Source: a virus. Taken from it: a DNA stretch of 46,920 nt. The stretch covers positions 1 to 46,920 of the IMG/VR virus record IMGVR_UViG_3300005962_000016. The stretch is one strand, 5' to 3'. Under the pieces are notes generated by a model. The model was not told the origin of the DNA, did not search any database, and worked only from the letters and a program-made list of their open reading frames with translations. The translations under genes and the position numbers were made by a program. Shown one piece after another: positions 1 to 46,920 of this stretch (its first letter is position 1; each line of letters starts with the position of its first letter).

Positions 1-121
1 AGAGATAGAAGAAGAACTATTCTCATAAATACATGGAAAGCTACTTATTTTGATGTTAATGAAGAAAAACTTTTAAATTTAACAAAGGAAGCAAAGGAAT
101 TTGGAATAGACCTTTTTGTTC
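1..121. repeat. Terminal direct repeat, left copy
   Basis: Bases 1-121 are identical to 46800-46920. An exact end-to-end overlap of this size is what an assembler leaves on a circular or circularly permuted molecule. It lies inside the decayed alpha-galactosidase reading frame, which reads continuously from the right end into the left end. It is therefore an assembly overlap, not a biological terminal repeat. Confidence 0.9.
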
Positions 122-1216
122 TGAATGATGGATGGTTTGGAGAAAGAAATAACGATACATCCTCTTTTGGAGATTGGTATACAAATAGGAGAAAAATTCC
201 AAGTAGCCTTGAGGGTTTGGGAAAGAAATTAAATAAAATAGGATTGAAATTTGGGCTTTGGTTTGAACCAGAAATGATATCTCCTAATAGCGAATTATAT
301 AGAAAATATCCTGATTGGATCATACAAGTTAAAGGAAGATCCCTCTCCTAAAGTAGAAATAAATATGTTCTTGATATAACCAGAAAGGAATTAAGAAAAG
401 AAGTTTTAAGAATAATAAAGGAAATACTAAGGTCTGCACCCATAGAGTATGTAAAATGGAATATGGATAGACCTTTAACAGAAGTAGGATCTCTTGCTTT
501 AGAGTCTGAAAGACAAAAAGAAGTTTTCCATAGATATGTTTTAGCTCTCTATGAAATGATGTATGAATTAATAAGGGAATTTTCCCATATACTTTTTGAA
601 GGATGTTCCATAGGCTGGGGAAGATTTGATATAGGAATTTTGTACTATATGCCATAAATCTGGACCAGTAATAACACCAATGCTAAAGAAAGTCAGTAAG
701 GTTGAAAATTTAATATGGAACAAGCATAGTTTATCCTCTTATCAGTATTTTCGCTCATGTCTCTGTGATCTCCAATCATCAAGTAAGTAGAACTACTCCT
801 TTATAGACCTAAAGATATGTAGCAATGTCTGGAAGCTTTGGATACGAATTGGACCTAATAACACTTTCCTCTCAAGAAAAGAGAAAATCCAAAAACAAAT
901 AGAATTCTTTAAAAAAATTGAGCATATAGTTCATCAAGGAGATTTTTATAGACTAATAAGTCTCTTTGAAGAAAATGCAGGAGCTTGGATGTTTATAGTT
1001 CAAAATAAAAAGAAAGCTTTTGTAGTTTATGTGGATATATTAGCAGAACCAAATCTTCCTTTTAAAAGATTAAAGCTTGATGGATTAGACTCAAATAAGA
1101 AATACAAAAGAGAAGGAAAAGAAAAGATATATTTTGGAGATGAGTTAATCAATAGAGGAATTATTAAGAGCTGAAGGAGTATTTACCAAGATTTTATCCA
1201 ACTTCCTTTGAAGTGG
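1..1216 (+). pseudogene. Decayed GH36 alpha-galactosidase, C-terminal two thirds
   Basis: Continuation across the circle junction of the pseudogene that begins at 45841. Recognisable family blocks in order: a WFEPEM segment near 260-280, a VKW-N-M-D-R segment at 451-471, an EGCS-x-GWGRFD segment near 598-630, and the C-terminal end LPLKW near 1200-1216. GH36 enzymes hydrolyse terminal alpha-1,6-galactosides such as melibiose. The copy is dead: there is an in-frame stop near 350, frame changes near 660-860, and the usual nucleophile block KWDMN reads KWNMD, so the catalytic Asp is Asn. The stop codon is lost and the frame runs into unrelated GC-rich DNA at 1217. It looks like degraded host DNA carried on the phage element. 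Confidence 0.85.
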
Positions 1217-1573
1217 TACCTTTGTCCCTGCCTAGTGCCTTTATGTGTGATGTTTTTTAATTGGCTTGCGCATCGCCCATGCCCCACGCGCTCCACCTGC
1301 CCTATCCCTGCTAAGTAAACGCTCGTATCACATGCCAATTTTCAACCACCTGAATATAATCTAAGCAAGATCTTTTCTTATTTCTCTTAGATTGCCACTT
1401 TCTGAAATGAAGAGAGAATAGAACTAGTTAGTTAGGGAATAAGAGTGATTAGAGTTTTCAGATTGTTTTCAGATTTAGGACCTTTCTTTTCAATTGGAAT
1501 TCATGTAGAGAGAGTATTTTAGAAAAGGAATAGCTTTGGAAAAAAGGAATTATCTTGGTTGAAAACGCATTTA
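1217..1573. other. Non-coding spacer with a short GC-rich insert
   Basis: No gene is supported here. Bases about 1262-1312 are far richer in G+C than everything around them. They are enclosed by an inverted repeat, AATTGGC at 1259-1265 and GCCAATT at 1334-1340. The patch begins exactly where the alpha-galactosidase pseudogene loses its stop codon, so it may mark a rearrangement breakpoint or a small structured RNA or insertion. The remainder, 1341-1573, is AT-rich with no recognisable signal. Confidence 0.4.
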
Positions 1574-1619
1574 AAAGAAGAGGGGATTTCTCGGATTTTC
1601 TCCGTTACTCTCCCCTCTT
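1574..1619 (-). terminator. Intrinsic terminator ending the leftmost minus-strand operon
   Basis: On the minus strand AAGAGGGGA (1611-1619) pairs with TCCCCTCTT (1578-1586), followed by CTTTT. A smaller CGG/CCG hairpin sits in the loop. It lies about 30 bases after the last small gene of the operon. Confidence 0.75.
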
Positions 1620-1650
1620 TGTTAATTTTCTCTTATTTTTGAGGTATCTA

Positions 1651-1734
1651 TTAAGTGATCATCTCCCACTCTGAATAGCTTCTAAGAAAGTCATAAAATC
1701 TATTTTCCAAGTGTCCTAAATTCTCTTTTTCCAT
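1651..1734 (-). CDS. Hypothetical 27-residue peptide
   Basis: A short frame beginning at ATG 1732-1734 behind a strong GGAGGTGG Shine-Dalgarno and ending in tandem stops. It is acidic and aromatic (MEKENLGHLE start), with no recognisable domain. It is the last gene before the terminator at 1574-1619 and starts 12 bases after the preceding gene, so it is probably translated from the same mRNA. The main support is the ribosome site, because the frame itself is short. Confidence 0.5.
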   Translation of the reverse strand: MEKENLGHLENRFYDFLRSYSEWEMIT

Positions 1735-1746
1735 TCTACCACCTCC

Positions 1747-1863
1747 CTAAAGCCACCATCTCATTTTATCTTCAGTCTTTTTGAGCCTATTATCTAACTC
1801 TATAATCTTTACGTAGTTTGCAAATGCTACCGCAAACGCTAACGCTAAGAGAAAATATATCAT
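1747..1863 (-). CDS. Small membrane-anchored peptide (38 aa)
   Basis: Starts at ATG 1861-1863, overlapping the stop of the upstream gene as ATGA, with GGAGGGATAAGCA upstream. This arrangement indicates translational coupling. Residues 2-18 are a hydrophobic helix (MIYFLLALAFAVAFA), followed by a charged helical tail. This suggests a single-pass inner membrane peptide with a cytoplasmic or periplasmic tail. The function is unknown. Small membrane peptides of this kind are common in phage early operons. Confidence 0.6.
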   Translation of the reverse strand: MIYFLLALAFAVAFANYVKIIELDNRLKKTEDKMRWWL

Positions 1864-2489
1864 TGCTTATCCCTCCTTGCTTTTATTTCTATTATTTCTT
1901 TGTCCACTACATCGAACACTATTACGAGACTTAATTTGTCTCCTTTTGCTTTGCAATAAAACTCAATCCCGGGATCCCAGTTATCACTGTTGAATATGTA
2001 TTTGCTAAAGTCTTCGAAGATAGTTTTTACTCCATCTTTATCTGTTTCGACTTTTATATTGCCTTCACTGATCTCTTCTATATTGCCTTTTGCTATTTTT
2101 TCCATTACCCCAATAAATCCGCCGTCTTCATAACGGTTATAATAAACTTCAAATTTCTGATTGTTTAGATATTTATCTAGCCACTTCTTTAATTTTCTTT
2201 CGTATTTTGCAAATTCTTTATCAAAGTCTACTAAAATGATCTTTACACCTTCCCCCAATGTATTTCTTAGTATGATTGTTTTGTATTCTTTTTCTATTGT
2301 GTAATCCCCTTCTTCAAATCCGTAATACTTAGCATATAAGATCTTTTCTACTTCCTCAATCTTTTTCCCCCGCTCTAGCATTTTTCTAACATCTTTAGCA
2401 ATTTTAACTAATGTTTTATCTATCATCTTGTTCTCCTTATAAGATGCAAAACCCCAATCCCTGTAAGCTTCAAAATACATTCCTAACAT
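1860..2489 (-). CDS. Hypothetical protein, 209 aa
   Basis: Start chosen at ATG 2487-2489 because AAGGAGGCTGATAGC lies immediately upstream. A longer frame to 2525 exists but would put this ribosome site inside the gene. The protein is Lys/Glu-rich with a helical N-terminal half and a more beta-like C-terminal half, and has no motif I recognise. It is the first gene behind the promoter at 2553-2581. The mRNA leader carries a hairpin (GACAAGC/GCTTGTC, 2521-2544) near its 5' end, which could stabilise the transcript. Role unknown; position suggests an early phage protein. Confidence 0.75.
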   Translation of the reverse strand: MLGMYFEAYRDWGFASYKENKMIDKTLVKIAKDVRKMLERGKKIEEVEKILYAKYYGFEEGDYTIEKEYKTIILRNTLGEGVKIILVDFDKEFAKYERKLKKWLDKYLNNQKFEVYYNRYEDGGFIGVMEKIAKGNIEEISEGNIKVETDKDGVKTIFEDFSKYIFNSDNWDPGIEFYCKAKGDKLSLVIVFDVVDKEIIEIKARRDKQ

Positions 2490-2552
2490 GCTATCAGCCT
2501 CCTTTTCGCTTAGTTTTTTCGACAAGCTTTTTTTATCGCTTGTCTGATGCTA

Positions 2553-2581
2553 ATACTATCATATGTTTTATTTTTTGTCAA
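2553..2581 (-). promoter_or_regulatory. Sigma-A-type promoter for the 1.6-2.5 kb operon
   Basis: Minus strand TTGACA (2576-2581), 17-base spacer, TAGTAT (2553-2558). It sits about 60 bases upstream of the gene start at 2489. Nine bases upstream of the -35 is a conserved box shared with the 43.6 kb promoter. Confidence 0.8.
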
Positions 2582-2590
2582 CCATTCAAT

Positions 2591-2611
2591 CCTATATTGA
2601 TTTTGCCTACA
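2591..2611. promoter_or_regulatory. Shared upstream box, copy at 2.6 kb
   Basis: Plus strand CCTATATTGATTTTGCCTA. It matches CCAATATAGATTTTGCCTA at 43667-43685 at all but two positions. Both copies lie exactly 9 bases upstream of a TTGACA -35 element on the minus strand. Related boxes lie upstream of the small terminase gene. Probably a binding site for a phage transcription factor. Confidence 0.6.
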
Positions 2612-2725
2612 TTTTTAGCACTCTCCACCCTACACCAACCACTTTTAAATTTCATTTTAAATTCCTTTTTTCTTTTCTCTTATTACTGTCTTTTAATACT
2701 TCTTATTACAACTCCCACATATCCA

Positions 2726-2883
2726 GTAGAAAACCTGCAAAGTGGAAAACTCACGAGTGGAAAACTTAAAGGTGGAAAACTATAGTGTGGAAAACTGACA
2801 GGGGAAAACGACCAAGAGGAAAACAGAGCAGTGGAAAACATCAGCTTGGAAAACTGAAATAGAGCCTTGACAAGATGGAAAAC
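2726..2883. repeat. Iteron-like array: ten GTGGAAAAC motifs at about 15-bp spacing
   Basis: Copies of GTGGAAAAC or close variants start at 2726, 2742, 2757, 2772, 2787, 2801, 2816, 2831, 2846 and 2875. The 5-7 bases between copies are all different, and the 2846-2875 gap equals two periods. A conserved 9-mer with unconserved spacers at a fixed period is typical of protein-binding iterons. The last copy lies inside the spacer of the plus-strand promoter at 2867-2895, so a bound protein would control that promoter. Alternatives are a replication or partition site. Confidence 0.8.
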
Positions 2884-2895
2884 TGCGATTAGAAT
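2867..2895 (+). promoter_or_regulatory. Sigma-A-type promoter for a short plus-strand RNA
   Basis: TTGACA (2867-2872), 17-base spacer, TAGAAT (2890-2895). One GTGGAAAAC-type repeat (2875-2883) lies between the two elements and nine more lie upstream. This layout suggests repression or activation by the repeat-binding protein. Confidence 0.75.
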
Positions 2896-2901
2896 AAAGT
2901 T

Positions 2902-2966
2902 AGTTCATGCTATCAACCCCCTTTCAATATACCCCCAAGTCCAGAAAAGGGCTTGGGGATTTTTTT
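2902..2966 (+). ncRNA. Predicted small RNA of about 65 nt
   Basis: A near-consensus promoter is followed about 35 bases later by a very strong intrinsic terminator, leaving room only for a short RNA. There is no open frame with a ribosome site. The RNA is antisense to the 3' half of the small minus-strand frame at 2913-3038. It is also complementary to a GGGGGTTGATAGC-ATG ribosome site at about 2903-2918. Promoter, iterons and antisense position resemble plasmid copy-control RNAs, but the target is inferred. Confidence 0.55.
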
Positions 2967-3038
2967 AATGTAATTTACAAATATTTTACTTTTTGCTTTT
3001 TGCATCACTTCTTTACTATTCTCAGCTAATATGCTCAC
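2913..3038 (-). CDS. Possible small protein, 41 aa
   Basis: GTG start at 3036-3038 behind a purine-rich GGGAGGGGGGG stretch. It encodes a basic helix followed by a Pro/Gly-rich tail (IPKPFSGLGG). No family is recognised. The plus-strand terminator at 2933-2966 lies within the frame, so either the gene is regulated by the antisense RNA or the frame is fortuitous. It follows the AcrIII-1 gene by 26 bases in the same direction. Confidence 0.35.
   Translation of the reverse strand: MSILAENSKEVMQKAKSKIFVNYIKKIPKPFSGLGGILKGG
2933..2966 (+). terminator. Intrinsic terminator of the 2.9 kb small RNA
   Basis: CCCCAAGTCC (2933-2942) pairs with GGGCTTGGGG (2949-2958) around an AGAAAA loop, followed by ATTTTTTT. 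The T-run is only on the plus strand, which fixes the direction. Confidence 0.85.
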
Positions 3039-3064
3039 TCTAAGCCCCCCCTCCCCCCATAAGT

Positions 3065-3430
3065 TTATTTCACAGTTATTGGTATATATGATATAACCCC
3101 AAATTCAACCATTCCTGCGTTTATTAGATCCTGCAATTCTTGGCTGTTTAGGACTTTCCCTTCCTCAAGTCTTTGTTTTAGTTTTATTACCAGTGCTACA
3201 TCTTTTTCTTGGAACTCAATTGTAATTCTGTTTACCGGCACTTCGTAATTAAGAATATCAGTTAGAAGTTTTGCTGTTGCCTCGTGCCCGATTGCAGAAA
3301 CTACTTCATAGCCTTCGCTTCTTAGCTCGTTAAAAGTTTCTATAAACTTTTGCTTATCTACTATCTCAAACGCATAAATTCCTTCATTGGGCATAATTGG
3401 TGCATTCAACAGGTATAGTTTGCTTCCCAT
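3065..3430 (-). CDS. acrIII-1: AcrIII-1-like viral ring nuclease (DUF1874 / STIV B116 family), type III anti-CRISPR
   Basis: 121 aa, the usual length of the family. DUF1874 proteins of archaeal viruses and some bacteriophages bind and rapidly cleave cyclic tetra-adenylate, the second messenger of type III CRISPR, and so switch off Csm6/Csx1-type effectors. Visible hallmarks: N-terminal YLLNA (Asn9), the SAIGHEAT block with catalytic-type His49, and the C-terminal QRLEEGKVL block with Arg87 and Glu89/90. Each aligns with the corresponding block of STIV B116 and SIRV gp29 as I remember them. The start at ATG 3428-3430 follows AAAGGGGTGATAG and overlaps the upstream stop (TAATG). It sits in a cluster of tiny early genes, as expected for a counter-defence protein needed soon after entry. 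A cellular-type Crn2 ring nuclease is the alternative, but no Cas genes are nearby. Confidence 0.88.
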   Translation of the reverse strand: MGSKLYLLNAPIMPNEGIYAFEIVDKQKFIETFNELRSEGYEVVSAIGHEATAKLLTDILNYEVPVNRITIEFQEKDVALVIKLKQRLEEGKVLNSQELQDLINAGMVEFGVISYIPITVK

Positions 3431-3792
3431 TAGCTATCACCCCTTTCTAAAAAAACATAGATTGCTTCGTAAGTGCAATCAGGATACCTTAAAAGAACCG
3501 ATATCTCAAATTTCCTATCTAAATAGTCCCACCAGATATCTTCGCCGTAGGCATAAACCCTTTCTTTTAGGTAGTGCATTATCTCTTTTATTTGTTGCTC
3601 TTTTTTGTCTTCAGTTAGTGTGTAGTATCTCTGAGATATTGTAGACATCTTCTTTTTAGCAAGGTCTCTTATAAATCCTTCCTCCTCTATCATTTCCTGA
3701 TATCCCTCTGGATCTACTACAACACCACTTGGGAAGTCTGCCCACATCTTAATCTCCTCTTCAAGCCTTTCAATTTTTTCTCTATTAATCAA
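3430..3792 (-). CDS. Hypothetical protein, 120 aa
   Basis: TTG start at 3790-3792 with GGGAGGTGGGATA directly upstream. The protein is acidic and largely helical, with no recognisable motif. It is translationally coupled to the AcrIII-1 gene through a TAATG overlap, so the two are made together. That neighbourhood makes a host-takeover or counter-defence role possible, but nothing in the sequence shows it. Confidence 0.7.
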   Translation of the reverse strand: MINREKIERLEEEIKMWADFPSGVVVDPEGYQEMIEEEGFIRDLAKKKMSTISQRYYTLTEDKKEQQIKEIMHYLKERVYAYGEDIWWDYLDRKFEISVLLRYPDCTYEAIYVFLERGDS

Positions 3793-3807
3793 TATCCCAC
3801 CTCCCTT

Positions 3808-4206
3808 TTAGGTAAGATAAGAGTAGATGATCATCCTCTGATATCTTTCTCCACCTCTTTCTTTTCTATACATGACGTAAATAACAAGCCCTTTGTAGTC
3901 TTTGAGAAGGTTCTTAAGCACATCTACATCTCCAACGGGCTCTGGATCATCTTCTCCGTAGCTTGCTGATCCAGATTTTGAAATATATGGCAATTCCTTA
4001 AAGTGGTCTCCATCTTGGATGTAGAATAGCTCCTTAACAACATCGGGACCGTATACCCAGTCCCAATAGTCTACATAACCAATCTCATCACCAAATGTAT
4101 CCATAAATTCCTCAGGAGTGTATTCATATACGTAAGCTGTCTTATAGGCAGGATACTCCTCAAAAAATCTTTTGATGTTAGGATCTCTTAAAACTAACGC
4201 TCTCAT
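3808..4206 (-). CDS. Hypothetical protein, 132 aa
   Basis: ATG at 4204-4206 is preferred over an in-frame GTG at 4213-4215, because GGGGAGGTGAT ends four bases before the ATG. Acidic, Tyr/Asp-rich N-terminal half (EEYPAYKTAYVYEYTPEEF) and a C-terminal beta-rich part with a basic RKERGGERY patch. No family recognised. It is the second gene of the operon started at 4390-4418. Confidence 0.7.
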   Translation of the reverse strand: MRALVLRDPNIKRFFEEYPAYKTAYVYEYTPEEFMDTFGDEIGYVDYWDWVYGPDVVKELFYIQDGDHFKELPYISKSGSASYGEDDPEPVGDVDVLKNLLKDYKGLVIYVMYRKERGGERYQRMIIYSYLT

Positions 4207-4211
4207 TAATA

Positions 4212-4355
4212 TCACCTCCCCTCTATTTCTGAAAGAAGCTCTTGCAACAAATCTTCGTTCTTTAGAATGTAGTCTAAGATTTCTCTTTCATCCTTGAACA
4301 CAAAATATCCTCTTCTCTCAAGATAATCAATCATCTCTAAAAAATCTGCATACAT
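4212..4355 (-). CDS. Small acidic protein, 47 aa
   Basis: ATG at 4353-4355 follows GGGGGTGATAAG. The frame ends at TGA 4212-4214, just before the next gene's start. The sequence is helical and leucine/acid-rich (FLEMIDYLERRGYF, DLLQELLSEIEGR), resembling the many short phage proteins that bind a host partner. It is the first gene behind the 4.4 kb promoter. No function can be assigned. Confidence 0.7.
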   Translation of the reverse strand: MYADFLEMIDYLERRGYFVFKDEREILDYILKNEDLLQELLSEIEGR

Positions 4356-4389
4356 CTTATCACCCCCAATCATTTCTCTTTTTGATCTT

Positions 4390-4418
4390 ATAATATCACA
4401 CTTTTGTTTTTATGTCAA
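4390..4418 (-). promoter_or_regulatory. Sigma-A-type promoter for the AcrIII-1 gene cluster
   Basis: Minus strand TTGACA (4413-4418), 17-base spacer, TATTAT (4390-4395), about 35 bases before the 47-aa gene. It lies just downstream of the preceding operon's terminator, so this cluster is an independent, probably strong early unit. Confidence 0.85.
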
Positions 4419-4433
4419 CAATAAAATTTAAAA

Positions 4434-4467
4434 ACAAAAAAGGCGAGGGGTGGGGGAGCCCTCGCCC
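4434..4467 (-). terminator. Intrinsic terminator of the replication/early operon
   Basis: On the minus strand GGCGAGGG (4459-4466) pairs with CCCTCGCC (4442-4449), followed by TTTTTTG. It lies six bases after the stop of the 177-aa gene. Confidence 0.85.
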
Positions 4468-4472
4468 TTCTG

Positions 4473-5006
4473 TTATTGATACAAGTTTACAAGTTTGTTA
4501 TACTCTCTCATCACCTCCTCCCATAGATCCCCAAGATCTGTAAAATTTTCCAAATAGGAGATCATTCTTTCTTCATATTCCTCATCGGTTAGTTCTAATT
4601 TTTCTGCAATCTCTTCTATGTCCATTTCTTCTATTACATTATCTACCTCATCCTCGATTATTCCTTCATCTAATAAAATTTCTCTTAGTCTATCAAAGTC
4701 TTCTGGATAGAAAAAGTCTTCTGGAGAAGCTGAAAACCAAGTGCTTTCGTAATTCTTTGGGATATCATAAACCTTTACCAAATGCGCTTGCCTAACTACT
4801 CCTTCCCCTGTAGTAAAACCAACTGGGATAAAAATTCCGGTTGAAAGATCAAAGTAAACTATACCGTCTTTTAACCCCGGGACATAGCTTCTCCAAGCCA
4901 TCCTGATGATATCTTCTAAACTTTTTTCAAAGAACTTCTCTTCCAACTTTTCGAGAGGAAGAAGATCTACCTCATATTTATTCCCAAAAACATCTCTTAA
5001 AATCAT
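4473..5006 (-). CDS. Hypothetical protein, 177 aa
   Basis: ATG 5004-5006 follows GGGAGGTGATAAG. The N-terminal half is beta-like. The C-terminal half is strongly acidic and helical (a run of Glu/Asp near residues 115-160), suggesting a DNA-mimic or host-protein-binding surface, though this is only composition. It is the last gene of the early operon, followed directly by a terminator. No homologous family recognised. Confidence 0.7.
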   Translation of the reverse strand: MILRDVFGNKYEVDLLPLEKLEEKFFEKSLEDIIRMAWRSYVPGLKDGIVYFDLSTGIFIPVGFTTGEGVVRQAHLVKVYDIPKNYESTWFSASPEDFFYPEDFDRLREILLDEGIIEDEVDNVIEEMDIEEIAEKLELTDEEYEERMISYLENFTDLGDLWEEVMREYNKLVNLYQ

Positions 5007-5027
5007 CTTATCACCTCCCTTAAAAGG

Positions 5028-5264
5028 TTATTTTGTCGGAGTTTTCTTTTTGCTTGAAAAATTTGCTATGACGTATTCTCTTAGTGCACTGGCTGGTATT
5101 CTCCATCTGTTGCCTACCTTGACTGCCTTTAGCTCTCCTCTATTGATTAGGATAGTGATATATCTTGAATTAAATTTTAATATGTTAGCTACTTCATCAG
5201 TGGTTAAGAACTCTTCTTTTAAAATATCCTCATTAACAACGTTCTCTAATTCTCTCTTTTCCAT
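5028..5264 (-). CDS. Excisionase/MerR-type helix-turn-helix protein (HTH_17), 78 aa
   Basis: Residues about 19-65 carry the classic pattern of small excisionase-like DNA-binding proteins: FLTTDEVANIL, then the recognition helix, then a KVGNRWRIP wing and an ALREYV end. Such proteins bind DNA as architectural factors or regulators. Start at ATG 5262-5264 after GGGAGGTGAGAG, inside the 3' end of the upstream gene. No integrase is present, so a role in excision is unlikely. Transcription control, for example of the boxes at 2.6, 42.3 and 43.7 kb, is more plausible. A paralogous domain ends the gene at 5568-6191. Confidence 0.75.
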   Translation of the reverse strand: MEKRELENVVNEDILKEEFLTTDEVANILKFNSRYITILINRGELKAVKVGNRWRIPASALREYVIANFSSKKKTPTK

Positions 5265-5608
5265 TCTCTCACCTCCCACTTCTGAATTATATTTTTTTGA
5301 AGCTTGTAGGCTTTCGCCTCGCTAATTAACATCTTTGAGCAAACTCCTTTCATTGTTAGACCTTCCCAGAAACGATACCTTATAAAATCCTGCTCCTCTT
5401 TTGTCAGGGTGGCATACCATAGAAAAAAATCATCAATCTGTTTTGTCAGCTCGATATACTCGCTAAGCAACTCGCCAAGCTCATCATCGCAAGAGAAATC
5501 TTTGAGAAATACAATTCTCTCTTGGAGATTTTTAGCCCTCCTATAGAGAGACAGGAATTGAGCTAGATCATTCAGACTGTTTTTGATCTTGTTCCTCATA
5601 GACATCAT
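5246..5608 (-). CDS. Sigma region 4 / ArpU-like phage transcriptional regulator
   Basis: 120 aa. The C-terminal part reads LTKEEQDFIRYRFWEGLTMKG followed by an SEAKAYKLQK helix. This matches the layout of sigma-70 region 4-like phage regulators (ArpU/RinA/DUF1492 types), which activate late genes. The N-terminal half is helical. The exact start is uncertain: ATG 5606-5608 has a weak AAGGGC ahead, and a second in-frame ATG lies three codons on. Overlaps both neighbours, so it is translated as part of the operon. It is a candidate activator of the late promoter near 42.33 kb, by inference. Confidence 0.6.
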   Translation of the reverse strand: MMSMRNKIKNSLNDLAQFLSLYRRAKNLQERIVFLKDFSCDDELGELLSEYIELTKQIDDFFLWYATLTKEEQDFIRYRFWEGLTMKGVCSKMLISEAKAYKLQKNIIQKWEVREWKREN

Positions 5609-6191
5609 GCCCTTGTTTCAATTTTAAAACTTCACTTTCTGGAATTCTCCACTTAGCCCCTAACTTAACCGCTTTTATCTGACCAGTCCTGCACCAGTAA
5701 ACCACGGTGTCAGGAGGCAATTGGAAGATATCTGCCACATATTCTGGAGAATAAAAGTCCTCGGCAACTCTTTCGTAGGGGACTAAATTAGGGGCAGGTA
5801 AAGGCTTCCACTCTTCAGAAATACCTACAATAGACATAATCTTTTCCAGCTTTAATCTTATCTCATATCTCAACTCCTTGACAAGGTCTGGATCAAGATC
5901 TAAATTCTGACTGAGAAATTTAATTGCCTCTTGGTAGGATCCGCCCCCCTTCTTTTCAAAAATATATAGCCCAAGATTTGCAACCGCCTGAACTTCATTT
6001 GAAAATTTCTGCTTCCTAATGTTGTCTCTCCAGCCCTCTTCATCAACCCCAAATTCAAAGTTTATCGTAGCAAAGCCGGGATAATACTCCTTGTAGGGGA
6101 AATCTATAACCTGTAAAAGCTCGGGTATAGCTCGCACTTTTAGAGCTTCTCTTAATCTTTTTCTCGCATAACCCTTATAGACTAATATCAT
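5568..6191 (-). CDS. Hypothetical protein with C-terminal excisionase-type HTH, 207 aa
   Basis: Start at ATG 6189-6191 after GGGAGGTGATATC. Residues about 155-200 repeat the HTH_17 pattern of the neighbouring 78-aa protein (YVADIF, CRTGQIKAVKLGAKWRIP). The N-terminal 150 residues are unrecognised and include a Gly/Pro-poor helical core. It probably binds DNA through the C-terminal domain. Two such domains within 1.2 kb suggest duplication and divergence of one ancestral DNA-binding gene. Confidence 0.7.
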   Translation of the reverse strand: MILVYKGYARKRLREALKVRAIPELLQVIDFPYKEYYPGFATINFEFGVDEEGWRDNIRKQKFSNEVQAVANLGLYIFEKKGGGSYQEAIKFLSQNLDLDPDLVKELRYEIRLKLEKIMSIVGISEEWKPLPAPNLVPYERVAEDFYSPEYVADIFQLPPDTVVYWCRTGQIKAVKLGAKWRIPESEVLKLKQGHDVYEEQDQKQSE

Positions 6192-6195
6192 GATA

Positions 6196-6924
6196 TCACC
6201 TCCCATCATTTTCTTTTTGGGATATTATATAATATCTCCATTTATTTTTCAAGTCATTTTTTGAGCAAAAAGATCTAAAACTACAATACTTACATTCCCA
6301 TTCAAAACGAGGAAATCTCTTATAAATACCTTCCTCAAACTCATAAAGATCATACCAATCTCTTTCCACAATGTCTACCCACCTTCTGGCATCTATCTCA
6401 AACTCTTTCATTGAAAGATCATCTTTAGAAATATAGAGCAATCTTACACTGTCTGCTCTTACAAAATAAGCATCAATTAGCATTGCATAGTAAGAGACAA
6501 GCTGAAATATATGAAAAACACTAACTCCGCTGATCGTTGGGAACTTGACAGAATTAACAGTTTTAAAATCATAAAGTATTAATTTATCGCCATCTTGCAC
6601 AAGAGCATCAAGATGCCCTATTCTCTTATCGTCCTCAAGCTCCAGCTCCTTGAAGACTAATAATTTATGTTTTTCAAGAAAGTTCTGCAGATATATGTGA
6701 ATTATGTTCCCTATCTCAAAAATACGAAGAGCCCTCGGAGAGGGCGGATCCGAGGGCATTAAACCTCTTTTAAAAAGCACTCTCTTTAAAAAGCACTGCC
6801 CTGCCAAGGAGACACGGAACTTTTGAGGATGCTTATCTTGCTCATCAATTAGATCTTGCTCTAAGAGAGAGATTATAAAACTATCTTGTTCGGGGGTCTC
6901 AATCAAATAATTATTCCCGCTCAT
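6196..6924 (-). CDS. Cas4/RecB-like PD-(D/E)XK nuclease with iron-sulfur cysteines
   Basis: 242 aa. Catalytic signature of the PD-(D/E)XK fold: GHLDAL with His104 and Asp106, then LYDFKT with Asp119 and Lys121. Cys44 near the N-terminus and Cys211, Cys214 and Cys220 near the C-terminus are positioned like the four cluster ligands of Cas4/AddB nucleases. Such enzymes resect DNA ends. In phages they act in recombination and replication and can interfere with CRISPR adaptation. It lies among phage recombination and replication genes with overlaps on both sides. A Cas4 role in acquiring the spacers at 44.6 kb is possible but not shown, since Cas1 and Cas2 are absent. Confidence 0.8.
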   Translation of the reverse strand: MSGNNYLIETPEQDSFIISLLEQDLIDEQDKHPQKFRVSLAGQCFLKRVLFKRGLMPSDPPSPRALRIFEIGNIIHIYLQNFLEKHKLLVFKELELEDDKRIGHLDALVQDGDKLILYDFKTVNSVKFPTISGVSVFHIFQLVSYYAMLIDAYFVRADSVRLLYISKDDLSMKEFEIDARRWVDIVERDWYDLYEFEEGIYKRFPRFEWECKYCSFRSFCSKNDLKNKWRYYIISQKENDGR

Positions 6925-7393
6925 CTTCCCTTAGAGCTCCAAGAATTTTAGAAAAAATATCACGCTTATTTAAGCCTATATATTTCAGGTAGTCTCTATA
7001 TTCTCTTTCTTGTTCTTTAATTCTTTGAAGCTCATCATAAGCATCAAGAAGCCTCATAAAAACATACTCATCTGACCCCATGTCCAAGCTTTTTATGATC
7101 TCGTATTTTATTTTAGCGTATCTGTTGTAGTCTTGCTCTTGCAATTTAAAAGTGAGTTCTTTTATACTGTCGCCTTCCTTAATGTCCTCCGCTTCCGTGC
7201 TTTCTATCATCTTATCAATTTCATCTGATATGCCATACCATCGCCTAATAAGAGCATGTCTATTCCTATAAACATAATCCACATAAGATGGAGTAAAGCC
7301 TACCTCTTGGGATATTTCTCTTAGCTTTTTACCTTCCTTTCTTAGCTTTACAATCTTCTCAATAAGTTCTAAATCAATCTTCTTCCCCATCAT
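6911..7393 (-). CDS. Helix-turn-helix DNA-binding protein, 160 aa
   Basis: Start placed at ATG 7391-7393, right after GGGAGGTGATA; a longer frame to 7426 lacks a ribosome site. Residues about 9-45 form a resolvase/homeodomain-like HTH (LIEKIVKLRKEGKKLREISQ, then a second helix ending YVYRNR). The remainder is a long charged helical region. It probably binds DNA or serves as an adaptor protein in replication or packaging. No named family recognised. Overlaps the Cas4-like gene by 14 bases. Confidence 0.65.
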   Translation of the reverse strand: MMGKKIDLELIEKIVKLRKEGKKLREISQEVGFTPSYVDYVYRNRHALIRRWYGISDEIDKMIESTEAEDIKEGDSIKELTFKLQEQDYNRYAKIKYEIIKSLDMGSDEYVFMRLLDAYDELQRIKEQEREYRDYLKYIGLNKRDIFSKILGALREDERE

Positions 7394-7763
7394 TATCACC
7401 TCCCTTAAGATATTCTTTGAGCTCATTTTTTATTCTTTCGAGATCTTTTAGAGTAATCCTTACAACATATAAACTCTTCTGGTAGAGCTCCTCATATTTT
7501 TCCTCGCCTATCTTTTGAATTAGAAAGCGTCTAAATTTTTCTGGATCTCTATGAGCTAAGTAGTGATGCCCTGCACAAAGTGTTATGCCATTTTCTATGT
7601 CCCATCTTGTAGATCTTCTAATCCTTGAAAAAATATGGTGAGTTTGCAATCTATCCCTGCTTCCGCATATTTTGCATCTGTAATTGTCTTTTTTTAGGAC
7701 TGCCTTATGCCATAAATCATCTAACTCTTTCTCAAGTTTTTTCCTATCCGTCTTTGCTCTCAT
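7374..7763 (-). CDS. HNH endonuclease
   Basis: 129 aa with a clear HNH motif. Two zinc-binding pairs, Cys30/Cys33 and Cys63/His66, flank the catalytic His42-His43, with Asn58 between. Start at ATG 7761-7763 after GGGGAGGAAATGG, overlapping the previous stop as ATGA. HNH proteins in phages act in packaging with the terminase, as homing endonucleases, or in recombination. The packaging HNH usually sits beside the terminase, and this one lies in the early operon about 34 kb away. A recombination or homing role is therefore as likely. Confidence 0.8.
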   Translation of the reverse strand: MRAKTDRKKLEKELDDLWHKAVLKKDNYRCKICGSRDRLQTHHIFSRIRRSTRWDIENGITLCAGHHYLAHRDPEKFRRFLIQKIGEEKYEELYQKSLYVVRITLKDLERIKNELKEYLKGGDNDGEED

Positions 7764-7990
7764 TCCATTTCCTCCCCAATATTATCATCTTCAAAATCAT
7801 CAAACGTTCCGTTTATTACCTTGTAATCTCCCATGTAAAGTTCTCCATTTTTGTTAATTACATGTCTTGTGAGCGAAAGTTTGCAATAATCATATTGCTT
7901 GGGGATATATAACTCTTTCTGACGGATCCTGATTGAATAATCGTCTATGCCAAGCTTTTCAAGAATATCTATAATTTCGTCAAGCCTCAT
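7760..7990 (-). CDS. Hypothetical protein, 76 aa
   Basis: ATG 7988-7990 after GGGAGGTAGTAT. The N-terminal helix (LDEIIDILEKLGI) is followed by a beta-rich middle and an acidic tail. The 'IDILEKLGIDDYSIRI' opening resembles the end of the next gene upstream (MEKLQELGIKDCEI), so the two may share a fold. No function recognised. Coupled to the HNH gene by an ATGA overlap. Confidence 0.65.
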   Translation of the reverse strand: MRLDEIIDILEKLGIDDYSIRIRQKELYIPKQYDYCKLSLTRHVINKNGELYMGDYKVINGTFDDFEDDNIGEEME

Positions 7991-8008
7991 ATACTACCTC
8001 CCAAAAAT

Positions 8009-8284
8009 TTATCTACACTTTACAATAAACTCTCCATCTTGTAAGAGATAGTGATAAATAGGAACCTCGCAGTAGGCTTTTATTTCGCAATCTTTTATCC
8101 CTAATTCCTGTAATTTTTCCATTAGAGAATAGGTCTTTGTTCTGTTGAACTCCATAGGGTTTACTTCTTCGAAGACGTAGAGCGTATCGTTGTCCTCTTC
8201 CACGGTCAACCCTTCACTTTGTAGTATTTGTCTAACCAAACCTATATTCTCCTCGCTGACTCTAAAACTCCCTTTTAAAAACAT
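8009..8284 (-). CDS. Hypothetical protein, 91 aa
   Basis: Start at ATG 8282-8284 following GGGAGGTGAGATCT. The longer frame to 8344 overlaps the previous gene without a ribosome site. Beta-alpha-beta-like N-terminal half and a 'LMEKLQELGIKDCEIKAY' helix-strand segment near the end, similar to the start of the following 76-aa gene. Function unknown. Confidence 0.65.
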   Translation of the reverse strand: MFLKGSFRVSEENIGLVRQILQSEGLTVEEDNDTLYVFEEVNPMEFNRTKTYSLMEKLQELGIKDCEIKAYCEVPIYHYLLQDGEFIVKCR

Positions 8285-8289
8285 AGATC

Positions 8290-8712
8290 TCACCTCCCTT
8301 GGGCTATTTCGTAGATATTCCCCACAACTTCTAAATCTTCCCACTCGAAGTTGGGCTCTCCATTAAGGTAAAATTCGAAAGGCTCTTCTGTTTTAACTAG
8401 CTTATGGATATAAAATCCTACTCTCCTGCTATCCCATACCACCTCCCCTATAGCTCCAGATTTGTGTTTAACAATATCTCCTTCGTATATTTCATTCCCG
8501 TTCCTATCCTTCTTACCAGTCCACAAAAGAATTTCAAAATTAGAAACCTCAATACGCTCAAACTTATTGTTGGCATTATTGTAGATCTTTAGGAAGATTA
8601 AAACGAACATATCTCCGTAGACATCTTTTTGCAGATAGGCTCGATCTAAACTGATATCTTTATACATCACTTTTCTTGACCTGTCCCAAACTCTGAATTT
8701 TATGTTTTCCAT
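8290..8712 (-). CDS. YopX-family phage protein, 140 aa
   Basis: Start at ATG 8710-8712 after GGGGAGGTGATATC. YopX hallmarks: an N-terminal KFRVWDRSRKVM segment, a central LWTGKKDRNGNEIYEGDIV segment and the ending EVVGNIYE. YopX proteins are widespread in phages of Gram-positive and thermophilic bacteria. Their role is unknown, but they are usually expressed early. Length is typical for the family. Confidence 0.88.
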   Translation of the reverse strand: MENIKFRVWDRSRKVMYKDISLDRAYLQKDVYGDMFVLIFLKIYNNANNKFERIEVSNFEILLWTGKKDRNGNEIYEGDIVKHKSGAIGEVVWDSRRVGFYIHKLVKTEEPFEFYLNGEPNFEWEDLEVVGNIYEIAQGR

Positions 8713-8716
8713 GATA

Positions 8717-9319
8717 TCACCTCCCCTTATTTTTACTTGCAAATTCAAGTATTTGCTTTACAAATTTGTCAGCATCTACGTATTCCCCAAATCTTCTATA
8801 TATATAACGACCACCATCCAGCCACAAGCTTACTCTATACACCCTTCCATTTCCTTCTATTTCAATTCTCTCTACTTTTTCTAAATTAACCCACTCATCG
8901 TCATCAAAAGGAAAGAACATCATATTCTCTTCTTGGGAATTGGGTATCTCTCCAATCTTTTCATACCACAAATCCCCAAAATCAAAACTTTTATAAAAAT
9001 ATTTCTTGTAAAGCTCATACTTTAACTCTTCAATCTCTTCTTCTGTCATATCGTCAGATATTTCCATCTCTTCCTCATTAAGAGGAGCTAAAAGCCAATA
9101 TTCATCTAATGGAGGAAAAACAAAAAGTAAATCTACCCCTGTCCTACCGTAATATCTTTCCTGTTTATCGATTAAAATAGTAAATAATTCTGCTCTATCC
9201 CAGTCATAAAGAACTTCTCTGACTTTTCCGTTAGGTATACTCCTAACATCTCCCATTTCCCATATTGTCTTCTTGGTAATCAAATCCGCTCGTATTTTTA
9301 AACTCTTTTCTTTCCACAT
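8717..9319 (-). CDS. Hypothetical protein, 200 aa, with an IWEMGDVRSIP motif
   Basis: ATG 9317-9319 follows GAGGAGGTGAGATT. The N-terminal 40 residues contain IWEMGDVRSIPNG. This matches IWEEGDVANIPQG in the 111-aa protein at 43122-43457, so the two belong to one small, unnamed family. An acidic middle (EEEMEISDDMTEEEIEELK) precedes a beta-rich C-terminus. No function recognised. The duplication at opposite ends of the phage region suggests the motif has a specific job, possibly binding a host factor. Confidence 0.7.
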   Translation of the reverse strand: MWKEKSLKIRADLITKKTIWEMGDVRSIPNGKVREVLYDWDRAELFTILIDKQERYYGRTGVDLLFVFPPLDEYWLLAPLNEEEMEISDDMTEEEIEELKYELYKKYFYKSFDFGDLWYEKIGEIPNSQEENMMFFPFDDDEWVNLEKVERIEIEGNGRVYRVSLWLDGGRYIYRRFGEYVDADKFVKQILEFASKNKGR

Positions 9320-9351
9320 AATCTCACCTCCTCTTAAAGCTCTCTGTAATA

Positions 9352-9491
9352 TTAATCATCACCAATTAACCATTCCTTTTCTCTAAGATCCTCTTCTAAG
9401 CTATAGCCTGCCTTCATTACATGAATCTCGGTATATTCATCATCATGGTCTTAAGGGTATCTATCCATACCCTGTAAAGAATTTCATACAT
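9352..9491 (-). pseudogene. Frameshifted small acidic protein (about 46 aa)
   Basis: A strong GGGAGGTGATAGG site precedes ATG 9489-9491. The frame starts MYEILYRVWIDTLK, then loses register near 9449. One base further on, the second frame continues convincingly (DHDDEYTEIHVMKAGYSLEED, ending GDD) to a stop at 9352. A single missing base at CTTAAGACC explains it. It could be a real mutation, an assembly error in a short A-run, or programmed frameshifting. The first is simplest. Confidence 0.6.
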
Positions 9492-9495
9492 CCTA

Positions 9496-9939
9496 TCACC
9501 TCCCTAAAACATAAGCTGTTAACTTTTTCTTCCCAAACTTAATGGCATCTTTTCTGTTAGCCATCCAAATATCTATGCGATTTCCTTTTATTGCTCCACC
9601 TCTATCAAGAACTATAAACGTCTTCTTAAAGTAGGGAATGTAGATCTTAGTGCCAAACGGGAACTTAGGATCTGCGGCTATTACTCCCCAAAAGACTTTT
9701 TTGCCTGATGCTGTTATGAATGGTGTATCATCACATTCTCTTCTTGAGGATGTATAGGCTGTTGCTATTACTGTTATTTTGCGACCTTGTATTTCTTTTA
9801 GTTTTTTCTCAAGCTCATCTGTTCTCGTTTCTAACTCTTGATATCTCTTAGAGACGTCAATAACTTTAACACCAAGAAAGAGAGTATAGCCAATTAGGAA
9901 AGCAAATATCAAAACTAATAACAATCTCCTCATCTTCAT
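9496..9939 (-). CDS. 3D-domain exported protein (RlpA/MltA-like double-psi barrel)
   Basis: 147 aa. Residues 5-24 are an N-terminal membrane anchor or uncleaved signal, residues 30-51 a short coiled coil, and residues about 55-146 a 3D domain. The three signature aspartates are visible: Asp90 (AADPKFPFGT), Asp112 (VLDRGG) and Asp123 (NRIDIWM). 3D domains are found in lytic transglycosylases and cell-wall-active proteins of Firmicutes and their phages. It probably acts on peptidoglycan outside the inner membrane. It sits in the early operon rather than the lysis cassette, so a role in entry or wall remodelling is more likely than lysis. Confidence 0.82.
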   Translation of the reverse strand: MKMRRLLLVLIFAFLIGYTLFLGVKVIDVSKRYQELETRTDELEKKLKEIQGRKITVIATAYTSSRRECDDTPFITASGKKVFWGVIAADPKFPFGTKIYIPYFKKTFIVLDRGGAIKGNRIDIWMANRKDAIKFGKKKLTAYVLGR

Positions 9940-9943
9940 ATTA

Positions 9944-10150
9944 TCACCTACGATGTAAGTGTAGCCAATTATTCATAAACATCAAGTCATATGGCTGTGT
10001 ATTTATCACATCTTCTCCCCTCTTTCTTATTTCGGGTTTTTTATGATCCTTGATACCGCCGGAAAGAACAAACCCAACAAACACAGCAAAGAAGAGCAAA
10101 GCAAGTATAATCAAAATGTCAAAAACTCTATCTTCCCAAGATTTTCTCAT
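9944..10150 (-). CDS. Small single-pass membrane protein, 68 aa
   Basis: Residues 11-31 are a hydrophobic helix (ILIILALLFFAVFVGFVL) preceded by a charged N-terminus; a basic and Gly-rich stretch follows. ATG 10148-10150 overlaps the upstream stop as ATGA. It lies directly before the membrane-anchored 3D-domain protein, so the two may work together at the envelope. No family recognised. Confidence 0.65.
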   Translation of the reverse strand: MRKSWEDRVFDILIILALLFFAVFVGFVLSGGIKDHKKPEIRKRGEDVINTQPYDLMFMNNWLHLHRR

Positions 10151-10512
10151 CCTATAGTCACCCTTTCATAAGTCTCTTTATAAGCAGACAAGATAGAACG
10201 CAAGCTGTCTATTTCGTATTTCAATTGCTCTATCTTCTCATAGAGAGTGTCTGCTAATACTTTTGCAATGTCTGCCTCTAATTGATAATCGTAGGTCTCC
10301 AAAAAAGCTCTTTGCTTTGCATCTTCCTCGGTAAGCCTTTTCTGTCCTTCTTTCTCGGCTCTTAGCTCGAGAAATTTAATAGCGTATTGCCTCTTAGCTT
10401 CATTTCTCTTTTTGACTGCTTCTACAGCGGCGTTCTTATACTCGTCTACCTTCATTTCGTATTCGTGGTTTTTCTCTCTTAGTAGTCTTTCAAGTTCCTC
10501 AAAGTCTACCAT
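10147..10512 (-). CDS. Coiled-coil protein, 121 aa
   Basis: Start set at ATG 10510-10512, one base after the helicase-loader stop and behind AAAGGTGGGG. The protein is almost entirely charged heptad-like helix (FEELERLLREKNHEYEMKVDEY and similar). Possibly a structural or adaptor protein of the replication complex, given that it directly follows the loader gene. No enzymatic motif is present. Confidence 0.65.
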   Translation of the reverse strand: MVDFEELERLLREKNHEYEMKVDEYKNAAVEAVKKRNEAKRQYAIKFLELRAEKEGQKRLTEEDAKQRAFLETYDYQLEADIAKVLADTLYEKIEQLKYEIDSLRSILSAYKETYERVTIG

Positions 10513-10513
10513 C

Positions 10514-11329
10514 TCATGCCCCACCTTTCTTAGATCTTCTGTCCTCACCGTTTATAATGATCTCTTCACACATACCCTTTATTCGTGAATATATTCTTTG
10601 TCCAAGTCTTTCTGAGAGATCTTTCATCTTGTAGTTGCTCGTTATTATCGTAGCAAGAGCATAATTCCACCTGTAGTTGATAAGTTGCAACAACTTTTCG
10701 TTTGCCCATTCTGTCACTTTCTCTGTCCCAAGGTCATCGAGAACTAAAACTGTGCTTCTTTTAGCCAATTCGAAGGGATCTTCTCTTTCCTCATCTTGAT
10801 TCTTCTCATCATACGTAGACCTTAGCTCATCAAGAAAGTCAGGCACAAAAACAAATAAAGTATAAACATTTTGCTTCGCTAACTCATGAACTATTGCTGC
10901 AGCTAAATGTGTCTTCCCACATCCTACCATGCCCGTTATATATAAACCTTTCCCGTCTCTCCATTCTTTGTTTTTTAAATATTCTTTTATACGGCTTATT
11001 GCTTTTTCATTCATACCAATCTCAAAATTGTCAAATGTTTTATCCCTATAATGGGTGGGTAATCCTGAAGATCTAATATTTCTCTCATATCGCATCTTCT
11101 CTTCCGCCATCTTTAGCTTTGAACACTTCATATACACTTGATAATACTTACCATCTAATTCCTCGAAAGCTATTAGATAGCCCTTGCTACTGCAATTCTC
11201 CAAACCCGGACAATTATCGCAGTTAGGATTTTCTACCTCATTCAAAAAATCCTCAGGTTTTAAATCTCTTATCTTCCCATAAAAACCTATACTCTCTAAA
11301 TATCTCTTGATATCATCTGGAAATTCCAT
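10514..11329 (-). CDS. dnaC: DnaC/IstB-like AAA+ helicase loader
   Basis: 271 aa. AAA+ core with Walker A GMVGCGKT (residues 133-140), Walker B VLVLDD (194-199) and sensor-1 ITSN. The N-terminal region has Cys37, Cys40, Cys46 and Cys69, which resemble a small metal-binding module. Helicase loaders of this class place the replicative DnaB helicase on origin DNA together with an initiator. The gene directly follows the replisome organiser at 11313-12581, the standard phage order. Start ATG 11327-11329 after GGGAGGTGATATGA. No phage helicase gene is seen, so host DnaB is probably recruited. Confidence 0.85.
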   Translation of the reverse strand: MEFPDDIKRYLESIGFYGKIRDLKPEDFLNEVENPNCDNCPGLENCSSKGYLIAFEELDGKYYQVYMKCSKLKMAEEKMRYERNIRSSGLPTHYRDKTFDNFEIGMNEKAISRIKEYLKNKEWRDGKGLYITGMVGCGKTHLAAAIVHELAKQNVYTLFVFVPDFLDELRSTYDEKNQDEEREDPFELAKRSTVLVLDDLGTEKVTEWANEKLLQLINYRWNYALATIITSNYKMKDLSERLGQRIYSRIKGMCEEIIINGEDRRSKKGGA

Positions 11330-12581
11330 TCATATCACCTCCCTTAAGTATTTCTTCGGGAACATCAAAAGGATATCCCCCATACTCTTTTTTGTAGTAA
11401 AGCAGATATTTTTTATTTTCCTTGAACTCGTAGTCATCCAGATTGGGATATGCCCATCTTAATACTCTTTCTACTTCTTCCTCAAGAAGCTCTTCAGGAG
11501 TTTTGGGCTTTACTGCAGGTTTCTTACCTTGCTTCCAAATTTTCCACTTAGGAAGCCAATCCTCAAAGTGCCACATCTCAAGAATTTTTGTAGCTTTATC
11601 ATCCCACACGGGGGTCTGTAAGTCCTGCAACGCCTGCTCAAGCTCGGCAAGGGTATATTTTTTCAGGAGCTTTGCTGTGATGGCATAAGCTTTTAGGTGC
11701 CAATTCTTGTGAGTGATCGGAACGCCCAAGTACTTCTCCCTGAACTCCTTGAACTTCGCCACAAAATCCACAACCTCGGGGGGATATTTTCTTTGTTTTT
11801 GTTTCTGCTCACCATTAGAAGGGAAACTTTTACGAGATTTTTTTGCTTCTTCTACGTAAGTAGATATATTATTCTCTTTTAAGTTTTCTTTTTCTGTATT
11901 AGATAAAATATTATACCCTGATATATTAATATTTTTTTCTAATACAGTATTATTTAAACTTATACTATTATTATCTCTATCTAATAGATTAGATAGATTA
12001 TTATTTAATAATAATCTATCATCGCTGAAAAAGTTGCTCGCAGACCCCCCGTCTACCCCCCGTGCACCCCCCGTGTCTGGGGGGTCTACTGCCTCTTGCT
12101 CATTCTCCATGGTGGGTTCCTCGGGGGTGTCTCCATCAGCGGGGGGTTCTTTTTTGATTTTAGACCCACCATTAGGATCATCATCACCATCTAATTGAAC
12201 CTTACCATACTTTTCAACTATTGCTCTAATTGGTTGAGACTCTTTTAAGATAATCTTTTGAATAGGCTCTGGAAGTTCAAGGAACCTATTATAGACTGCT
12301 TTCTCGTAAGATCCCCCTGCATTTTGGAACTTTATAAAGTTTTTGACAAATACAAGCTTAAGCTCAGGAACATATATGACTTCTGGGGAGAGGCTCTTTA
12401 GTATAGCTTCTACGTTTTTTATTCCAGTTTCCCAGCCGATGTATTTTAGATTGGCAGTATAAATTCCAATCTGATCAGTGTGGTGGGTAGTGAGGAGATA
12501 CAAAAACAGCATCTTTTGCTCCATTGAGAGATCAAAAAACCAAGGATCTTCCCAAATATGACTATTTACTGCTCGGGACAT
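11313..12581 (-). CDS. Phage replisome organiser / replication initiator
   Basis: 422 aa. Residues 1-100 are the winged-helix domain typical of phage replisome organisers (SHIWEDPWFFDLSMEQK, then LLTTHHTDQIGIY and an FIKF motif). Residues about 125-185 are Pro/Gly/Asp-rich. Residues about 190-245 are a low-complexity Asn/Ser/Leu linker. Residues about 260-410 form a C-terminal helical domain, DnaD-like in position. Such proteins bind the origin and, with a DnaC-like loader, recruit host helicase. As in lambda O, the middle of the gene contains repeated GC-rich motifs next to a very AT-rich tract, a likely origin. Overlaps a 49-aa gene at its start. Confidence 0.8.
   Translation of the reverse strand: MSRAVNSHIWEDPWFFDLSMEQKMLFLYLLTTHHTDQIGIYTANLKYIGWETGIKNVEAILKSLSPEVIYVPELKLVFVKNFIKFQNAGGSYEKAVYNRFLELPEPIQKIILKESQPIRAIVEKYGKVQLDGDDDPNGGSKIKKEPPADGDTPEEPTMENEQEAVDPPDTGGARGVDGGSASNFFSDDRLLLNNNLSNLLDRDNNSISLNNTVLEKNINISGYNILSNTEKENLKENNISTYVEEAKKSRKSFPSNGEQKQKQRKYPPEVVDFVAKFKEFREKYLGVPITHKNWHLKAYAITAKLLKKYTLAELEQALQDLQTPVWDDKATKILEMWHFEDWLPKWKIWKQGKKPAVKPKTPEELLEEEVERVLRWAYPNLDDYEFKENKKYLLYYKKEYGGYPFDVPEEILKGGDMNGISR
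11850..12150. other. Putative replication origin inside the initiator gene
   Basis: Three direct repeats, ACCCCCCGT plus two bases, lie at 12044, 12055 and 12066 (11-bp period). Inverted copies lie at 12079-12085 and 12141-12147. Next to them, 11850-12030 is almost purely A+T, a natural unwinding tract. Iterons beside an AT-rich tract within the initiator gene is the lambda ori-O arrangement. The same ACCCCCCGTAT core recurs at 14415-14455 upstream of the operon promoter. The origin role is inferred. Confidence 0.55.
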
Positions 12582-12715
12582 TCTTCTTTCACCTCCAATT
12601 TTTCGAGGATTTCCTTAGTTATTCTATCAAGCTCTTCAAGAGTCTGATAGAATATCTCATCGAGTTCTTGTTGGCACTTGGTAATTCTTTTCCTGAGGTT
12701 TTTGTGGAACTCCAT
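12566..12715 (-). CDS. Small coiled-coil protein, 49 aa
   Basis: ATG 12713-12715 follows GGGGGGATAAG. The frame ends 16 bases inside the initiator gene. The product is a charged amphipathic helix (LDEIFYQTLEELDRITKEILEKLE) with two Cys residues. It is the first gene behind the minus-strand promoter at 12786-12814. It could modulate the initiator, with which it is translationally coupled. No family recognised. Confidence 0.65.
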   Translation of the reverse strand: MEFHKNLRKRITKCQQELDEIFYQTLEELDRITKEILEKLEVKEECPEQ

Positions 12716-12769
12716 CTTATCCCCCCTATTCGTTTTTTCTTGTTTTAAGATTGATATCTTTTTCTTTGT

Positions 12770-12859
12770 TCATTTTTTATGCCCTATTTTAAACCACTTG
12801 TATAAATTTGTCAAGTGTGTTATAATATATCTTGAAAAGTATGCCCTATCCCCTACCAT
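12770..12859 (-). CDS. Leader peptide or small toxin-like ORF, 29 aa
   Basis: ATG 12857-12859 stands behind a perfect GGAGGTGATAAG, as good a ribosome site as any in the window. The peptide is aromatic and basic at its end (YFSRYIITHLTNLYKWFK, then GHKK). A plus-strand RNA (12833-12909) is exactly antisense to its ribosome site and first codons. Arrangement and size fit a regulated leader peptide ahead of the replication genes (as tap in IncFII plasmids) or a type I toxin. The sequence does not decide between them. Confidence 0.5.
   Translation of the reverse strand: MVGDRAYFSRYIITHLTNLYKWFKIGHKK
12786..12814 (-). promoter_or_regulatory. Promoter for the initiator/helicase-loader genes
   Basis: Minus strand TTGACA (12809-12814), 17-base spacer, TAAAAT (12786-12791). 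It overlaps the plus-strand promoter at 12798-12826, so the two must compete for polymerase. Confidence 0.75.
12798..12826 (+). promoter_or_regulatory. Promoter for the 12.8 kb antisense RNA
   Basis: TTGTAT (12798-12803), 17-base spacer, perfect TATAAT (12821-12826), directed into the 77-nt region that ends at a strong terminator. Confidence 0.75.
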
Positions 12860-12909
12860 CTTATCACCTCCTTGTATAAGGCTGGGGTCAGCGAGAGCCC
12901 CAGCCTTTT
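12833..12909 (+). ncRNA. Predicted antisense small RNA of about 77 nt
   Basis: Promoter 12798-12826 and terminator 12878-12915 define a short plus-strand transcript opposite the leader ORF. It contains CTTATCACCTCC, which is complementary to that ORF's ribosome site. This is also the same as the anti-Shine-Dalgarno of 16S rRNA, so the RNA could pair with many phage ribosome sites. The strongest reading is antisense control of the replication module, as in plasmid copy-number systems. Confidence 0.65.
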
Positions 12910-12915
12910 GATTTT
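12878..12915 (+). terminator. Intrinsic terminator of the 12.8 kb antisense RNA
   Basis: AAGGCTGGGG (12878-12887) pairs with CCCCAGCCTT (12898-12907), followed by TTGATTTT. On the minus strand the hairpin is followed by TTATAC, not a T-run, so it works rightward. Confidence 0.8.
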
Positions 12916-12925
12916 AAGAGCTTTA

Positions 12926-13759
12926 TTAGAAGTCTTCTGTGTCTTCCTGAACATTTTGGCTTGTCCCGCTCTGTAGTAATGTGTTAATCTCATCTTCAGA
13001 CATTTCTGCAAGCTTCTTTTTGTTCTCTTGCTTTATCCTCTTAAAGTCTATTACTCCAAATGCTACTGCCTCTAAGAACTCTTTTACTAACTCTAACTTT
13101 TCTCTTGGTAGATCTTTTAAGGTTCTAACACCTATAAAATTCATTATTTCTTGTGTTGTAATTCCTTGATCTCTTATCATGCTCCATATCTTGTCCCAGT
13201 ATTCTCTTCTGCTCCTGTAAGGATCTTCAGTTTGAGCTTCTTTTTGTAGGTTTTGAAAATTAGTTTTTGTTGGCTCTTCATCTTCTATTTCCTCAGCTGA
13301 TACTTCTCCAAATCCTACAAGCTCTAATACTGCTCTGTTCTTGGCTCTTGTGATAGCATGGGAGCGGGTTAGATGATATATATCCCTTTCTCCTTCTTTA
13401 CTTTCTTTTGTCTTGCTCCAACATGTCCCATCACCATCAACATAGAGCCCGTTGGGTGCTATTGCCCTTGCAGTTGCTTTAAATACAAATGTTCCATCAG
13501 GTAAGTATTCAACTTCTTCTTTAATTATTTCAACTGATATTCCAAAAAATCTTGTTAATTTGGTTCTCCATTGTTTTGTTGGGGCTTCTCTTTTATTCCC
13601 TCTTTTGTCTCTAAATTCTACAAAATCACCATCGCCACGGAGCTTTTTCTTTAGAGCTTGGTATTCATTGAATGCTATTAGTGCTTCCTCAGGAGTGATG
13701 AGAGGACGCACAATCTGAGGCTGGACTTTTTCTGGTAATAATTCTTCTTTATCTTTCAT
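12926..13759 (-). CDS. Possible single-strand DNA annealing/recombination protein, 277 aa
   Basis: ATG 13757-13759 follows AAAGGAGGTGAATGTAA. The central domain (residues about 60-165) has a DGTFVFKATARAIAPNG strand pair and a helix reading HLTRSHAITRAKNRAVLELVGFGEVSAEE. Helix-rich 'TRAKNRAV...GFGEVSAEEI' segments occur in phage and archaeal proteins placed where RecT/Rad52-like annealing proteins usually sit. The C-terminal third is a charged helical region. Position between early regulators and the replisome organiser fits a recombination role. I cannot assign it firmly to RecT, Erf or Sak families. Confidence 0.5.
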   Translation of the reverse strand: MKDKEELLPEKVQPQIVRPLITPEEALIAFNEYQALKKKLRGDGDFVEFRDKRGNKREAPTKQWRTKLTRFFGISVEIIKEEVEYLPDGTFVFKATARAIAPNGLYVDGDGTCWSKTKESKEGERDIYHLTRSHAITRAKNRAVLELVGFGEVSAEEIEDEEPTKTNFQNLQKEAQTEDPYRSRREYWDKIWSMIRDQGITTQEIMNFIGVRTLKDLPREKLELVKEFLEAVAFGVIDFKRIKQENKKKLAEMSEDEINTLLQSGTSQNVQEDTEDF

Positions 13760-14120
13760 TTACATTCACCTCCTTTCTATTTATTTTTTCCTTTTTGATA
13801 ATAAGAAGATGGGGATCTGTTCTCTGGATAACTACTATTTTATCTCCTAAATCAAATTCTATTCTTTCAAGGACAAGGTCAGCTAACATACCTAATAGAT
13901 TATTTATCTCTTCATTAATTTCATCTCTTACTTTTTCTAATTGGATTTCATAACTCTTTTTGCTAAGTAATTCTCCTGTTCTTTTATGGAGTTCTAATTC
14001 CCAGTTTTGAGTTAAGTTTAATTCTATTGTATTTTTTTCAAGCTTTGTTTTCTCTTTTAACTCTGCCTCTCTTTCCTTAAGCTCTACTAATCTAAAAATT
14101 CTCTCTTTTAAAGACATCAT
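13749..14120 (-). CDS. Coiled-coil protein, 123 aa
   Basis: ATG 14118-14120 after GGGAGGTGATAGT. The first 90 residues are charged helix with heptad character (ERIFRLVELKEREAELKEK). The end is beta-like and basic. It overlaps the following annealing-protein candidate and precedes it as siphovirus accessory proteins precede RecT or nuclease genes. No motif recognised. Confidence 0.65.
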   Translation of the reverse strand: MMSLKERIFRLVELKEREAELKEKTKLEKNTIELNLTQNWELELHKRTGELLSKKSYEIQLEKVRDEINEEINNLLGMLADLVLERIEFDLGDKIVVIQRTDPHLLIIKKEKINRKEVNVNER

Positions 14121-14134
14121 ACTATCACCTCCCT

Positions 14135-14311
14135 TTAGTTTTTGGATACTTCTTGTTTATCTTTGCTAATCAAATACCTGAGGTATCCTGAGATTGTGGC
14201 ATCTCGGAGCCCATTTTTCTTAAGTTCCAAGACACGCTCTTGTAGATAAATATAGTCCTCCTTTTTTAAAGTTATTGTTGTGCATATGTAGTCTTTCTCA
14301 CTTTTCTTCAT
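14135..14311 (-). CDS. Ribbon-helix-helix-like small regulator, 58 aa
   Basis: ATG 14309-14311 follows GGGAGGTCGATAAA. The layout is a short strand (YICTTITLKKED), a helix (YLQERVLELKKNG), then a second helix (ATISGYLRYLISKD). This is the ribbon-helix-helix pattern of CopG/Arc/MetJ repressors. It is the first gene behind the perfect promoter at 14347-14375, so autoregulation of the early operon through a nearby operator is likely. RHH repressors bind tandem repeats, and the 11-bp repeats at 14415-14455 are a candidate site. Confidence 0.7.
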   Translation of the reverse strand: MKKSEKDYICTTITLKKEDYIYLQERVLELKKNGLRDATISGYLRYLISKDKQEVSKN

Positions 14312-14346
14312 TTTATCGACCTCCCTTCTCTTTAAGTTTACAGCTA

Positions 14347-14375
14347 ATTATATAATGCTATTTTTATATTGTCAA
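14347..14375 (-). promoter_or_regulatory. Perfect-consensus early promoter
   Basis: Minus strand TTGACA (14370-14375), 17-base spacer, TATAAT (14347-14352). It is the only promoter in the window matching both boxes exactly. It drives the RHH gene and the replication module. Tandem 11-bp repeats lie about 40-80 bases upstream. Confidence 0.9.
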
Positions 14376-14414
14376 TAGTTTTCTGAAAAATTTTTTGAGA
14401 AATAAAGTGTAAAA

Positions 14415-14455
14415 CCCCGGGTATAGGGAGGGTATACGGGGGGTATACGGGGTAT
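14415..14455. repeat. Tandem 11-bp iterons upstream of the early promoter
   Basis: Plus strand units of the form GGG-N-GGGTATA at 14415-14425, 14426-14436 and 14437-14447, and a shortened fourth ending at 14455. On the minus strand the core reads ACCCCCCGTAT, the same core and 11-bp period as the repeats at 12044-12076 in the initiator gene. Spacing close to one DNA turn puts all copies on one face, as expected for cooperative binding by the initiator or the RHH protein. Confidence 0.75.
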
Positions 14456-14537
14456 TTAGTAAATTTAAGTAAAAGAAGCTTATTAATAATATCTGAAAAG
14501 GGTAAAAGTAAGATGGGGCTATGATAAATAAGTTTAT

Positions 14538-14576
14538 TAAAAAAGACCAGTGGGTAGGAGTAAACCCTACCCACTG
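14538..14576 (-). terminator. Intrinsic terminator of the 28-kb late operon
   Basis: CAGTGGGTAGG (minus 14566-14576) pairs with CCTACCCACTG (14548-14558), followed by GTCTTTTTT. It is downstream of the PAPS-reductase-family gene, separating late from early transcription. Confidence 0.88.
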
Positions 14577-14655
14577 AGACCCTCGCAGCCGAACTGGTGA
14601 GGGGGGATCCTCCTGAGAGAATTAACTCTCTCAGGGCAATTATATTATAACACAT
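14577..14655 (-). other. Structured 3' region of the late transcript
   Basis: Between the last late gene and its terminator the minus strand forms a 9-bp hairpin (14612-14620 with 14627-14635, ATTAAC-type loop) and a CCCTC/GAGGG hairpin (14580-14584 with 14599-14603). There is no credible gene. Consecutive GC-rich hairpins at an mRNA 3' end suggest protection from exonucleases or a processed small RNA. Confidence 0.5.
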
Positions 14656-15342
14656 TTAGAACTCTAAATAAAGTTTTTTTTGAAATCTTTTCTCTAAGGC
14701 TTCAGTGCTATAGTCTAATCTAAATTGTTGCCCTACTTTTTTCTCCATTTCTTTTATTTGTTCCCATAATTCAGGATAATAATGATATATTGCTTCAAGC
14801 TTTTTTATGCTCACAAGGGGACAACAATAACATGAGCTTCTTGTAATCTTTTCGTAAAGTCCCCCGAAGTTGAATCCCCTTGAATAACAAAAAGCAAGTG
14901 CTTCTTTTTCCGTAATACGCCACTCTACAAGGGGATATTTGTAGTGGGGTTTAGGTTTAGCACGTTTGGCTTCATCATATGCAATACCTACATATATGAT
15001 GTAGTCATCTTTTAGGCTTTTAATGAATTTTTGTGTTAAACTACTTTTAAATGAGGTGCACCATCTCTTTTTCATAGTAGGAAATCCATATCCTTTTTTC
15101 CCCTTCTGGAGACCTTTCTTGCGTATGTATTCAGAAAAATAATAATCGTAATCAAAAGATAGTTTTGTTATTTTGAGGGGAGAGATGTATCTCTCTAACT
15201 TGCCAATATGTTCATATATTTCAGGAAATTCTTTTGTGGTGTCTACAAATATGACATAATCTATAGGTAATCCTCTTTCAATCATCATTAATAGCATGGC
15301 AGTTGAATCTTTGCCCCCAGAAAGAGAAACTATATGTTTCAT
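14656..15342 (-). CDS. PAPS-reductase/DndC-like family protein (adenine nucleotide alpha hydrolase fold)
   Basis: 228 aa. The ATP pyrophosphatase P-loop SGGKDS is at residues 8-13, followed by FVDTTKEFPE. A RWCT cysteine and a SSCYCCPL cluster (residues about 165-175) could hold an iron-sulfur cluster, as in DndC and related sulfur-transfer proteins. Family members activate or transfer sulfur, or act in nucleotide or DNA modification. Phage versions are common but their substrate is mostly unknown. It is the last gene of the late operon, just after a metallophosphoesterase. No other Dnd protein is present, so full phosphorothioation is unlikely to be encoded here. Confidence 0.82.
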   Translation of the reverse strand: MKHIVSLSGGKDSTAMLLMMIERGLPIDYVIFVDTTKEFPEIYEHIGKLERYISPLKITKLSFDYDYYFSEYIRKKGLQKGKKGYGFPTMKKRWCTSFKSSLTQKFIKSLKDDYIIYVGIAYDEAKRAKPKPHYKYPLVEWRITEKEALAFCYSRGFNFGGLYEKITRSSCYCCPLVSIKKLEAIYHYYPELWEQIKEMEKKVGQQFRLDYSTEALEKRFQKKLYLEF

Positions 15343-15375
15343 AATATTATTTATTCCCCATTATGTTTTAATATA

Positions 15376-16137
15376 TCATAAACTTACATGTATGTCTTTC
15401 TTTGTCCCATCAAGTCTTATTCTTGGTGTTCCTGTTTTTGCTATGGGCATTCCTCTTCTTTCTGCATAGCTACCATATTTAAGGAAGGAGCCCGCTGATA
15501 CGAAAACCTGCTTTATTTCCAGTATTTTTTTGTTTCTGTAATCTGGAACTAAATATTTTTCTACTATTGCTCCTTGAGTATGAGTATGGCTTGCAATATA
15601 ACAGTCTGCTAAAATTACGTTTCTTAGCTCTTGTATTGCATTTAATTTTCCCCCCGCTTTTCTGCCATTGCTCCAGCCATGAGTAGCAAATATTGTATAA
15701 CCTACTCTTTTAGATGACCTATCTTTGCCCAGTCGTATATGCACAAGAGCACTATCTGGGTCGTATTTATCTTCTACTCCTAGTATTTGTGTGAACACTC
15801 TCAACACATCTACCCCTGCTTCTCTCGCTATTCTTTGCTCATGATTACCCTGTATTATAGCAAGAATTCTATCTTTAAAAGGAGTGAAAATCTTTACTAA
15901 TTCATCTAACTGTTCTTGCGGATTTAGTTCTTGTCTATATATGTCTCCAACTGATTGCTTTATATCACACGTCATCAGATCTCCGTTTAGTATTAGCCAT
16001 GCAGGATTTTCCTTGACCCAATTTAAATAGCCATATAGTTTCTCATAGTCGACCAGCGGGTCTCCTATGTGAATGTCTGATATAGGTATGATATAGGCAA
16101 CCTCTATATCTCCTAAATCAGTGCTTAAGTATCTCAT
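15376..16137 (-). CDS. Calcineurin-like metallophosphoesterase
   Basis: 253 aa. Dimetal motifs in order: SDIHIGD (Asp21, His23), LNGD (Asp53), GNHE (residues 97-100), an ATHGW histidine and a final SHTHT histidine pair. Such enzymes hydrolyse phosphodiesters or phosphomonoesters, including DNA ends and cyclic or dinucleotide signals. It is expressed at the end of the late operon, coupled to the upstream gene by ATGA. A role in DNA ends or signal degradation is possible, but the substrate cannot be read from the sequence. Confidence 0.85.
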   Translation of the reverse strand: MRYLSTDLGDIEVAYIIPISDIHIGDPLVDYEKLYGYLNWVKENPAWLILNGDLMTCDIKQSVGDIYRQELNPQEQLDELVKIFTPFKDRILAIIQGNHEQRIAREAGVDVLRVFTQILGVEDKYDPDSALVHIRLGKDRSSKRVGYTIFATHGWSNGRKAGGKLNAIQELRNVILADCYIASHTHTQGAIVEKYLVPDYRNKKILEIKQVFVSAGSFLKYGSYAERRGMPIAKTGTPRIRLDGTKKDIHVSL

Positions 16138-16406
16138 TCCTCGTAGTAGAATTTTCTTAGCTCTTCAAGCTCTTCAGGTGTTATAGGGTTTGCTTTCAGT
16201 AGGTCATATAGTTCTTTCTCTGTTAAGTCCCAATCTTGGCATATCTCTTCTACTGGTGTTTTAAAAATATAGTATTCGACAAGTATCATATTGATTATGT
16301 CATCTGTTGTTATGGACATTTCATCGATGTCTTCTCCGTTTTCAATCTCATCCAAAATGTCGGAAAAGATGTCATTATCAGGAACTTGACCATCATATTT
16401 CTTCAT
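16134..16406 (-). CDS. Hypothetical acidic protein, 90 aa
   Basis: ATG 16404-16406 follows GAGGGGGAAGAGC. The protein is highly acidic (DILDEIENGEDIDEMS) with a C-terminal helix-turn-helix-like segment (EEICQDWDLTEKELYDLLKANPIT), resembling the small terminase-type or sigma-like HTHs of phage regulators. It overlaps the metallophosphoesterase. Function unknown. Confidence 0.6.
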   Translation of the reverse strand: MKKYDGQVPDNDIFSDILDEIENGEDIDEMSITTDDIINMILVEYYIFKTPVEEICQDWDLTEKELYDLLKANPITPEELEELRKFYYEE

Positions 16407-16575
16407 TTTGCTCTTCCCCCTCTACTTTTTCAAAAAGGTATGGATAGTTTTCAATTAGATACTCGCCTATACAATTAGGTATATTGTAAATCATTCCTGC
16501 AAAGAATCCTCCAATGTATGGGTCTCCTACACTTAGTCTTATGTCTTCACCCTCTCCTACATATCTTATTTTCAA
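16393..16575 (-). CDS. Hypothetical protein, 60 aa
   Basis: TTG start at 16573-16575, chosen because GGGGAGGTGAGAGC sits at the right distance. Beta-rich with a GGFFAGM loop, acidic end. No family recognised. Overlaps the next gene by 14 bases. Confidence 0.6.
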   Translation of the reverse strand: MKIRYVGEGEDIRLSVGDPYIGGFFAGMIYNIPNCIGEYLIENYPYLFEKVEGEEQNEEI

Positions 16576-16588
16576 GCTCTCACCTCCC

Positions 16589-16978
16589 CTAAAATTTGTA
16601 AGATAGTCCTAAAGAAATTCCACCTGAATGAAAATCATACAGACCAAGAATAGATATGCGGTTAGGTTCAACTAACTTAAGAATTATCTGATGTAGAGTG
16701 TCTATTGTCTTTTCCATTCTGTCGATTGATTTTTGCATCTCTGTTATTTGGGCATTCATTACATCAAGCTTTTTCATTAAATCATCGTTTATCTGTTTTT
16801 GTTGCTCGTATAAAGACTTCCACTGAAATGCAAAGTCTACCATTTTGGTATATGCTTCAAGGAGCTTCTGATAGTCTTTGGGAGCATTGTTTATAAAGTC
16901 TTCTTTAGTAGGCTCTCCTGCAAAGGTGGTGATTAGTAAAAGAAGAGCTACAATAACAAAGACTAAAACTTTTCTCAT
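16589..16978 (-). CDS. Exported coiled-coil protein with outer-membrane-like C-terminus (possible outer spanin analogue)
   Basis: 129 aa. Residues 1-20 are a clear signal peptide (LVFVIVALLLLITTFAG). Residues about 25-95 are coiled coil. The protein ends GGISLGLSYKF, an aromatic-terminated beta strand like the sorting signal of outer membrane proteins. It directly follows, with ATGA coupling, an inner-membrane coiled-coil protein in the lysis region. The pair has the topology of a two-component spanin that joins inner and outer membranes at lysis. Inferred from architecture only; there is no lipobox. Confidence 0.6.
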   Translation of the reverse strand: MRKVLVFVIVALLLLITTFAGEPTKEDFINNAPKDYQKLLEAYTKMVDFAFQWKSLYEQQKQINDDLMKKLDVMNAQITEMQKSIDRMEKTIDTLHQIILKLVEPNRISILGLYDFHSGGISLGLSYKF

Positions 16979-17286
16979 TGGATATTCCCTCCTTTTAGCT
17001 CTTCTAAGAATGCCTCCATTTCTTTCTTTAAGTCCTCGACTTGCTTATTTAATTCCTCTTGCTTTTTCTTAACTTGGCTTATATATTCGTCATACTCTTT
17101 AGTTTTGTTTATGGCTTCTTTTGGAATTTCTACGCTTTCCTGTTGGTTTCCCCCCAGACCAAATATTGCAAGAAGTCCTGCTAAGCCAAGCCCAATCCAA
17201 CCGAGGAATTTAAAAATAAAGTAAACAGTCGTGATTAAGCCAATTAGAAAGATTACAAAGACAATATATTGGGTTGTTTTACTCAT
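16975..17286 (-). CDS. Membrane-anchored coiled-coil protein (possible inner spanin)
   Basis: 103 aa. Residues 8-45 contain one or two membrane helices with Gly-rich segments. Residues 55-98 are a charged coiled coil (EYISQVKKKQEELNKQVEDLKKE). ATG 17284-17286 after AAAGGAGGAGATAATC; its 3' end overlaps the exported protein gene. Placement after holin and lysozyme and topology fit an inner-membrane spanin, with the C-terminal helix in the periplasm. Phage holin accessory proteins are an alternative. Confidence 0.6.
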   Translation of the reverse strand: MSKTTQYIVFVIFLIGLITTVYFIFKFLGWIGLGLAGLLAIFGLGGNQQESVEIPKEAINKTKEYDEYISQVKKKQEELNKQVEDLKKEMEAFLEELKGGNIQ

Positions 17287-17456
17287 TGATTATCTCCTCC
17301 TTTGTTAACAATTTTTTCAGCTACATTAGCTGTGCAGTAGGTAATAAACACAGTTAGCCACACTTGGTCAGATATTTTTCCAAGAGCAACAAGAATAGTT
17401 GCGATAACAAAGCCTAAAAACTTTCTGCTTGATATTCTTTCTTTTAGGTCTCCCAT
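17283..17456 (-). CDS. Small holin-like membrane protein, 57 aa
   Basis: ATG 17454-17456 overlaps the lysozyme stop (TGATG) and the frame ends as ATGA with the next gene. Two hydrophobic helices (about residues 14-26 and 33-47) are joined by a short polar turn, with charged ends. A short two-helix protein sandwiched between endolysin and spanin-like genes is a good holin candidate: it would let the lysozyme cross the inner membrane. The frame contains no long stretches of rare codons and reads cleanly. Confidence 0.7.
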   Translation of the reverse strand: MGDLKERISSRKFLGFVIATILVALGKISDQVWLTVFITYCTANVAEKIVNKGGDNQ

Positions 17457-17923
17457 CACTTAGAGCCCCCTTTTGTAATTGTTTTGTATAAAGCCATAAC
17501 ACGATTAAGCCAGCCGAGCAAAAAAGCCTGAGCCTTTTTATTAGCAAGAGCAATTTCCTTGTAGCGATTGATGCGGAGGAATAAATAGTCTTTCCAATCA
17601 CCTTGGCAAGCTGAATACATTTGCATTGCAGTTCCTACACCCATATTAACAGCAGTGTCAAAAACAATAATGTCAAATGGGTATTTCAACTCATCTCCTT
17701 TTATTCTGTCCCAGTAGAGTTTTTTGTAGATATCTTTAGCTATCTTAAGTGCTTTATCTTTTTGCCCTTGTTTCCATAGCTCATCCATTTTCTTAACCTC
17801 GTTGGGATGAGACTTCATAGAGATGCCATATATTGTAAGTCCCCCGGGGTCTCTGGGGTCGTTTGAATACCCACCCTCCCACTTTAGGACAAAATTAAGT
17901 GCTTTTTCAAAATTCTCCCTCAT
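17456..17923 (-). CDS. GH108-type endolysin (lysozyme)
   Basis: 155 aa. Residues 10-30 carry the family signature WEGGYSNDPRDPGG with catalytic Glu16, and later FDTAVNMG and the KYKEIA helix. GH108 enzymes cleave peptidoglycan and are endolysins or wall-entry enzymes in many phages. There is no signal peptide, so it needs a holin. ATG 17921-17923 after GGGGGTGAGAAT. The C-terminal binding domain is short compared with some family members. Confidence 0.9.
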   Translation of the reverse strand: MRENFEKALNFVLKWEGGYSNDPRDPGGLTIYGISMKSHPNEVKKMDELWKQGQKDKALKIAKDIYKKLYWDRIKGDELKYPFDIIVFDTAVNMGVGTAMQMYSACQGDWKDYLFLRINRYKEIALANKKAQAFLLGWLNRVMALYKTITKGGSK

Positions 17924-17927
17924 ATTC

Positions 17928-18185
17928 TCACCCCCTGAGAACTAAGAATAGATAAACTATCAATCCTCCTAAACTTGTAGCCAAGAAATCCTTAAACTCA
18001 ACTGAGTGTCCTTTGTGAAGCTTGTCATAAAGCTCTTTTAATGCTCCGATAAGGAATACGCCTATCAAGCTGTATCCAAGGCTGAGGAATAAATAAAAAG
18101 CTAAAAAGAAAAGCATCCCAGCAGTAAAGTGCATCAACTTGTCTTTAGCAACACCTGAGACTTTTCTTAAAATTTTCTCCATCAT
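17928..18185 (-). CDS. Membrane protein with KDKLMH...KE..D signature (VanZ/YfiM-like), 85 aa
   Basis: Three hydrophobic helices. The KDKLMHF, ALKELYD and FKDFLATSLGG segments resemble small VanZ/YfiM-like membrane proteins. Start ATG 18183-18185, overlapping the upstream stop by four bases. Immediately upstream of the endolysin, so a holin, antiholin or envelope role at lysis is likely. Which of the small membrane proteins is the true holin cannot be decided from sequence. Confidence 0.6.
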   Translation of the reverse strand: MMEKILRKVSGVAKDKLMHFTAGMLFFLAFYLFLSLGYSLIGVFLIGALKELYDKLHKGHSVEFKDFLATSLGGLIVYLFLVLRG

Positions 18186-18469
18186 TTTCCCCCTCCTATA
18201 AAAGCTTTAATTAAAGCAATTAAGGAACCAGTGATAGCAAGAAGAGAAAGTAGATACTCATATCTTTTTTCCTCAATCTTAGTTCCGTTCCCGTTTTTCT
18301 TTTTAGGTAGAACAAAACTTTTAAGCTCTGTAATATCTTCCTGCATTGTTGCGACGAGTGTTTTAACCTCTGCCATTTCTATAGACTGCCCTTTCATGTC
18401 TGACTGTAGACATTCAACTTTTTTGGCAAGCTCATCTAAGCGATATAAGATAAGCTCCTCATTGTTCAT
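18182..18469 (-). CDS. Haemolysin XhlA-like protein, 95 aa
   Basis: Residues 5-55 are a coiled coil, then a basic linker (PKKKNGNG), then one C-terminal membrane helix (LLSLLAITGSLIALIKAFI). This is the XhlA layout: a membrane-associated accessory of phage lysis that helps the endolysin work. ATG 18467-18469 after GGAGGAATAAAAA. Overlaps the next membrane protein gene. Confidence 0.7.
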   Translation of the reverse strand: MNNEELILYRLDELAKKVECLQSDMKGQSIEMAEVKTLVATMQEDITELKSFVLPKKKNGNGTKIEEKRYEYLLSLLAITGSLIALIKAFIGGGK

Positions 18470-18483
18470 TTTTTATTCCTCCA

Positions 18484-18624
18484 CTATTTTTGTCTTATTA
18501 GGTATACAAAAGGTTTGATAACAGGTGGTCTAATAGGTAGTGGTTTGTCGGGATGTGATGGCATAGTTAGATATATTGCTGTTGTTATAAGTATTAATGC
18601 AATTATTTTATTCCATTTTTTCAT
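18484..18624 (-). CDS. Small membrane peptide with Pro-rich tail, 46 aa
   Basis: Start at ATG 18622-18624 (MKKWNK) after AAAGGAGGGGAAAAG; the longer frame to 18684 overlaps the tail gene without a ribosome site. A hydrophobic helix at residues 6-20 is followed by MPSHPDKPLPIRPP. Possibly a lysis accessory. It lacks the lipobox Cys that would make it an Rz1-type spanin. Confidence 0.6.
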   Translation of the reverse strand: MKKWNKIIALILITTAIYLTMPSHPDKPLPIRPPVIKPFVYLIRQK

Positions 18625-18640
18625 TTCTTTTCCCCTCCTT

Positions 18641-19537
18641 TCATATAAATCTAATGTAAGAACTGTAAACATAGCCTGTCCCAAAAGAGGTATGGTCTAT
18701 TTTTAGTTTTAGGCAGTATGTATGAAAGTTTGTTAAAGAGACATTACGTTCAATATACCCATCTTCAATAGGAGGTGGGGTTCCTTCAACATCTGCAAAT
18801 GAGATAGTTGCAACTTCTATATTATCTGTAATGTCCCATAATGCTAATATGGCTGTGCAGGAAAAACTTCCATTTCTTGTAGCTCTAACTATTGCCCCCC
18901 AGCGGGCGTCTGAGGAGAATATTCTACTATCATATGTAAATCTCGTATTTGGAACTTCTATATATGTAACACTGGATGTAGAAAAAACAGAACTTACCAA
19001 GTATATAAAAGAAGAGGGGGGCTTAGGAACAGCTTGGTATTCTCCTGAAGATGAATAGTTTCCACTTTTGTCATATGCAAGGACTTTTATATAATATAGT
19101 GTATTGGGGGCTAAATTAGGGATAGTAAATGTTGTAATATTTCCTTCTGCGAATAACGTTGTATCTGAGGGAGTAAAATTAGGAGAAGTGCTAATATGGA
19201 CTTGGAATTTATCAAAATCTTTATCATGACAGGGGTTCAGTTTTAGGAATATGCCTCTGTCTATTGGTGTGATTTCTGCTATAGAGGGCGGAGAAGGTGG
19301 AGTGGTGTCTTTAGGATAGCCACTTATTTGGGCAGGAATGGAAGATTTTACTCCTTTTTTAATCCCCCAAACTCTGTAATGATATAAAGTATCTGGATCC
19401 AAATTGGTATGAGTATAGGTAGTAGAATTGACAGTAGCTAAATGATGCCATTTTTGCCTGTCAGTAGAGTATTCAATTATATACTCATCATGTATGCCTT
19501 GCCAAGAGAGCTTTATATACCCTTTTTTGCCGCTCAT
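18641..19537 (-). CDS. Tail-tip protein with two fibronectin type III domains
   Basis: 298 aa. Two FN3 folds (residues about 5-70 and 78-165), each with the typical YHYRVW or YYIKVLAYDKSGN strand, then a beta-rich C-terminal domain (about 170-298). FN3 domains decorate siphovirus tails and assist weak binding to host surface sugars. ATG 19535-19537 after GAGGGAGGGGTGTTATC. The C-terminal domain is a plausible receptor-binding head. Confidence 0.78.
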   Translation of the reverse strand: MSGKKGYIKLSWQGIHDEYIIEYSTDRQKWHHLATVNSTTYTHTNLDPDTLYHYRVWGIKKGVKSSIPAQISGYPKDTTPPSPPSIAEITPIDRGIFLKLNPCHDKDFDKFQVHISTSPNFTPSDTTLFAEGNITTFTIPNLAPNTLYYIKVLAYDKSGNYSSSGEYQAVPKPPSSFIYLVSSVFSTSSVTYIEVPNTRFTYDSRIFSSDARWGAIVRATRNGSFSCTAILALWDITDNIEVATISFADVEGTPPPIEDGYIERNVSLTNFHTYCLKLKIDHTSFGTGYVYSSYIRFI

Positions 19538-21246
19538 GATAACACCCCTCCCTCAATTGATAGATTTGTGACTGCAGGGACTACGTTTCCTTCCAGGGCA
19601 ACATAAGTGAGAATGATATCCAAGAGATCATCCATCTTAGTGTCAAGCTTTAATGTAGCTTTACCATCTGTGCCTTTTGTAATTTCAATAACCCTGAATT
19701 TATCATCTATGCCTCTCACTATTGATGTGTATTGGATGTAATCCCCCAGCTCTACATCTACAAGAGAACCATCTTTATCTATGTCTTCTATAGCTCGCCT
19801 TATTACGTCTACTTGGAAATTGAAACGGGGTTTTGAACGCTCTTCAAGCTCTTCATTGGCTTTCTGAGTTAGTTTTGTAAGATCTGATATATTGCTATCT
19901 GATACCATACCGTATATGTCCCCGTAAGTTAGAATTGAGGTTGAATTTTCTACTTTTACAAAATAAGTGTCTATTCCACTCCCTGCTCCATAGCCATATA
20001 TAATGTTGGCTAATTTAGAACAATCCTCATCTATTGGGGCTGATATTATATCTCCTCTGTTTCCTTGCCCGCTCTCTACAAGAGTTATATATTGAGACTT
20101 ATCTTCTCCTATTTTAATTGGTTGATTATTTGTAGCATCATAGTTTACTTGGGGCTCAAGAGTATCTGTTGTGATTTCAATTTTGAACCTGTTAAGTAGG
20201 TCTGTTAGGAGACCAAGATTTGTAGTCTCTGTCCCTGTTGTTATATCGTCAGGAGTGGTAATGGTGTTGAGATTGGGAGAGATACCATCACAAGAAAATT
20301 CACTCTTATAAACTCCAATCACTTGTATTGCATATAGTACTGGAGATTTACCGAGAACTCCTTCTCTATCAGTTAAATCTGTTTTACTTGTAGTGTCTGT
20401 AGTGTGAAGAACTACTCCTACTCTTAGTTGGGTGATCTTACTTCCATTTTGGTCGGCGGAAATAACAATCTCATGGTAGCCCTCACCATTATCGGTGTAT
20501 GTGTATTGCATCCACTGTTCTCTTGTTGCGTCGCTTAATTGCCAATTTGAATTTGGATCATTAGTTTTGTAATCATAGCTAAAGTATGTGGTGGTCTCTT
20601 CGGATGTTGTGCCTTTTACTCTTAAGATGATTTGTTCTAAATTAGCAGGATCACTAAATTGAACAGGCTCTGTAATTAAGTAGCCGTAATTATAAAAACA
20701 TTTTATTGTGGGATTACCGTTTTGCCCCGAGGTATCGACACCTAAACATACTGCATCTCCATAGTCTTTTCCCTGTAAGAAATCTGTATTGATGTTAGAT
20801 TTAATTGGGCAGTTATCCCAATCTTGTTTCCATGTCCATACCCGCTCTATCTTAAATTTTTTGAGACAGTATTTGAGTGCTACATCTAATGTGGGAGCTA
20901 TATTTTTTAATCGAGTGTTGGGGGCAAATAAATAATCGTTTAGTCTTGTGATAGCCCCAAAACATCTAAACGTCACCATTTCCTCAGACAGTCTTCTTTC
21001 TCGAACATAGAAATAACCCTCTATTTTAGGTGAGCCGTTTTTTCTCCTGCGAACAAGTCTAATTAGTGTGTTGTATCTCAGTAGAGGTTTATAGTCTTCG
21101 TCATATAGGTTGGGGTCTCTGTAATAAAGAGAGAACGATAACTCAGAAGCTTGGTTTATTTTTCTGGTTAGTGTTATATCGCTTGCAAAGCTATTTATTA
21201 CTTTTACTACTTCTCTATTTTCGTTTAGAACTTCTATCTGATACAT
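19534..21246 (-). CDS. Prophage tail-tip protein (Tal/gp27-like hub), 570 aa
   Basis: Starts with beta strands typical of tail-hub proteins (MYQIEVLNENREVVKVI, then TLTRKINQASELSFSLYYRDP), followed by a long beta-rich body. The region near residues 490-560 (DYIQYTSIVRGIDDKFRVIEITKG) resembles the prophage endopeptidase tail/ReqiPepy6 Gp37-like family. Follows the distal-tail and adhesin genes in the usual order. No peptidase residues are evident. Start ATG 21244-21246 after AGGAGGTAGAAT. Confidence 0.75.
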   Translation of the reverse strand: MYQIEVLNENREVVKVINSFASDITLTRKINQASELSFSLYYRDPNLYDEDYKPLLRYNTLIRLVRRRKNGSPKIEGYFYVRERRLSEEMVTFRCFGAITRLNDYLFAPNTRLKNIAPTLDVALKYCLKKFKIERVWTWKQDWDNCPIKSNINTDFLQGKDYGDAVCLGVDTSGQNGNPTIKCFYNYGYLITEPVQFSDPANLEQIILRVKGTTSEETTTYFSYDYKTNDPNSNWQLSDATREQWMQYTYTDNGEGYHEIVISADQNGSKITQLRVGVVLHTTDTTSKTDLTDREGVLGKSPVLYAIQVIGVYKSEFSCDGISPNLNTITTPDDITTGTETTNLGLLTDLLNRFKIEITTDTLEPQVNYDATNNQPIKIGEDKSQYITLVESGQGNRGDIISAPIDEDCSKLANIIYGYGAGSGIDTYFVKVENSTSILTYGDIYGMVSDSNISDLTKLTQKANEELEERSKPRFNFQVDVIRRAIEDIDKDGSLVDVELGDYIQYTSIVRGIDDKFRVIEITKGTDGKATLKLDTKMDDLLDIILTYVALEGNVVPAVTNLSIEGGVLS

Positions 21247-21249
21247 ATT

Positions 21250-24200
21250 CTACCTCCTCAGAGTAATTCTGAATGCTCCTTGCCCCTTTACTTTAAACGT
21301 GTTTTTCTCCCACTTAAGTGTAATAGGATCTAAGAAGTATGTGGAATTAGCGTTGGCATTAATATTTGAACTATTCTTATATACTACTGATTTTTGTGGA
21401 TTGACTTCTAATAAGTCTGTCCCTGAGAGGGATGTTGTAATAGATATTCCTTCTTCTTTAGGGGCTACATAATTTGTATCAGTTCCTTCAACAAGAACTA
21501 AATTTTTCCAGTAAGTATTTGCAGGTGAGGAACCGGCAATTCGTAAGGTAATTACACAATGTGAGTATTTTGGCGTGAAAGAGAAAGAATATCGTTTATA
21601 GGATGTTGCAGATGGGTTAAAGATATAATATTTGTCATAGTTCCCGGTATAAGAGGATAGTGGAGTAGAAAAATCAGGCTCATAATAATAGATACCCACA
21701 TGACAAGAAACAGATGATTTTAAATCAAAGCTCATTGTGTAGGTTGTATTAGGCTTAAGTATTACTTTTTGTCCTTTCCCATGATGTGCAGCTGAATAAT
21801 TTCTGACCAATATTGCCTGTTCCTTGGCGTCGTATACATTGTCATATGTGTAAAGAAGTCCAGTCCCAAAGTTCCACTCAGGTATAGGTTGCATATGAGT
21901 TCCTATAGGCAGTGGATTATCAAATAAATTCTTATTGCGTCTTATTATTGTTATGTTCTTTGCATACTTATGTTTTACTTTTAGTCTTACGTAATCTGTC
22001 TCAATCTCGGCAGGGTTAGTGCCGTCTGACGGAGATTGAGAACGAACCATAACATAGATTTTGTTGTCTGGAGAGACGTATTGAGACAAATTGGAGGTAA
22101 GAGTTGCTTTAAACGGTGCATAGTAATCGAGAGTTCCATCAAAATCTGCATAGTAGACTGTATATGCATCAATTTGTGGTGGTTTTGTTAAATCTTCTGT
22201 GCTTTCGTCTGCTCTGTTGAGGATTTGGAGATGAGAAAGCATATGAGCAAGATAAAAGTAATAACTTGTAAGTTTATAAGGTATTCTTGGGCTTGATGGT
22301 TGGATTTGGCAAGCTAATGTATTATCCACGTATAGTTTATAGTATGTTCCGTCATAGACAAATTTGAGAAAATACCATTTATCTTTAGAGAAAGTAGATG
22401 TTGAGGTTATAGTGCTCAGTGTTCCCGAGGTGTTATAATAACCAATAAATGCTTTGTATGGAGCAGAATAATGAAACCCAAAATAAAGAGAAGAGGAATC
22501 ACTTTTATCATTAAACCATAAAAGATTATAATTTCCCCCAGAGAAAGGTTTCATCCAAACTTTTATTGTGAACGGTTTACTCATATCTATGAATTGCCCT
22601 ATAAGCAGACTTACAGTATCCATAGACTTACTACTTTCTACATATGATTTTAGACAACTTACACAAGAGCCTGTTCCTGAATATTGCACCATCACTGCAT
22701 TGTCAATATAAACTGTCTTTCCGGGTTGAACTTTTATACCAAAATAATTATTAGTAGATGCTACAGTTGTATACTCATAAGAGCATCTATACCATCCATT
22801 TAAGAGCGGTTCTATATAATTAAAATCTACCTCTGAGCTGTTTACATAAGCTCTTACTATTGTGTTGTCTATTGGTGACAAGTCTGATGCTTTTACGTAG
22901 AATTGAATTGAGGCTTTATATCCTGCTGTTCCTTTTTGCTGATAAAGTATTACACCGTTATTTCCTCCATTTACTACACAGCCTTTTGAACCTGAGTAGA
23001 ATTGACCTGCTGTACTTGTTATACTTGCTGTTCCTGTTCCGCTGAGGGGGTTTATTGACCAGCCTGATAAATTACCTGTTTCAAATCCTGAATTATCAAA
23101 TAAATTGGTATAGCCTCTTTCTAACATCAATGCTTTTCCAGTTTGCCCTTTTCTCCATTCGAGTGCAGTATCTCCTTCATTAATCATTAGCCCATCGGCA
23201 TAGAAAATGATATTCTGCTGAGATGTCGTATAGACTTTTAAAGATGCCTTAAAGCCCTGATTTGAGAAAGTTCTTGTAATAGATACCCTCTGCCATGAGG
23301 AAGTAAGAGTAATTGCAGAGGAGACTGTTGAACCTATTAGAGTATTGTCTGCTTTTCTTTCCTCAATTGCTAAATATACTGTTCCACTACCTTTTAAATA
23401 GACACTTGCTGTATAGGTTCTACCTGCAAAAACATTAACGGAGTTTGTATAAAATCCTTGTCCAGTTGCTGTTCCATCGCAAATTACTCTTAAGCTTGCC
23501 TGTCCTTCCCAGCATGTTGTAGTATCTCTTAATAATAAAGTTCCACTTGCTGTTGTAGCAAAACCAGTTATATCAGTTTCAACATTAGATTGATTTTCAG
23601 TTAAGTAGTTGAAAAATCTTCCTGCTTCAAATCGTGGAACGTTTCCTGTGACTTTAGTTCCATCTAACTGATATGCATCACTACCTCGTGTGAAATCAAA
23701 TCCACTCATCTCTTGACCTGTTGCGGGGAGAGAAACCCACGAAGAACCATTCCATATATAGTGGAGAGCTGAGTTTCTTTCTCCTGAGTTCTGTCCTTTT
23801 GCTCTACCTCTCCATTCATAAGTTATTTGGGTTAAGTTGTTCTTTACTACGTTTACATCAGTGTCTATTCCACTTAAATCAAAGGTAAACATTTGATATG
23901 GGTAATAACCTGATGTTGTTGTTGTAGTCTTAACACCTAAATTTTCACTTATAGAAAGAGAGAAATAGTCAGATATTTCTCCCCATGAGCCATCTGAGGG
24001 AGAAACCGAAGATGTTCCTGTTCTTGTCTTGATTATGTGTTTGTTTTCTACTGTTGAGCCTACTACTTTCCCTTTGTAATCGTTGCAATAGCTTTTTTCA
24101 AGTGGCTCAACATAAATTATAGGCTTTGTCTCTGCATATCCTGTGTAGTCAAAAGATTGTATAAAGTCTGGTATAAATCCAATTAAGGTGATTTGATATC

Positions 24201-25125
24201 CTTGAGAGCTTGCGTTCTTTTGGTCTGATGTTCTTATTTTTAAAACATGCTCTCCTTCTGAAAGACCAGACACACTAAAGAGCGGGGCAACAGTCCAAGA
24301 GGATGAATAACAATCTACACTTGTCTCACTTCCACCATCTACTGAATAATACAAAATGCCATGGTCAAATGATTTTAACCCCACAACAGTAATTCCTGTC
24401 CCATTAAATGTAAACTCTACATATTCAGAATTTGATACTGGGGTGAATGAGATATTGTCAAACCAGACGTATCCATCTCCACCTGTATAATACATGAATG
24501 CAAATTGAATATAGTAAACATCTTGAGGAATAGTAATTGAATAGTTTTTATTAATCCAAGACCCACTGGTAGTAGTTCCAATTATATATTGAGCTTGATA
24601 ACTTGGGGAATAAGTAAATTCTTGAATAATTTTATTTTGTGTAATGTTGCTTATGTTTTTGTCGTATAGTCTAAATAAAACTATAAACTGCGATGATGAG
24701 TTTGTAGAATAAACATAAAAATTCAGATTGTAAGTTTTTCTCGGAACTACTCTGTGCAAGACTTTCTCGGCTATACCGTATCCAGCTGAGCTTCCATCTC
24801 CACATTTAACTGAATAAGTTCCTGTCTTTTTATATGTGCTGTCTCTTGTTGCTGTTGCTGTTGTATAGTTCCAGTTAGCAACATTGGCATAATTCCAGTT
24901 CTCAGTTAATGAACTTTGCTCAAATTCTCCATCTATGATTAAATCATTTGATATTGCAACTCCGTTGAAAAAGCCGGGATGTTTAATTGTTGCCCAGTCT
25001 CCTGAGATATAGATATGAGGGCAGTAAGAAGGAGAATGAACAGGAGAAGAAAAGCATTCTGAGTTTTTGTCATGGTCTGCATTATTATCGTATGAATAAT
25101 AAACTGGAAATACAATATCAGCCAT
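21250..25125 (-). CDS. Tail adhesin with repeated sugar-binding modules, 1291 aa
   Basis: Mosaic of beta-sandwich modules. A CBM4/9-like jelly roll lies at about 60-230 and an NPCBM/carbohydrate-binding-like domain at about 235-320. Further CBM4/9-like domains lie at about 530-660 and 670-790. A LamG/concanavalin-like domain is at about 810-930 and a last CBM-like module at about 1110-1240. Such proteins let phages bind cell-surface polysaccharides. No catalytic residues are evident. ATG 25123-25125 after GGGAGGAAGTGGAAA. The repeated domains suggest internal duplication and fast evolution of host range. Confidence 0.8.
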   Translation of the reverse strand: MADIVFPVYYSYDNNADHDKNSECFSSPVHSPSYCPHIYISGDWATIKHPGFFNGVAISNDLIIDGEFEQSSLTENWNYANVANWNYTTATATRDSTYKKTGTYSVKCGDGSSAGYGIAEKVLHRVVPRKTYNLNFYVYSTNSSSQFIVLFRLYDKNISNITQNKIIQEFTYSPSYQAQYIIGTTTSGSWINKNYSITIPQDVYYIQFAFMYYTGGDGYVWFDNISFTPVSNSEYVEFTFNGTGITVVGLKSFDHGILYYSVDGGSETSVDCYSSSWTVAPLFSVSGLSEGEHVLKIRTSDQKNASSQGYQITLIGFIPDFIQSFDYTGYAETKPIIYVEPLEKSYCNDYKGKVVGSTVENKHIIKTRTGTSSVSPSDGSWGEISDYFSLSISENLGVKTTTTTSGYYPYQMFTFDLSGIDTDVNVVKNNLTQITYEWRGRAKGQNSGERNSALHYIWNGSSWVSLPATGQEMSGFDFTRGSDAYQLDGTKVTGNVPRFEAGRFFNYLTENQSNVETDITGFATTASGTLLLRDTTTCWEGQASLRVICDGTATGQGFYTNSVNVFAGRTYTASVYLKGSGTVYLAIEERKADNTLIGSTVSSAITLTSSWQRVSITRTFSNQGFKASLKVYTTSQQNIIFYADGLMINEGDTALEWRKGQTGKALMLERGYTNLFDNSGFETGNLSGWSINPLSGTGTASITSTAGQFYSGSKGCVVNGGNNGVILYQQKGTAGYKASIQFYVKASDLSPIDNTIVRAYVNSSEVDFNYIEPLLNGWYRCSYEYTTVASTNNYFGIKVQPGKTVYIDNAVMVQYSGTGSCVSCLKSYVESSKSMDTVSLLIGQFIDMSKPFTIKVWMKPFSGGNYNLLWFNDKSDSSSLYFGFHYSAPYKAFIGYYNTSGTLSTITSTSTFSKDKWYFLKFVYDGTYYKLYVDNTLACQIQPSSPRIPYKLTSYYFYLAHMLSHLQILNRADESTEDLTKPPQIDAYTVYYADFDGTLDYYAPFKATLTSNLSQYVSPDNKIYVMVRSQSPSDGTNPAEIETDYVRLKVKHKYAKNITIIRRNKNLFDNPLPIGTHMQPIPEWNFGTGLLYTYDNVYDAKEQAILVRNYSAAHHGKGQKVILKPNTTYTMSFDLKSSVSCHVGIYYYEPDFSTPLSSYTGNYDKYYIFNPSATSYKRYSFSFTPKYSHCVITLRIAGSSPANTYWKNLVLVEGTDTNYVAPKEEGISITTSLSGTDLLEVNPQKSVVYKNSSNINANANSTYFLDPITLKWEKNTFKVKGQGAFRITLRR

Positions 25126-25684
25126 TTTCCACTTCCTCCCAAACAGGATATAAGACAGTAAGGGTTAAACTAAACTTCCAGCCTCTGTAGCCTACTTCAG
25201 GCATTACTGAGAAATTTAAGTCCTCTCTTAAGCCACGTATCTCCCATATTTTTGTTGTGTCGCTATCCATGTCTGTGTATACTTTTCTTACATAAAGAGC
25301 TGGAACATCTCTTTGTTTTTGGGCAGATAGTTTTATGTCTAAGCCCCCGGTATCTAAGGGATACTTGGTTATAATTTCTAAATAGTATTTGAATTTCTCA
25401 GCTTCTCTTATTGTTTTGCCTATGATGCTTCCTTCAATACTGAATTTTCTTGGTCTTTCCTTGTATTTGTCTATGTCAACTCTCCCTCCGGGATAATAAA
25501 TGGGCTCAAAGATAACAAGATTTAGTGAAGAACTATCGCTTATACTTGATAATACTACTGTTGTCATCTGGTCAAAATTAATCTCGGCGGGGCTGAGATA
25601 AGGATCATTCTCTATCCCATAAAAGGGGTTAGGAATTTTTGTGAGAGCACTATTGCCTATTACATAGTAGATCTTGTCAGCCAT
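25118..25684 (-). CDS. Distal tail protein (Dit-like), 188 aa
   Basis: Beta-rich protein directly after the tape measure, the standard position of Dit. Visible features: an extended N-terminal region, and a C-terminal EIRGLREDLNFSVMP...LTVLYPVWE strand set like siphovirus Dit proteins. Forms the hub linking tail tube and tip. ATG 25682-25684 after AAGGGGTGGCTAATAA. Overlaps the adhesin gene by eight bases. Confidence 0.75.
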   Translation of the reverse strand: MADKIYYVIGNSALTKIPNPFYGIENDPYLSPAEINFDQMTTVVLSSISDSSSLNLVIFEPIYYPGGRVDIDKYKERPRKFSIEGSIIGKTIREAEKFKYYLEIITKYPLDTGGLDIKLSAQKQRDVPALYVRKVYTDMDSDTTKIWEIRGLREDLNFSVMPEVGYRGWKFSLTLTVLYPVWEEVENG

Positions 25685-25687
25685 TTA

Positions 25688-28600
25688 TTAGCCACCCCTT
25701 GCATACTTTAAATTATTAACTTTCACACCTACTTGGTAAATAACTTGGTCAACAATCTTATTGATATCAATATCAGTTACTTCATCTACATATATGTTCA
25801 AGTTATTTATGGTAATTTCCCTTGAGAAAGCTGTATTTGAGACCGTTCCACCCGCAGTAGCGGGAGCAGGAGCAGGGTTTGTTCCTACAAGAGCATCTCT
25901 TATCTCCTTGAGATAGCTGTTCATCTGTTGGAAATAAGATGGAAGCAGATTTAAGGAATTCAAGGGAGCAAGAAGTTGCTTAAATCCCTCAAGAGCATTT
26001 CCAGTTAAGTTTGCTATTGATATGGGTTGGTCTTTCTTCTTATCAGTTTCTTCTACTGATTGAGCCTCTCCTGTTGATTTATACATCTCATCTGCAGCTT
26101 GGCTCATTGCGTTTGCTGCATTTATTAGCTTCTGCCCTATTCCACCAAGAAGCCAATCGAGGGGCTTCAAGAGGTATCCTATTCCTTTAATTACGAATGA
26201 TAAGGCTTTTGTAAAAGCAAATATTACAGGTTTGAGAACAGTATTCCAGTAGGCTAAGAATATTTTCCCAATTAGCGTAATGATCATGCCAATAATCTCA
26301 GCCAACACTTTAAAGAGAGGCACAAAGGGCTTTAATACATCCATGAAGACTTTTAAGACATTAGCAAGAATTTGAAGTATAGGAATGATTATAGGCTTAA
26401 GAATTGCTTTTCCTATCTGTATAAAGTCCTTAAGAAATCCCTCGTAAACATCTGAAAACATTCCAGCCAATTCCCCTAATACTGCAACAAGCCCTTGGGA
26501 AATAAAGCCACCAATGAAGGATCCAAGAGGTCCTCCCATCAATCCTCCTATTAAATCTACTGTTCCTGCTTTTATAAAACCGCCTACTTGTGCTGCAGCT
26601 TTTCCTATTGGGGTTTCCTTAAAGAATTTATCCCATATTCCTTTTACTTTATCGAGCATAGAAGCTATGCTATCTCTTACACTTTCTATGGTGATATCTT
26701 TCTGGAGGGAAGTCCCGGGGAAGAGAGTAATAAGTTTTGTAGATAGGAATTCTCTGATTACTTTTTCGTCTATACCTAATATCTTACCCAATTTACCAGC
26801 CAAATCAGTTGGTTCCTTATATAATCTAAATTCCTCTTTATCTTTTCCTAACATCTTACCTACTGTCTCGGATAGAGTAGCTGGCAACTTAATACTAAGC
26901 TCTTCTTTGTTTAGACCTAACATATCTTTCAGCTGTCCAGTTACATTTTCAAGCTCATAAGAAGGAGTTAATAAAAGCTTTACACTTTTAATTATGTTAT
27001 CAGTGCCGCTTCTTAATAGCACAAAGAACAATCTAAATCCATCTATTGTAGCTTGTATTTTTTCGGGACCTACTATTTGCTTCATTACATCTGCTATTCC
27101 ATTAGCCATATCTACAAGCTTACCTGTTATTTTCCCTATATATCCTTCTTCAGGGAACACCATATTGGCTATTTTCTCGCCTGCAAGTGCCTCTGTTATT
27201 GCGTTTCCTATAGCATTTGCTGTTTCTTCCCAATTCTTAGGATCAGTAAGAGCTTTGAATGCTTCTCTCTCTTTTGTCCCTTCAGTCCAGAAATTCAACA
27301 TTCTAAGTGCAAAATTAGAAATGGGCTGTAATATGCCTTTGTCAATTATTGGTGTAATGCTGTTCCATATGTTGTTAAGCTCTTGTGTGGGAGCTTTATC
27401 TTTTCTGCCTCCAAGTAGCCAGAGGGCTATATTTGCAAAGCTTTTAGCTAAGTTATCTATGTTTTCTTTGAAATCTTTCATAAATGTGTCTACAAGACCT
27501 TCTTGGAAGGCTTTCCTAAAGTAGTCTGCTATATCCATCGCAGCACCCTTGAAGTCTCCTTGAGACCAATCATTCATGGCTTGGAGAAGGGTGTTCTTGG
27601 CATCTACAAGCCATTTATTGGCAACTTGATTAACTTTGTTTTGGGTCTCTACTAAGTTGTTTAGTTTATTGTTTAATTTGTCAATTCCTTGATAGTATAT
27701 TTCTGCTGTTGTATCTAATCCATTTATAAGCTCTGTTAAGACGCTCTCAAGCTCTTTAAACACATCAGCTTTGTTTTCGCTCTTCTGCCACTCCTCTAAG
27801 CGACTTAGTATTTTTTTCCTTGTTTCTTCAGATATTTCTTCAGTTACTTCTTTAGAATTCAAAATGTCCTGTAGGTTTTGAGGGTTTTTCCCCGATCGTA
27901 TCATTTCAAGAGCTTGTTGTAATTGAATACTTAATCCTTTAGCCTTTTGATATTGCTTTATGTATTCTCCAATTGCTTTGGATACATTACTGTTATCCTT
28001 AAGTAGATCACTAATAGAGGTGTTGTATTCCTGCATTTTTTCTATATATTCTTTGGTTATAATTCTTCCTTCTTGGAAATCTTTTTCAGTGTTCTCAATA
28101 GACTTAATAAGGTTGTCCATTTGCTTATTTACGTTGTTAAAATTAAGTGGTTCTTTTGAGCCTATTTGGAAATAATCGGTGAGGCTTTTTAAAAAGCCTT
28201 TGCCAGATTGAACTTCACTTAAAGACGAGAACATAACTTTTATGAAAGAGTCAACAAATTCAGGTGGTAGTTTGAGGTCTGTTTTAGATGGTATTTGAGC
28301 AGAGACAATCTTTTCTAAATATCTATTCTTTTGATCTTCTTTTACTCTTTGTTCTAAAGTGTTTCGAATTTGGGGCAGATACTTATTTGCTGTTTGTATA
28401 CTCTTGTTGATTTTATCGAGGGCTCCTTCGCCTGCCAAGGCATCTACTGCCTCTCCTAAGGCTTGGAGCCCAGATACATTTACTTTTATTTCTTTACCCG
28501 TTAGAATATTTTTCACTTTGTATTCTACATTTTTATTAAAATACTTCTTTAACTCTTCCCAGAGTTTGTTTGCTGATATATTCCCCTTATGGTATTCCTC

Positions 28601-31600
28601 AAAGGCTTTCATAACATTTTCGTATAATTTTTGTTTATCGGTATTATGTATTAAAAAGTCTTTTAGTTGTGTTAAACCCCTTTTATTCATATAACTCTCA
28701 AAGCCGCTAAGTTCCTGAGCAGTAATAATTCCGCCTCTTGATTGTTTAAAAACAATTTCAAATTCTGTTAAAAATCTTTTTAAGGCATCTTGCCCTTCTT
28801 TGCCTTCTTTTAATAGAGGTCCTAAATTAGAAAGAGCAGTATATTGAGAAGAATATAATAAGTCCCAATTTATATCTAAGGCTGGCTTTTTACTTTCTTG
28901 TTGGAGGAGTTTAAGAAAGTCTTGTCTTGCATTTCTTAGGTTTTTATCATCTGTTTCTACGATCTCTAATATTTTTTGAACTTTAGAGGGTCTATTTAAT
29001 ATTGATATCTGGTTTTGAGCAGATCCTTTTATATTCGAGAGATGTTTTTCTATTATGTCTAATACCTTTAGACCTTGTATAAATGATATTCTTATGCTTT
29101 CTAACAGCGTTGTTTGCCTTTTTACTTCAGGGATTTCTATTTTTCTGTCTATATCTATTTTCTTTGGTAAATCTCTTATTGCATTTTTCCATCTTTCTAT
29201 TGCCGCTAAGATACCAGTCCTGAAGGCATTTCCAGCATTAATAAGTATGCTTCCAAGAGCTTGTACCCAGTCCTCAAGATTTTCTACTGTGCCTCCTACT
29301 ATTCCGCCTTCTGCATAACCTACAACTCCTAACTTCTTTCCAGTCTCAATCCAAAGCTGGAGTGCTCTTTTCCTTCTATGAGAAGATAACGGAATAATTG
29401 CTTCAGGTCCCTCTTCACCCACAAGAGCAAGATGAGGTTGTGTTGTTATTGTTCCTGTTGCGTGTGCATTACTGAATGCCGAACTAATTACACTGATAAA
29501 TTCTCTTTGAGCGGATATTGCAGAGATCTGTTGTCTTGCCCAATCTGTAAGCTGACTTAATAATTTCCCTGACATTAAGTTGCCAAAGAATGTATCTATA
29601 AATCCATAAACAGGTGCAAAAACACTCTGGAAGAAATTACCAATTTCAGACTTAGCCACAGCTCCGATAGTGTCAAAGAAGCCTTTACCAAGCCTCTGCA
29701 AAAAGCTTTGAGGATAATCCATGCCCCATAACTTTTCAAACGAGTTAATAAGCTTGTCAATTATTGATGTGAAAGAATTAGTAAGAGTATTTTGGAAGTT
29801 ATTTATTACTCCTTTAATAGATTGCAAAATGTAAGGAGGAATTTGCTGTAGATAGCCAAGAATATCTTGGAAACCAAAAGGCATTTTGCCAGTAGCTGAA
29901 AGAGCTAATCTTTGTCCTATACTATAAGCCCAACTGTCAACTATACTACCTATACCTTTTATCATTTGAGGAATAGAGTTGAATACGTTAACTATTCCTT
30001 GCCCTATATTTTTAATATCGCTTAGTATGTTAGGAACTTCATCTTTCATTCCTTCTCTATAGGCTCTTAGGAAGTCAGCCCCCCAGTATTCTAAATTTGC
30101 AAGAGGTCCCTTTACAGCAGGAGAATGACCACCACCAAAGTATTGGAAGAGCTCTTCAGCAATTTCTAAGGCTACTTTTCTTGCATATGGGAAGCCCATC
30201 TTCATACCTTCTGCGTATGAGTCCATAAAGTCTTCTCCAGCATTTCTTGCTAAATCAGAGAAGGTTTTAAATGCCTCCTGCATATCTTTTAAGAAATCAG
30301 ATGATCCTTTAGAGGCTTCCCTAAAGGCTCTGCCTACTCCAAGAAGTTGAGGCAAGAAGAGCCCCAGCAAGGTGAGAAGACCTACAATAATAAGTGCTAC
30401 AGGTCCCATAGATACGCCAAATACAGTTACAGCACCTGCTGCTCCCATGAAAACATTTTTTAAAGCCATCAATACTCCTTGCAGGACTATAAAGGCTCTC
30501 ATTACTCCTGCTACAAGAAGTAGCGAGGTAGCTGCTACAACTGCTACTTTAGCTATTACAAAGAGAACACCAATTATTATTCCTCCAACGCCCCTAAATG
30601 CACTCCCAAGTTTAGTGAAAGCAACTGCATAATCCCTTATCCAGTTGATTAATGGTATGAAAACGCCAGCAGCTCCAACTATCATCTGCTTTGTAAAGCC
30701 TTCCCATGCAAAACGCATATCATTTAAGGCTTCCATTAATCTGGTAGCTGTTGCTTGTTCACCTTCGTCATATATTAACCCGAATATCTTAGCTTTGTTT
30801 AAGCGTTCTGTTATTTTATCGATATTCTCTGTTAAGAAGAGAGCAAGTTTTGTATTTTCACGACCAAATATCTTAGTTAGGTAAGCACTGATCTGAGCTG
30901 AAGAAACTCCTGCCTCTTTTAAGGCTTGAATACGTGCTATGAGTTGACCTAAGATCTCTTCAAATGGGAGCATTTCCCCATTAACATCAGTAACTTGTAT
31001 CCCTAACTCTTTTAGGGCTCTAACACCTACTCCACTTCCCTGAGCTGCATCGTAAACCTTACGAGATAAAACTGCTAAAGATGTAGCAAAGTGATCAATG
31101 CTTTCATTGGAGTAGGCAAGAGCTACTCTCAAGGCTTGAACATTTTGAATAGACATTCCTAATCTTTCTGCAAACCATTGTGTTTCCAAACCGTACTGGG
31201 CTACACTATGGAAGGCTTGCCCAATACCAGACACTATAGGTCTAAATGCCATGAGCATTGAAAAACCAGTCCACATTAATTGGTAAGCAGCCCTATTAAG
31301 ATCCTTATATTGACCAAAAAGATCATTGAAAAAGCTGGGCTTTTGAGTAGATGCTAACTTAGAACGAAATATGTCTCCTACAGTAAGTAAGTTCCCTTCT
31401 AAGTCAGTGATTGCTTTACTTAAGTCTTTTGTTTCATTTTCATATACTCTTAGCTCTGCCCCTGAATCTCGTATTAGCCTACCATAATCCTGGAGAGAGC
31501 GAGCAAGCCTTTTATTATATTCAGGATGTATTGCTATTTCGTGCCCAAGAGCTTCTAATCTTATTCCAAATTCTTCTACGTTATTAGCTACTAACTTTAT

Positions 31601-33508
31601 ATTTTTGTCAGAAGCTAACTGTTCAAAAACAACCTCAAGATCTCCGTACAGTTGCTGTATCTTCTGCTTAGTAGATCCTACAAAAGGACCTAATAAAAGC
31701 CCTTCTTTTGAGAGTTTAGCGAGGGCTTCTTGTATAACTTCCCTTTTATATCCTGTACTTTTTTCTAACTCATCAAATAGTTGCGGAATACTGTGTTTAA
31801 ATTGAAGAGCTTGATAAAATTTAGTCTGTATCTCAGAGAGTTTTTTTATATCTTCTAAATTAAGTTTAGCCTCTCCTGTTGCCTTAGCTACCTCTTGAGC
31901 AGCTTCTGCTGTTTTCTGCATTTCTTGTCCTGCAGCTTGAGCCGCCTGAGCCATTTGTTGCACACTTTGTTGTATTTCTTGTTTTGTAGCTTTTTCGTCT
32001 TCTTGTTTTAAGTATTCTAAAATCTCTTGTTCCTCTGTGGTAGTTTTAGAGGAAGAGGAAATTGGTTGCAGTATAGGACGATATGGGATAATAAACTTGG
32101 GCTCATACAAGGGCCCCAAAGGACGCAAAATAGGACGATAAGGAATGATCGGCTGCGTCATTGCTTGGAAGGTTTGTCTTAACTCTTCCCTTACATGTTC
32201 AATTTGCTTGAAATATCCTATTACCTGATCAACTTGCTTCCAGTATCGTGAGAGCTCTGACTCGCTTATAAAAGGCTTAGGGAGTGGAGCAAGTTGACGT
32301 GGTATAGGTCTATAAATATCAATTGGCTGTGGTGTAATTTGATAAGGAACAACCTGCTGTGGAGGCGGTTGATAAGGGGCAATAAATTTCCTATAAAAAG
32401 GAGCACCTAAATATGCTTCGGAAATAGCCCTGTAATGAGGTAAGAAACGCTCATATTCAGAGGATAAGTAGTCGTATAATTTCTGGATTTGTTCTAATAA
32501 ATCTTCAGGTATAAGTCCTCTATAAACTGGGCTAAGATATTTACCAAGATTTAACTTATACCTATCTATAAGACCTATAAATTTAGAATAGTTAGTATGA
32601 ACTGTTTGTATGTCCTTTTCTGTCTCTGGGGTTCCAGCTAACCCGCCTTCTTGAATGGGCTTTTCTAATAAGCTACTAAATTCGTTAACTGCATTCTGAT
32701 AAGCAGTGCTTACCCCTCTGATTACATTCTGAATATCTTCAATATACTTAGGAACTTTATTTTGGAGTAGAGCTTCTCGATATTGCTGTAATAGTCTATA
32801 TCTTTCTTTTATTTGAGGTGTAAGTCTACCAATAATTTGATCTTCTTTGCCCTTTAATGAGTCTTCAACATCTTCTGTGAATCCTTCAAATCTCTCCACA
32901 GCTCTTTGAGCTAACTTGTCAGCTTCTTGGTAAAATTTGCTAAGTAATGTTGCATGCTTTACTTTGTTCTTTAAGGCGTTAAATTGCTTTGCAAGATCTC
33001 CTGTTAGATTAGAAAGTTGCCCCTTGTACTGATTAGAGAAGCTAACAAGCTCCTTGACTGCTTCTTGGTATTCTCTCACCGCCTTTTCTCTTTCTGCTTT
33101 TATGGAGCCTACTTCTACTACATCTTTTGCTAAATCTTCTCCAATTACTTCTCCAGAACGCCCTGTAATAGACTTGTATAGGTCACTTAAACTTTTTGCT
33201 AATTCTCTACCTACTTGGTTTCTTATTTTGCGTATTTTTTTGACATAATCTAAATAACCTTGGGTACTTTCTCCAACTCTTAACTCTTTTTCTACTTCTT
33301 CGGGGGTTAATAAGCCTCTCCTCTTAAGAGTTGAGGGGGCAGGAGGTCTTCCTCTTGAGGCTTGTGTCTGGAAGATAGTCTCTTGTGTTCTGGCTATCTC
33401 CTGAAACTCTCTTAGACCTTTCTTAGCCTCTTCAATTGTCTTCTTTATCTCAGGGGTAGCCCTATTGATAACATCTATAATTATCTGAAGCCTATATTCT
33501 CCTGCCAT
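25688..33508 (-). CDS. Tape measure protein, 2606 aa
   Basis: The largest gene. It sets tail length and is carried inside the tail. The N-terminal third is helical with an Ala/Gln-rich coiled coil. Hydrophobic helices near residues 960-1080 are typical of tape measures that insert into membranes. A 'LVGEEGPEAIIPL' motif, common in siphovirus tape measures, lies near residue 1370. The rest is helical with more hydrophobic segments near residues 2270-2450. At about 0.15 nm per residue, the length predicts a tail near 390 nm, an unusually long siphovirus tail. Start ATG 33506-33508 after AGGAGGGGGCA. Confidence 0.92.
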   Translation of the reverse strand: MAGEYRLQIIIDVINRATPEIKKTIEEAKKGLREFQEIARTQETIFQTQASRGRPPAPSTLKRRGLLTPEEVEKELRVGESTQGYLDYVKKIRKIRNQVGRELAKSLSDLYKSITGRSGEVIGEDLAKDVVEVGSIKAEREKAVREYQEAVKELVSFSNQYKGQLSNLTGDLAKQFNALKNKVKHATLLSKFYQEADKLAQRAVERFEGFTEDVEDSLKGKEDQIIGRLTPQIKERYRLLQQYREALLQNKVPKYIEDIQNVIRGVSTAYQNAVNEFSSLLEKPIQEGGLAGTPETEKDIQTVHTNYSKFIGLIDRYKLNLGKYLSPVYRGLIPEDLLEQIQKLYDYLSSEYERFLPHYRAISEAYLGAPFYRKFIAPYQPPPQQVVPYQITPQPIDIYRPIPRQLAPLPKPFISESELSRYWKQVDQVIGYFKQIEHVREELRQTFQAMTQPIIPYRPILRPLGPLYEPKFIIPYRPILQPISSSSKTTTEEQEILEYLKQEDEKATKQEIQQSVQQMAQAAQAAGQEMQKTAEAAQEVAKATGEAKLNLEDIKKLSEIQTKFYQALQFKHSIPQLFDELEKSTGYKREVIQEALAKLSKEGLLLGPFVGSTKQKIQQLYGDLEVVFEQLASDKNIKLVANNVEEFGIRLEALGHEIAIHPEYNKRLARSLQDYGRLIRDSGAELRVYENETKDLSKAITDLEGNLLTVGDIFRSKLASTQKPSFFNDLFGQYKDLNRAAYQLMWTGFSMLMAFRPIVSGIGQAFHSVAQYGLETQWFAERLGMSIQNVQALRVALAYSNESIDHFATSLAVLSRKVYDAAQGSGVGVRALKELGIQVTDVNGEMLPFEEILGQLIARIQALKEAGVSSAQISAYLTKIFGRENTKLALFLTENIDKITERLNKAKIFGLIYDEGEQATATRLMEALNDMRFAWEGFTKQMIVGAAGVFIPLINWIRDYAVAFTKLGSAFRGVGGIIIGVLFVIAKVAVVAATSLLLVAGVMRAFIVLQGVLMALKNVFMGAAGAVTVFGVSMGPVALIIVGLLTLLGLFLPQLLGVGRAFREASKGSSDFLKDMQEAFKTFSDLARNAGEDFMDSYAEGMKMGFPYARKVALEIAEELFQYFGGGHSPAVKGPLANLEYWGADFLRAYREGMKDEVPNILSDIKNIGQGIVNVFNSIPQMIKGIGSIVDSWAYSIGQRLALSATGKMPFGFQDILGYLQQIPPYILQSIKGVINNFQNTLTNSFTSIIDKLINSFEKLWGMDYPQSFLQRLGKGFFDTIGAVAKSEIGNFFQSVFAPVYGFIDTFFGNLMSGKLLSQLTDWARQQISAISAQREFISVISSAFSNAHATGTITTQPHLALVGEEGPEAIIPLSSHRRKRALQLWIETGKKLGVVGYAEGGIVGGTVENLEDWVQALGSILINAGNAFRTGILAAIERWKNAIRDLPKKIDIDRKIEIPEVKRQTTLLESIRISFIQGLKVLDIIEKHLSNIKGSAQNQISILNRPSKVQKILEIVETDDKNLRNARQDFLKLLQQESKKPALDINWDLLYSSQYTALSNLGPLLKEGKEGQDALKRFLTEFEIVFKQSRGGIITAQELSGFESYMNKRGLTQLKDFLIHNTDKQKLYENVMKAFEEYHKGNISANKLWEELKKYFNKNVEYKVKNILTGKEIKVNVSGLQALGEAVDALAGEGALDKINKSIQTANKYLPQIRNTLEQRVKEDQKNRYLEKIVSAQIPSKTDLKLPPEFVDSFIKVMFSSLSEVQSGKGFLKSLTDYFQIGSKEPLNFNNVNKQMDNLIKSIENTEKDFQEGRIITKEYIEKMQEYNTSISDLLKDNSNVSKAIGEYIKQYQKAKGLSIQLQQALEMIRSGKNPQNLQDILNSKEVTEEISEETRKKILSRLEEWQKSENKADVFKELESVLTELINGLDTTAEIYYQGIDKLNNKLNNLVETQNKVNQVANKWLVDAKNTLLQAMNDWSQGDFKGAAMDIADYFRKAFQEGLVDTFMKDFKENIDNLAKSFANIALWLLGGRKDKAPTQELNNIWNSITPIIDKGILQPISNFALRMLNFWTEGTKEREAFKALTDPKNWEETANAIGNAITEALAGEKIANMVFPEEGYIGKITGKLVDMANGIADVMKQIVGPEKIQATIDGFRLFFVLLRSGTDNIIKSVKLLLTPSYELENVTGQLKDMLGLNKEELSIKLPATLSETVGKMLGKDKEEFRLYKEPTDLAGKLGKILGIDEKVIREFLSTKLITLFPGTSLQKDITIESVRDSIASMLDKVKGIWDKFFKETPIGKAAAQVGGFIKAGTVDLIGGLMGGPLGSFIGGFISQGLVAVLGELAGMFSDVYEGFLKDFIQIGKAILKPIIIPILQILANVLKVFMDVLKPFVPLFKVLAEIIGMIITLIGKIFLAYWNTVLKPVIFAFTKALSFVIKGIGYLLKPLDWLLGGIGQKLINAANAMSQAADEMYKSTGEAQSVEETDKKKDQPISIANLTGNALEGFKQLLAPLNSLNLLPSYFQQMNSYLKEIRDALVGTNPAPAPATAGGTVSNTAFSREITINNLNIYVDEVTDIDINKIVDQVIYQVGVKVNNLKYARGG

Positions 33509-33517
33509 TGCCCCCTC

Positions 33518-33772
33518 CTATCTTAAGAATAATAGCCAAGCGGGGCATACGAACCCCCCATCTTTAGTCATCTCTCTTACTTGCTCGGCGTCGTTTTCTA
33601 AGCCCCGCTTCATAACCTCAAAATTTAAAGCAAAATCTAACAGCTCAAGATCCAATATCTCAGATGGCAGCTTATGATACCGCCTCGCCATCTGATCTAT
33701 TAGTATCGGCATTTCGCTCTTCAGGAAAGGGAGCGTATTCTGCCTTTTCCTCTTGTGTAGTTGGTAGGCCAC
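33518..33772 (-). CDS. Tail assembly chaperone, T part (reading frame of a G/T fusion)
   Basis: 84-residue frame. Its core IDQMARRYHKLPSEILDLELLDFALNFEVMKRG is the recognisable C-terminal chaperone signature. It begins inside the G gene in the +1 frame and has no ribosome site at its own candidate ATG (33710-33712). It is therefore probably made as an extension of G by ribosomal frameshifting, as in lambda G/GT. The likely slip is a CCC proline codon at 33729-33731. Binds the tape measure during tail assembly. Confidence 0.7.
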   Translation of the reverse strand: MAYQLHKRKRQNTLPFLKSEMPILIDQMARRYHKLPSEILDLELLDFALNFEVMKRGLENDAEQVREMTKDGGFVCPAWLLFLR

Positions 33773-34109
33773 TAAACTTTATTAGTTCATTGAATAGTTC
33801 AGTGCTATCTTGTTCTGTTAATTCATAGATAGATAGTTCCTCCTCGTTGCATTCCTCTGGTTGCTTCTTGACTATCTTAGGCTCAACTACTCCTTGGATT
33901 ATTATTTCATCCATGTAGTCTACTATCTTGTCATATCCTACGTTCTGAACTATAGCGTCAGGATCGCCCTCTTCAAATACTCCAACAGGCAAATATGATG
34001 CTTTTACAACATCTCTCACTCTGACTTTTCTTATTACAAAGCTATATCCAGAGGAGAGAGTGATCTCTTTTCTTAATTGTTTTCTATATTCAGAAGGTTT
34101 AACAGCCAT
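33672..34109 (-). CDS. Tail assembly chaperone, G part
   Basis: 145 aa, directly before the tape measure and after the tail tube gene, the normal place for G. Starts MAVKPSEYRKQLRKEI, ends with a hydrophilic tail where the T frame overlaps by 101 bases. Together they chaperone tape-measure folding and tail tube assembly. ATG 34107-34109 after AGTGAGGTGATTAA. Confidence 0.78.
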   Translation of the reverse strand: MAVKPSEYRKQLRKEITLSSGYSFVIRKVRVRDVVKASYLPVGVFEEGDPDAIVQNVGYDKIVDYMDEIIIQGVVEPKIVKKQPEECNEEELSIYELTEQDSTELFNELIKFSGLPTTQEEKAEYAPFPEERNADTNRSDGEAVS

Positions 34110-34125
34110 TTAATCACCTCACTTA

Positions 34126-35220
34126 TTAAGTAGCTTTAGTTAATTCAATCTTTAATTCGTCATCAGGGGCAGAGTCTTGATATGCTACAAAGTTCATTGT
34201 AAAGTTTAAGGGGTTAGGTCCGTTAACGTTCGGAGTTTCTCCTGTGATCACAATTTTAGGTAAAGTAATTGTAGCCTTGTAAGTTCCTGCCTGTATATAT
34301 GAACCAGCAAGAGTAATTACCAAAGATAAATTATAGTTTGTACTATCCGCTGCTGCACTTAGGAACTTTTCATACCATTTTGTGTTATCAAATTGTAATT
34401 CAAGCCTTCCCGATATTTCTCTTCTGCCTTCTGGTAAATCAGCTATAACAGATACTATTTTAGAGGGGGTTGTCTCTCCTGTCGCTGGCGAATAACTATA
34501 TACATTATTGAAATACCTATCTGTAATTAAATTATTATTGATAGTTATCTCGAAACTTCTAACTTTTACTGGGGTAGAATTAGATCCTTCTTGTAATTGA
34601 ACTTGGGACTGCCAGAATTTAGCTGTAGTGATTGTATTGATAGCAGGACGATTGAAAGTTGGAGCGGTATTAGTAAGAACCTCAGCTTGCCCATTTATAC
34701 TTACTCTCAACCTTACAACATTATTCTCTTCGCCTGTTATAGTTAGTTGGTTTATCTTGCAACCAGTATAATAGAAGTAGTTATTTGTAGGAGTCGTATT
34801 AGTATTATAAGTATTTCTATCTACTGCAATAGTCAAAGATGGTAAAGTTTTCTCAAGTGCCCAAGTAATAGAAGTTGTAGCGGCAGGAGTACCAGATTGA
34901 GTATAGGTTGATTTACCTAAGGCAGCTTCTAATAAGGCACCAAATGGATCACTACTGACCCCTGAAGGTAAGGCTTGGTCATTAGTAGGTAATATAAAAG
35001 GTAATTCTATATCTCCTGAGACAGACATACGAGATAAGGGTTCATATTGGTATAATCTACTTCTTGTGCCCGGGATCACATCTATTTTTACTGTTTCTAT
35101 GTTTGCTTTTATACTTTCGGAAATAAAAGGTAAAGATAGAAAAGTATTACCAGCTTTTGTTCCGAAAGTAGTTTCTTTTAACCAGCCTATTTGTGCTAAA
35201 CTACCTAATGGTATAGGCAT
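34126..35220 (-). CDS. Major tail tube protein, 364 aa
   Basis: Position between neck genes and the tail chaperones, and a long beta-rich protein with an N-terminal Gly/Ala start (IPLGSLAQIGWLKETTFGTKAG), match siphovirus tail tube proteins. It also has many Asn/Thr-rich loops and an Ig-like C-terminal half, typical of decorated tail tubes in thermophilic phages. ATG 35218-35220 after AGGGGAATAGATAA. Polymerises to form the tail. Confidence 0.8.
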   Translation of the reverse strand: MPIPLGSLAQIGWLKETTFGTKAGNTFLSLPFISESIKANIETVKIDVIPGTRSRLYQYEPLSRMSVSGDIELPFILPTNDQALPSGVSSDPFGALLEAALGKSTYTQSGTPAATTSITWALEKTLPSLTIAVDRNTYNTNTTPTNNYFYYTGCKINQLTITGEENNVVRLRVSINGQAEVLTNTAPTFNRPAINTITTAKFWQSQVQLQEGSNSTPVKVRSFEITINNNLITDRYFNNVYSYSPATGETTPSKIVSVIADLPEGRREISGRLELQFDNTKWYEKFLSAAADSTNYNLSLVITLAGSYIQAGTYKATITLPKIVITGETPNVNGPNPLNFTMNFVAYQDSAPDDELKIELTKAT

Positions 35221-35224
35221 TTAT

Positions 35225-35407
35225 CTATTCCCCTCCTTCATTTTTAAAAAATTTAGGTTTGTTTTCTACTTTTTCATATACTGACATTGTGATTAAATCT
35301 CCTCCTAAATCATCAGGAACCTCCTTTTCTTCCCCGGGAGCAAATACGACTACAAAATCACCTTTTTTAACTTCTACAGCACTTACACCTTTATACCTGA
35401 CTCTCAT
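35225..35407 (-). CDS. Small phage protein, 60 aa (head-tail region)
   Basis: Beta-rich; begins MRVRYKGVSAVEVKKGDF and has FAPGEEKEVPDDLGG. This pattern is common in short head-decoration or connector-associated proteins, and in phage proteins just before the tail tube. ATG 35405-35407 after AAAGGAGGTAAGTT. Role in head-tail joining inferred from position. Confidence 0.6.
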   Translation of the reverse strand: MRVRYKGVSAVEVKKGDFVVVFAPGEEKEVPDDLGGDLITMSVYEKVENKPKFFKNEGGE

Positions 35408-35410
35408 AAC

Positions 35411-35884
35411 TTACCTCCTTTCCATAGCTGGAAATTGTATTTCAGCAGCATGAACTAAGAAATTGCTGAACATCACAACCGAGATATCAGTAATAGAGGG
35501 TGGCTCATTATAGAACCAAGAAGTAGCAGGATCTTCAGTCCAATTAGTCTCCACCAACGTTCTCAACGCATCGCATATTCTTTCAAGAAGCAAGTTAAAT
35601 TCAATCTCAGTTGCTTTCTCATCATCCAAGCTGTAAAACCCACGGATCACAAATACATGCCTCCTAAAGACTATGAAACTGCCACGGAGTTCCTCCCTCA
35701 CTGATTTCCTTGATATCTCCCACCCATTTATTTTTATCTGATTAGTAGAAGGAACAGGAACTCCGTAGAGAGATTTGAAAACATCCTCTCTGTTAGTCCA
35801 GCGGCTGTACTTGTGGACTACCCCTATTCCATCAACTGATTTAACAGTATTATAGATTTGATCAAGAATTCCTAAATACGCCAT
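35411..35884 (-). CDS. Tail completion/terminator protein, 157 aa
   Basis: Follows the HK97 gp10-like gene and precedes the small neck protein, the normal place of the tail terminator (HK97 gp10-gp11 region). Alpha/beta protein, N-terminal LDQIYNTVKSVDGIGVVHKY helix-strand, then FVIRGFYSLDDEKATEIEFN. Caps the tail tube and connects it to the head. ATG 35882-35884 after TTGGAGTGAGATAG. Confidence 0.65.
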   Translation of the reverse strand: MAYLGILDQIYNTVKSVDGIGVVHKYSRWTNREDVFKSLYGVPVPSTNQIKINGWEISRKSVREELRGSFIVFRRHVFVIRGFYSLDDEKATEIEFNLLLERICDALRTLVETNWTEDPATSWFYNEPPSITDISVVMFSNFLVHAAEIQFPAMERR

Positions 35885-36332
35885 CTACTATCTCACTCCA
35901 ATTCTTTCTTATGTATTCAGATGTGTCACGGAAATAATGATAGGCTTTATTTCCTCTTTTACGTATTCCTCTGCGTACTATCTTAGCAAGTTTAGTGGCA
36001 CCTTTTTCGTCTAAACCATACTTTAGCTCAGCCCACTTTACTAACACCTTGAGTGGCACATCTACGGGAGGACCTCCCAACTCAACAATAAGTGGATAAT
36101 ATGTTTCTTTCTTTATCTTGTTAGGGTCTGAGTAAATTTCCGTGTGGATTAAGTCATCTCTTATATCAGTCTTCCATGATATACTTCTTAGCATTTGCCC
36201 AGTCACATATGGGATACTTTCGAGCAAATGAGATAGTGCTTCTGCTCTTAAGAACTCAGCAGCTTTTATTATTTTACCTGTTAAGTCTCTCTCTATGTTC
36301 TCATCAAATCTAATCTCTACTTTATATTCCAT
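35862..36332 (-). CDS. HK97 gp10-like tail-joining protein, 156 aa
   Basis: Start at ATG 36330-36332 (MEYKVEIRF) behind TTAGGTGAG; the 160-residue frame with GTG 36342-36344 is the alternative. Pattern of HK97 gp10-like proteins: KAAEFLRAEALSHLLESIPYVTGQMLRSISW and YYPLIVELGGP. Sits between connector and tail terminator genes. Stabilises the head-tail interface. Confidence 0.8.
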   Translation of the reverse strand: MEYKVEIRFDENIERDLTGKIIKAAEFLRAEALSHLLESIPYVTGQMLRSISWKTDIRDDLIHTEIYSDPNKIKKETYYPLIVELGGPPVDVPLKVLVKWAELKYGLDEKGATKLAKIVRRGIRKRGNKAYHYFRDTSEYIRKNWSEIVDGVFRNS

Positions 36333-36903
36333 AGCGCCACTCACCTAATGTTTTGAAGTAAATAGCTAATATCTTGTCTGCTCTATCTGAATATATTCTT
36401 GCTTTATCCCTGTAATTGACTACATCCACACTCATGGTTGGGTCTGAGGACTGGGCATAGTAGTTCGCCAGCTCCTCAAGACCCAGATAGCCAGCATACA
36501 CACCTATTAAATAGTTGTGCTTTTCACTTAAAGGTAAAGTGACAGATGGGATAGTAGAGTATCTTGCCCACATATTTAAGTAATCAGATGGGATCAATTG
36601 GTGGCCAAGATATGGTTGAAAGACCCTCAAATACCTTACCCCATCTGCTATGACGATGCTCCATCTATACAATCTCCCGACACTATCCCATACACTCTCT
36701 ATAAAGGAGATACCATCTGCCCAGCCAGATGGCAGATAAAATGCATAGACACTGGGCTCATAGGTAAGCTGCTCTACCTTGAAAAGAGGGTAGTCCACAA
36801 GCACACGCTCTTTTGCTACTTCTATTAGTCTTTCTTTTTGAGCGGCTGTTAGTATTCCTGCAGTATCTTGCAATATGTCATTCAGGATATCCAGAGGGTT
36901 CAT
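36322..36903 (-). CDS. Head-tail connector protein, 193 aa
   Basis: Located directly after the capsid gene and the 55-aa protein, where HK97 gp6-like adaptors are found. Tyr/Trp-rich helical protein. ATG 36901-36903 overlaps the upstream stop (ATGA), so it depends on coupling. The sequence has no clear motif, so the call rests on order and size. Confidence 0.6.
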   Translation of the reverse strand: MNPLDILNDILQDTAGILTAAQKERLIEVAKERVLVDYPLFKVEQLTYEPSVYAFYLPSGWADGISFIESVWDSVGRLYRWSIVIADGVRYLRVFQPYLGHQLIPSDYLNMWARYSTIPSVTLPLSEKHNYLIGVYAGYLGLEELANYYAQSSDPTMSVDVVNYRDKARIYSDRADKILAIYFKTLGEWRYGI

Positions 36904-37067
36904 TCTTTATCTTTTTTCTCCATCTTTGTTATCTGTTTATTGGGAACCTCGTTTTCAACTTTTTCTGCAACCCCAAGATTGATCAATTCAGCAGCCTCAT
37001 CATCAGGAAATCCTGCGATATCACCTGCATTCCACAATTTATAGGTAATCTTGAATTTAACAATCAT
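36900..37067 (-). CDS. Small head-tail region protein, 55 aa
   Basis: ATG 37065-37067 after GAGGTGATAACTA. Contains NAGDIAGFPDDEAAELINLGVAE, the pattern of short phage proteins (about 50-60 aa) that sit after the capsid gene (DUF7210-type). It overlaps the connector gene with ATGA. Role unknown, probably structural or assembly. Confidence 0.7.
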   Translation of the reverse strand: MIVKFKITYKLWNAGDIAGFPDDEAAELINLGVAEKVENEVPNKQITKMEKKDKE

Positions 37068-37091
37068 TAGTTATCACCTCTTATTGTTTAA

Positions 37092-38270
37092 TTAGGCTCC
37101 CCATGTCACTTGATTGATTACTACTACAGCCTTCTCATGTCTTACTGCAAAGTCATGCCTCATTATTGCTCTTACAATAGTCTGATCTAAAGAGTATGCA
37201 GAGACTAAGTTTGTTCCACTCTTATATGTAGCTTCTCTGGAGACATCAATTACTAATGTTTCATTTTCTGCTATGATTAACTCATCAGCTGCTACAAAAT
37301 AGATTTCAGTTTCATTTCCGGCAGTTCCCAAGTTCTCGGGGATAAAGTGAGATACATAGTAAGGATAGCCATGAATCTTACCAGAAGCCATTTCATCTCT
37401 GAATACAAAATTACCCATGCTGTTTACAAGAGTCTTTAAGAAGAACTCAGTTCTTGGAGAAATGATCCATACTGCAGAACTTGTATTGACATATGCTTTC
37501 TTTAAGAGGAGCTCTGCTTTTGCCAAAGTACTTATTACTGCAGCGTCTGTGCTCCCATCAGGAGCAAAAATATTACTTGGTACAGCCCAGTATCTTAGTC
37601 CTTTAGGTGTATATCCAGTTCCATCTCCTCTTAAGAAGTATCTTTCTTCAGTTTCAGCCATTGCTTTTACTAAATCATTTCTTACTATCTCATCTACAGA
37701 TAAAGAAGCATCTCTTATTAAGTCGTTAGATATAGGACATAAAGCAGCCATCTTTTTAGCAGTCAATACAAGTTGCCCAAAGGAAAGACCAGTCTCTGGA
37801 ATATCAACTCCTTCACCAATATAGTAGCCACTGGAACCACCAGTCTGCTTAGGATAGATAAGTTGGTTAGAGTTCATTGGTATTACATTCTTTACAATTT
37901 TTCTTATTACAGATTTAGGTCTCAAATACTCAATCAAATCTCTTACATATTTAGGGAATACCAAGTAGCCACCCGCATCTGGGGTTCCCTCGTTTAGTGC
38001 TTTAACTAACATCTCATCTTTGTAGGCTTTCTCTGCATATCTAATTGCACCTTCTACAGTTCCACCACCGTTGATTAGAGACTTAACAATTCTTGCAACA
38101 ATTATAGAGCCATCAACGTTCTCTTCCTTTACTTCGGGAACTGGTCTCTTTACTTCTGCTTCCATTTTGTAAATCTTCTCCTTTAGTTCTTCTACTTCTT
38201 TGTTTTTGAGCTCAAGTTTTTCCTTAAGCTCACCAAACTCTTTTCTGATTTCATTTACCAAGTCTTCCAT
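37092..38270 (-). CDS. HK97-type major capsid protein, 392 aa
   Basis: Residues 1-55 are a charged coiled coil, the delta (scaffold) domain removed by the protease. From about 100 the HK97 fold begins: GGYLVFPKYVRDLIEYLRPKS, then a RDASLSVDEIVRNDL helix, ERYFLRGDGTGYTPKGL and a C-terminal TIVRAIMRHDFAVRHEKAVV. Directly after the protease, as in most HK97-like phages. Its ribosome site (GGAGG) is unusually far upstream, about 14 bases, which may reflect coupling to the protease. Confidence 0.92.
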   Translation of the reverse strand: MEDLVNEIRKEFGELKEKLELKNKEVEELKEKIYKMEAEVKRPVPEVKEENVDGSIIVARIVKSLINGGGTVEGAIRYAEKAYKDEMLVKALNEGTPDAGGYLVFPKYVRDLIEYLRPKSVIRKIVKNVIPMNSNQLIYPKQTGGSSGYYIGEGVDIPETGLSFGQLVLTAKKMAALCPISNDLIRDASLSVDEIVRNDLVKAMAETEERYFLRGDGTGYTPKGLRYWAVPSNIFAPDGSTDAAVISTLAKAELLLKKAYVNTSSAVWIISPRTEFFLKTLVNSMGNFVFRDEMASGKIHGYPYYVSHFIPENLGTAGNETEIYFVAADELIIAENETLVIDVSREATYKSGTNLVSAYSLDQTIVRAIMRHDFAVRHEKAVVVINQVTWGA

Positions 38271-38273
38271 CTC

Positions 38274-39254
38274 TTACTTAGATACCTCCTCCTTAAATTT
38301 TTTGATTTCGTTAAGAATTTCTCTGAGAATTTGCTCGTTGTCTTTCCTCATAAAAGAGGAAACTTTTTGATAGACATCTGCGATTAGTGGATCATCTTTA
38401 AGATAACTTATATTATCAAGGAACTCATAAGTGACATGATATGCGTACTCTTTCTCTTCATCCCCCCATTCTCTTCCAATTTTTTTATAAAGTCTCTTAA
38501 AAACACTTATTAGCTTTTCCTTGTCAGCATCTGAAATAGATGCCCTATTAACATAAACTCTTGCAGCAATTACACCTCGAGGTATTATGTGAGGTTCTCC
38601 ATTGATAAGTCTTACAACTGGGAATTTGTATCCTTCCATGTTCTCTTGATTGTCTGGATCTACGTATAAGAAGAACTTTCTATACTTTCTCCAGTCTATT
38701 TTGTCTTTGTCTCCTGAGCCATCTGAGGATGCCCACTTTGCCGCATCTCTTCTTGCTACTGACTCATCCCATGATGCGTTATCATCAGCCACTGGAAAAT
38801 CTAAGCAGTCATCTACAATCATCTTTACCTCTACTACGTTAGCTTTTTCTAAAGCAGGGAACGTAACTAAAGAAACCTCGTAGAGTTTTATTTCTTTTAG
38901 ATACCTTATATTCCCTTTGATGTCGTAATCTAAAACATCATATCCATACGAAAGACCGTTTATTGCTCCTTGTTTAAGAAGTGCGTATGCCTCCTTTCCT
39001 CTTTGGGTCTCTAAGTTTATCTCTCCCGTTACTTCTACATAGTCAGCCTTCTCAGAGAGATAAGCTACCCCAATTACCTCTTCACGATTGTGTTGCCAAA
39101 GAAGCGGAAACTTACTTTTCTCCTTTATTGTCTTAGTGAATGCCCCTTTCTCTACAATATCGTTGTAAGCATCTTTCTCACCGTATACCGTTAGCTTGCC
39201 AATAAATATACCGCTCTCGTCTACCTCTGAAAACTTAACCTCTTTAAACTCCAT
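38274..39254 (-). CDS. HK97-type prohead protease with an extra C-terminal domain, 326 aa
   Basis: Protease domain at residues about 1-140: His55 in LLWQHNREE and Ser102 in INGLSYGY form the catalytic pair. Residues about 155-270 form a separate domain seen in other phage proteases (ASWDESVARRDAAKWAS, KYRKFFLYVD, then PRGVIAARVYVN). Residues about 270-326 are a coiled coil, perhaps scaffold. It processes capsid scaffold and itself during head maturation. Fusion of these parts occurs in other siphoviruses. Confidence 0.9.
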   Translation of the reverse strand: MEFKEVKFSEVDESGIFIGKLTVYGEKDAYNDIVEKGAFTKTIKEKSKFPLLWQHNREEVIGVAYLSEKADYVEVTGEINLETQRGKEAYALLKQGAINGLSYGYDVLDYDIKGNIRYLKEIKLYEVSLVTFPALEKANVVEVKMIVDDCLDFPVADDNASWDESVARRDAAKWASSDGSGDKDKIDWRKYRKFFLYVDPDNQENMEGYKFPVVRLINGEPHIIPRGVIAARVYVNRASISDADKEKLISVFKRLYKKIGREWGDEEKEYAYHVTYEFLDNISYLKDDPLIADVYQKVSSFMRKDNEQILREILNEIKKFKEEVSK

Positions 39255-40490
39255 TTACTCTTCGTCCCCTCCTTCACGCCTAATTGTATTTGGGTTTATC
39301 ATACCTGAATTGAGTATGTCCTGTATTAGAACATTAGCTGGCTGATACATATCATCTTCAGGCATATCAGGCTGGTCTAAGAACCTTCTTGCCTCGTTCT
39401 TAGTTAGTATTCCTGCAAGTCTTGCCCGAATTACTCTATCCCAAACCTGAACTGCATCTTCAGAAAGGGCAGGCACATCATCTTTATCATAAACAATCTC
39501 ATAATCAGGATTAAACATGGGAACAAGCCACCTATTAAGCTCACCAATCAAAAGATCACAGAATGGAAATATAGTGTTGTAGAATAAGCTCTTAAGAGCG
39601 TTCCTGAAGCCAGCGTTTGAGGTTCCACTATCTCTTAAGAAAATCTGAACAGGAATACCAAGAGCAACTGCGATTTCTTTTGCTGTAGTATTAATTACTT
39701 CTTGCCAATTAAGGTCTGATGGTCTTAAGGACATCTCTTTCCAATCAAGACCGCCCTCCAAAATAAGAGGTCTTCCTGCGTTCTCAGGCGAGGAATAAAT
39801 CTCATTAATTTGCTGTCTTAGAAACGCAATCTGTTTTTCAGAAAGTCTTTCTTTGCTTATGAGAGCTCCTGAAGGTCTTGCATTATTCTCAAGTAAATTA
39901 ATATTCCAATCCTTGGCTCTGTTAGAGAGAATGATTGACTTAGAAAGAGCAGTCAGGGGAGAAAGACCATAGAGATCGTCTAATGGGTTGTAATTCTTGA
40001 TATGTAGAACCTCTTTAGGAGAATATTGCTTATTACCGTATCTGTAGCCCTTAATTGGGGTCAGCGAATACATATCACTATCTCTTACTATACTAACCTT
40101 ATCAGGTCTCAAAATATAAAGTGCTGCAGGCTTCTTAGTATCAGTTGCTAAAATATAGACGTTCCCAGAAATATAAAAATCAACTACTATCTGCTTAACA
40201 AAAGATTCCCAAGACTGGCTTGGGTTTGGAGTTTTAAGCAGCCTTACTAAGTCATCTTTCTTTACCTCAACATTTCCTCTTTTTTTGTCTATTACTGTGA
40301 ACTCAATTGTGCTTACGTTTTTTGCAATGACGTCAATAGCAGCGTATACGTATGGGTTTATCTGATACCCCTCACGAGCAAGAGCAGAGAAAGCCTCCAT
40401 TTGATATCTTCTGGGAGTAAGTCCCAAGAAGATGCTTACTGTCTGCTTAACTCCCATAAAATTTTCAATCATCTTATTCCAAAAGCCCAT
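39255..40490 (-). CDS. HK97-type portal protein, 411 aa
   Basis: Residues about 30-130 hold the PYVYAAIDVIAKNVSTIEF helix common in portals. A helical and beta-rich body follows, with LHIKNYNPLDDLYGLSPL, RPSGALISKERLSE and the region EIAVALGIPVQIF. Forms the dodecameric ring for DNA entry and head-tail joining. Ends in an acidic tail. ATG 40488-40490 after GAGGTGAAAA. Confidence 0.92.
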   Translation of the reverse strand: MGFWNKMIENFMGVKQTVSIFLGLTPRRYQMEAFSALAREGYQINPYVYAAIDVIAKNVSTIEFTVIDKKRGNVEVKKDDLVRLLKTPNPSQSWESFVKQIVVDFYISGNVYILATDTKKPAALYILRPDKVSIVRDSDMYSLTPIKGYRYGNKQYSPKEVLHIKNYNPLDDLYGLSPLTALSKSIILSNRAKDWNINLLENNARPSGALISKERLSEKQIAFLRQQINEIYSSPENAGRPLILEGGLDWKEMSLRPSDLNWQEVINTTAKEIAVALGIPVQIFLRDSGTSNAGFRNALKSLFYNTIFPFCDLLIGELNRWLVPMFNPDYEIVYDKDDVPALSEDAVQVWDRVIRARLAGILTKNEARRFLDQPDMPEDDMYQPANVLIQDILNSGMINPNTIRREGGDEE

Positions 40491-40498
40491 TTTTCACC

Positions 40499-41791
40499 TC
40501 ATAACAACAAAATTCTGGGAGCACTCTTCTGGGATGACGTATAGACTGCATATCTTAACGCATCAAGAAGGTGATCATTTACACCTACTGGCTCTTCCAT
40601 CGGTTCTCCGTTTCTATCCTCTTTGTATTTGTATTCTTCAACTTCCTTGATTAAGTTTACGCACTGTGGATGAATATAGATCTTATAAGTCTTTACCGTG
40701 TTAATTCCTGCTATAACATCTTTTTTCGCAGGATAGACTAATAGGTCTGCCTCTTTGAACTCTTGAATTCTATCTGGCTCTGCAGTATCTGCGTAAATAG
40801 GAGTATCAGGAATGCCATATTTGTTTAGCTTGTCTTTAATTAGTCCAATCAGAACTGAGTTAAGAACTTTAGAGACATAAATCTCATCAAATATATAGAG
40901 CTCATCATCCTTCACTCCCATAAGCACAAACGCCGATGGAGAGTTAAACCCGAAGTCCACTCCAGCAATTACCTCATCGAACATATCTAAATCTATAGGA
41001 AACTCTTTGACCTCGTAGTTGTTATAGACTTTATTTCTTAGCGTGCCCCATCTACCAAGGGCATAAACTGTATAGAGATATTCGTCTACATATTTTAAGT
41101 TCTCGAGATATTGTTTATCAGCTTCAGAAAGAAACTTGTTATCTTTGTAAGTAAACTGAAAAATATCGGTGTTAGTTTTGAACTCCCCCCGGGGGTTATC
41201 AAAAAATAACTCCCTAAGCCACCTTGCATAAGACCCGGGGTTAAAAGTCATAATCATCTGCCTATACTCCCCCGGAGGAAGCTCACGACCTCTAAGAATA
41301 ATTGATAAGTCCAAAAAGTCCTGCATGGAGATCTCATCAACTTCATCAACCCAGACATAATCCACATCAGTTAACGATTTGAGCTTTCTTACATCATCAA
41401 GGGCTCTGAATAGTATCCTGTGATTTCCATATGCAGGAGATGTTGTAATATTTAAGTCTGCTTTGTTGTAGTCGTATTTGATTTGTAATAAATCCATCCA
41501 ATAGAGGAGGAACTCAACACAAGTATTCTTTAACGAGGGTAGGGTCTTTCTCGCAACAAAAAATTTCTTATTCTTATAGAGGAGCATCTGGAGAACTAAT
41601 TTCTGGGCGACAGCATAAGACTTACCGCTTCCACGACCACCGTAAAGAATAACAAACTTTTTCTTGGACTGGAAAAAGGGAATATAGGAAGGGTTGATAT
41701 AGTCCATGAAATTAATCTGGACTTTCTCTTTAGTAGAACTATTAGAGGTAGGCTTTAGGATATCTCCTACTGCAATGGTAGGTTCTCCCAC
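40499..41791 (-). CDS. terL: Terminase large subunit, 430 aa
   Basis: Residues 51-58 are Walker A (GGRGSGKS) and residues 145-153 are Walker B (YVWVDEVDE, Asp149-Glu150). The nuclease domain (RNase H-like) shows Asp residues in AGVDFGFNSP (about residue 282), ADTAEPD and DHLLDALRY. Drives ATP-dependent DNA packaging and cuts the concatemer. GTG start 41789-41791 with GAGGAGGATCTTGA upstream. Overlaps the small subunit by 25 bases. Confidence 0.95.
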   Translation of the reverse strand: MGEPTIAVGDILKPTSNSSTKEKVQINFMDYINPSYIPFFQSKKKFVILYGGRGSGKSYAVAQKLVLQMLLYKNKKFFVARKTLPSLKNTCVEFLLYWMDLLQIKYDYNKADLNITTSPAYGNHRILFRALDDVRKLKSLTDVDYVWVDEVDEISMQDFLDLSIILRGRELPPGEYRQMIMTFNPGSYARWLRELFFDNPRGEFKTNTDIFQFTYKDNKFLSEADKQYLENLKYVDEYLYTVYALGRWGTLRNKVYNNYEVKEFPIDLDMFDEVIAGVDFGFNSPSAFVLMGVKDDELYIFDEIYVSKVLNSVLIGLIKDKLNKYGIPDTPIYADTAEPDRIQEFKEADLLVYPAKKDVIAGINTVKTYKIYIHPQCVNLIKEVEEYKYKEDRNGEPMEEPVGVNDHLLDALRYAVYTSSQKSAPRILLL

Positions 41792-42327
41792 TCAAGATCC
41801 TCCTCAGTTATTTCTTCTTCTTTTTCTTCTCGCTCTTCTTTTTGCTCTTCTTCGCCATCGCTACCCTCCATTAATTTTTTAGCTTTAGGTAATAACTCTT
41901 TCGCTATTACAACAGTTATAGGATCTCTTGTTCCTTCACCCAGCGAGACCTCAATATCGTAAATAGTCTTAAACGTCTCTGCTATGTTTTTGAGGTCTCG
42001 AGATCCTCTTATAGGTATCTTACCGTTCTCTTTAATAAACTCCTCTAATGATTTGCTTATTACCTCTTGGAACTTTAAGATGTCATCAAAGTAGCGTTTG
42101 ATGTTCTTTCTTGCCTCTTCTTTGAGGGCTTCCTGCATCTCTTTCTTTAGCTCTTCCTCGAGCTCCTTAATTTTCTTGTCCCAATTCTCCTTCTGAGCAG
42201 TGCGGGAAATGGTAGCAATTCCTACACCAAAATATTCAGCAACAAGCTTGTAGTTCCTCTTGGAACCCAAGCTCCAGTAATATTGAAACCAAGCTTCTTT
42301 ATCTTGTTTTGTATACTTCCTTTCCAT
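41767..42327 (-). CDS. terS: Terminase small subunit, 186 aa
   Basis: N-terminal HTH (WSLGSKRNYKLVAEYFGVGIATIS, residues about 18-45). A helical oligomerisation region follows, with a strongly acidic C-terminal tail (about 155-186). Recognises the packaging site. The -10-like TATTAT lies only about five bases before the ATG (42325-42327), so the mRNA may be nearly leaderless. No ribosome site other than TAGGA is seen. First gene of the late operon. Confidence 0.88.
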   Translation of the reverse strand: MERKYTKQDKEAWFQYYWSLGSKRNYKLVAEYFGVGIATISRTAQKENWDKKIKELEEELKKEMQEALKEEARKNIKRYFDDILKFQEVISKSLEEFIKENGKIPIRGSRDLKNIAETFKTIYDIEVSLGEGTRDPITVVIAKELLPKAKKLMEGSDGEEEQKEEREEKEEEITEEDLEWENLPLQ

Positions 42328-42331
42328 TCCT

Positions 42332-42392
42332 ATATAATAAGAGTGCCAAATATAGATTTTTAGAGTATTCTTAGAGAAAATGTATAGATTTT
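42332..42392 (-). promoter_or_regulatory. Late promoter region with two copies of the conserved box
   Basis: TATTAT (minus, 42332-42337) forms a -10 with no recognisable -35. Instead two boxes, CCAAATATAGATTTT (plus 42346-42360) and AAATGTATAGATTTT (42378-42392), lie 32 bases apart, about three helical turns. They resemble the boxes at 2591 and 43667. A -10 without -35 plus upstream boxes suggests an activator-dependent late promoter, probably using the ArpU/sigma-like protein or an excisionase-type HTH. Inferred. Confidence 0.5.
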
Positions 42393-42453
42393 AATTACTT
42401 TCTGCGTATTGACTGCTTGCCCACCGATAGAGGAAAATAAAAGCCAGAAGGGG

Positions 42454-42939
42454 ATGAATAGATTAGAACAAATTAAATCTCTCGAGGGGGAAAGAACCAA
42501 GGAAAATGAGTTGAAAATCATAGAACTCATAGCAGATGACCTCTCCCATAACTCAACAAACTGCCTAAACTACTTCCTCCAAAAGTTCTGCCACGTAAAA
42601 AATAACCCCGAAGAGTTCTACTACTACTTCTGGACAACCTACACAGAAAAGATCTACGAGCGGGCAGAGAAACCAATAAAGTATTTCGCCCTGATTATGT
42701 GGCAAAAGTATAAGAAAGACCACTTGGAGGACAACACAACAGAAATCTCAGAAAAACTCCTCGAAACACTCCTAATAGATGACTTCGAAGATAAGCTCTT
42801 AGATCAACTATTCCTCCAGCAACTCCTAAATGACCTCTCCCCAGAAGAAAGACAAATCGTAGAAGAAATTCTAAACGGTAATTCCCCATCAATCCCTCAA
42901 TCCCTCAAAACAAAACTCAAAAATAAGCTTGCAAAATAA
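42454..42939 (+). CDS. Possible sigma-like protein, 161 aa
   Basis: One of only two intact plus-strand genes recognised. The C-terminal part reads LLDQLFLQQLLNDLSPEERQIVEEIL, like the start of sigma region 4, and the middle (RAEKPIKYFALIMWQKYKKD) recalls region 2. The recognition helix of region 4 appears missing, so it may be a divergent or anti-sigma-type protein. Start at ATG 42454-42456 chosen, though AGAAGGGG abuts it; TTG at 42409 is an alternative. Its coding strand is C-rich, unlike the purine-rich minus-strand genes. Confidence 0.55.
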   Translation: MNRLEQIKSLEGERTKENELKIIELIADDLSHNSTNCLNYFLQKFCHVKNNPEEFYYYFWTTYTEKIYERAEKPIKYFALIMWQKYKKDHLEDNTTEISEKLLETLLIDDFEDKLLDQLFLQQLLNDLSPEERQIVEEILNGNSPSIPQSLKTKLKNKLAK

Positions 42940-42957
42940 ATTCAGTTAGGGTATAAT
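42929..42957 (+). promoter_or_regulatory. Promoter for the 43 kb structured RNA
   Basis: TTGCAA (42929-42934), 17-base spacer, perfect TATAAT (42952-42957). It overlaps the end of the sigma-like gene. Confidence 0.75.
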
Positions 42958-42962
42958 GTAGG

Positions 42963-43112
42963 TGGTCGGTTGATTAGCCCCTCTTGAAATTTACCCCTCG
43001 AAGTTTTGGGGAAAATTGTGCGAGGTAAGGGGAGACGGGGGCGTGCATACGGTTCTGTTTTTGGACCCCATACCTAAAAAAAGGGGGATCCCGTTAAGGA
43101 TCCCCCTTAAAA
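42963..43112 (+). ncRNA. Predicted structured RNA, about 150 nt
   Basis: Begins after TATAAT and has no open frame. Nested pairing is visible by eye. GCCCC/GGGGC plus UCU/AGA form the outer stem. TTA...CCTCG pairs with CGAGG...TAA. An inner hairpin is AGTTTT-GGGG-AAAATT. A separate GGTTC/GGACC hairpin lies at 43051-43067. The 3' end reaches a long AAGGGGGATCC/GGATCCCCCTT hairpin that is mainly a terminator for the opposite strand. Family unknown. Confidence 0.55.
43074..43108 (-). terminator. Intrinsic terminator for the minus-strand genes at 43.1-43.6 kb
   Basis: AAGGGGGATCC pairs with GGATCCCCCTT (11 bp, 43081-43091 with 43098-43108), followed on the minus strand by a seven-T run. On the plus strand it may also slow the structured RNA. 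Confidence 0.85.
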
Positions 43113-43121
43113 TTACTTAGC

Positions 43122-43457
43122 CTAAATTTCTGGAACTACATAGTTTTCAAACCAGATTGTTTTGTAGGCATTGAGGAGCTGATCTCTTTGGGGCTCCCCT
43201 TCCTCATCCACCTCTACACCAAGCTCTTCGTAAGTACCTGGAAACTGAGAGTACCAAGAATCCACACTCTCAAATATCTCTAATATTATGGTAGAATCTT
43301 GATATGAACTTTTCTGACCTAGGGCTAAAAATGATGCCAACGTTCCGGCAAAAGTGTCGTAATAAACAACTCGTTGAGCGCCCTGGGGGATATTGGCCAC
43401 GTCCCCCTCTTCCCATATCTCTTCCAAGCCTATGCTTTCTAGTTTTATCTTTTTCAT
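43122..43457 (-). CDS. Hypothetical protein with IWEEGDV motif, 111 aa
   Basis: ATG 43455-43457 after AAGGAGGTGCAAGA, overlapping the upstream stop. The N-terminal region IGLEEIWEEGDVANIPQG is the same motif as in the 200-aa protein at 8717-9319. Rather acidic. Paralogues at two ends of the phage region suggest related roles. Transcribed from the promoter at 43629-43657. Confidence 0.65.
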   Translation of the reverse strand: MKKIKLESIGLEEIWEEGDVANIPQGAQRVVYYDTFAGTLASFLALGQKSSYQDSTIILEIFESVDSWYSQFPGTYEELGVEVDEEGEPQRDQLLNAYKTIWFENYVVPEI

Positions 43458-43597
43458 TCTTGCACCTCCTTATAACTTCCTAAATCTTGGAAGTATTTTT
43501 CAAAAATGGGGAAGCTTCTTAGAATTAGATATTCTTTTTCCGGGACAAACAAAAGCTTTTTATTTTTTCTGTCCCAGACAATCCTGTAAATTTTCAT
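43454..43597 (-). CDS. Small basic protein, 47 aa
   Basis: ATG 43595-43597 follows GGGAGGTTGATAGT. Sequence rich in aromatic and basic residues (YRIVWDRKNKKLLFVP). First gene behind the promoter at 43629-43657 and coupled to the next. No domain recognised. A longer frame to 43657 would include the promoter's start region, so is rejected. Confidence 0.65.
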   Translation of the reverse strand: MKIYRIVWDRKNKKLLFVPEKEYLILRSFPIFEKYFQDLGSYKEVQE

Positions 43598-43628
43598 ACT
43601 ATCAACCTCCCTTTTGCTTTTTGACTTA

Positions 43629-43657
43629 GTTATATCATATTCTTTTCCCTTTGTCAA
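43629..43657 (-). promoter_or_regulatory. Sigma-A-type promoter of the 43.5 kb gene pair
   Basis: Minus TTGACA (43652-43657), 17-base spacer, TATAAC (43629-43634). The conserved box at 43667 stands 9 bases upstream, as at 2.6 kb. Confidence 0.8.
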
Positions 43658-43666
43658 TATTTTGCC

Positions 43667-43685
43667 CCAATATAGATTTTGCCTA
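43667..43685. promoter_or_regulatory. Shared upstream box, copy at 43.7 kb
   Basis: CCAATATAGATTTTGCCTA on the plus strand. It lies between the minus-strand promoter and the solitary CRISPR repeat. Overlaps a possible plus-strand promoter (TTGCCC or TTTGCC, then TATATT at 43684-43689). A protein bound here would control both the gene pair and the repeat RNA. Confidence 0.6.
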
Positions 43686-43692
43686 TATTCAT

Positions 43693-43722
43693 GTTTGTAG
43701 TGTACCTATAAGGGATTGAAAC
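43693..43722 (+). CRISPR. Solitary CRISPR repeat
   Basis: A 30-base repeat starting GTTTGTAG and ending GGGATTGAAAC. It matches the repeats of the array at 44595 except T instead of C at position 9. It stands alone: no second repeat follows at spacer distance, and a terminator comes 29 bases later. ATTGAAAC ends are typical of type I-B/III arrays of thermophiles. Confidence 0.85.
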
Positions 43723-43751
43723 CAAAATATATTTGGATCTATAGAGGAAAG

Positions 43752-43782
43752 CGGGGACTTCTAAGGTCCCCGTTATTTTTTT
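43752..43782 (+). terminator. Intrinsic terminator after the solitary repeat
   Basis: CGGGGAC (43752-43758) pairs with GTCCCCG (43766-43772), followed by TTATTTTTTT. Confidence 0.88.
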
Positions 43783-43826
43783 AATCTGAACTAAGTGGTG
43801 GTAAAAATATATATAAAAAAAATGTA

Positions 43827-43856
43827 TTGACAAATAAAAAGATAGAAAGGTAAGAT
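43827..43856 (+). promoter_or_regulatory. Promoter for the KH-domain gene and mini-CRISPR array
   Basis: TTGACA (43827-43832), 18-base spacer, TAAGAT (43851-43856), about 30 bases before the start codon. The region ahead is A-rich. Confidence 0.65.
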
Positions 43857-43887
43857 AAAATTAAAATTAAATTTGGAGGTGGAAAAG

Positions 43888-44577
43888 ATGAAAATAAGAA
43901 CGAAAGATGGTGCAATTATAACTTATCAAGTGGAGGAGGCCAAAGATGGGGAAATGTGGTTCAACTACCTCGGAGAAGAAAATATCGTAGCTTTAGACGA
44001 AGCAACCTCAATAGTAATGAAGAAGAACGCCAAACTGTATATATTGCAGATTAGCGATATAGATTATTTCGATGAAAAAGAAAAAGAGATAGTGGAAGTA
44101 TACGAAGTAGATAAATACGGAAATTTAAGGACAACCAAGATGGGAATTCCTTTATTGTGGTTGCAAGATCCAGAGAAATTCAGGGCAGAAGTGCTTTATA
44201 GAGAGGAAAAAAGAGGAGAAAAGATTCAGGAAGAACAAGCTTGGGCAGAGATCGGAAAAAAATGGGAAATAGGAAAGGCGTATTATAACGTAGAACAATT
44301 TAATAAAACTAGTCTAGGTTGGGCTATTATTAGATACAACATAGAAAGTTTTGTGAGAGAGGGGAAAAGATATAGAGTAGTAATCTTGCATGATTATAGG
44401 ACCACCAGGGGAAATCACACTACAAGCTTTGTTATTTGGGAAGAACCTTTGCCACAACAACTTACGCTACAAGTGCCCAAACAATATATGGGATTAATAA
44501 TCGGGAAAAATGGCAGTAATATTAAAGCAATACAACAAAAATATGGCATAAAGATTATTTTGCAAGCGCAGGGGTAG
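43888..44577 (+). CDS. KH-domain RNA-binding protein, 229 aa
   Basis: Start at ATG 43888-43890 after GGAGGTGGAAAAG. Residues about 190-229 form a compact KH domain with the GxxG loop GKNG (206-209) within GLIIGKNGSNIKAIQQ. The N-terminal 180 residues are beta-rich and charged and unrecognised. KH domains bind single-stranded RNA or DNA. It lies between the solitary repeat and the mini-array and reads into the latter without a terminator. A role in repeat RNA binding or array transcription is tempting but unproven. Confidence 0.78.
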   Translation: MKIRTKDGAIITYQVEEAKDGEMWFNYLGEENIVALDEATSIVMKKNAKLYILQISDIDYFDEKEKEIVEVYEVDKYGNLRTTKMGIPLLWLQDPEKFRAEVLYREEKRGEKIQEEQAWAEIGKKWEIGKAYYNVEQFNKTSLGWAIIRYNIESFVREGKRYRVVILHDYRTTRGNHTTSFVIWEEPLPQQLTLQVPKQYMGLIIGKNGSNIKAIQQKYGIKIILQAQG

Positions 44578-44594
44578 GGAAACCTACCCCTAGC

Positions 44595-44746
44595 GTTTGT
44601 AGCGTACCTATAAGGGATTGAAACTATAGTCCTCTTCTCTTTCCACTCCGTCTTTTTCTTGTTTGTAGCGTACCTATAAGGGATTGAAACCAGAGAAGGT
44701 GAATTTGTATACTGCAAAAATTTTGGTTTGTAGCGTACCTATAAGG
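44595..44746 (+). CRISPR. Mini-CRISPR array: three repeats, two spacers
   Basis: Two exact 30-base repeats at 44595-44624 and 44661-44690 (GTTTGTAGCG... ending ATTGAAAC). A third, partial repeat at 44726-44746 keeps only the first 21 bases, the usual decayed terminal repeat. Spacers are 36 bases (44625-44660) and 35 bases (44691-44725). No cas genes are nearby, so it would depend on host Cas proteins. A hairpin (GGGGTAGG/CCTACCCC) formed by the end of the KH gene precedes it, with no leader seen. I found no match to either spacer within the window. Confidence 0.85.
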
Positions 44747-44862
44747 AATAGGAGCAAGTTTCTTCCTTATGATCCTAATATAATAAAGAAAAGAGTTAAA
44801 TCTTAAAGTAGAAATAAGAAACCTTTATCTTAACCCTTTAACTCAAGGTAAAAAGTGGTGGT

Positions 44863-45114
44863 GTAGGGAATATATTTATTTTCCTCACAGAATCTTCTTT
44901 AACAGTAGAAATAGATGAAGGATTGGAAAATATTATCATATATATTCCTGAGAAAGCAGTATTGGATTTACGGACAGAATCAGGAATAGGAAAATTTTCT
45001 ATAGAATCTAATGTTTCTTTATTTTAGGAAGAAACAAAGGAAAAAGTTATTCACTAAAGATTTAAGGCAGGAATTGGGAATATATTCATAAAAGCAAGTA
45101 GTGAAATAATTTAA
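44863..45114 (+). pseudogene. Fragment of a DUF4097-like beta-repeat protein
   Basis: An 84-codon stretch in one frame with two internal stops. It reads NIFIFLTESSLTVEIDEG, VLDLRTESGIGKF and GIGNIFIKASS, like the repeated 'toast-rack' strands of DUF4097 or LiaF-type surface proteins. There is no start. It is a decayed host-like gene; its 3' end overlaps the amidotransferase end. Confidence 0.45.
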
Positions 45115-45754
45115 AAAGCTTTTCTGTATCCTCATTATTTAATCTTTCAGGATGCCACTGCACCCCAAGCAAGAAAGGATAATTTTTATGCTCAATTCCT
45201 TCTATAATTTCGAGGCCATTATCTAAAAATTTTGCAGAAATTTTTAAGTTTTCTCCTAATCTTTTAATAGCTTGATGATGAGAGCTGTTCACAATAGTTT
45301 TTTCTTTTCCTAATATCTTATATAGAAAACTATCTTTATTTAAATCTATCTCATGATAAGAATCTTTTTCATCTACTCTCCAGTGAATTTCCTTAATAAT
45401 ATTCTCTCTTTTTTTTCTTATTAAATCCTGATATAAATTCCCTTTGAAATATACATTTATCAGCTGACACCCCCTACAAATTCCTAAAATAGGCAATTTT
45501 TTATTAAAAGCAATATCTAATAATTCAAATTCAAATTTATCTCTTTCTATGTTTATTTCCAAATTATCCTCTTGGATCTTTTCATTATAAAATGAAGGAT
45601 GAATATCCTCTCCTCCAATAAAAATTATTCCTCCAATTATTTTCCAATTAATGTCCTCCTCTAGAGAAAGGACAATATAAGGTATATCAAATTCTTTTAG
45701 CTTATTTATATAATTTATATTCCCTTTATACCAACTTAAAGCAACCTTCCTCAT
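45086..45754 (-). CDS. puuD: Gamma-glutamyl-GABA hydrolase-type class I amidotransferase (peptidase C26)
   Basis: 222 aa, complete. Nucleophile Cys93 in GICRGCQ, and His201/Glu203 in VQWHPE complete the triad; IGGEDIHPSFY is typical of PuuD-type enzymes. Known members cleave gamma-glutamyl-GABA in putrescine breakdown; related ones act on other gamma-glutamyl amides. TATAAT lies about 8 bases before the ATG and no ribosome site is seen, so the mRNA may be leaderless. It is the only intact gene in the degenerate island and looks host-derived. Confidence 0.85.
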   Translation of the reverse strand: MRKVALSWYKGNINYINKLKEFDIPYIVLSLEEDINWKIIGGIIFIGGEDIHPSFYNEKIQEDNLEINIERDKFEFELLDIAFNKKLPILGICRGCQLINVYFKGNLYQDLIRKKRENIIKEIHWRVDEKDSYHEIDLNKDSFLYKILGKEKTIVNSSHHQAIKRLGENLKISAKFLDNGLEIIEGIEHKNYPFLLGVQWHPERLNNEDTEKLFKLFHYLLL

Positions 45755-45840
45755 AGTAAGTAATTATATCACACAGGTCCCTTGAATAGACTTCTTTAAA
45801 ATTGGTAAATTAAAGATAAAAACAAAAAAGAAGTAGAATT

Positions 45841-46920
45841 ATGCCTATCAAATTTGATGAAAAACAAAAATCTTTCACAATACTGCAAAAGACTCAAGGT
45901 ACATAATAAAAATTCTCAAAGATAAATATCTTAGACATAATTATTGGGGAAAAAGAATTAGTAATTCAGATTTTTCTGATGCCCTTCTTGTATCTCCTTT
46001 TGGGGCTAATCCAGATCCTAATGACAAAACATATACATTAGACTCTTTACCTCAAAATATCCTGCATATGAAAGATCAGATTTTAGACATCCTGCATATC
46101 AAAAGAACAAGAGGATAGATCAAGAATTACTGATTCAAGATTTAAATCCTTTAAAATATATAATAGGAAGCCAAAACTTGATAGACTTCCAGCTACTTAT
46201 GTTGAAGATGATAAAGAGACTCAAACTCTTGAAATTGAGCTTTTTGATGAACTTATTAATCTTAAAGTTGTCTTTTTTATACTGCATATAAAGATTATAA
46301 TGTAATTACTCGAAATGAAAAATTAGTTAATTTAGGTAACCAAAAGCTAAAGATCTTGAGAGCTTTAAACATGACAGTAGACTTTTGCACAGACAATTTA
46401 ATATCTTCATATTTGGGAACCTTTGGCAAGAGAAAGGTTTATAGAAAGAAAACCTTTAGCTCATGGATTACAAATTATCGAAAGCATAAGAGGAGAAAAT
46501 TCTCATCAACATAATCCCTTTTTTGCTCTCATCCTAAAGGATGCCAGTGAAAAATATGGAGAGGTTTATGAGTTTAGTCTTGTTTATAATGGAAATTTTG
46601 ACATACTTATAAAAGTGGATAAATTTAATAATATTAGAGTTTCTATAGGAATAAATCACTTTGATTTACGTGGATATTAAAACCTAATAAAAGCTTCCAG
46701 ACTCCAGAGGTAGTTATGACTTATTCAGACAAAGGCTCAGGTGAGATGTATAAAACCCATCACAGAGTTTATAGAAAAAGACTTTACAGAGGAGAATAAA
46801 GAGATAGAAGAAGAACTATTCTCATAAATACATGGAAAGCTACTTATTTTGATGTTAATGAAGAAAAACTTTTAAATTTAACAAAGGAAGCAAAGGAATT
46901 TGGAATAGACCTTTTTGTTC
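45841..46920 (+). pseudogene. Decayed GH36 alpha-galactosidase, N-terminal part
   Basis: Begins at ATG 45841 (MPIKFDEKQKSF). It shows N-terminal beta-sandwich blocks in shifting frames: HNYWGKRIS near 45940-45960, LLVSPFGANPDPND near 45985-46025, RERFIERKPLAHG near 46425-46460, and the junction into the catalytic barrel (ILINTWKATYFDV) at about 46815-46850. Several frameshifts and stops lie between. Continues at base 1. Together the two parts span a full-length gene of about 2.3 kb in which every domain can still be traced. Confidence 0.85.
46800..46920. repeat. Terminal direct repeat, right copy
   Basis: Identical to bases 1-121. Removing one copy gives a circle of about 46,799 bp in which the alpha-galactosidase remnant is continuous. 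Confidence 0.9.

Follow-up and report, generated by a model that had tools for sequence, protein, structure and literature searches.

The closest described relatives of the locus reported here are the RNA anti-CRISPRs (Racrs) and the solitary repeat units (SRUs) of viruses, of which 2,103 were found in the survey of Camara-Wilpert et al. 2023 (PMC10651486). The search behind that survey asked for a near-full host repeat in an intergenic position, isolated from any further repeat by at least 100 bp and without repeat-like flanks, a promoter no more than 250 bp upstream and in the sense direction of the repeat, and a match to the CRISPR type of the host; SRUs with such features inhibited type I-C, I-E, I-F and V-A systems (PMC10651486). 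In RacrIF1, a 70–76 nt RNA upstream of the Cas6 cut bears a Cas6-Cas7 filament, and this upstream product is active, whereas a handle-only variant is inactive; a non-targeting crRNA likewise reduced interference (PMC10651486). Two other kinds of viral element also bear comparison, the virus-borne mini-CRISPR arrays (Medvedeva et al. 2019, PMC6858448) and the AcrIII-1 viral ring nucleases (PF08960). We describe here a solitary repeat in a phage genome that is a candidate new example of the known RNA anti-CRISPR trick.

The phage and its host

The window, by which we mean the whole stretch of DNA analysed, is one virus record of 46,920 bases; because its two ends share an identical 121 bp, we take the genome to be circular, at about 46.8 kb. 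The minus strand carries the terminase, portal, protease, capsid and tail genes, and the structural genes are common to the relatives L064–L067. Assignment of the host to the Dictyoglomota (the hot-spring bacterium Dictyoglomus) is supported, with the lineage backed both by the identity of the repeat and by a spacer match. The spacer is the first one seen in a Dictyoglomaceae array (genome G001, L005), and its agreement with the phage compares with 20–24 positions for shuffled spacers. Relative to the minus-strand gene at 36322–36903, a crRNA carrying it would have the antisense orientation that type III systems require. The two features on which the host assignment depends are:

36435–36471, plus strand: protospacer, 34/37 match to the Dictyoglomaceae array spacer
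43693–43722, plus strand: solitary CRISPR repeat, 29/30 match to the Dictyoglomota repeat, with the change C9T

The solitary repeat and the host repeats

The solitary repeat has the sequence GTTTGTAGTGTACCTATAAGGGATTGAAAC and, as the initial annotation had it, departs at only one position from the exact repeats of a nearby mini-array (44595–44624 and 44661–44690). The chance expectation of a match of at least 29/30 in the window is 1e-11, and the Rfam CRISPR-DR2 model scores the repeat at 44.4 bits (cut-off 37). The search of host CRISPR loci that had been proposed as a check returned the 29/30 match in arrays of three Dictyoglomota genomes (G001, G002 and G005). The reference repeat, GTTTGTAGCGTACCTATAAGGGATTGAAAC, is present in arrays of Dictyoglomaceae MAGs and in two G005 arrays, and is identical in all 85 G005 repeats and in the G001 and G002 arrays, terminal repeats excepted. 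Position 9 lies in a stretch (9–12) that varies among Dictyoglomota genomes (CGTA, CGTG, CTCG, AGTA), and both the CCTATAAGG core and the ATTGAAAC tag are unaltered. The predicted fold is the same as that of the host repeat, weak (-2.6 to -2.9 kcal/mol) and no better than shuffles. We note also that host arrays have degenerate terminal repeats (L006:184–213 and L005:2462–2491), and that the one in the G002 array too has C9T.

The repeat is intergenic and alone: no second copy lies within 100 bp, where the best ungapped match is 15/30, and the nearest further copy is 902 bp away. Because host arrays have their leader ahead of GTTTG..., the plus strand of the phage repeat is the crRNA sense, and no similarity to host leaders rises above shuffles in the DNA upstream of it.

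The host systems that use this repeat are of the types named in the initial annotation, I-B and III. The type I-B locus of G002 reads cas6-cas8b(TM1802)-cas7-cas5-cas3-cas4-cas1, followed by a cas2-like ORF, a leader and the host repeat, and Cmr-type genes, as read from sequence, adjoin an array in L005 and a repeat in L058. A lone repeat in another host genome (G007, contig C8) was considered as a second solitary repeat and set aside, as it lies at a contig end ahead of host cmr genes and is probably the end of an array.

Promoter candidates and terminator

The transcription signals around the repeat are:

43634–43657, minus strand: strong divergent promoter, TTGACA-17-TATAAC, driving the minus-strand genes at 43122–43599
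43651–43689, plus strand: two overlapping promoter candidates, by prediction only, TTGTCA (43651)-16-TAGATT (43673) and TTGCCC (43662)-16-TATATT (43684)
43669–43689, no strand: possible operator, weak, an inverted repeat AATATAG-N7-CTATATT overlapping both -10 boxes
43750–43782, plus strand: intrinsic terminator, an 11-bp stem (43750–43774) followed by a T-run

The predicted -10 boxes lie 4–15 bp upstream of the repeat and point in the repeat-sense direction, which would place transcription starts at about 43685 (TTGTCA-16-TAGATT) and about 43696 (TTGCCC-16-TATATT); the earlier proposal that the repeat begins at a predicted start thus agrees with these predictions. When sites on both strands of the window are ranked, the two candidates come 40th and 79th, within about the top 2–5% of 60-bp bins. 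We regard them as fair candidates, good and not decisive; sites agreeing at 9/12 positions are common. The claim of a regulated box between the repeat and the divergent promoter survives in part, as the inverted repeat exists; its role as an operator is weaker than was claimed, 7-bp arms of this kind being equalled by 4.4% of phage stretches of the same length.

The strong terminator that was said to close the unit is well borne out. Its hairpin begins 27 nt past the repeat and is one of six comparably strong hairpins found by a scan of the whole window. Between 43100 and 43693 the plus strand has no gene for it to terminate, the left-hand genes at 43122–43599 being on the minus strand, and the terminator therefore argues for a transcript from the solitary-repeat unit. 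None of 200 shuffles folds as well as the 90-nt unit (z -3.1), mainly owing to the terminator.

The predicted RNA compared with described RNA anti-CRISPRs

The phage repeat has each of the features sought in the published survey (PMC10651486), the promoter as a prediction. Like Racrs and SRUs, it is a single intergenic repeat of host type with a promoter candidate upstream, its host has systems of the matching types, and an acr gene is present in the same phage. It differs in that the repeat is common to type I-B and type III systems, whereas the subtypes in which Racrs were tested are I-C, I-E, I-F and V-A, and in having its own terminator 27 nt downstream. The geometry also differs, since the 70–76 nt of RacrIF1 upstream of the Cas6 site would correspond in the phage unit to 19–30 nt, if the predicted transcription start is right. 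The solitary-repeat-unit layout suggested by the initial annotation is present, whereas the sequence does not predict the long upstream RNA that characterizes RacrIF1.

We infer that the unit would be transcribed, cut, bound by Cas proteins and inhibitory, as follows. From one of the phage promoter candidates an RNA of about 87–98 nt would begin with the repeat, or slightly upstream of it, and run to the terminator. The host Cas6, presumably serving the repeat common to the I-B and Cmr loci, would bind this RNA and cut ahead of AUUGAAAC, giving a 5' product of 19–30 nt that could sequester Cas6, and a 3' product of 68 nt, composed of the handle, a pseudo-spacer and the terminator hairpin, that would imitate the start of a crRNA. 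The first two of these parts are:

43715–43722, plus strand: expected 8-nt crRNA 5' handle left by Cas6, ATTGAAAC, with the cleavage site placed as in type I-B/III repeats generally
43723–43749, plus strand: 27-nt pseudo-spacer, with no target detectable by sequence comparison

Having neither a downstream repeat nor a useful guide, the 3' product may seed dead I-B and Cmr complexes. Because the predicted RNA starts at the repeat, with only about 19–30 nt upstream of the cut, it is more likely that the unit acts as a Cas6 decoy and/or as a dead crRNA (5' handle, 27 nt and hairpin) than in the manner of RacrIF1. In type I-B and type III systems Cas6 often departs after cutting and Cas5-like subunits hold the handle, so a decoy of the handle type is plausible. 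On balance we favor the view that the solitary repeat specifies a phage decoy RNA of either kind, and is a candidate Racr-type RNA anti-CRISPR.

We know of no test of RNA anti-CRISPRs in Dictyoglomota or for a repeat of this type. If the unit is active, it would extend RNA anti-CRISPRs both to this phylum and to a repeat common to type I-B and type III, and its compact layout, with the repeat first and the terminator 27 nt on, would probe inhibition from the 5' handle side, which is excluded for type I-F.

Conservation in related phages

No full repeat was found in the related viral contigs examined. One of them, L064, holds an exact copy of the 14-nt 3' end of the host repeat (the end of the core and the crRNA tag), TAAGGGATTGAAAC, at 1378–1391 on its minus strand, about 40 nt before another hairpin; one of 300 shuffles was as good. 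The gene beside the solitary-repeat locus has a relative in L064, and a search with this gene returned two phages already among the relatives. Similarity of the flanks is not significant (98/1000), and we treat the half repeat not as an orthologous unit but as a lead only. Seven viral contigs sharing the 18-nt CCTATAAGGGATTGAAAC were also considered as carriers of further full repeats and rejected, since in them the shared stretch belongs to different repeats or to sequence that looks coding.

The mini-array, captured host DNA and alternative explanations

Between the solitary repeat and the end of the window lie the following features:

43888–44577, plus strand: KH-domain ORF, 229 aa, with its own strong promoter (TTGACA 43827, TAAGAT 43851)
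44595–44690, plus strand: leaderless mini-array, two exact repeats (44595–44624, 44661–44690) around spacer 1
44691–44746, plus strand: spacer 2 and a third repeat (44726–44746) truncated to 21 nt where host DNA is joined on
44758–46799, continuing at 1–1166 over the circle joint, no strand: captured, decaying host chromosome, collinear with Dictyoglomota chromosomes

The KH motif is C-terminal and a half domain; no relatives of the protein were found, and its AlphaFold model has a pLDDT of 41. The two-spacer mini-array follows directly after the stop codon of this ORF and a hairpin. It has neither a leader nor a promoter of its own, host-leader similarity again being no higher than in shuffles, and its RNA would therefore probably come from read-through of the KH-domain gene. 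For its spacers there is no target in the phage, its relatives or seven host genomes, and no exact 22-nt match in IMG/VR, where Dictyoglomus viruses are thinly sampled. With host-identical repeats and one or two spacers, the segment 44595–44746 resembles the virus-borne mini-CRISPR arrays (PMC6858448), from which it differs in lacking a leader or promoter and in having spacers without a target in the data compared; the solitary repeat differs from them in having no second repeat.

The third repeat of the mini-array matches exactly over 21 nt before it runs into LiaF-like host DNA. The microhomology ATAAGG lies at the break, and ATAAGGGA is found at the joint in both the host gene and the repeat, which suggests that the junction formed by microhomology joining. 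The host-derived DNA beyond it, about 3.2 kb and collinear, at about 70%, with Dictyoglomota chromosomes, includes a LiaF-like fragment, a C26 amidotransferase and an alpha-galactosidase pseudogene. The presence of a solitary repeat, a mini-array and repeat-joined host DNA in one phage points to a possible route by which phages acquire such units. Near the junction of host and phage DNA we also observe a GC-rich segment (1255–1350) flanked by AATTGGC/GCCAATT arms, the DNA fold of which is no better than that of shuffles.

Since captured host DNA is so near, a decoy RNA has a serious competitor in passive capture: the solitary repeat would be a functionless relic, one unit of a host array taken up or left behind by recombination. 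In favor of this are the severed third repeat with decaying host DNA next to it and the occurrence of C9T in a degenerate repeat at the end of a host array. Such a relic would be expected to keep a neighboring spacer, leader or second repeat, whereas the surrounding 100 bp contain none of these and the DNA upstream does not resemble a leader. The repeat moreover sits exactly between the promoter candidates and the terminator with its core and tag intact, is separated by 902 bp from the mini-array, and lies next to the gene with a relative in phage L064. We consider a relic unlikely, while giving it more weight than any other alternative to a decoy.

An RNA from the repeat might instead be a guide, its pseudo-spacer steering host Cascade or Cmr to a target such as a rival phage or a host cas promoter, which would then be repressed; the survey of SRUs mentions repeat-like RNAs that repress in a Cas-dependent way (PMC10651486). 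The intact 8-nt handle followed by unique sequence is what a guide would have. However, comparison of the pseudo-spacer with five cas loci and two cmr loci gave no match above shuffled sequence, and only 12–14 nt matches of chance size occur in the phage relatives and host loci compared, so that a guide seems very improbable. Least credible of all is a role in landing or recombination, in which the repeat would serve for integration into host arrays or would attract spacer insertion as a false site. A repeat-host DNA junction does exist in the phage, but it is at the mini-array rather than at the solitary repeat, neither repeat has an adjacent leader, no integrase was found among the approximately 45 phage proteins scanned, and a promoter and terminator would be needless.

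The AcrIII-1-family gene

The decoy reading has a possible protein counterpart in the same genome:

3065–3430, minus strand: AcrIII-1 family protein (PF08960, E=1.2e-26)

The protein resembles solved viral structures, for example 2j85 and 2x4i, and its gene suggests that the phage is under type III pressure. The decoy RNA would share with the AcrIII-1 ring nucleases, which are directed at type III signalling, its origin in the same phage, and would differ in being RNA rather than protein; nor is the gene adjacent to the solitary repeat. The distance around the circle is about 6.1 kb, beyond the 1 kb zone of acr-racr enrichment (PMC10651486), and the pairing of a protein with an RNA inhibitor, proposed in the initial annotation, is to that extent weaker than stated, although the AcrIII-1-family gene is indeed present. 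Because the I-B and Cmr loci of Dictyoglomota share a repeat, and probably one Cas6, a single RNA could hit both systems. We suggest, as a tentative and rather doubtful extension, that the one 68-nt handle-plus-hairpin RNA starves both I-B Cascade and the type III effector, jointly with AcrIII-1 and with a geometry opposite to that of RacrIF1; if active in this way, one RNA could disable two systems. Elsewhere in the window (6196–6924) we note a PD-(D/E)XK protein that is weakly Cas4-like (PF01930, E 8e-4, under its cut-off).

Follow-up and report, generated by a model that had tools for sequence, protein, structure and literature searches.

Solitary CRISPR repeats of viruses (RNA anti-CRISPRs, or Racrs) and viral mini-arrays have both been described previously (PMC10651486, PMC6858448). 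One of the Racrs, racrIC1, sits 11 nt downstream of acrIC5 on a single RNA (PMC10651486), and Sulfolobus viruses are known to carry spacers against neighboring loci of their relatives (PMC6858448). We analyzed the whole of the viral record IMGVR_UViG_3300005962_000016 (46,920 nt; hereafter the window), in which an initial annotation had pointed to a KH-domain gene between CRISPR repeats and had suggested an undescribed counter-defence or anti-rival module. For the repeats this wording proved too strong, since they belong to the known kinds cited above (a solitary repeat unit and a mini-array); what is new is their combination with an orphan gene that has a KH core and is fused to the array by a hairpin. 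The locus as a whole is best explained as an accessory counter-defence patch with a Racr-like repeat, a mini-array, and a KH protein, an explanation that we put forward tentatively and rate as somewhat short of probable.

Phage Genome and Host

The virus is a circular-genome siphovirus of Dictyoglomus, a hot-spring bacterium, with a siphovirus-like gene set (capsid, portal, terminase, and tape measure) on the minus strand. The window is a circular contig whose first and last 121 bases (1–121 and 46800–46920) are identical; it had been filed as a linear record. Among viral contigs, L016–L019 are close relatives of the structural module (66–91% DNA identity), and they carry neither the KH gene nor the repeats. 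An ORF of 176 aa adjoining the terminase (42409–42939, +) is conserved in L016 and L019 and gave weak sigma-factor/HTH-like matches; it may encode a regulator. The sole cas-like gene of the window encodes a Cas4-like PD-(D/E)XK nuclease (6196–6924, −) and lies in the phage replication/recombination region. In addition, a PAPS-reductase-family protein (14656–15342, −), whose top PADLOC match is SspD (E = 2e-25), is possibly related to DNA phosphorothioation.

Repeat Identity and CRISPR Conflict

The 30-nt phage repeat (array copies at 44595 and 44661) is identical to the CRISPR repeat of Dictyoglomus turgidum; the first array of the genome used here (G011) is at 470870, the coordinate published for this species (PMC5167688). 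Repeats were found at 43693–43722 (one mismatch), 44595–44624, and 44661–44690 (both exact), against a chance expectation of 0. Rfam places these repeats on the minus strand; we kept the plus strand, the orientation that follows from the host leaders and from the ATTGAAAC handle. D. turgidum has type I-B (Csh/Cas5h) and type III-A (Csm) genes, Cas6, and one repeat sequence, and because both systems use this single repeat, one decoy RNA is a plausible inhibitor of the two. All Dictyoglomus CRISPR leaders (L059, L061, L063, L064, and L066) also contain a partial repeat, TTGTAG....CCTATNAGGG, just past the −10 box, some 60 nt ahead of the first repeat; this partial repeat is conserved in five genomes and resembles a leader-borne Cas6-type stem.

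Two further features bear on the relationship between phage and host:

3065–3430 (−): STIV B116-like/AcrIII-1-family ring nuclease homologue, from profile and motifs
36435–36471 (+): protospacer, matched at 34/37 positions by a Dictyoglomaceae RSWP16 spacer

The RSWP16 spacer matches perfectly over its first 19 nt, with TCA on the 5′ side (E = 2e-9), and the array that holds it uses the same repeat as the phage; the match implies that this phage, or one closely related to it, has been encountered by hosts with this repeat. The 3065–3430 protein scores 93.2 bits against AcrIII-1/DUF1874 (PF08960; cut-off 26, E = 1.2e-26) and keeps the AIGH (active-site His) and QRLEEGK motifs of those ring nucleases; its gene lies about 5 kb off around the circle, outside the KH locus. 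This AcrIII-1-family homologue sits in a phage of a bacterial thermophile, and the host clade has type III-A CRISPR. On the strength of the spacer match and the AcrIII-1-family protein, a CRISPR conflict between phage and host is well supported. The counter-defence or anti-rival setting suggested by the initial annotation holds up well in the light of the host-identical repeat, the RSWP16 spacer, the AcrIII-1-family protein, and the Racr-like layout described below.

Solitary Repeat Unit

The first repeat of the locus lies in the following arrangement:

43662–43689 (+): promoter-like site TTGCCC-16-TATATT, 9/12 matches, 3 nt before the solitary repeat
43693–43722 (+): solitary CRISPR repeat, candidate Racr, 29/30 identity to the D. 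turgidum repeat
43750–43774 (+): predicted intrinsic terminator (11 pairs, then ATTTTTTT), ending the solitary-repeat RNA

Racrs were recognized by an identity of at least 90% to a repeat of the host clade, a promoter no more than 250 bp upstream, an intergenic position, and the absence of another repeat within 100 bp. The identity found here is above that threshold, the repeat is intergenic (the flanking ORFs end at 43657 and start at 43888), and the nearest repeat is 872 nt away. The terminator is strong, its hairpin of 11 pairs being followed by seven T's, and with the promoter-like site it gives a layout that, as far as the sequence can tell, matches that of Racrs. Both promoters, that of the solitary repeat and that of the KH gene, are predictions; promoter-like sites are only slightly enriched in the window (10 found, 6.3 expected from shuffles).

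Because its own terminator precedes the KH promoter, the solitary repeat is a unit apart from the KH gene. The gene (43888–44577) does lie between this repeat and the array (44595–44755), as annotated. We propose that transcription of the solitary repeat yields a short terminated RNA, which would mimic the host repeat and occupy host Cas6 and the Cascade proteins in the manner of Racrs, whose inhibition of CRISPR-Cas works by capture of Cas6/Cas7.

KH Gene and Its Product

The gene and its signals are as follows:

43827–43856 (+): promoter-like site TTGACA-18-TAAGAT before the KH gene, 10/12 matches
43875–43879 (+): ribosome-binding site GGAGG, from sequence
43888–44577 (+): orphan 229-aa protein with a C-terminal KH core, ATG start, supported by codon usage
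44455–44565 (+): KH beta-alpha-alpha-beta core (aa 190–226), Pfam KH_1 match

The codon log-odds of the ORF (0.24 per codon) is within the spread of the phage genes (0.09–0.31) and is negative in all other frames; given this native codon usage and the ribosome-binding site, we take it to be a real phage gene. Residues 192–225 of the product match Pfam KH_1 (PF00013) above the cut-off (E = 1.8e-10) at profile positions 2–35 of 66, and the GKNG (GxxG) loop is intact at 44503–44514. The protein therefore shares the beta-alpha-alpha-beta core and the GxxG loop with the KH_1 family, whereas it covers 34 of the 66 profile positions, terminates right after the core rather than completing the KH fold, and joins this core to an unmatched N-terminal part of 188 residues; no family member with such an architecture was found. 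The C-terminal KH domain of the initial annotation is in this sense a core of half length, and its description of the N-terminal part as unrecognized stands, as residues 1–188 gave no convincing match in any library searched. A PADLOC match of the protein to PDC-M15B (E = 4e-4) was rejected, as a shuffled control matched Cmr1 at 0.002. The AlphaFold single-sequence model had a pLDDT of 41 and was too poor for structure search.

No homologue was found in viral contigs (six-peptide patterns, whole protein and C-terminal 70 aa), in phages and plasmids (tblastn, E ≤ 10), in 7 Dictyoglomota, or in 398 genomes of another phylum. All of these searches returned only bare KH motifs, mostly in proteins of KhpA size (85–95 aa), and the degenerate pattern GxIIGKxGxNIK gave zero matches. 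Nor was a second locus with this arrangement of KH gene and repeats present in the viral contigs, phages, plasmids, and genomes searched. The product thus appears to be an orphan, a previously unseen RNA-binding-like protein.

Mini-Array and Boundary Hairpin

Downstream of the KH core the locus continues with:

44562–44600 (+): hairpin of 17 bp, linking the KH stop codon with repeat 1 (its first 6 nt), from folding
44595–44624 (+): array repeat 1, exact copy
44625–44660 (+): spacer 1, 36 nt, best window match antisense to the KH gene
44661–44690 (+): array repeat 2, exact copy
44691–44725 (+): spacer 2, 35 nt, no target found
44726–44755 (+): terminal array repeat, intact over the 5′ 21 nt, with a replaced 3′ end (Cas6 handle)

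A mini-array is understood here as one or two spacers between host repeats with no cas operon, and this is what 44595–44755 contains, with two intact repeats and a damaged third. No similarity to a host leader was found before either the solitary repeat or the mini-array. Gene and array share a strand, with 17 nt separating the KH stop codon from repeat 1, and no promoter was found between the two. The boundary hairpin (−30.2 kcal/mol, z −7.1) pairs the first six nt of repeat 1 at a probability near 1, and the repeat's own stem is almost unformed when it folds. Having no proper U-tract, it may terminate transcription weakly; alternatively, it may shield repeat 1 from Cas6. Transcription of the KH gene into the array, as originally suggested, agrees with the common strand and the short distance; it has, however, to pass a strong hairpin that lies exactly at the entry point. 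Comparable hairpins are absent before the mini-arrays of three other phage contigs (L010, L012, and L014).

These features would also fit if the KH gene were an accessory (moron) gene unconnected with the repeats, with its own promoter and a strong 3′ hairpin terminator; the repeats would then work without it, and the phage end beyond the terminase would be a place that collects both accessory genes and mini-arrays. In favor of this, the KH gene has its own promoter-like site and a hairpin at its stop codon, and it is missing from the related phages and from the other repeat-bearing ones. The 17-nt distance with no promoter in between speaks against an unrelated gene, as does the read-through into the array that is to be expected from a hairpin that has no proper U-tract. 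We consider that an unrelated gene is a serious candidate, if not quite a probable one.

Spacer 1 matches the KH gene in antisense at 25 of 36 positions (44078–44113), a match to this gene that none of 321 host spacers and 2 of 300 shuffles equal, with a statistic that was picked after looking. This might reflect inter-viral conflict, in which the array spacers would be directed at the corresponding region of rival phages and spacer 1 would have been taken from a relative whose KH gene had diverged; the KH gene would then be contested and not partnered with the repeat RNAs. There is a precedent in Sulfolobus (PMC6858448), and spacer 2 of the L014 mini-array also matches a nearby gene. The mismatches in spacer 1, however, alter most codons, unlike those of gene divergence, in a stretch that is E/K-rich, and neither spacer 1 nor 28 nt of spacer 2 has an exact match in the viral contigs. 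We therefore regard an origin of spacer 1 in such a conflict as unlikely.

A stretch of some 3.2 kb (44758–46920 and, across the circular join, 1 to ~1166) is decayed DNA from the Dictyoglomus chromosome; it begins 3 nt past the third array repeat and includes a membrane-protein fragment, a glutamine amidotransferase, and a GH36 alpha-galactosidase remnant. This adjacency would be explained if the repeats had arrived with captured host DNA and were now decaying as an inert relic. Homologous host loci, however, have no array alongside, two of the array repeats are perfect, the solitary repeat is separately terminated, and neither repeat set follows a host leader, all of which makes a relic very improbable. 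As a separate observation, the host gene reads TATAGGGATTGG at the point where the decayed DNA starts, which is similar to TATAAGGGATTGAAAC of the CRISPR repeat. Under the counter-defence explanation, the mini-array would instead yield one or two phage crRNAs by means of the host type I-B/III-A machinery.

Mini-Arrays in Other Phages

L010, L012, and L014, which are unrelated phage contigs, each have a two-spacer array with repeats of this class. The KH gene is absent from all three, and the suggestion that the same gene might be found beside repeats in other phages is not borne out, as no homologue was located. The terminase small-subunit gene is next to or within ~2.2 kb of the mini-array in L012 and probably in L014, and the mini-array of L010 is close to head genes. 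Because the other mini-arrays sit near terminase or head genes, it is the site, and not the KH gene, that recurs, in keeping with an unrelated accessory gene. In L014, spacer 2 (192–227) matches a gene ~0.9 kb away on the same contig (~1127–1162) at all 34 readable bases; given the N's in this protospacer, a mixed population is possible. The L014 mini-array has a Clostridia-like leader. The first pattern match with similar repeat spacing, L013, was set aside as a long host-type CRISPR locus that offers no parallel.

Role of the KH Protein

Repeat identity, order of parts, terminator, KH core, host targeting, and the AcrIII-1 homologue can all be read from the DNA itself, and the phage copies of the host repeats probably serve as RNA decoys or guides. 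We consider it likely that the phage makes repeat RNAs which are processed and which inhibit CRISPR or redirect it; a part for the KH protein alongside them is possible and rather doubtful. If it has one, it is most likely a small counter-defence protein that binds RNA, and its mRNA would continue into the array, in the acr-racr manner. A partnership between the protein and the repeats is favored by distance, strand, the common hairpin, the acr-racr precedent, and the presence of an AcrIII-1 homologue in the phage. Against it stand the orphan nature of the protein, the relatives and the L010, L012, and L014 phages that do without the gene, the gene's own promoter, and the boundary hairpin, which could stop the KH transcript before the array and would mask repeat 1. 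With a single example, partnership is indistinguishable from neighborhood. The more specific role of a dedicated partner, which would bind the boundary hairpin or the repeat stem and gate the array to Cas6, seems improbable.

Comparison with Known Systems

Were the KH protein to act together with these RNAs, it would have no precedent, in the literature that we found, as a protein cofactor of RNA anti-CRISPRs, and a protein-assisted Racr would be a form not described there. Even without a link to the KH gene, a single host faces three elements combined in this phage: the Racr-like unit, the mini-array, and the AcrIII-1 homologue. The solitary repeat resembles the Racrs (PMC10651486) in being a single host-like repeat in an intergenic position, with a promoter-like site upstream and no cas operon, whereas the locus differs from theirs in that a second, array-type repeat set and an orphan KH gene follow. 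The mini-array is like those of Sulfolobus SPV1/SPV2 (PMC6858448) in its two spacers, its host-type repeats, and its lack of cas genes, and in both cases a stand-alone repeat is found in the same genome; unlike them, it has no host-like leader and is directly preceded by an ORF. That ORF, in contrast to the neighbor in acr-racr pairs (PMC10651486), encodes neither a known Acr nor a homologue of one, and yet, as in the AcrIC5-RacrIC1 operon, gene and repeats lie closely spaced on one strand, here 17 nt apart.

Follow-up and report, generated by a model that had tools for sequence, protein, structure and literature searches.

CRISPR arrays of one or two spacers have been described before in phages and prophages (Faure et al., 2019). 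As summarised in PMC6858448, PMC7099407 and PMC8616872, these mini-arrays have host-type repeats, a truncated last repeat, no cas genes and no host-type leader. Recombination with host arrays was proposed as their source and as the way by which leaderless phages acquire spacers (PMC6858448, PMC7099407). The array described here is similar in all these features, including the probable source, but differs from the mini-arrays in those summaries in that no target was found for its spacers and host chromosomal DNA is fused within the last repeat. The portogloboviruses of Saccharolobus, SPV1 and SPV2, also carry a two-spacer array with repeats identical to those of the host and no cas genes. However, their arrays have host-like leaders and spacers directed against each other, whereas here there is no leader and no target was found (PMC6858448). 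Stand-alone repeats occur in some archaeal viruses (PMC6858448), and several solitary repeat units have been shown to act as RNA anti-CRISPRs; Racr candidates often adjoin acr genes, and a non-targeting crRNA also lowered interference (PMC10651486). Finally, Varble (2019), as described in PMC8616872, reported a CRISPR-linked recombination by which adjoining host DNA moved into phage particles. That route, in the account given there, uses the homology between spacer and target, whereas here the junction is found at a repeat, and the host DNA forms a fixed part of the genome of the phage.

A preliminary description of this DNA had considered such an array unusual on a bacterial phage. This was overstated, since many phages and prophages carry leaderless mini-arrays and solitary repeats (PMC6858448, PMC11656645, PMC8616872). 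Its comparison with the mini-arrays of archaeal viruses is sound for the phage-borne location and the host-type repeats, and fails for the host leader that the archaeal-virus arrays carry (PMC6858448). All the parts are of known kinds; the novelty lies in the host group, in their combination and in a mini-array that joins host chromosome inside a repeat. We found no paper on phages of Dictyoglomota.

The phage genome and its host

The window, that is, the whole stretch of 46,920 nucleotides analysed, is a complete circular phage genome. The phage is tailed, comes from a hot spring and has heat-loving, Dictyoglomus-like bacteria of the Dictyoglomota as hosts. The ends of the record overlap exactly by 121 bp, giving a closed circle of 46,799 bp, and there are genes for terminase, portal, prohead protease, HK97-type capsid, tail and lysis-type proteins. 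A circular phage genome with capsid, portal and terminase genes makes chromosomal contamination unlikely. The array repeat is letter for letter that of arrays in a Dictyoglomaceae genome and in further genomes placed in the same phylum. Directly upstream of one array bearing this repeat (L005) are the subtype I-B genes cas7-cas5-cas3-cas4-cas1-cas2, and III-A and III-B Cas10 genes adjoin arrays in L058 and L063. Besides, of the 37 positions of a phage protospacer at 36435-36471 (+), 34 are matched by a spacer from the Dictyoglomaceae MAG RSWP16. The shared repeat together with this match indicates that the phage infects, or has infected, Dictyoglomota.

Four related viral contigs were found (L044 to L047). 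The nearest relative that reaches the array region is L044, which spans the terminase region and extends past the position of the array. Irregular runs of short GTGGAAAACT-like repeats are present in apparently non-coding DNA of both phages, at 2727-2885 of the window and at ~1440-1610 and 2430-2500 of L044. Two excisionase-like DNA-binding proteins are coded at 5028-5279 and 5568-6209 (-), and no integrase was seen among the scanned proteins. The protein at 14656-15342 (-) is PAPS-reductase-like and matches SspD/DndC/BrxP models.

The array and its junction with host chromosomal DNA

The array lies on the plus strand and has two perfect, identical copies of the 30-nt repeat GTTTGTAGCGTACCTATAAGGGATTGAAAC (44595-44624 and 44661-44690), followed by spacers of 36 nt (44625-44660) and 35 nt (44691-44725), the lengths given in the preliminary description. 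None of 100 shuffled sequences had repeat matches like these, which rules out a chance origin, and Rfam assigned the repeat copies to CRISPR-DR2 with a score above the gathering cut-off. The two-spacer mini-CRISPR reported at this position is therefore real, with its spacers set between near-identical repeats.

The third repeat (44726-44749 with its junction) had been described as decayed. It is indeed partial, but rather than decayed it is cut off: its first 21 nt, GTTTGTAGCGTACCTATAAGG (44726-44746), match, and from ~44750 the sequence is homologous to the interior of a DUF4097 gene. Ordinary point decay is ruled out by this switch of homology to a host gene. Truncation by itself is not special, since host arrays may likewise end in truncated repeats, as L055 does.

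Homology to the Dictyoglomota chromosome runs from ~44750 through the end of the record to ~1166-1242, about 3.3 kb in all. This segment contains a decayed fragment of the DUF4097 gene (44750-45111, +), a peptidase C26 gene (45086-45754, -) with an intact reading frame between two pseudogenes, and a pseudogene of a GH36 alpha-galactosidase (+) that begins at 45827-46920 and continues over the circle join at 1-1166. The codon alignment of the latter gave 7 stops at aligned codons and 8 indels. In the genome G006 the genes for C26 peptidase and GH36 lie side by side and in the same order as in the phage. At 0.29 the GC content of the host segment is below that of the phage (0.37) and of the KH region to the left of the array (0.36), and L044 is without this segment. 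The phage GH36 sequence is 70-73% identical to each reference genome, which is about the distance between the more distant references, so that the donor was probably an unsampled species. Just after the pseudogene, the sequence at 1153-1242 also resembles repeated host sequence, with six matching places in genome G001 and a further two, for part of the stretch, in G004.

The metagenomic nature of the record and the presence of both kinds of DNA could suggest that phage and host DNA were wrongly joined, through a chimeric assembly or chromosomal contamination. Two independent false joins would be needed for this. Moreover, the GH36 homology is unbroken across the join, which supports the closure of the circle and, with the exact 121-bp overlap, places the host segment inside it, and a repeat of 30 bp is probably too short to confuse an assembler at a word length of 121 bp. 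We regard such an artefact as very improbable. The preliminary description would have taken flanking sequence matching a host CRISPR locus as a sign of contamination. The right flank is in fact host chromosomal, but it lies within the phage circle and corresponds to no CRISPR locus in the seven Dictyoglomota genomes; contamination by a host CRISPR locus is ruled out by circularity and synteny.

In those seven genomes no CRISPR repeats were found near the DUF4097, C26 or GH36 genes. As no sampled host has an array beside these genes, the evidence for the route of capture is indirect. Given that host arrays may end in truncated repeats, there are two possible routes: the end of a donor array was already beside these genes and both were captured together, or the join was made in the phage.

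The solitary repeat, the KH-protein gene and the ring nuclease

A further copy of the repeat, missed by the preliminary description, is located upstream at 43693-43722 (+). It is identical at 29 of 30 positions (one mismatch), and lies 870 bp from the nearest other repeat, with none within 100 bp. A weak promoter-like site, TTGTCA-16-TAGATT (43651-43678, +; 9/12), ends 15 bp upstream of it; such sites are frequent in AT-rich DNA, and the 10 found are barely over the background of 6.3 +/- 2.5 expected. Downstream there is a strong intrinsic terminator (43750-43782, +; z -3.6 for 43723-43782). The predicted RNA would be of ~95 nt, the repeat plus ~27 nt between promoter-like site and terminator. 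This layout resembles that of solitary repeat units and Racr candidates, with a full-length solitary repeat, a promoter-like site just upstream and an anti-CRISPR gene in the region (PMC10651486). The promoter call is weak; beyond the Racr features, our locus has the terminator just downstream and a mini-array 870 bp away.

Neither a full solitary repeat nor an array was found in the related phages. The nearest relative, L044, has only an exact copy of a 14-nt 3' part of the repeat, TAAGGGATTGAAAC, at 1378-1391 (-) near a terminator-like hairpin, a match not expected by chance (200 shuffles). The DNA around it does not align with the region of the phage solitary repeat, so that homology of the two sites is only suggestive; this L044 region was also considered as a homologue of the KH gene described below and discarded, there being no homology. 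A 16-nt 3' part of the repeat is present in 30 other viral contigs, among which clear arrays are found only in L087 and L092, with slightly different repeats.

Directly upstream of the array, an ORF of 229 aa (43888-44577, +) codes for a protein with a C-terminal KH RNA-binding domain. The hairpin between this ORF and the array (~44570-44591) has no U-run, which makes transcription read-through from the KH gene into the array plausible. The KH protein could bind repeat RNA. No homologues of it were found in the viral contigs, the phage collection or the seven host genomes, and its structure prediction was unusable (pLDDT 41).

The anti-CRISPR gene of the region is at 3065-3430 (-) and codes for a ring nuclease of the AcrIII-1/DUF1874 family. 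The protein matches PF08960 (DUF1874) with 93 bits (E 1e-26) and the solved structures of the AcrIII-1 family (6scf, 2x4i), and the catalytic histidine, H49, is conserved. It falls at the position of the histidine replaced by alanine in 6scf and, in an alignment counted by hand, at that of H495 of Csx1-Crn2, whose mutation abolishes activity. In family and catalytic residue it is thus like the viral ring nuclease AcrIII-1 (PMC7293037), with the difference that here it is carried by a Dictyoglomota phage. We predict that it is an anti-type III CRISPR protein. It was not found in the seven host genomes, and within the phage collection it is most closely related to proteins of archaeal viruses and a Hydrogenobaculum phage. 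Discounting the host insert, the gene lies ~2.9 kb from the solitary repeat.

Leader, spacers and possible roles of the locus

Eight host arrays have a conserved leader in common; neither the phage array nor the solitary repeat has it upstream. The phage array has no host-like leader directly upstream of the kind found in portogloboviruses, and adaptation at this array is unlikely for lack of it. In lacking a leader the array is like the phage mini-arrays of the literature, which are proposed to derive from recombination with those of the host (PMC6858448, PMC7099407). The statement that there are no cas genes was borne out for the 20 window proteins scanned against PADLOC, none of which was a Cas effector or adaptation protein, the only related one being a phage-type Cas4-like exonuclease.

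For neither spacer was a convincing protospacer found in phage records, plasmids, related contigs, the seven host genomes or IMG/VR seed scans. The best full-length matches, 26/36 and 26/35, were at or near the level of shuffled spacers. Seed matches in viral contigs extended only to chance level, the matches in the seven host genomes had three mismatches and were equalled by reversed controls, and the four related phage contigs gave nothing. The search against phage and plasmid sequence that the preliminary description had proposed gave a best match of 27 nt (E 0.01), to a human-gut phage. These negatives are weak evidence, because the seed scans depend on a 16-nt exact match and Dictyoglomota phages are few in the collections.

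The preliminary description had supposed that the array uses host Cas proteins to exclude rivals. The first part is a fair inference from the host-type repeats and the absence of Cas effector and adaptation genes in the scanned set, while the targeting of competing phages or plasmids is left unsupported by the searches. Under this explanation the two spacers would guide host Cas effectors against competing phages or plasmids during co-infection, as in the Saccharolobus portogloboviruses and as has been suggested for the mini-arrays of phages. The size of the array, the length of the spacers and the host-identical repeats fit, and in most viral mini-arrays the spacers match related viruses (PMC8616872, PMC6858448), but the spacer matches near shuffled level and the missing host leader speak against it. 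We consider exclusion of rivals doubtful, the absence of targets neither demonstrating nor excluding it.

A different possibility is that the end of an array came along with host chromosome, through recombination or an aberrant transduction event, and has no activity. The array has decaying host genes directly next to it and terminates at a junction, it has neither a leader nor spacer targets, and recombination between phage and CRISPR locus that mobilises adjoining DNA has been reported (Varble 2019, as described in PMC8616872). However, both repeats are perfect beside decayed genes. If repeats and host genes had all decayed together at 5-8% neutral change (our own estimate, based on the stops and on the surplus of divergence at second codon positions), the 60 nt of repeats would stay unchanged with a probability of 0.01-0.05. 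This hints weakly at constraint or recent renewal, and the argument is weak because the codon alignment gives just 7 stops in GH36; the host genes may also have been decaying already in the donor, ahead of their capture. Selection around CRISPR in this phage is indicated by the separate solitary-repeat unit, which has a terminator, and by the AcrIII-1 gene, and this too counts against an inactive remnant. We judge it unlikely that the array is inert.

Our preferred explanation, held with slightly less than even confidence, is that of a host-derived leaderless mini-array, probably acquired via repeat recombination, within a counter-CRISPR region supplying host Cas proteins with repeat RNAs. It is supported by the repeat identity with host arrays, the RSWP16 spacer, the circularity, the junction in the third repeat, the GC contrast, the absence of a leader, the solitary repeat with its terminator, and AcrIII-1, and more weakly by the perfect repeats next to pseudogenes. 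Against it stand the promoter-like sites at little more than background, the related phages, in which neither a complete solitary repeat nor an array was found, the sampled hosts, which have no array next to these genes, and the spacers, for which no target was found. Recombination between a repeat resident in the phage and one of a host array would have brought in the leader-distal end of the array, and the adjoining host chromosome (DUF4097, C26, GH36) would have entered together with it or afterwards, part of it having since decayed. The array would be transcribed by run-on from the upstream KH-protein gene. After cleavage at the repeats by host Cas6, the RNAs would be taken up by host Cas proteins of type I-B and/or III. 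As a Racr-like decoy, the short RNA of the solitary repeat may occupy Cas6/Cas7, to which the crRNAs of the array may add targeting of unseen rivals or extra decoy load, if they do anything at all. The AcrIII-1 enzyme of the phage would clear away cA4, the alarm signal of type III systems.

We also put forward, as a tentative and somewhat unlikely proposal, that solitary phage repeats are landing sites for recombination with host arrays, by which array ends and neighbouring chromosomal genes are captured in one step. If this is true, the genome would be a direct footprint of the recombinational route of spacer acquisition in leaderless phages, in a region with an RNA decoy, a mini-array and AcrIII-1. 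A phage array whose last repeat breaks off and gives way to host chromosome is the kind of trace expected under the recombination model. The presence of a solitary repeat and AcrIII-1 in one phage makes the decoy and targeting roles testable within a single system. Combined, these parts suggest how such viruses acquire and reuse parts of host immunity.
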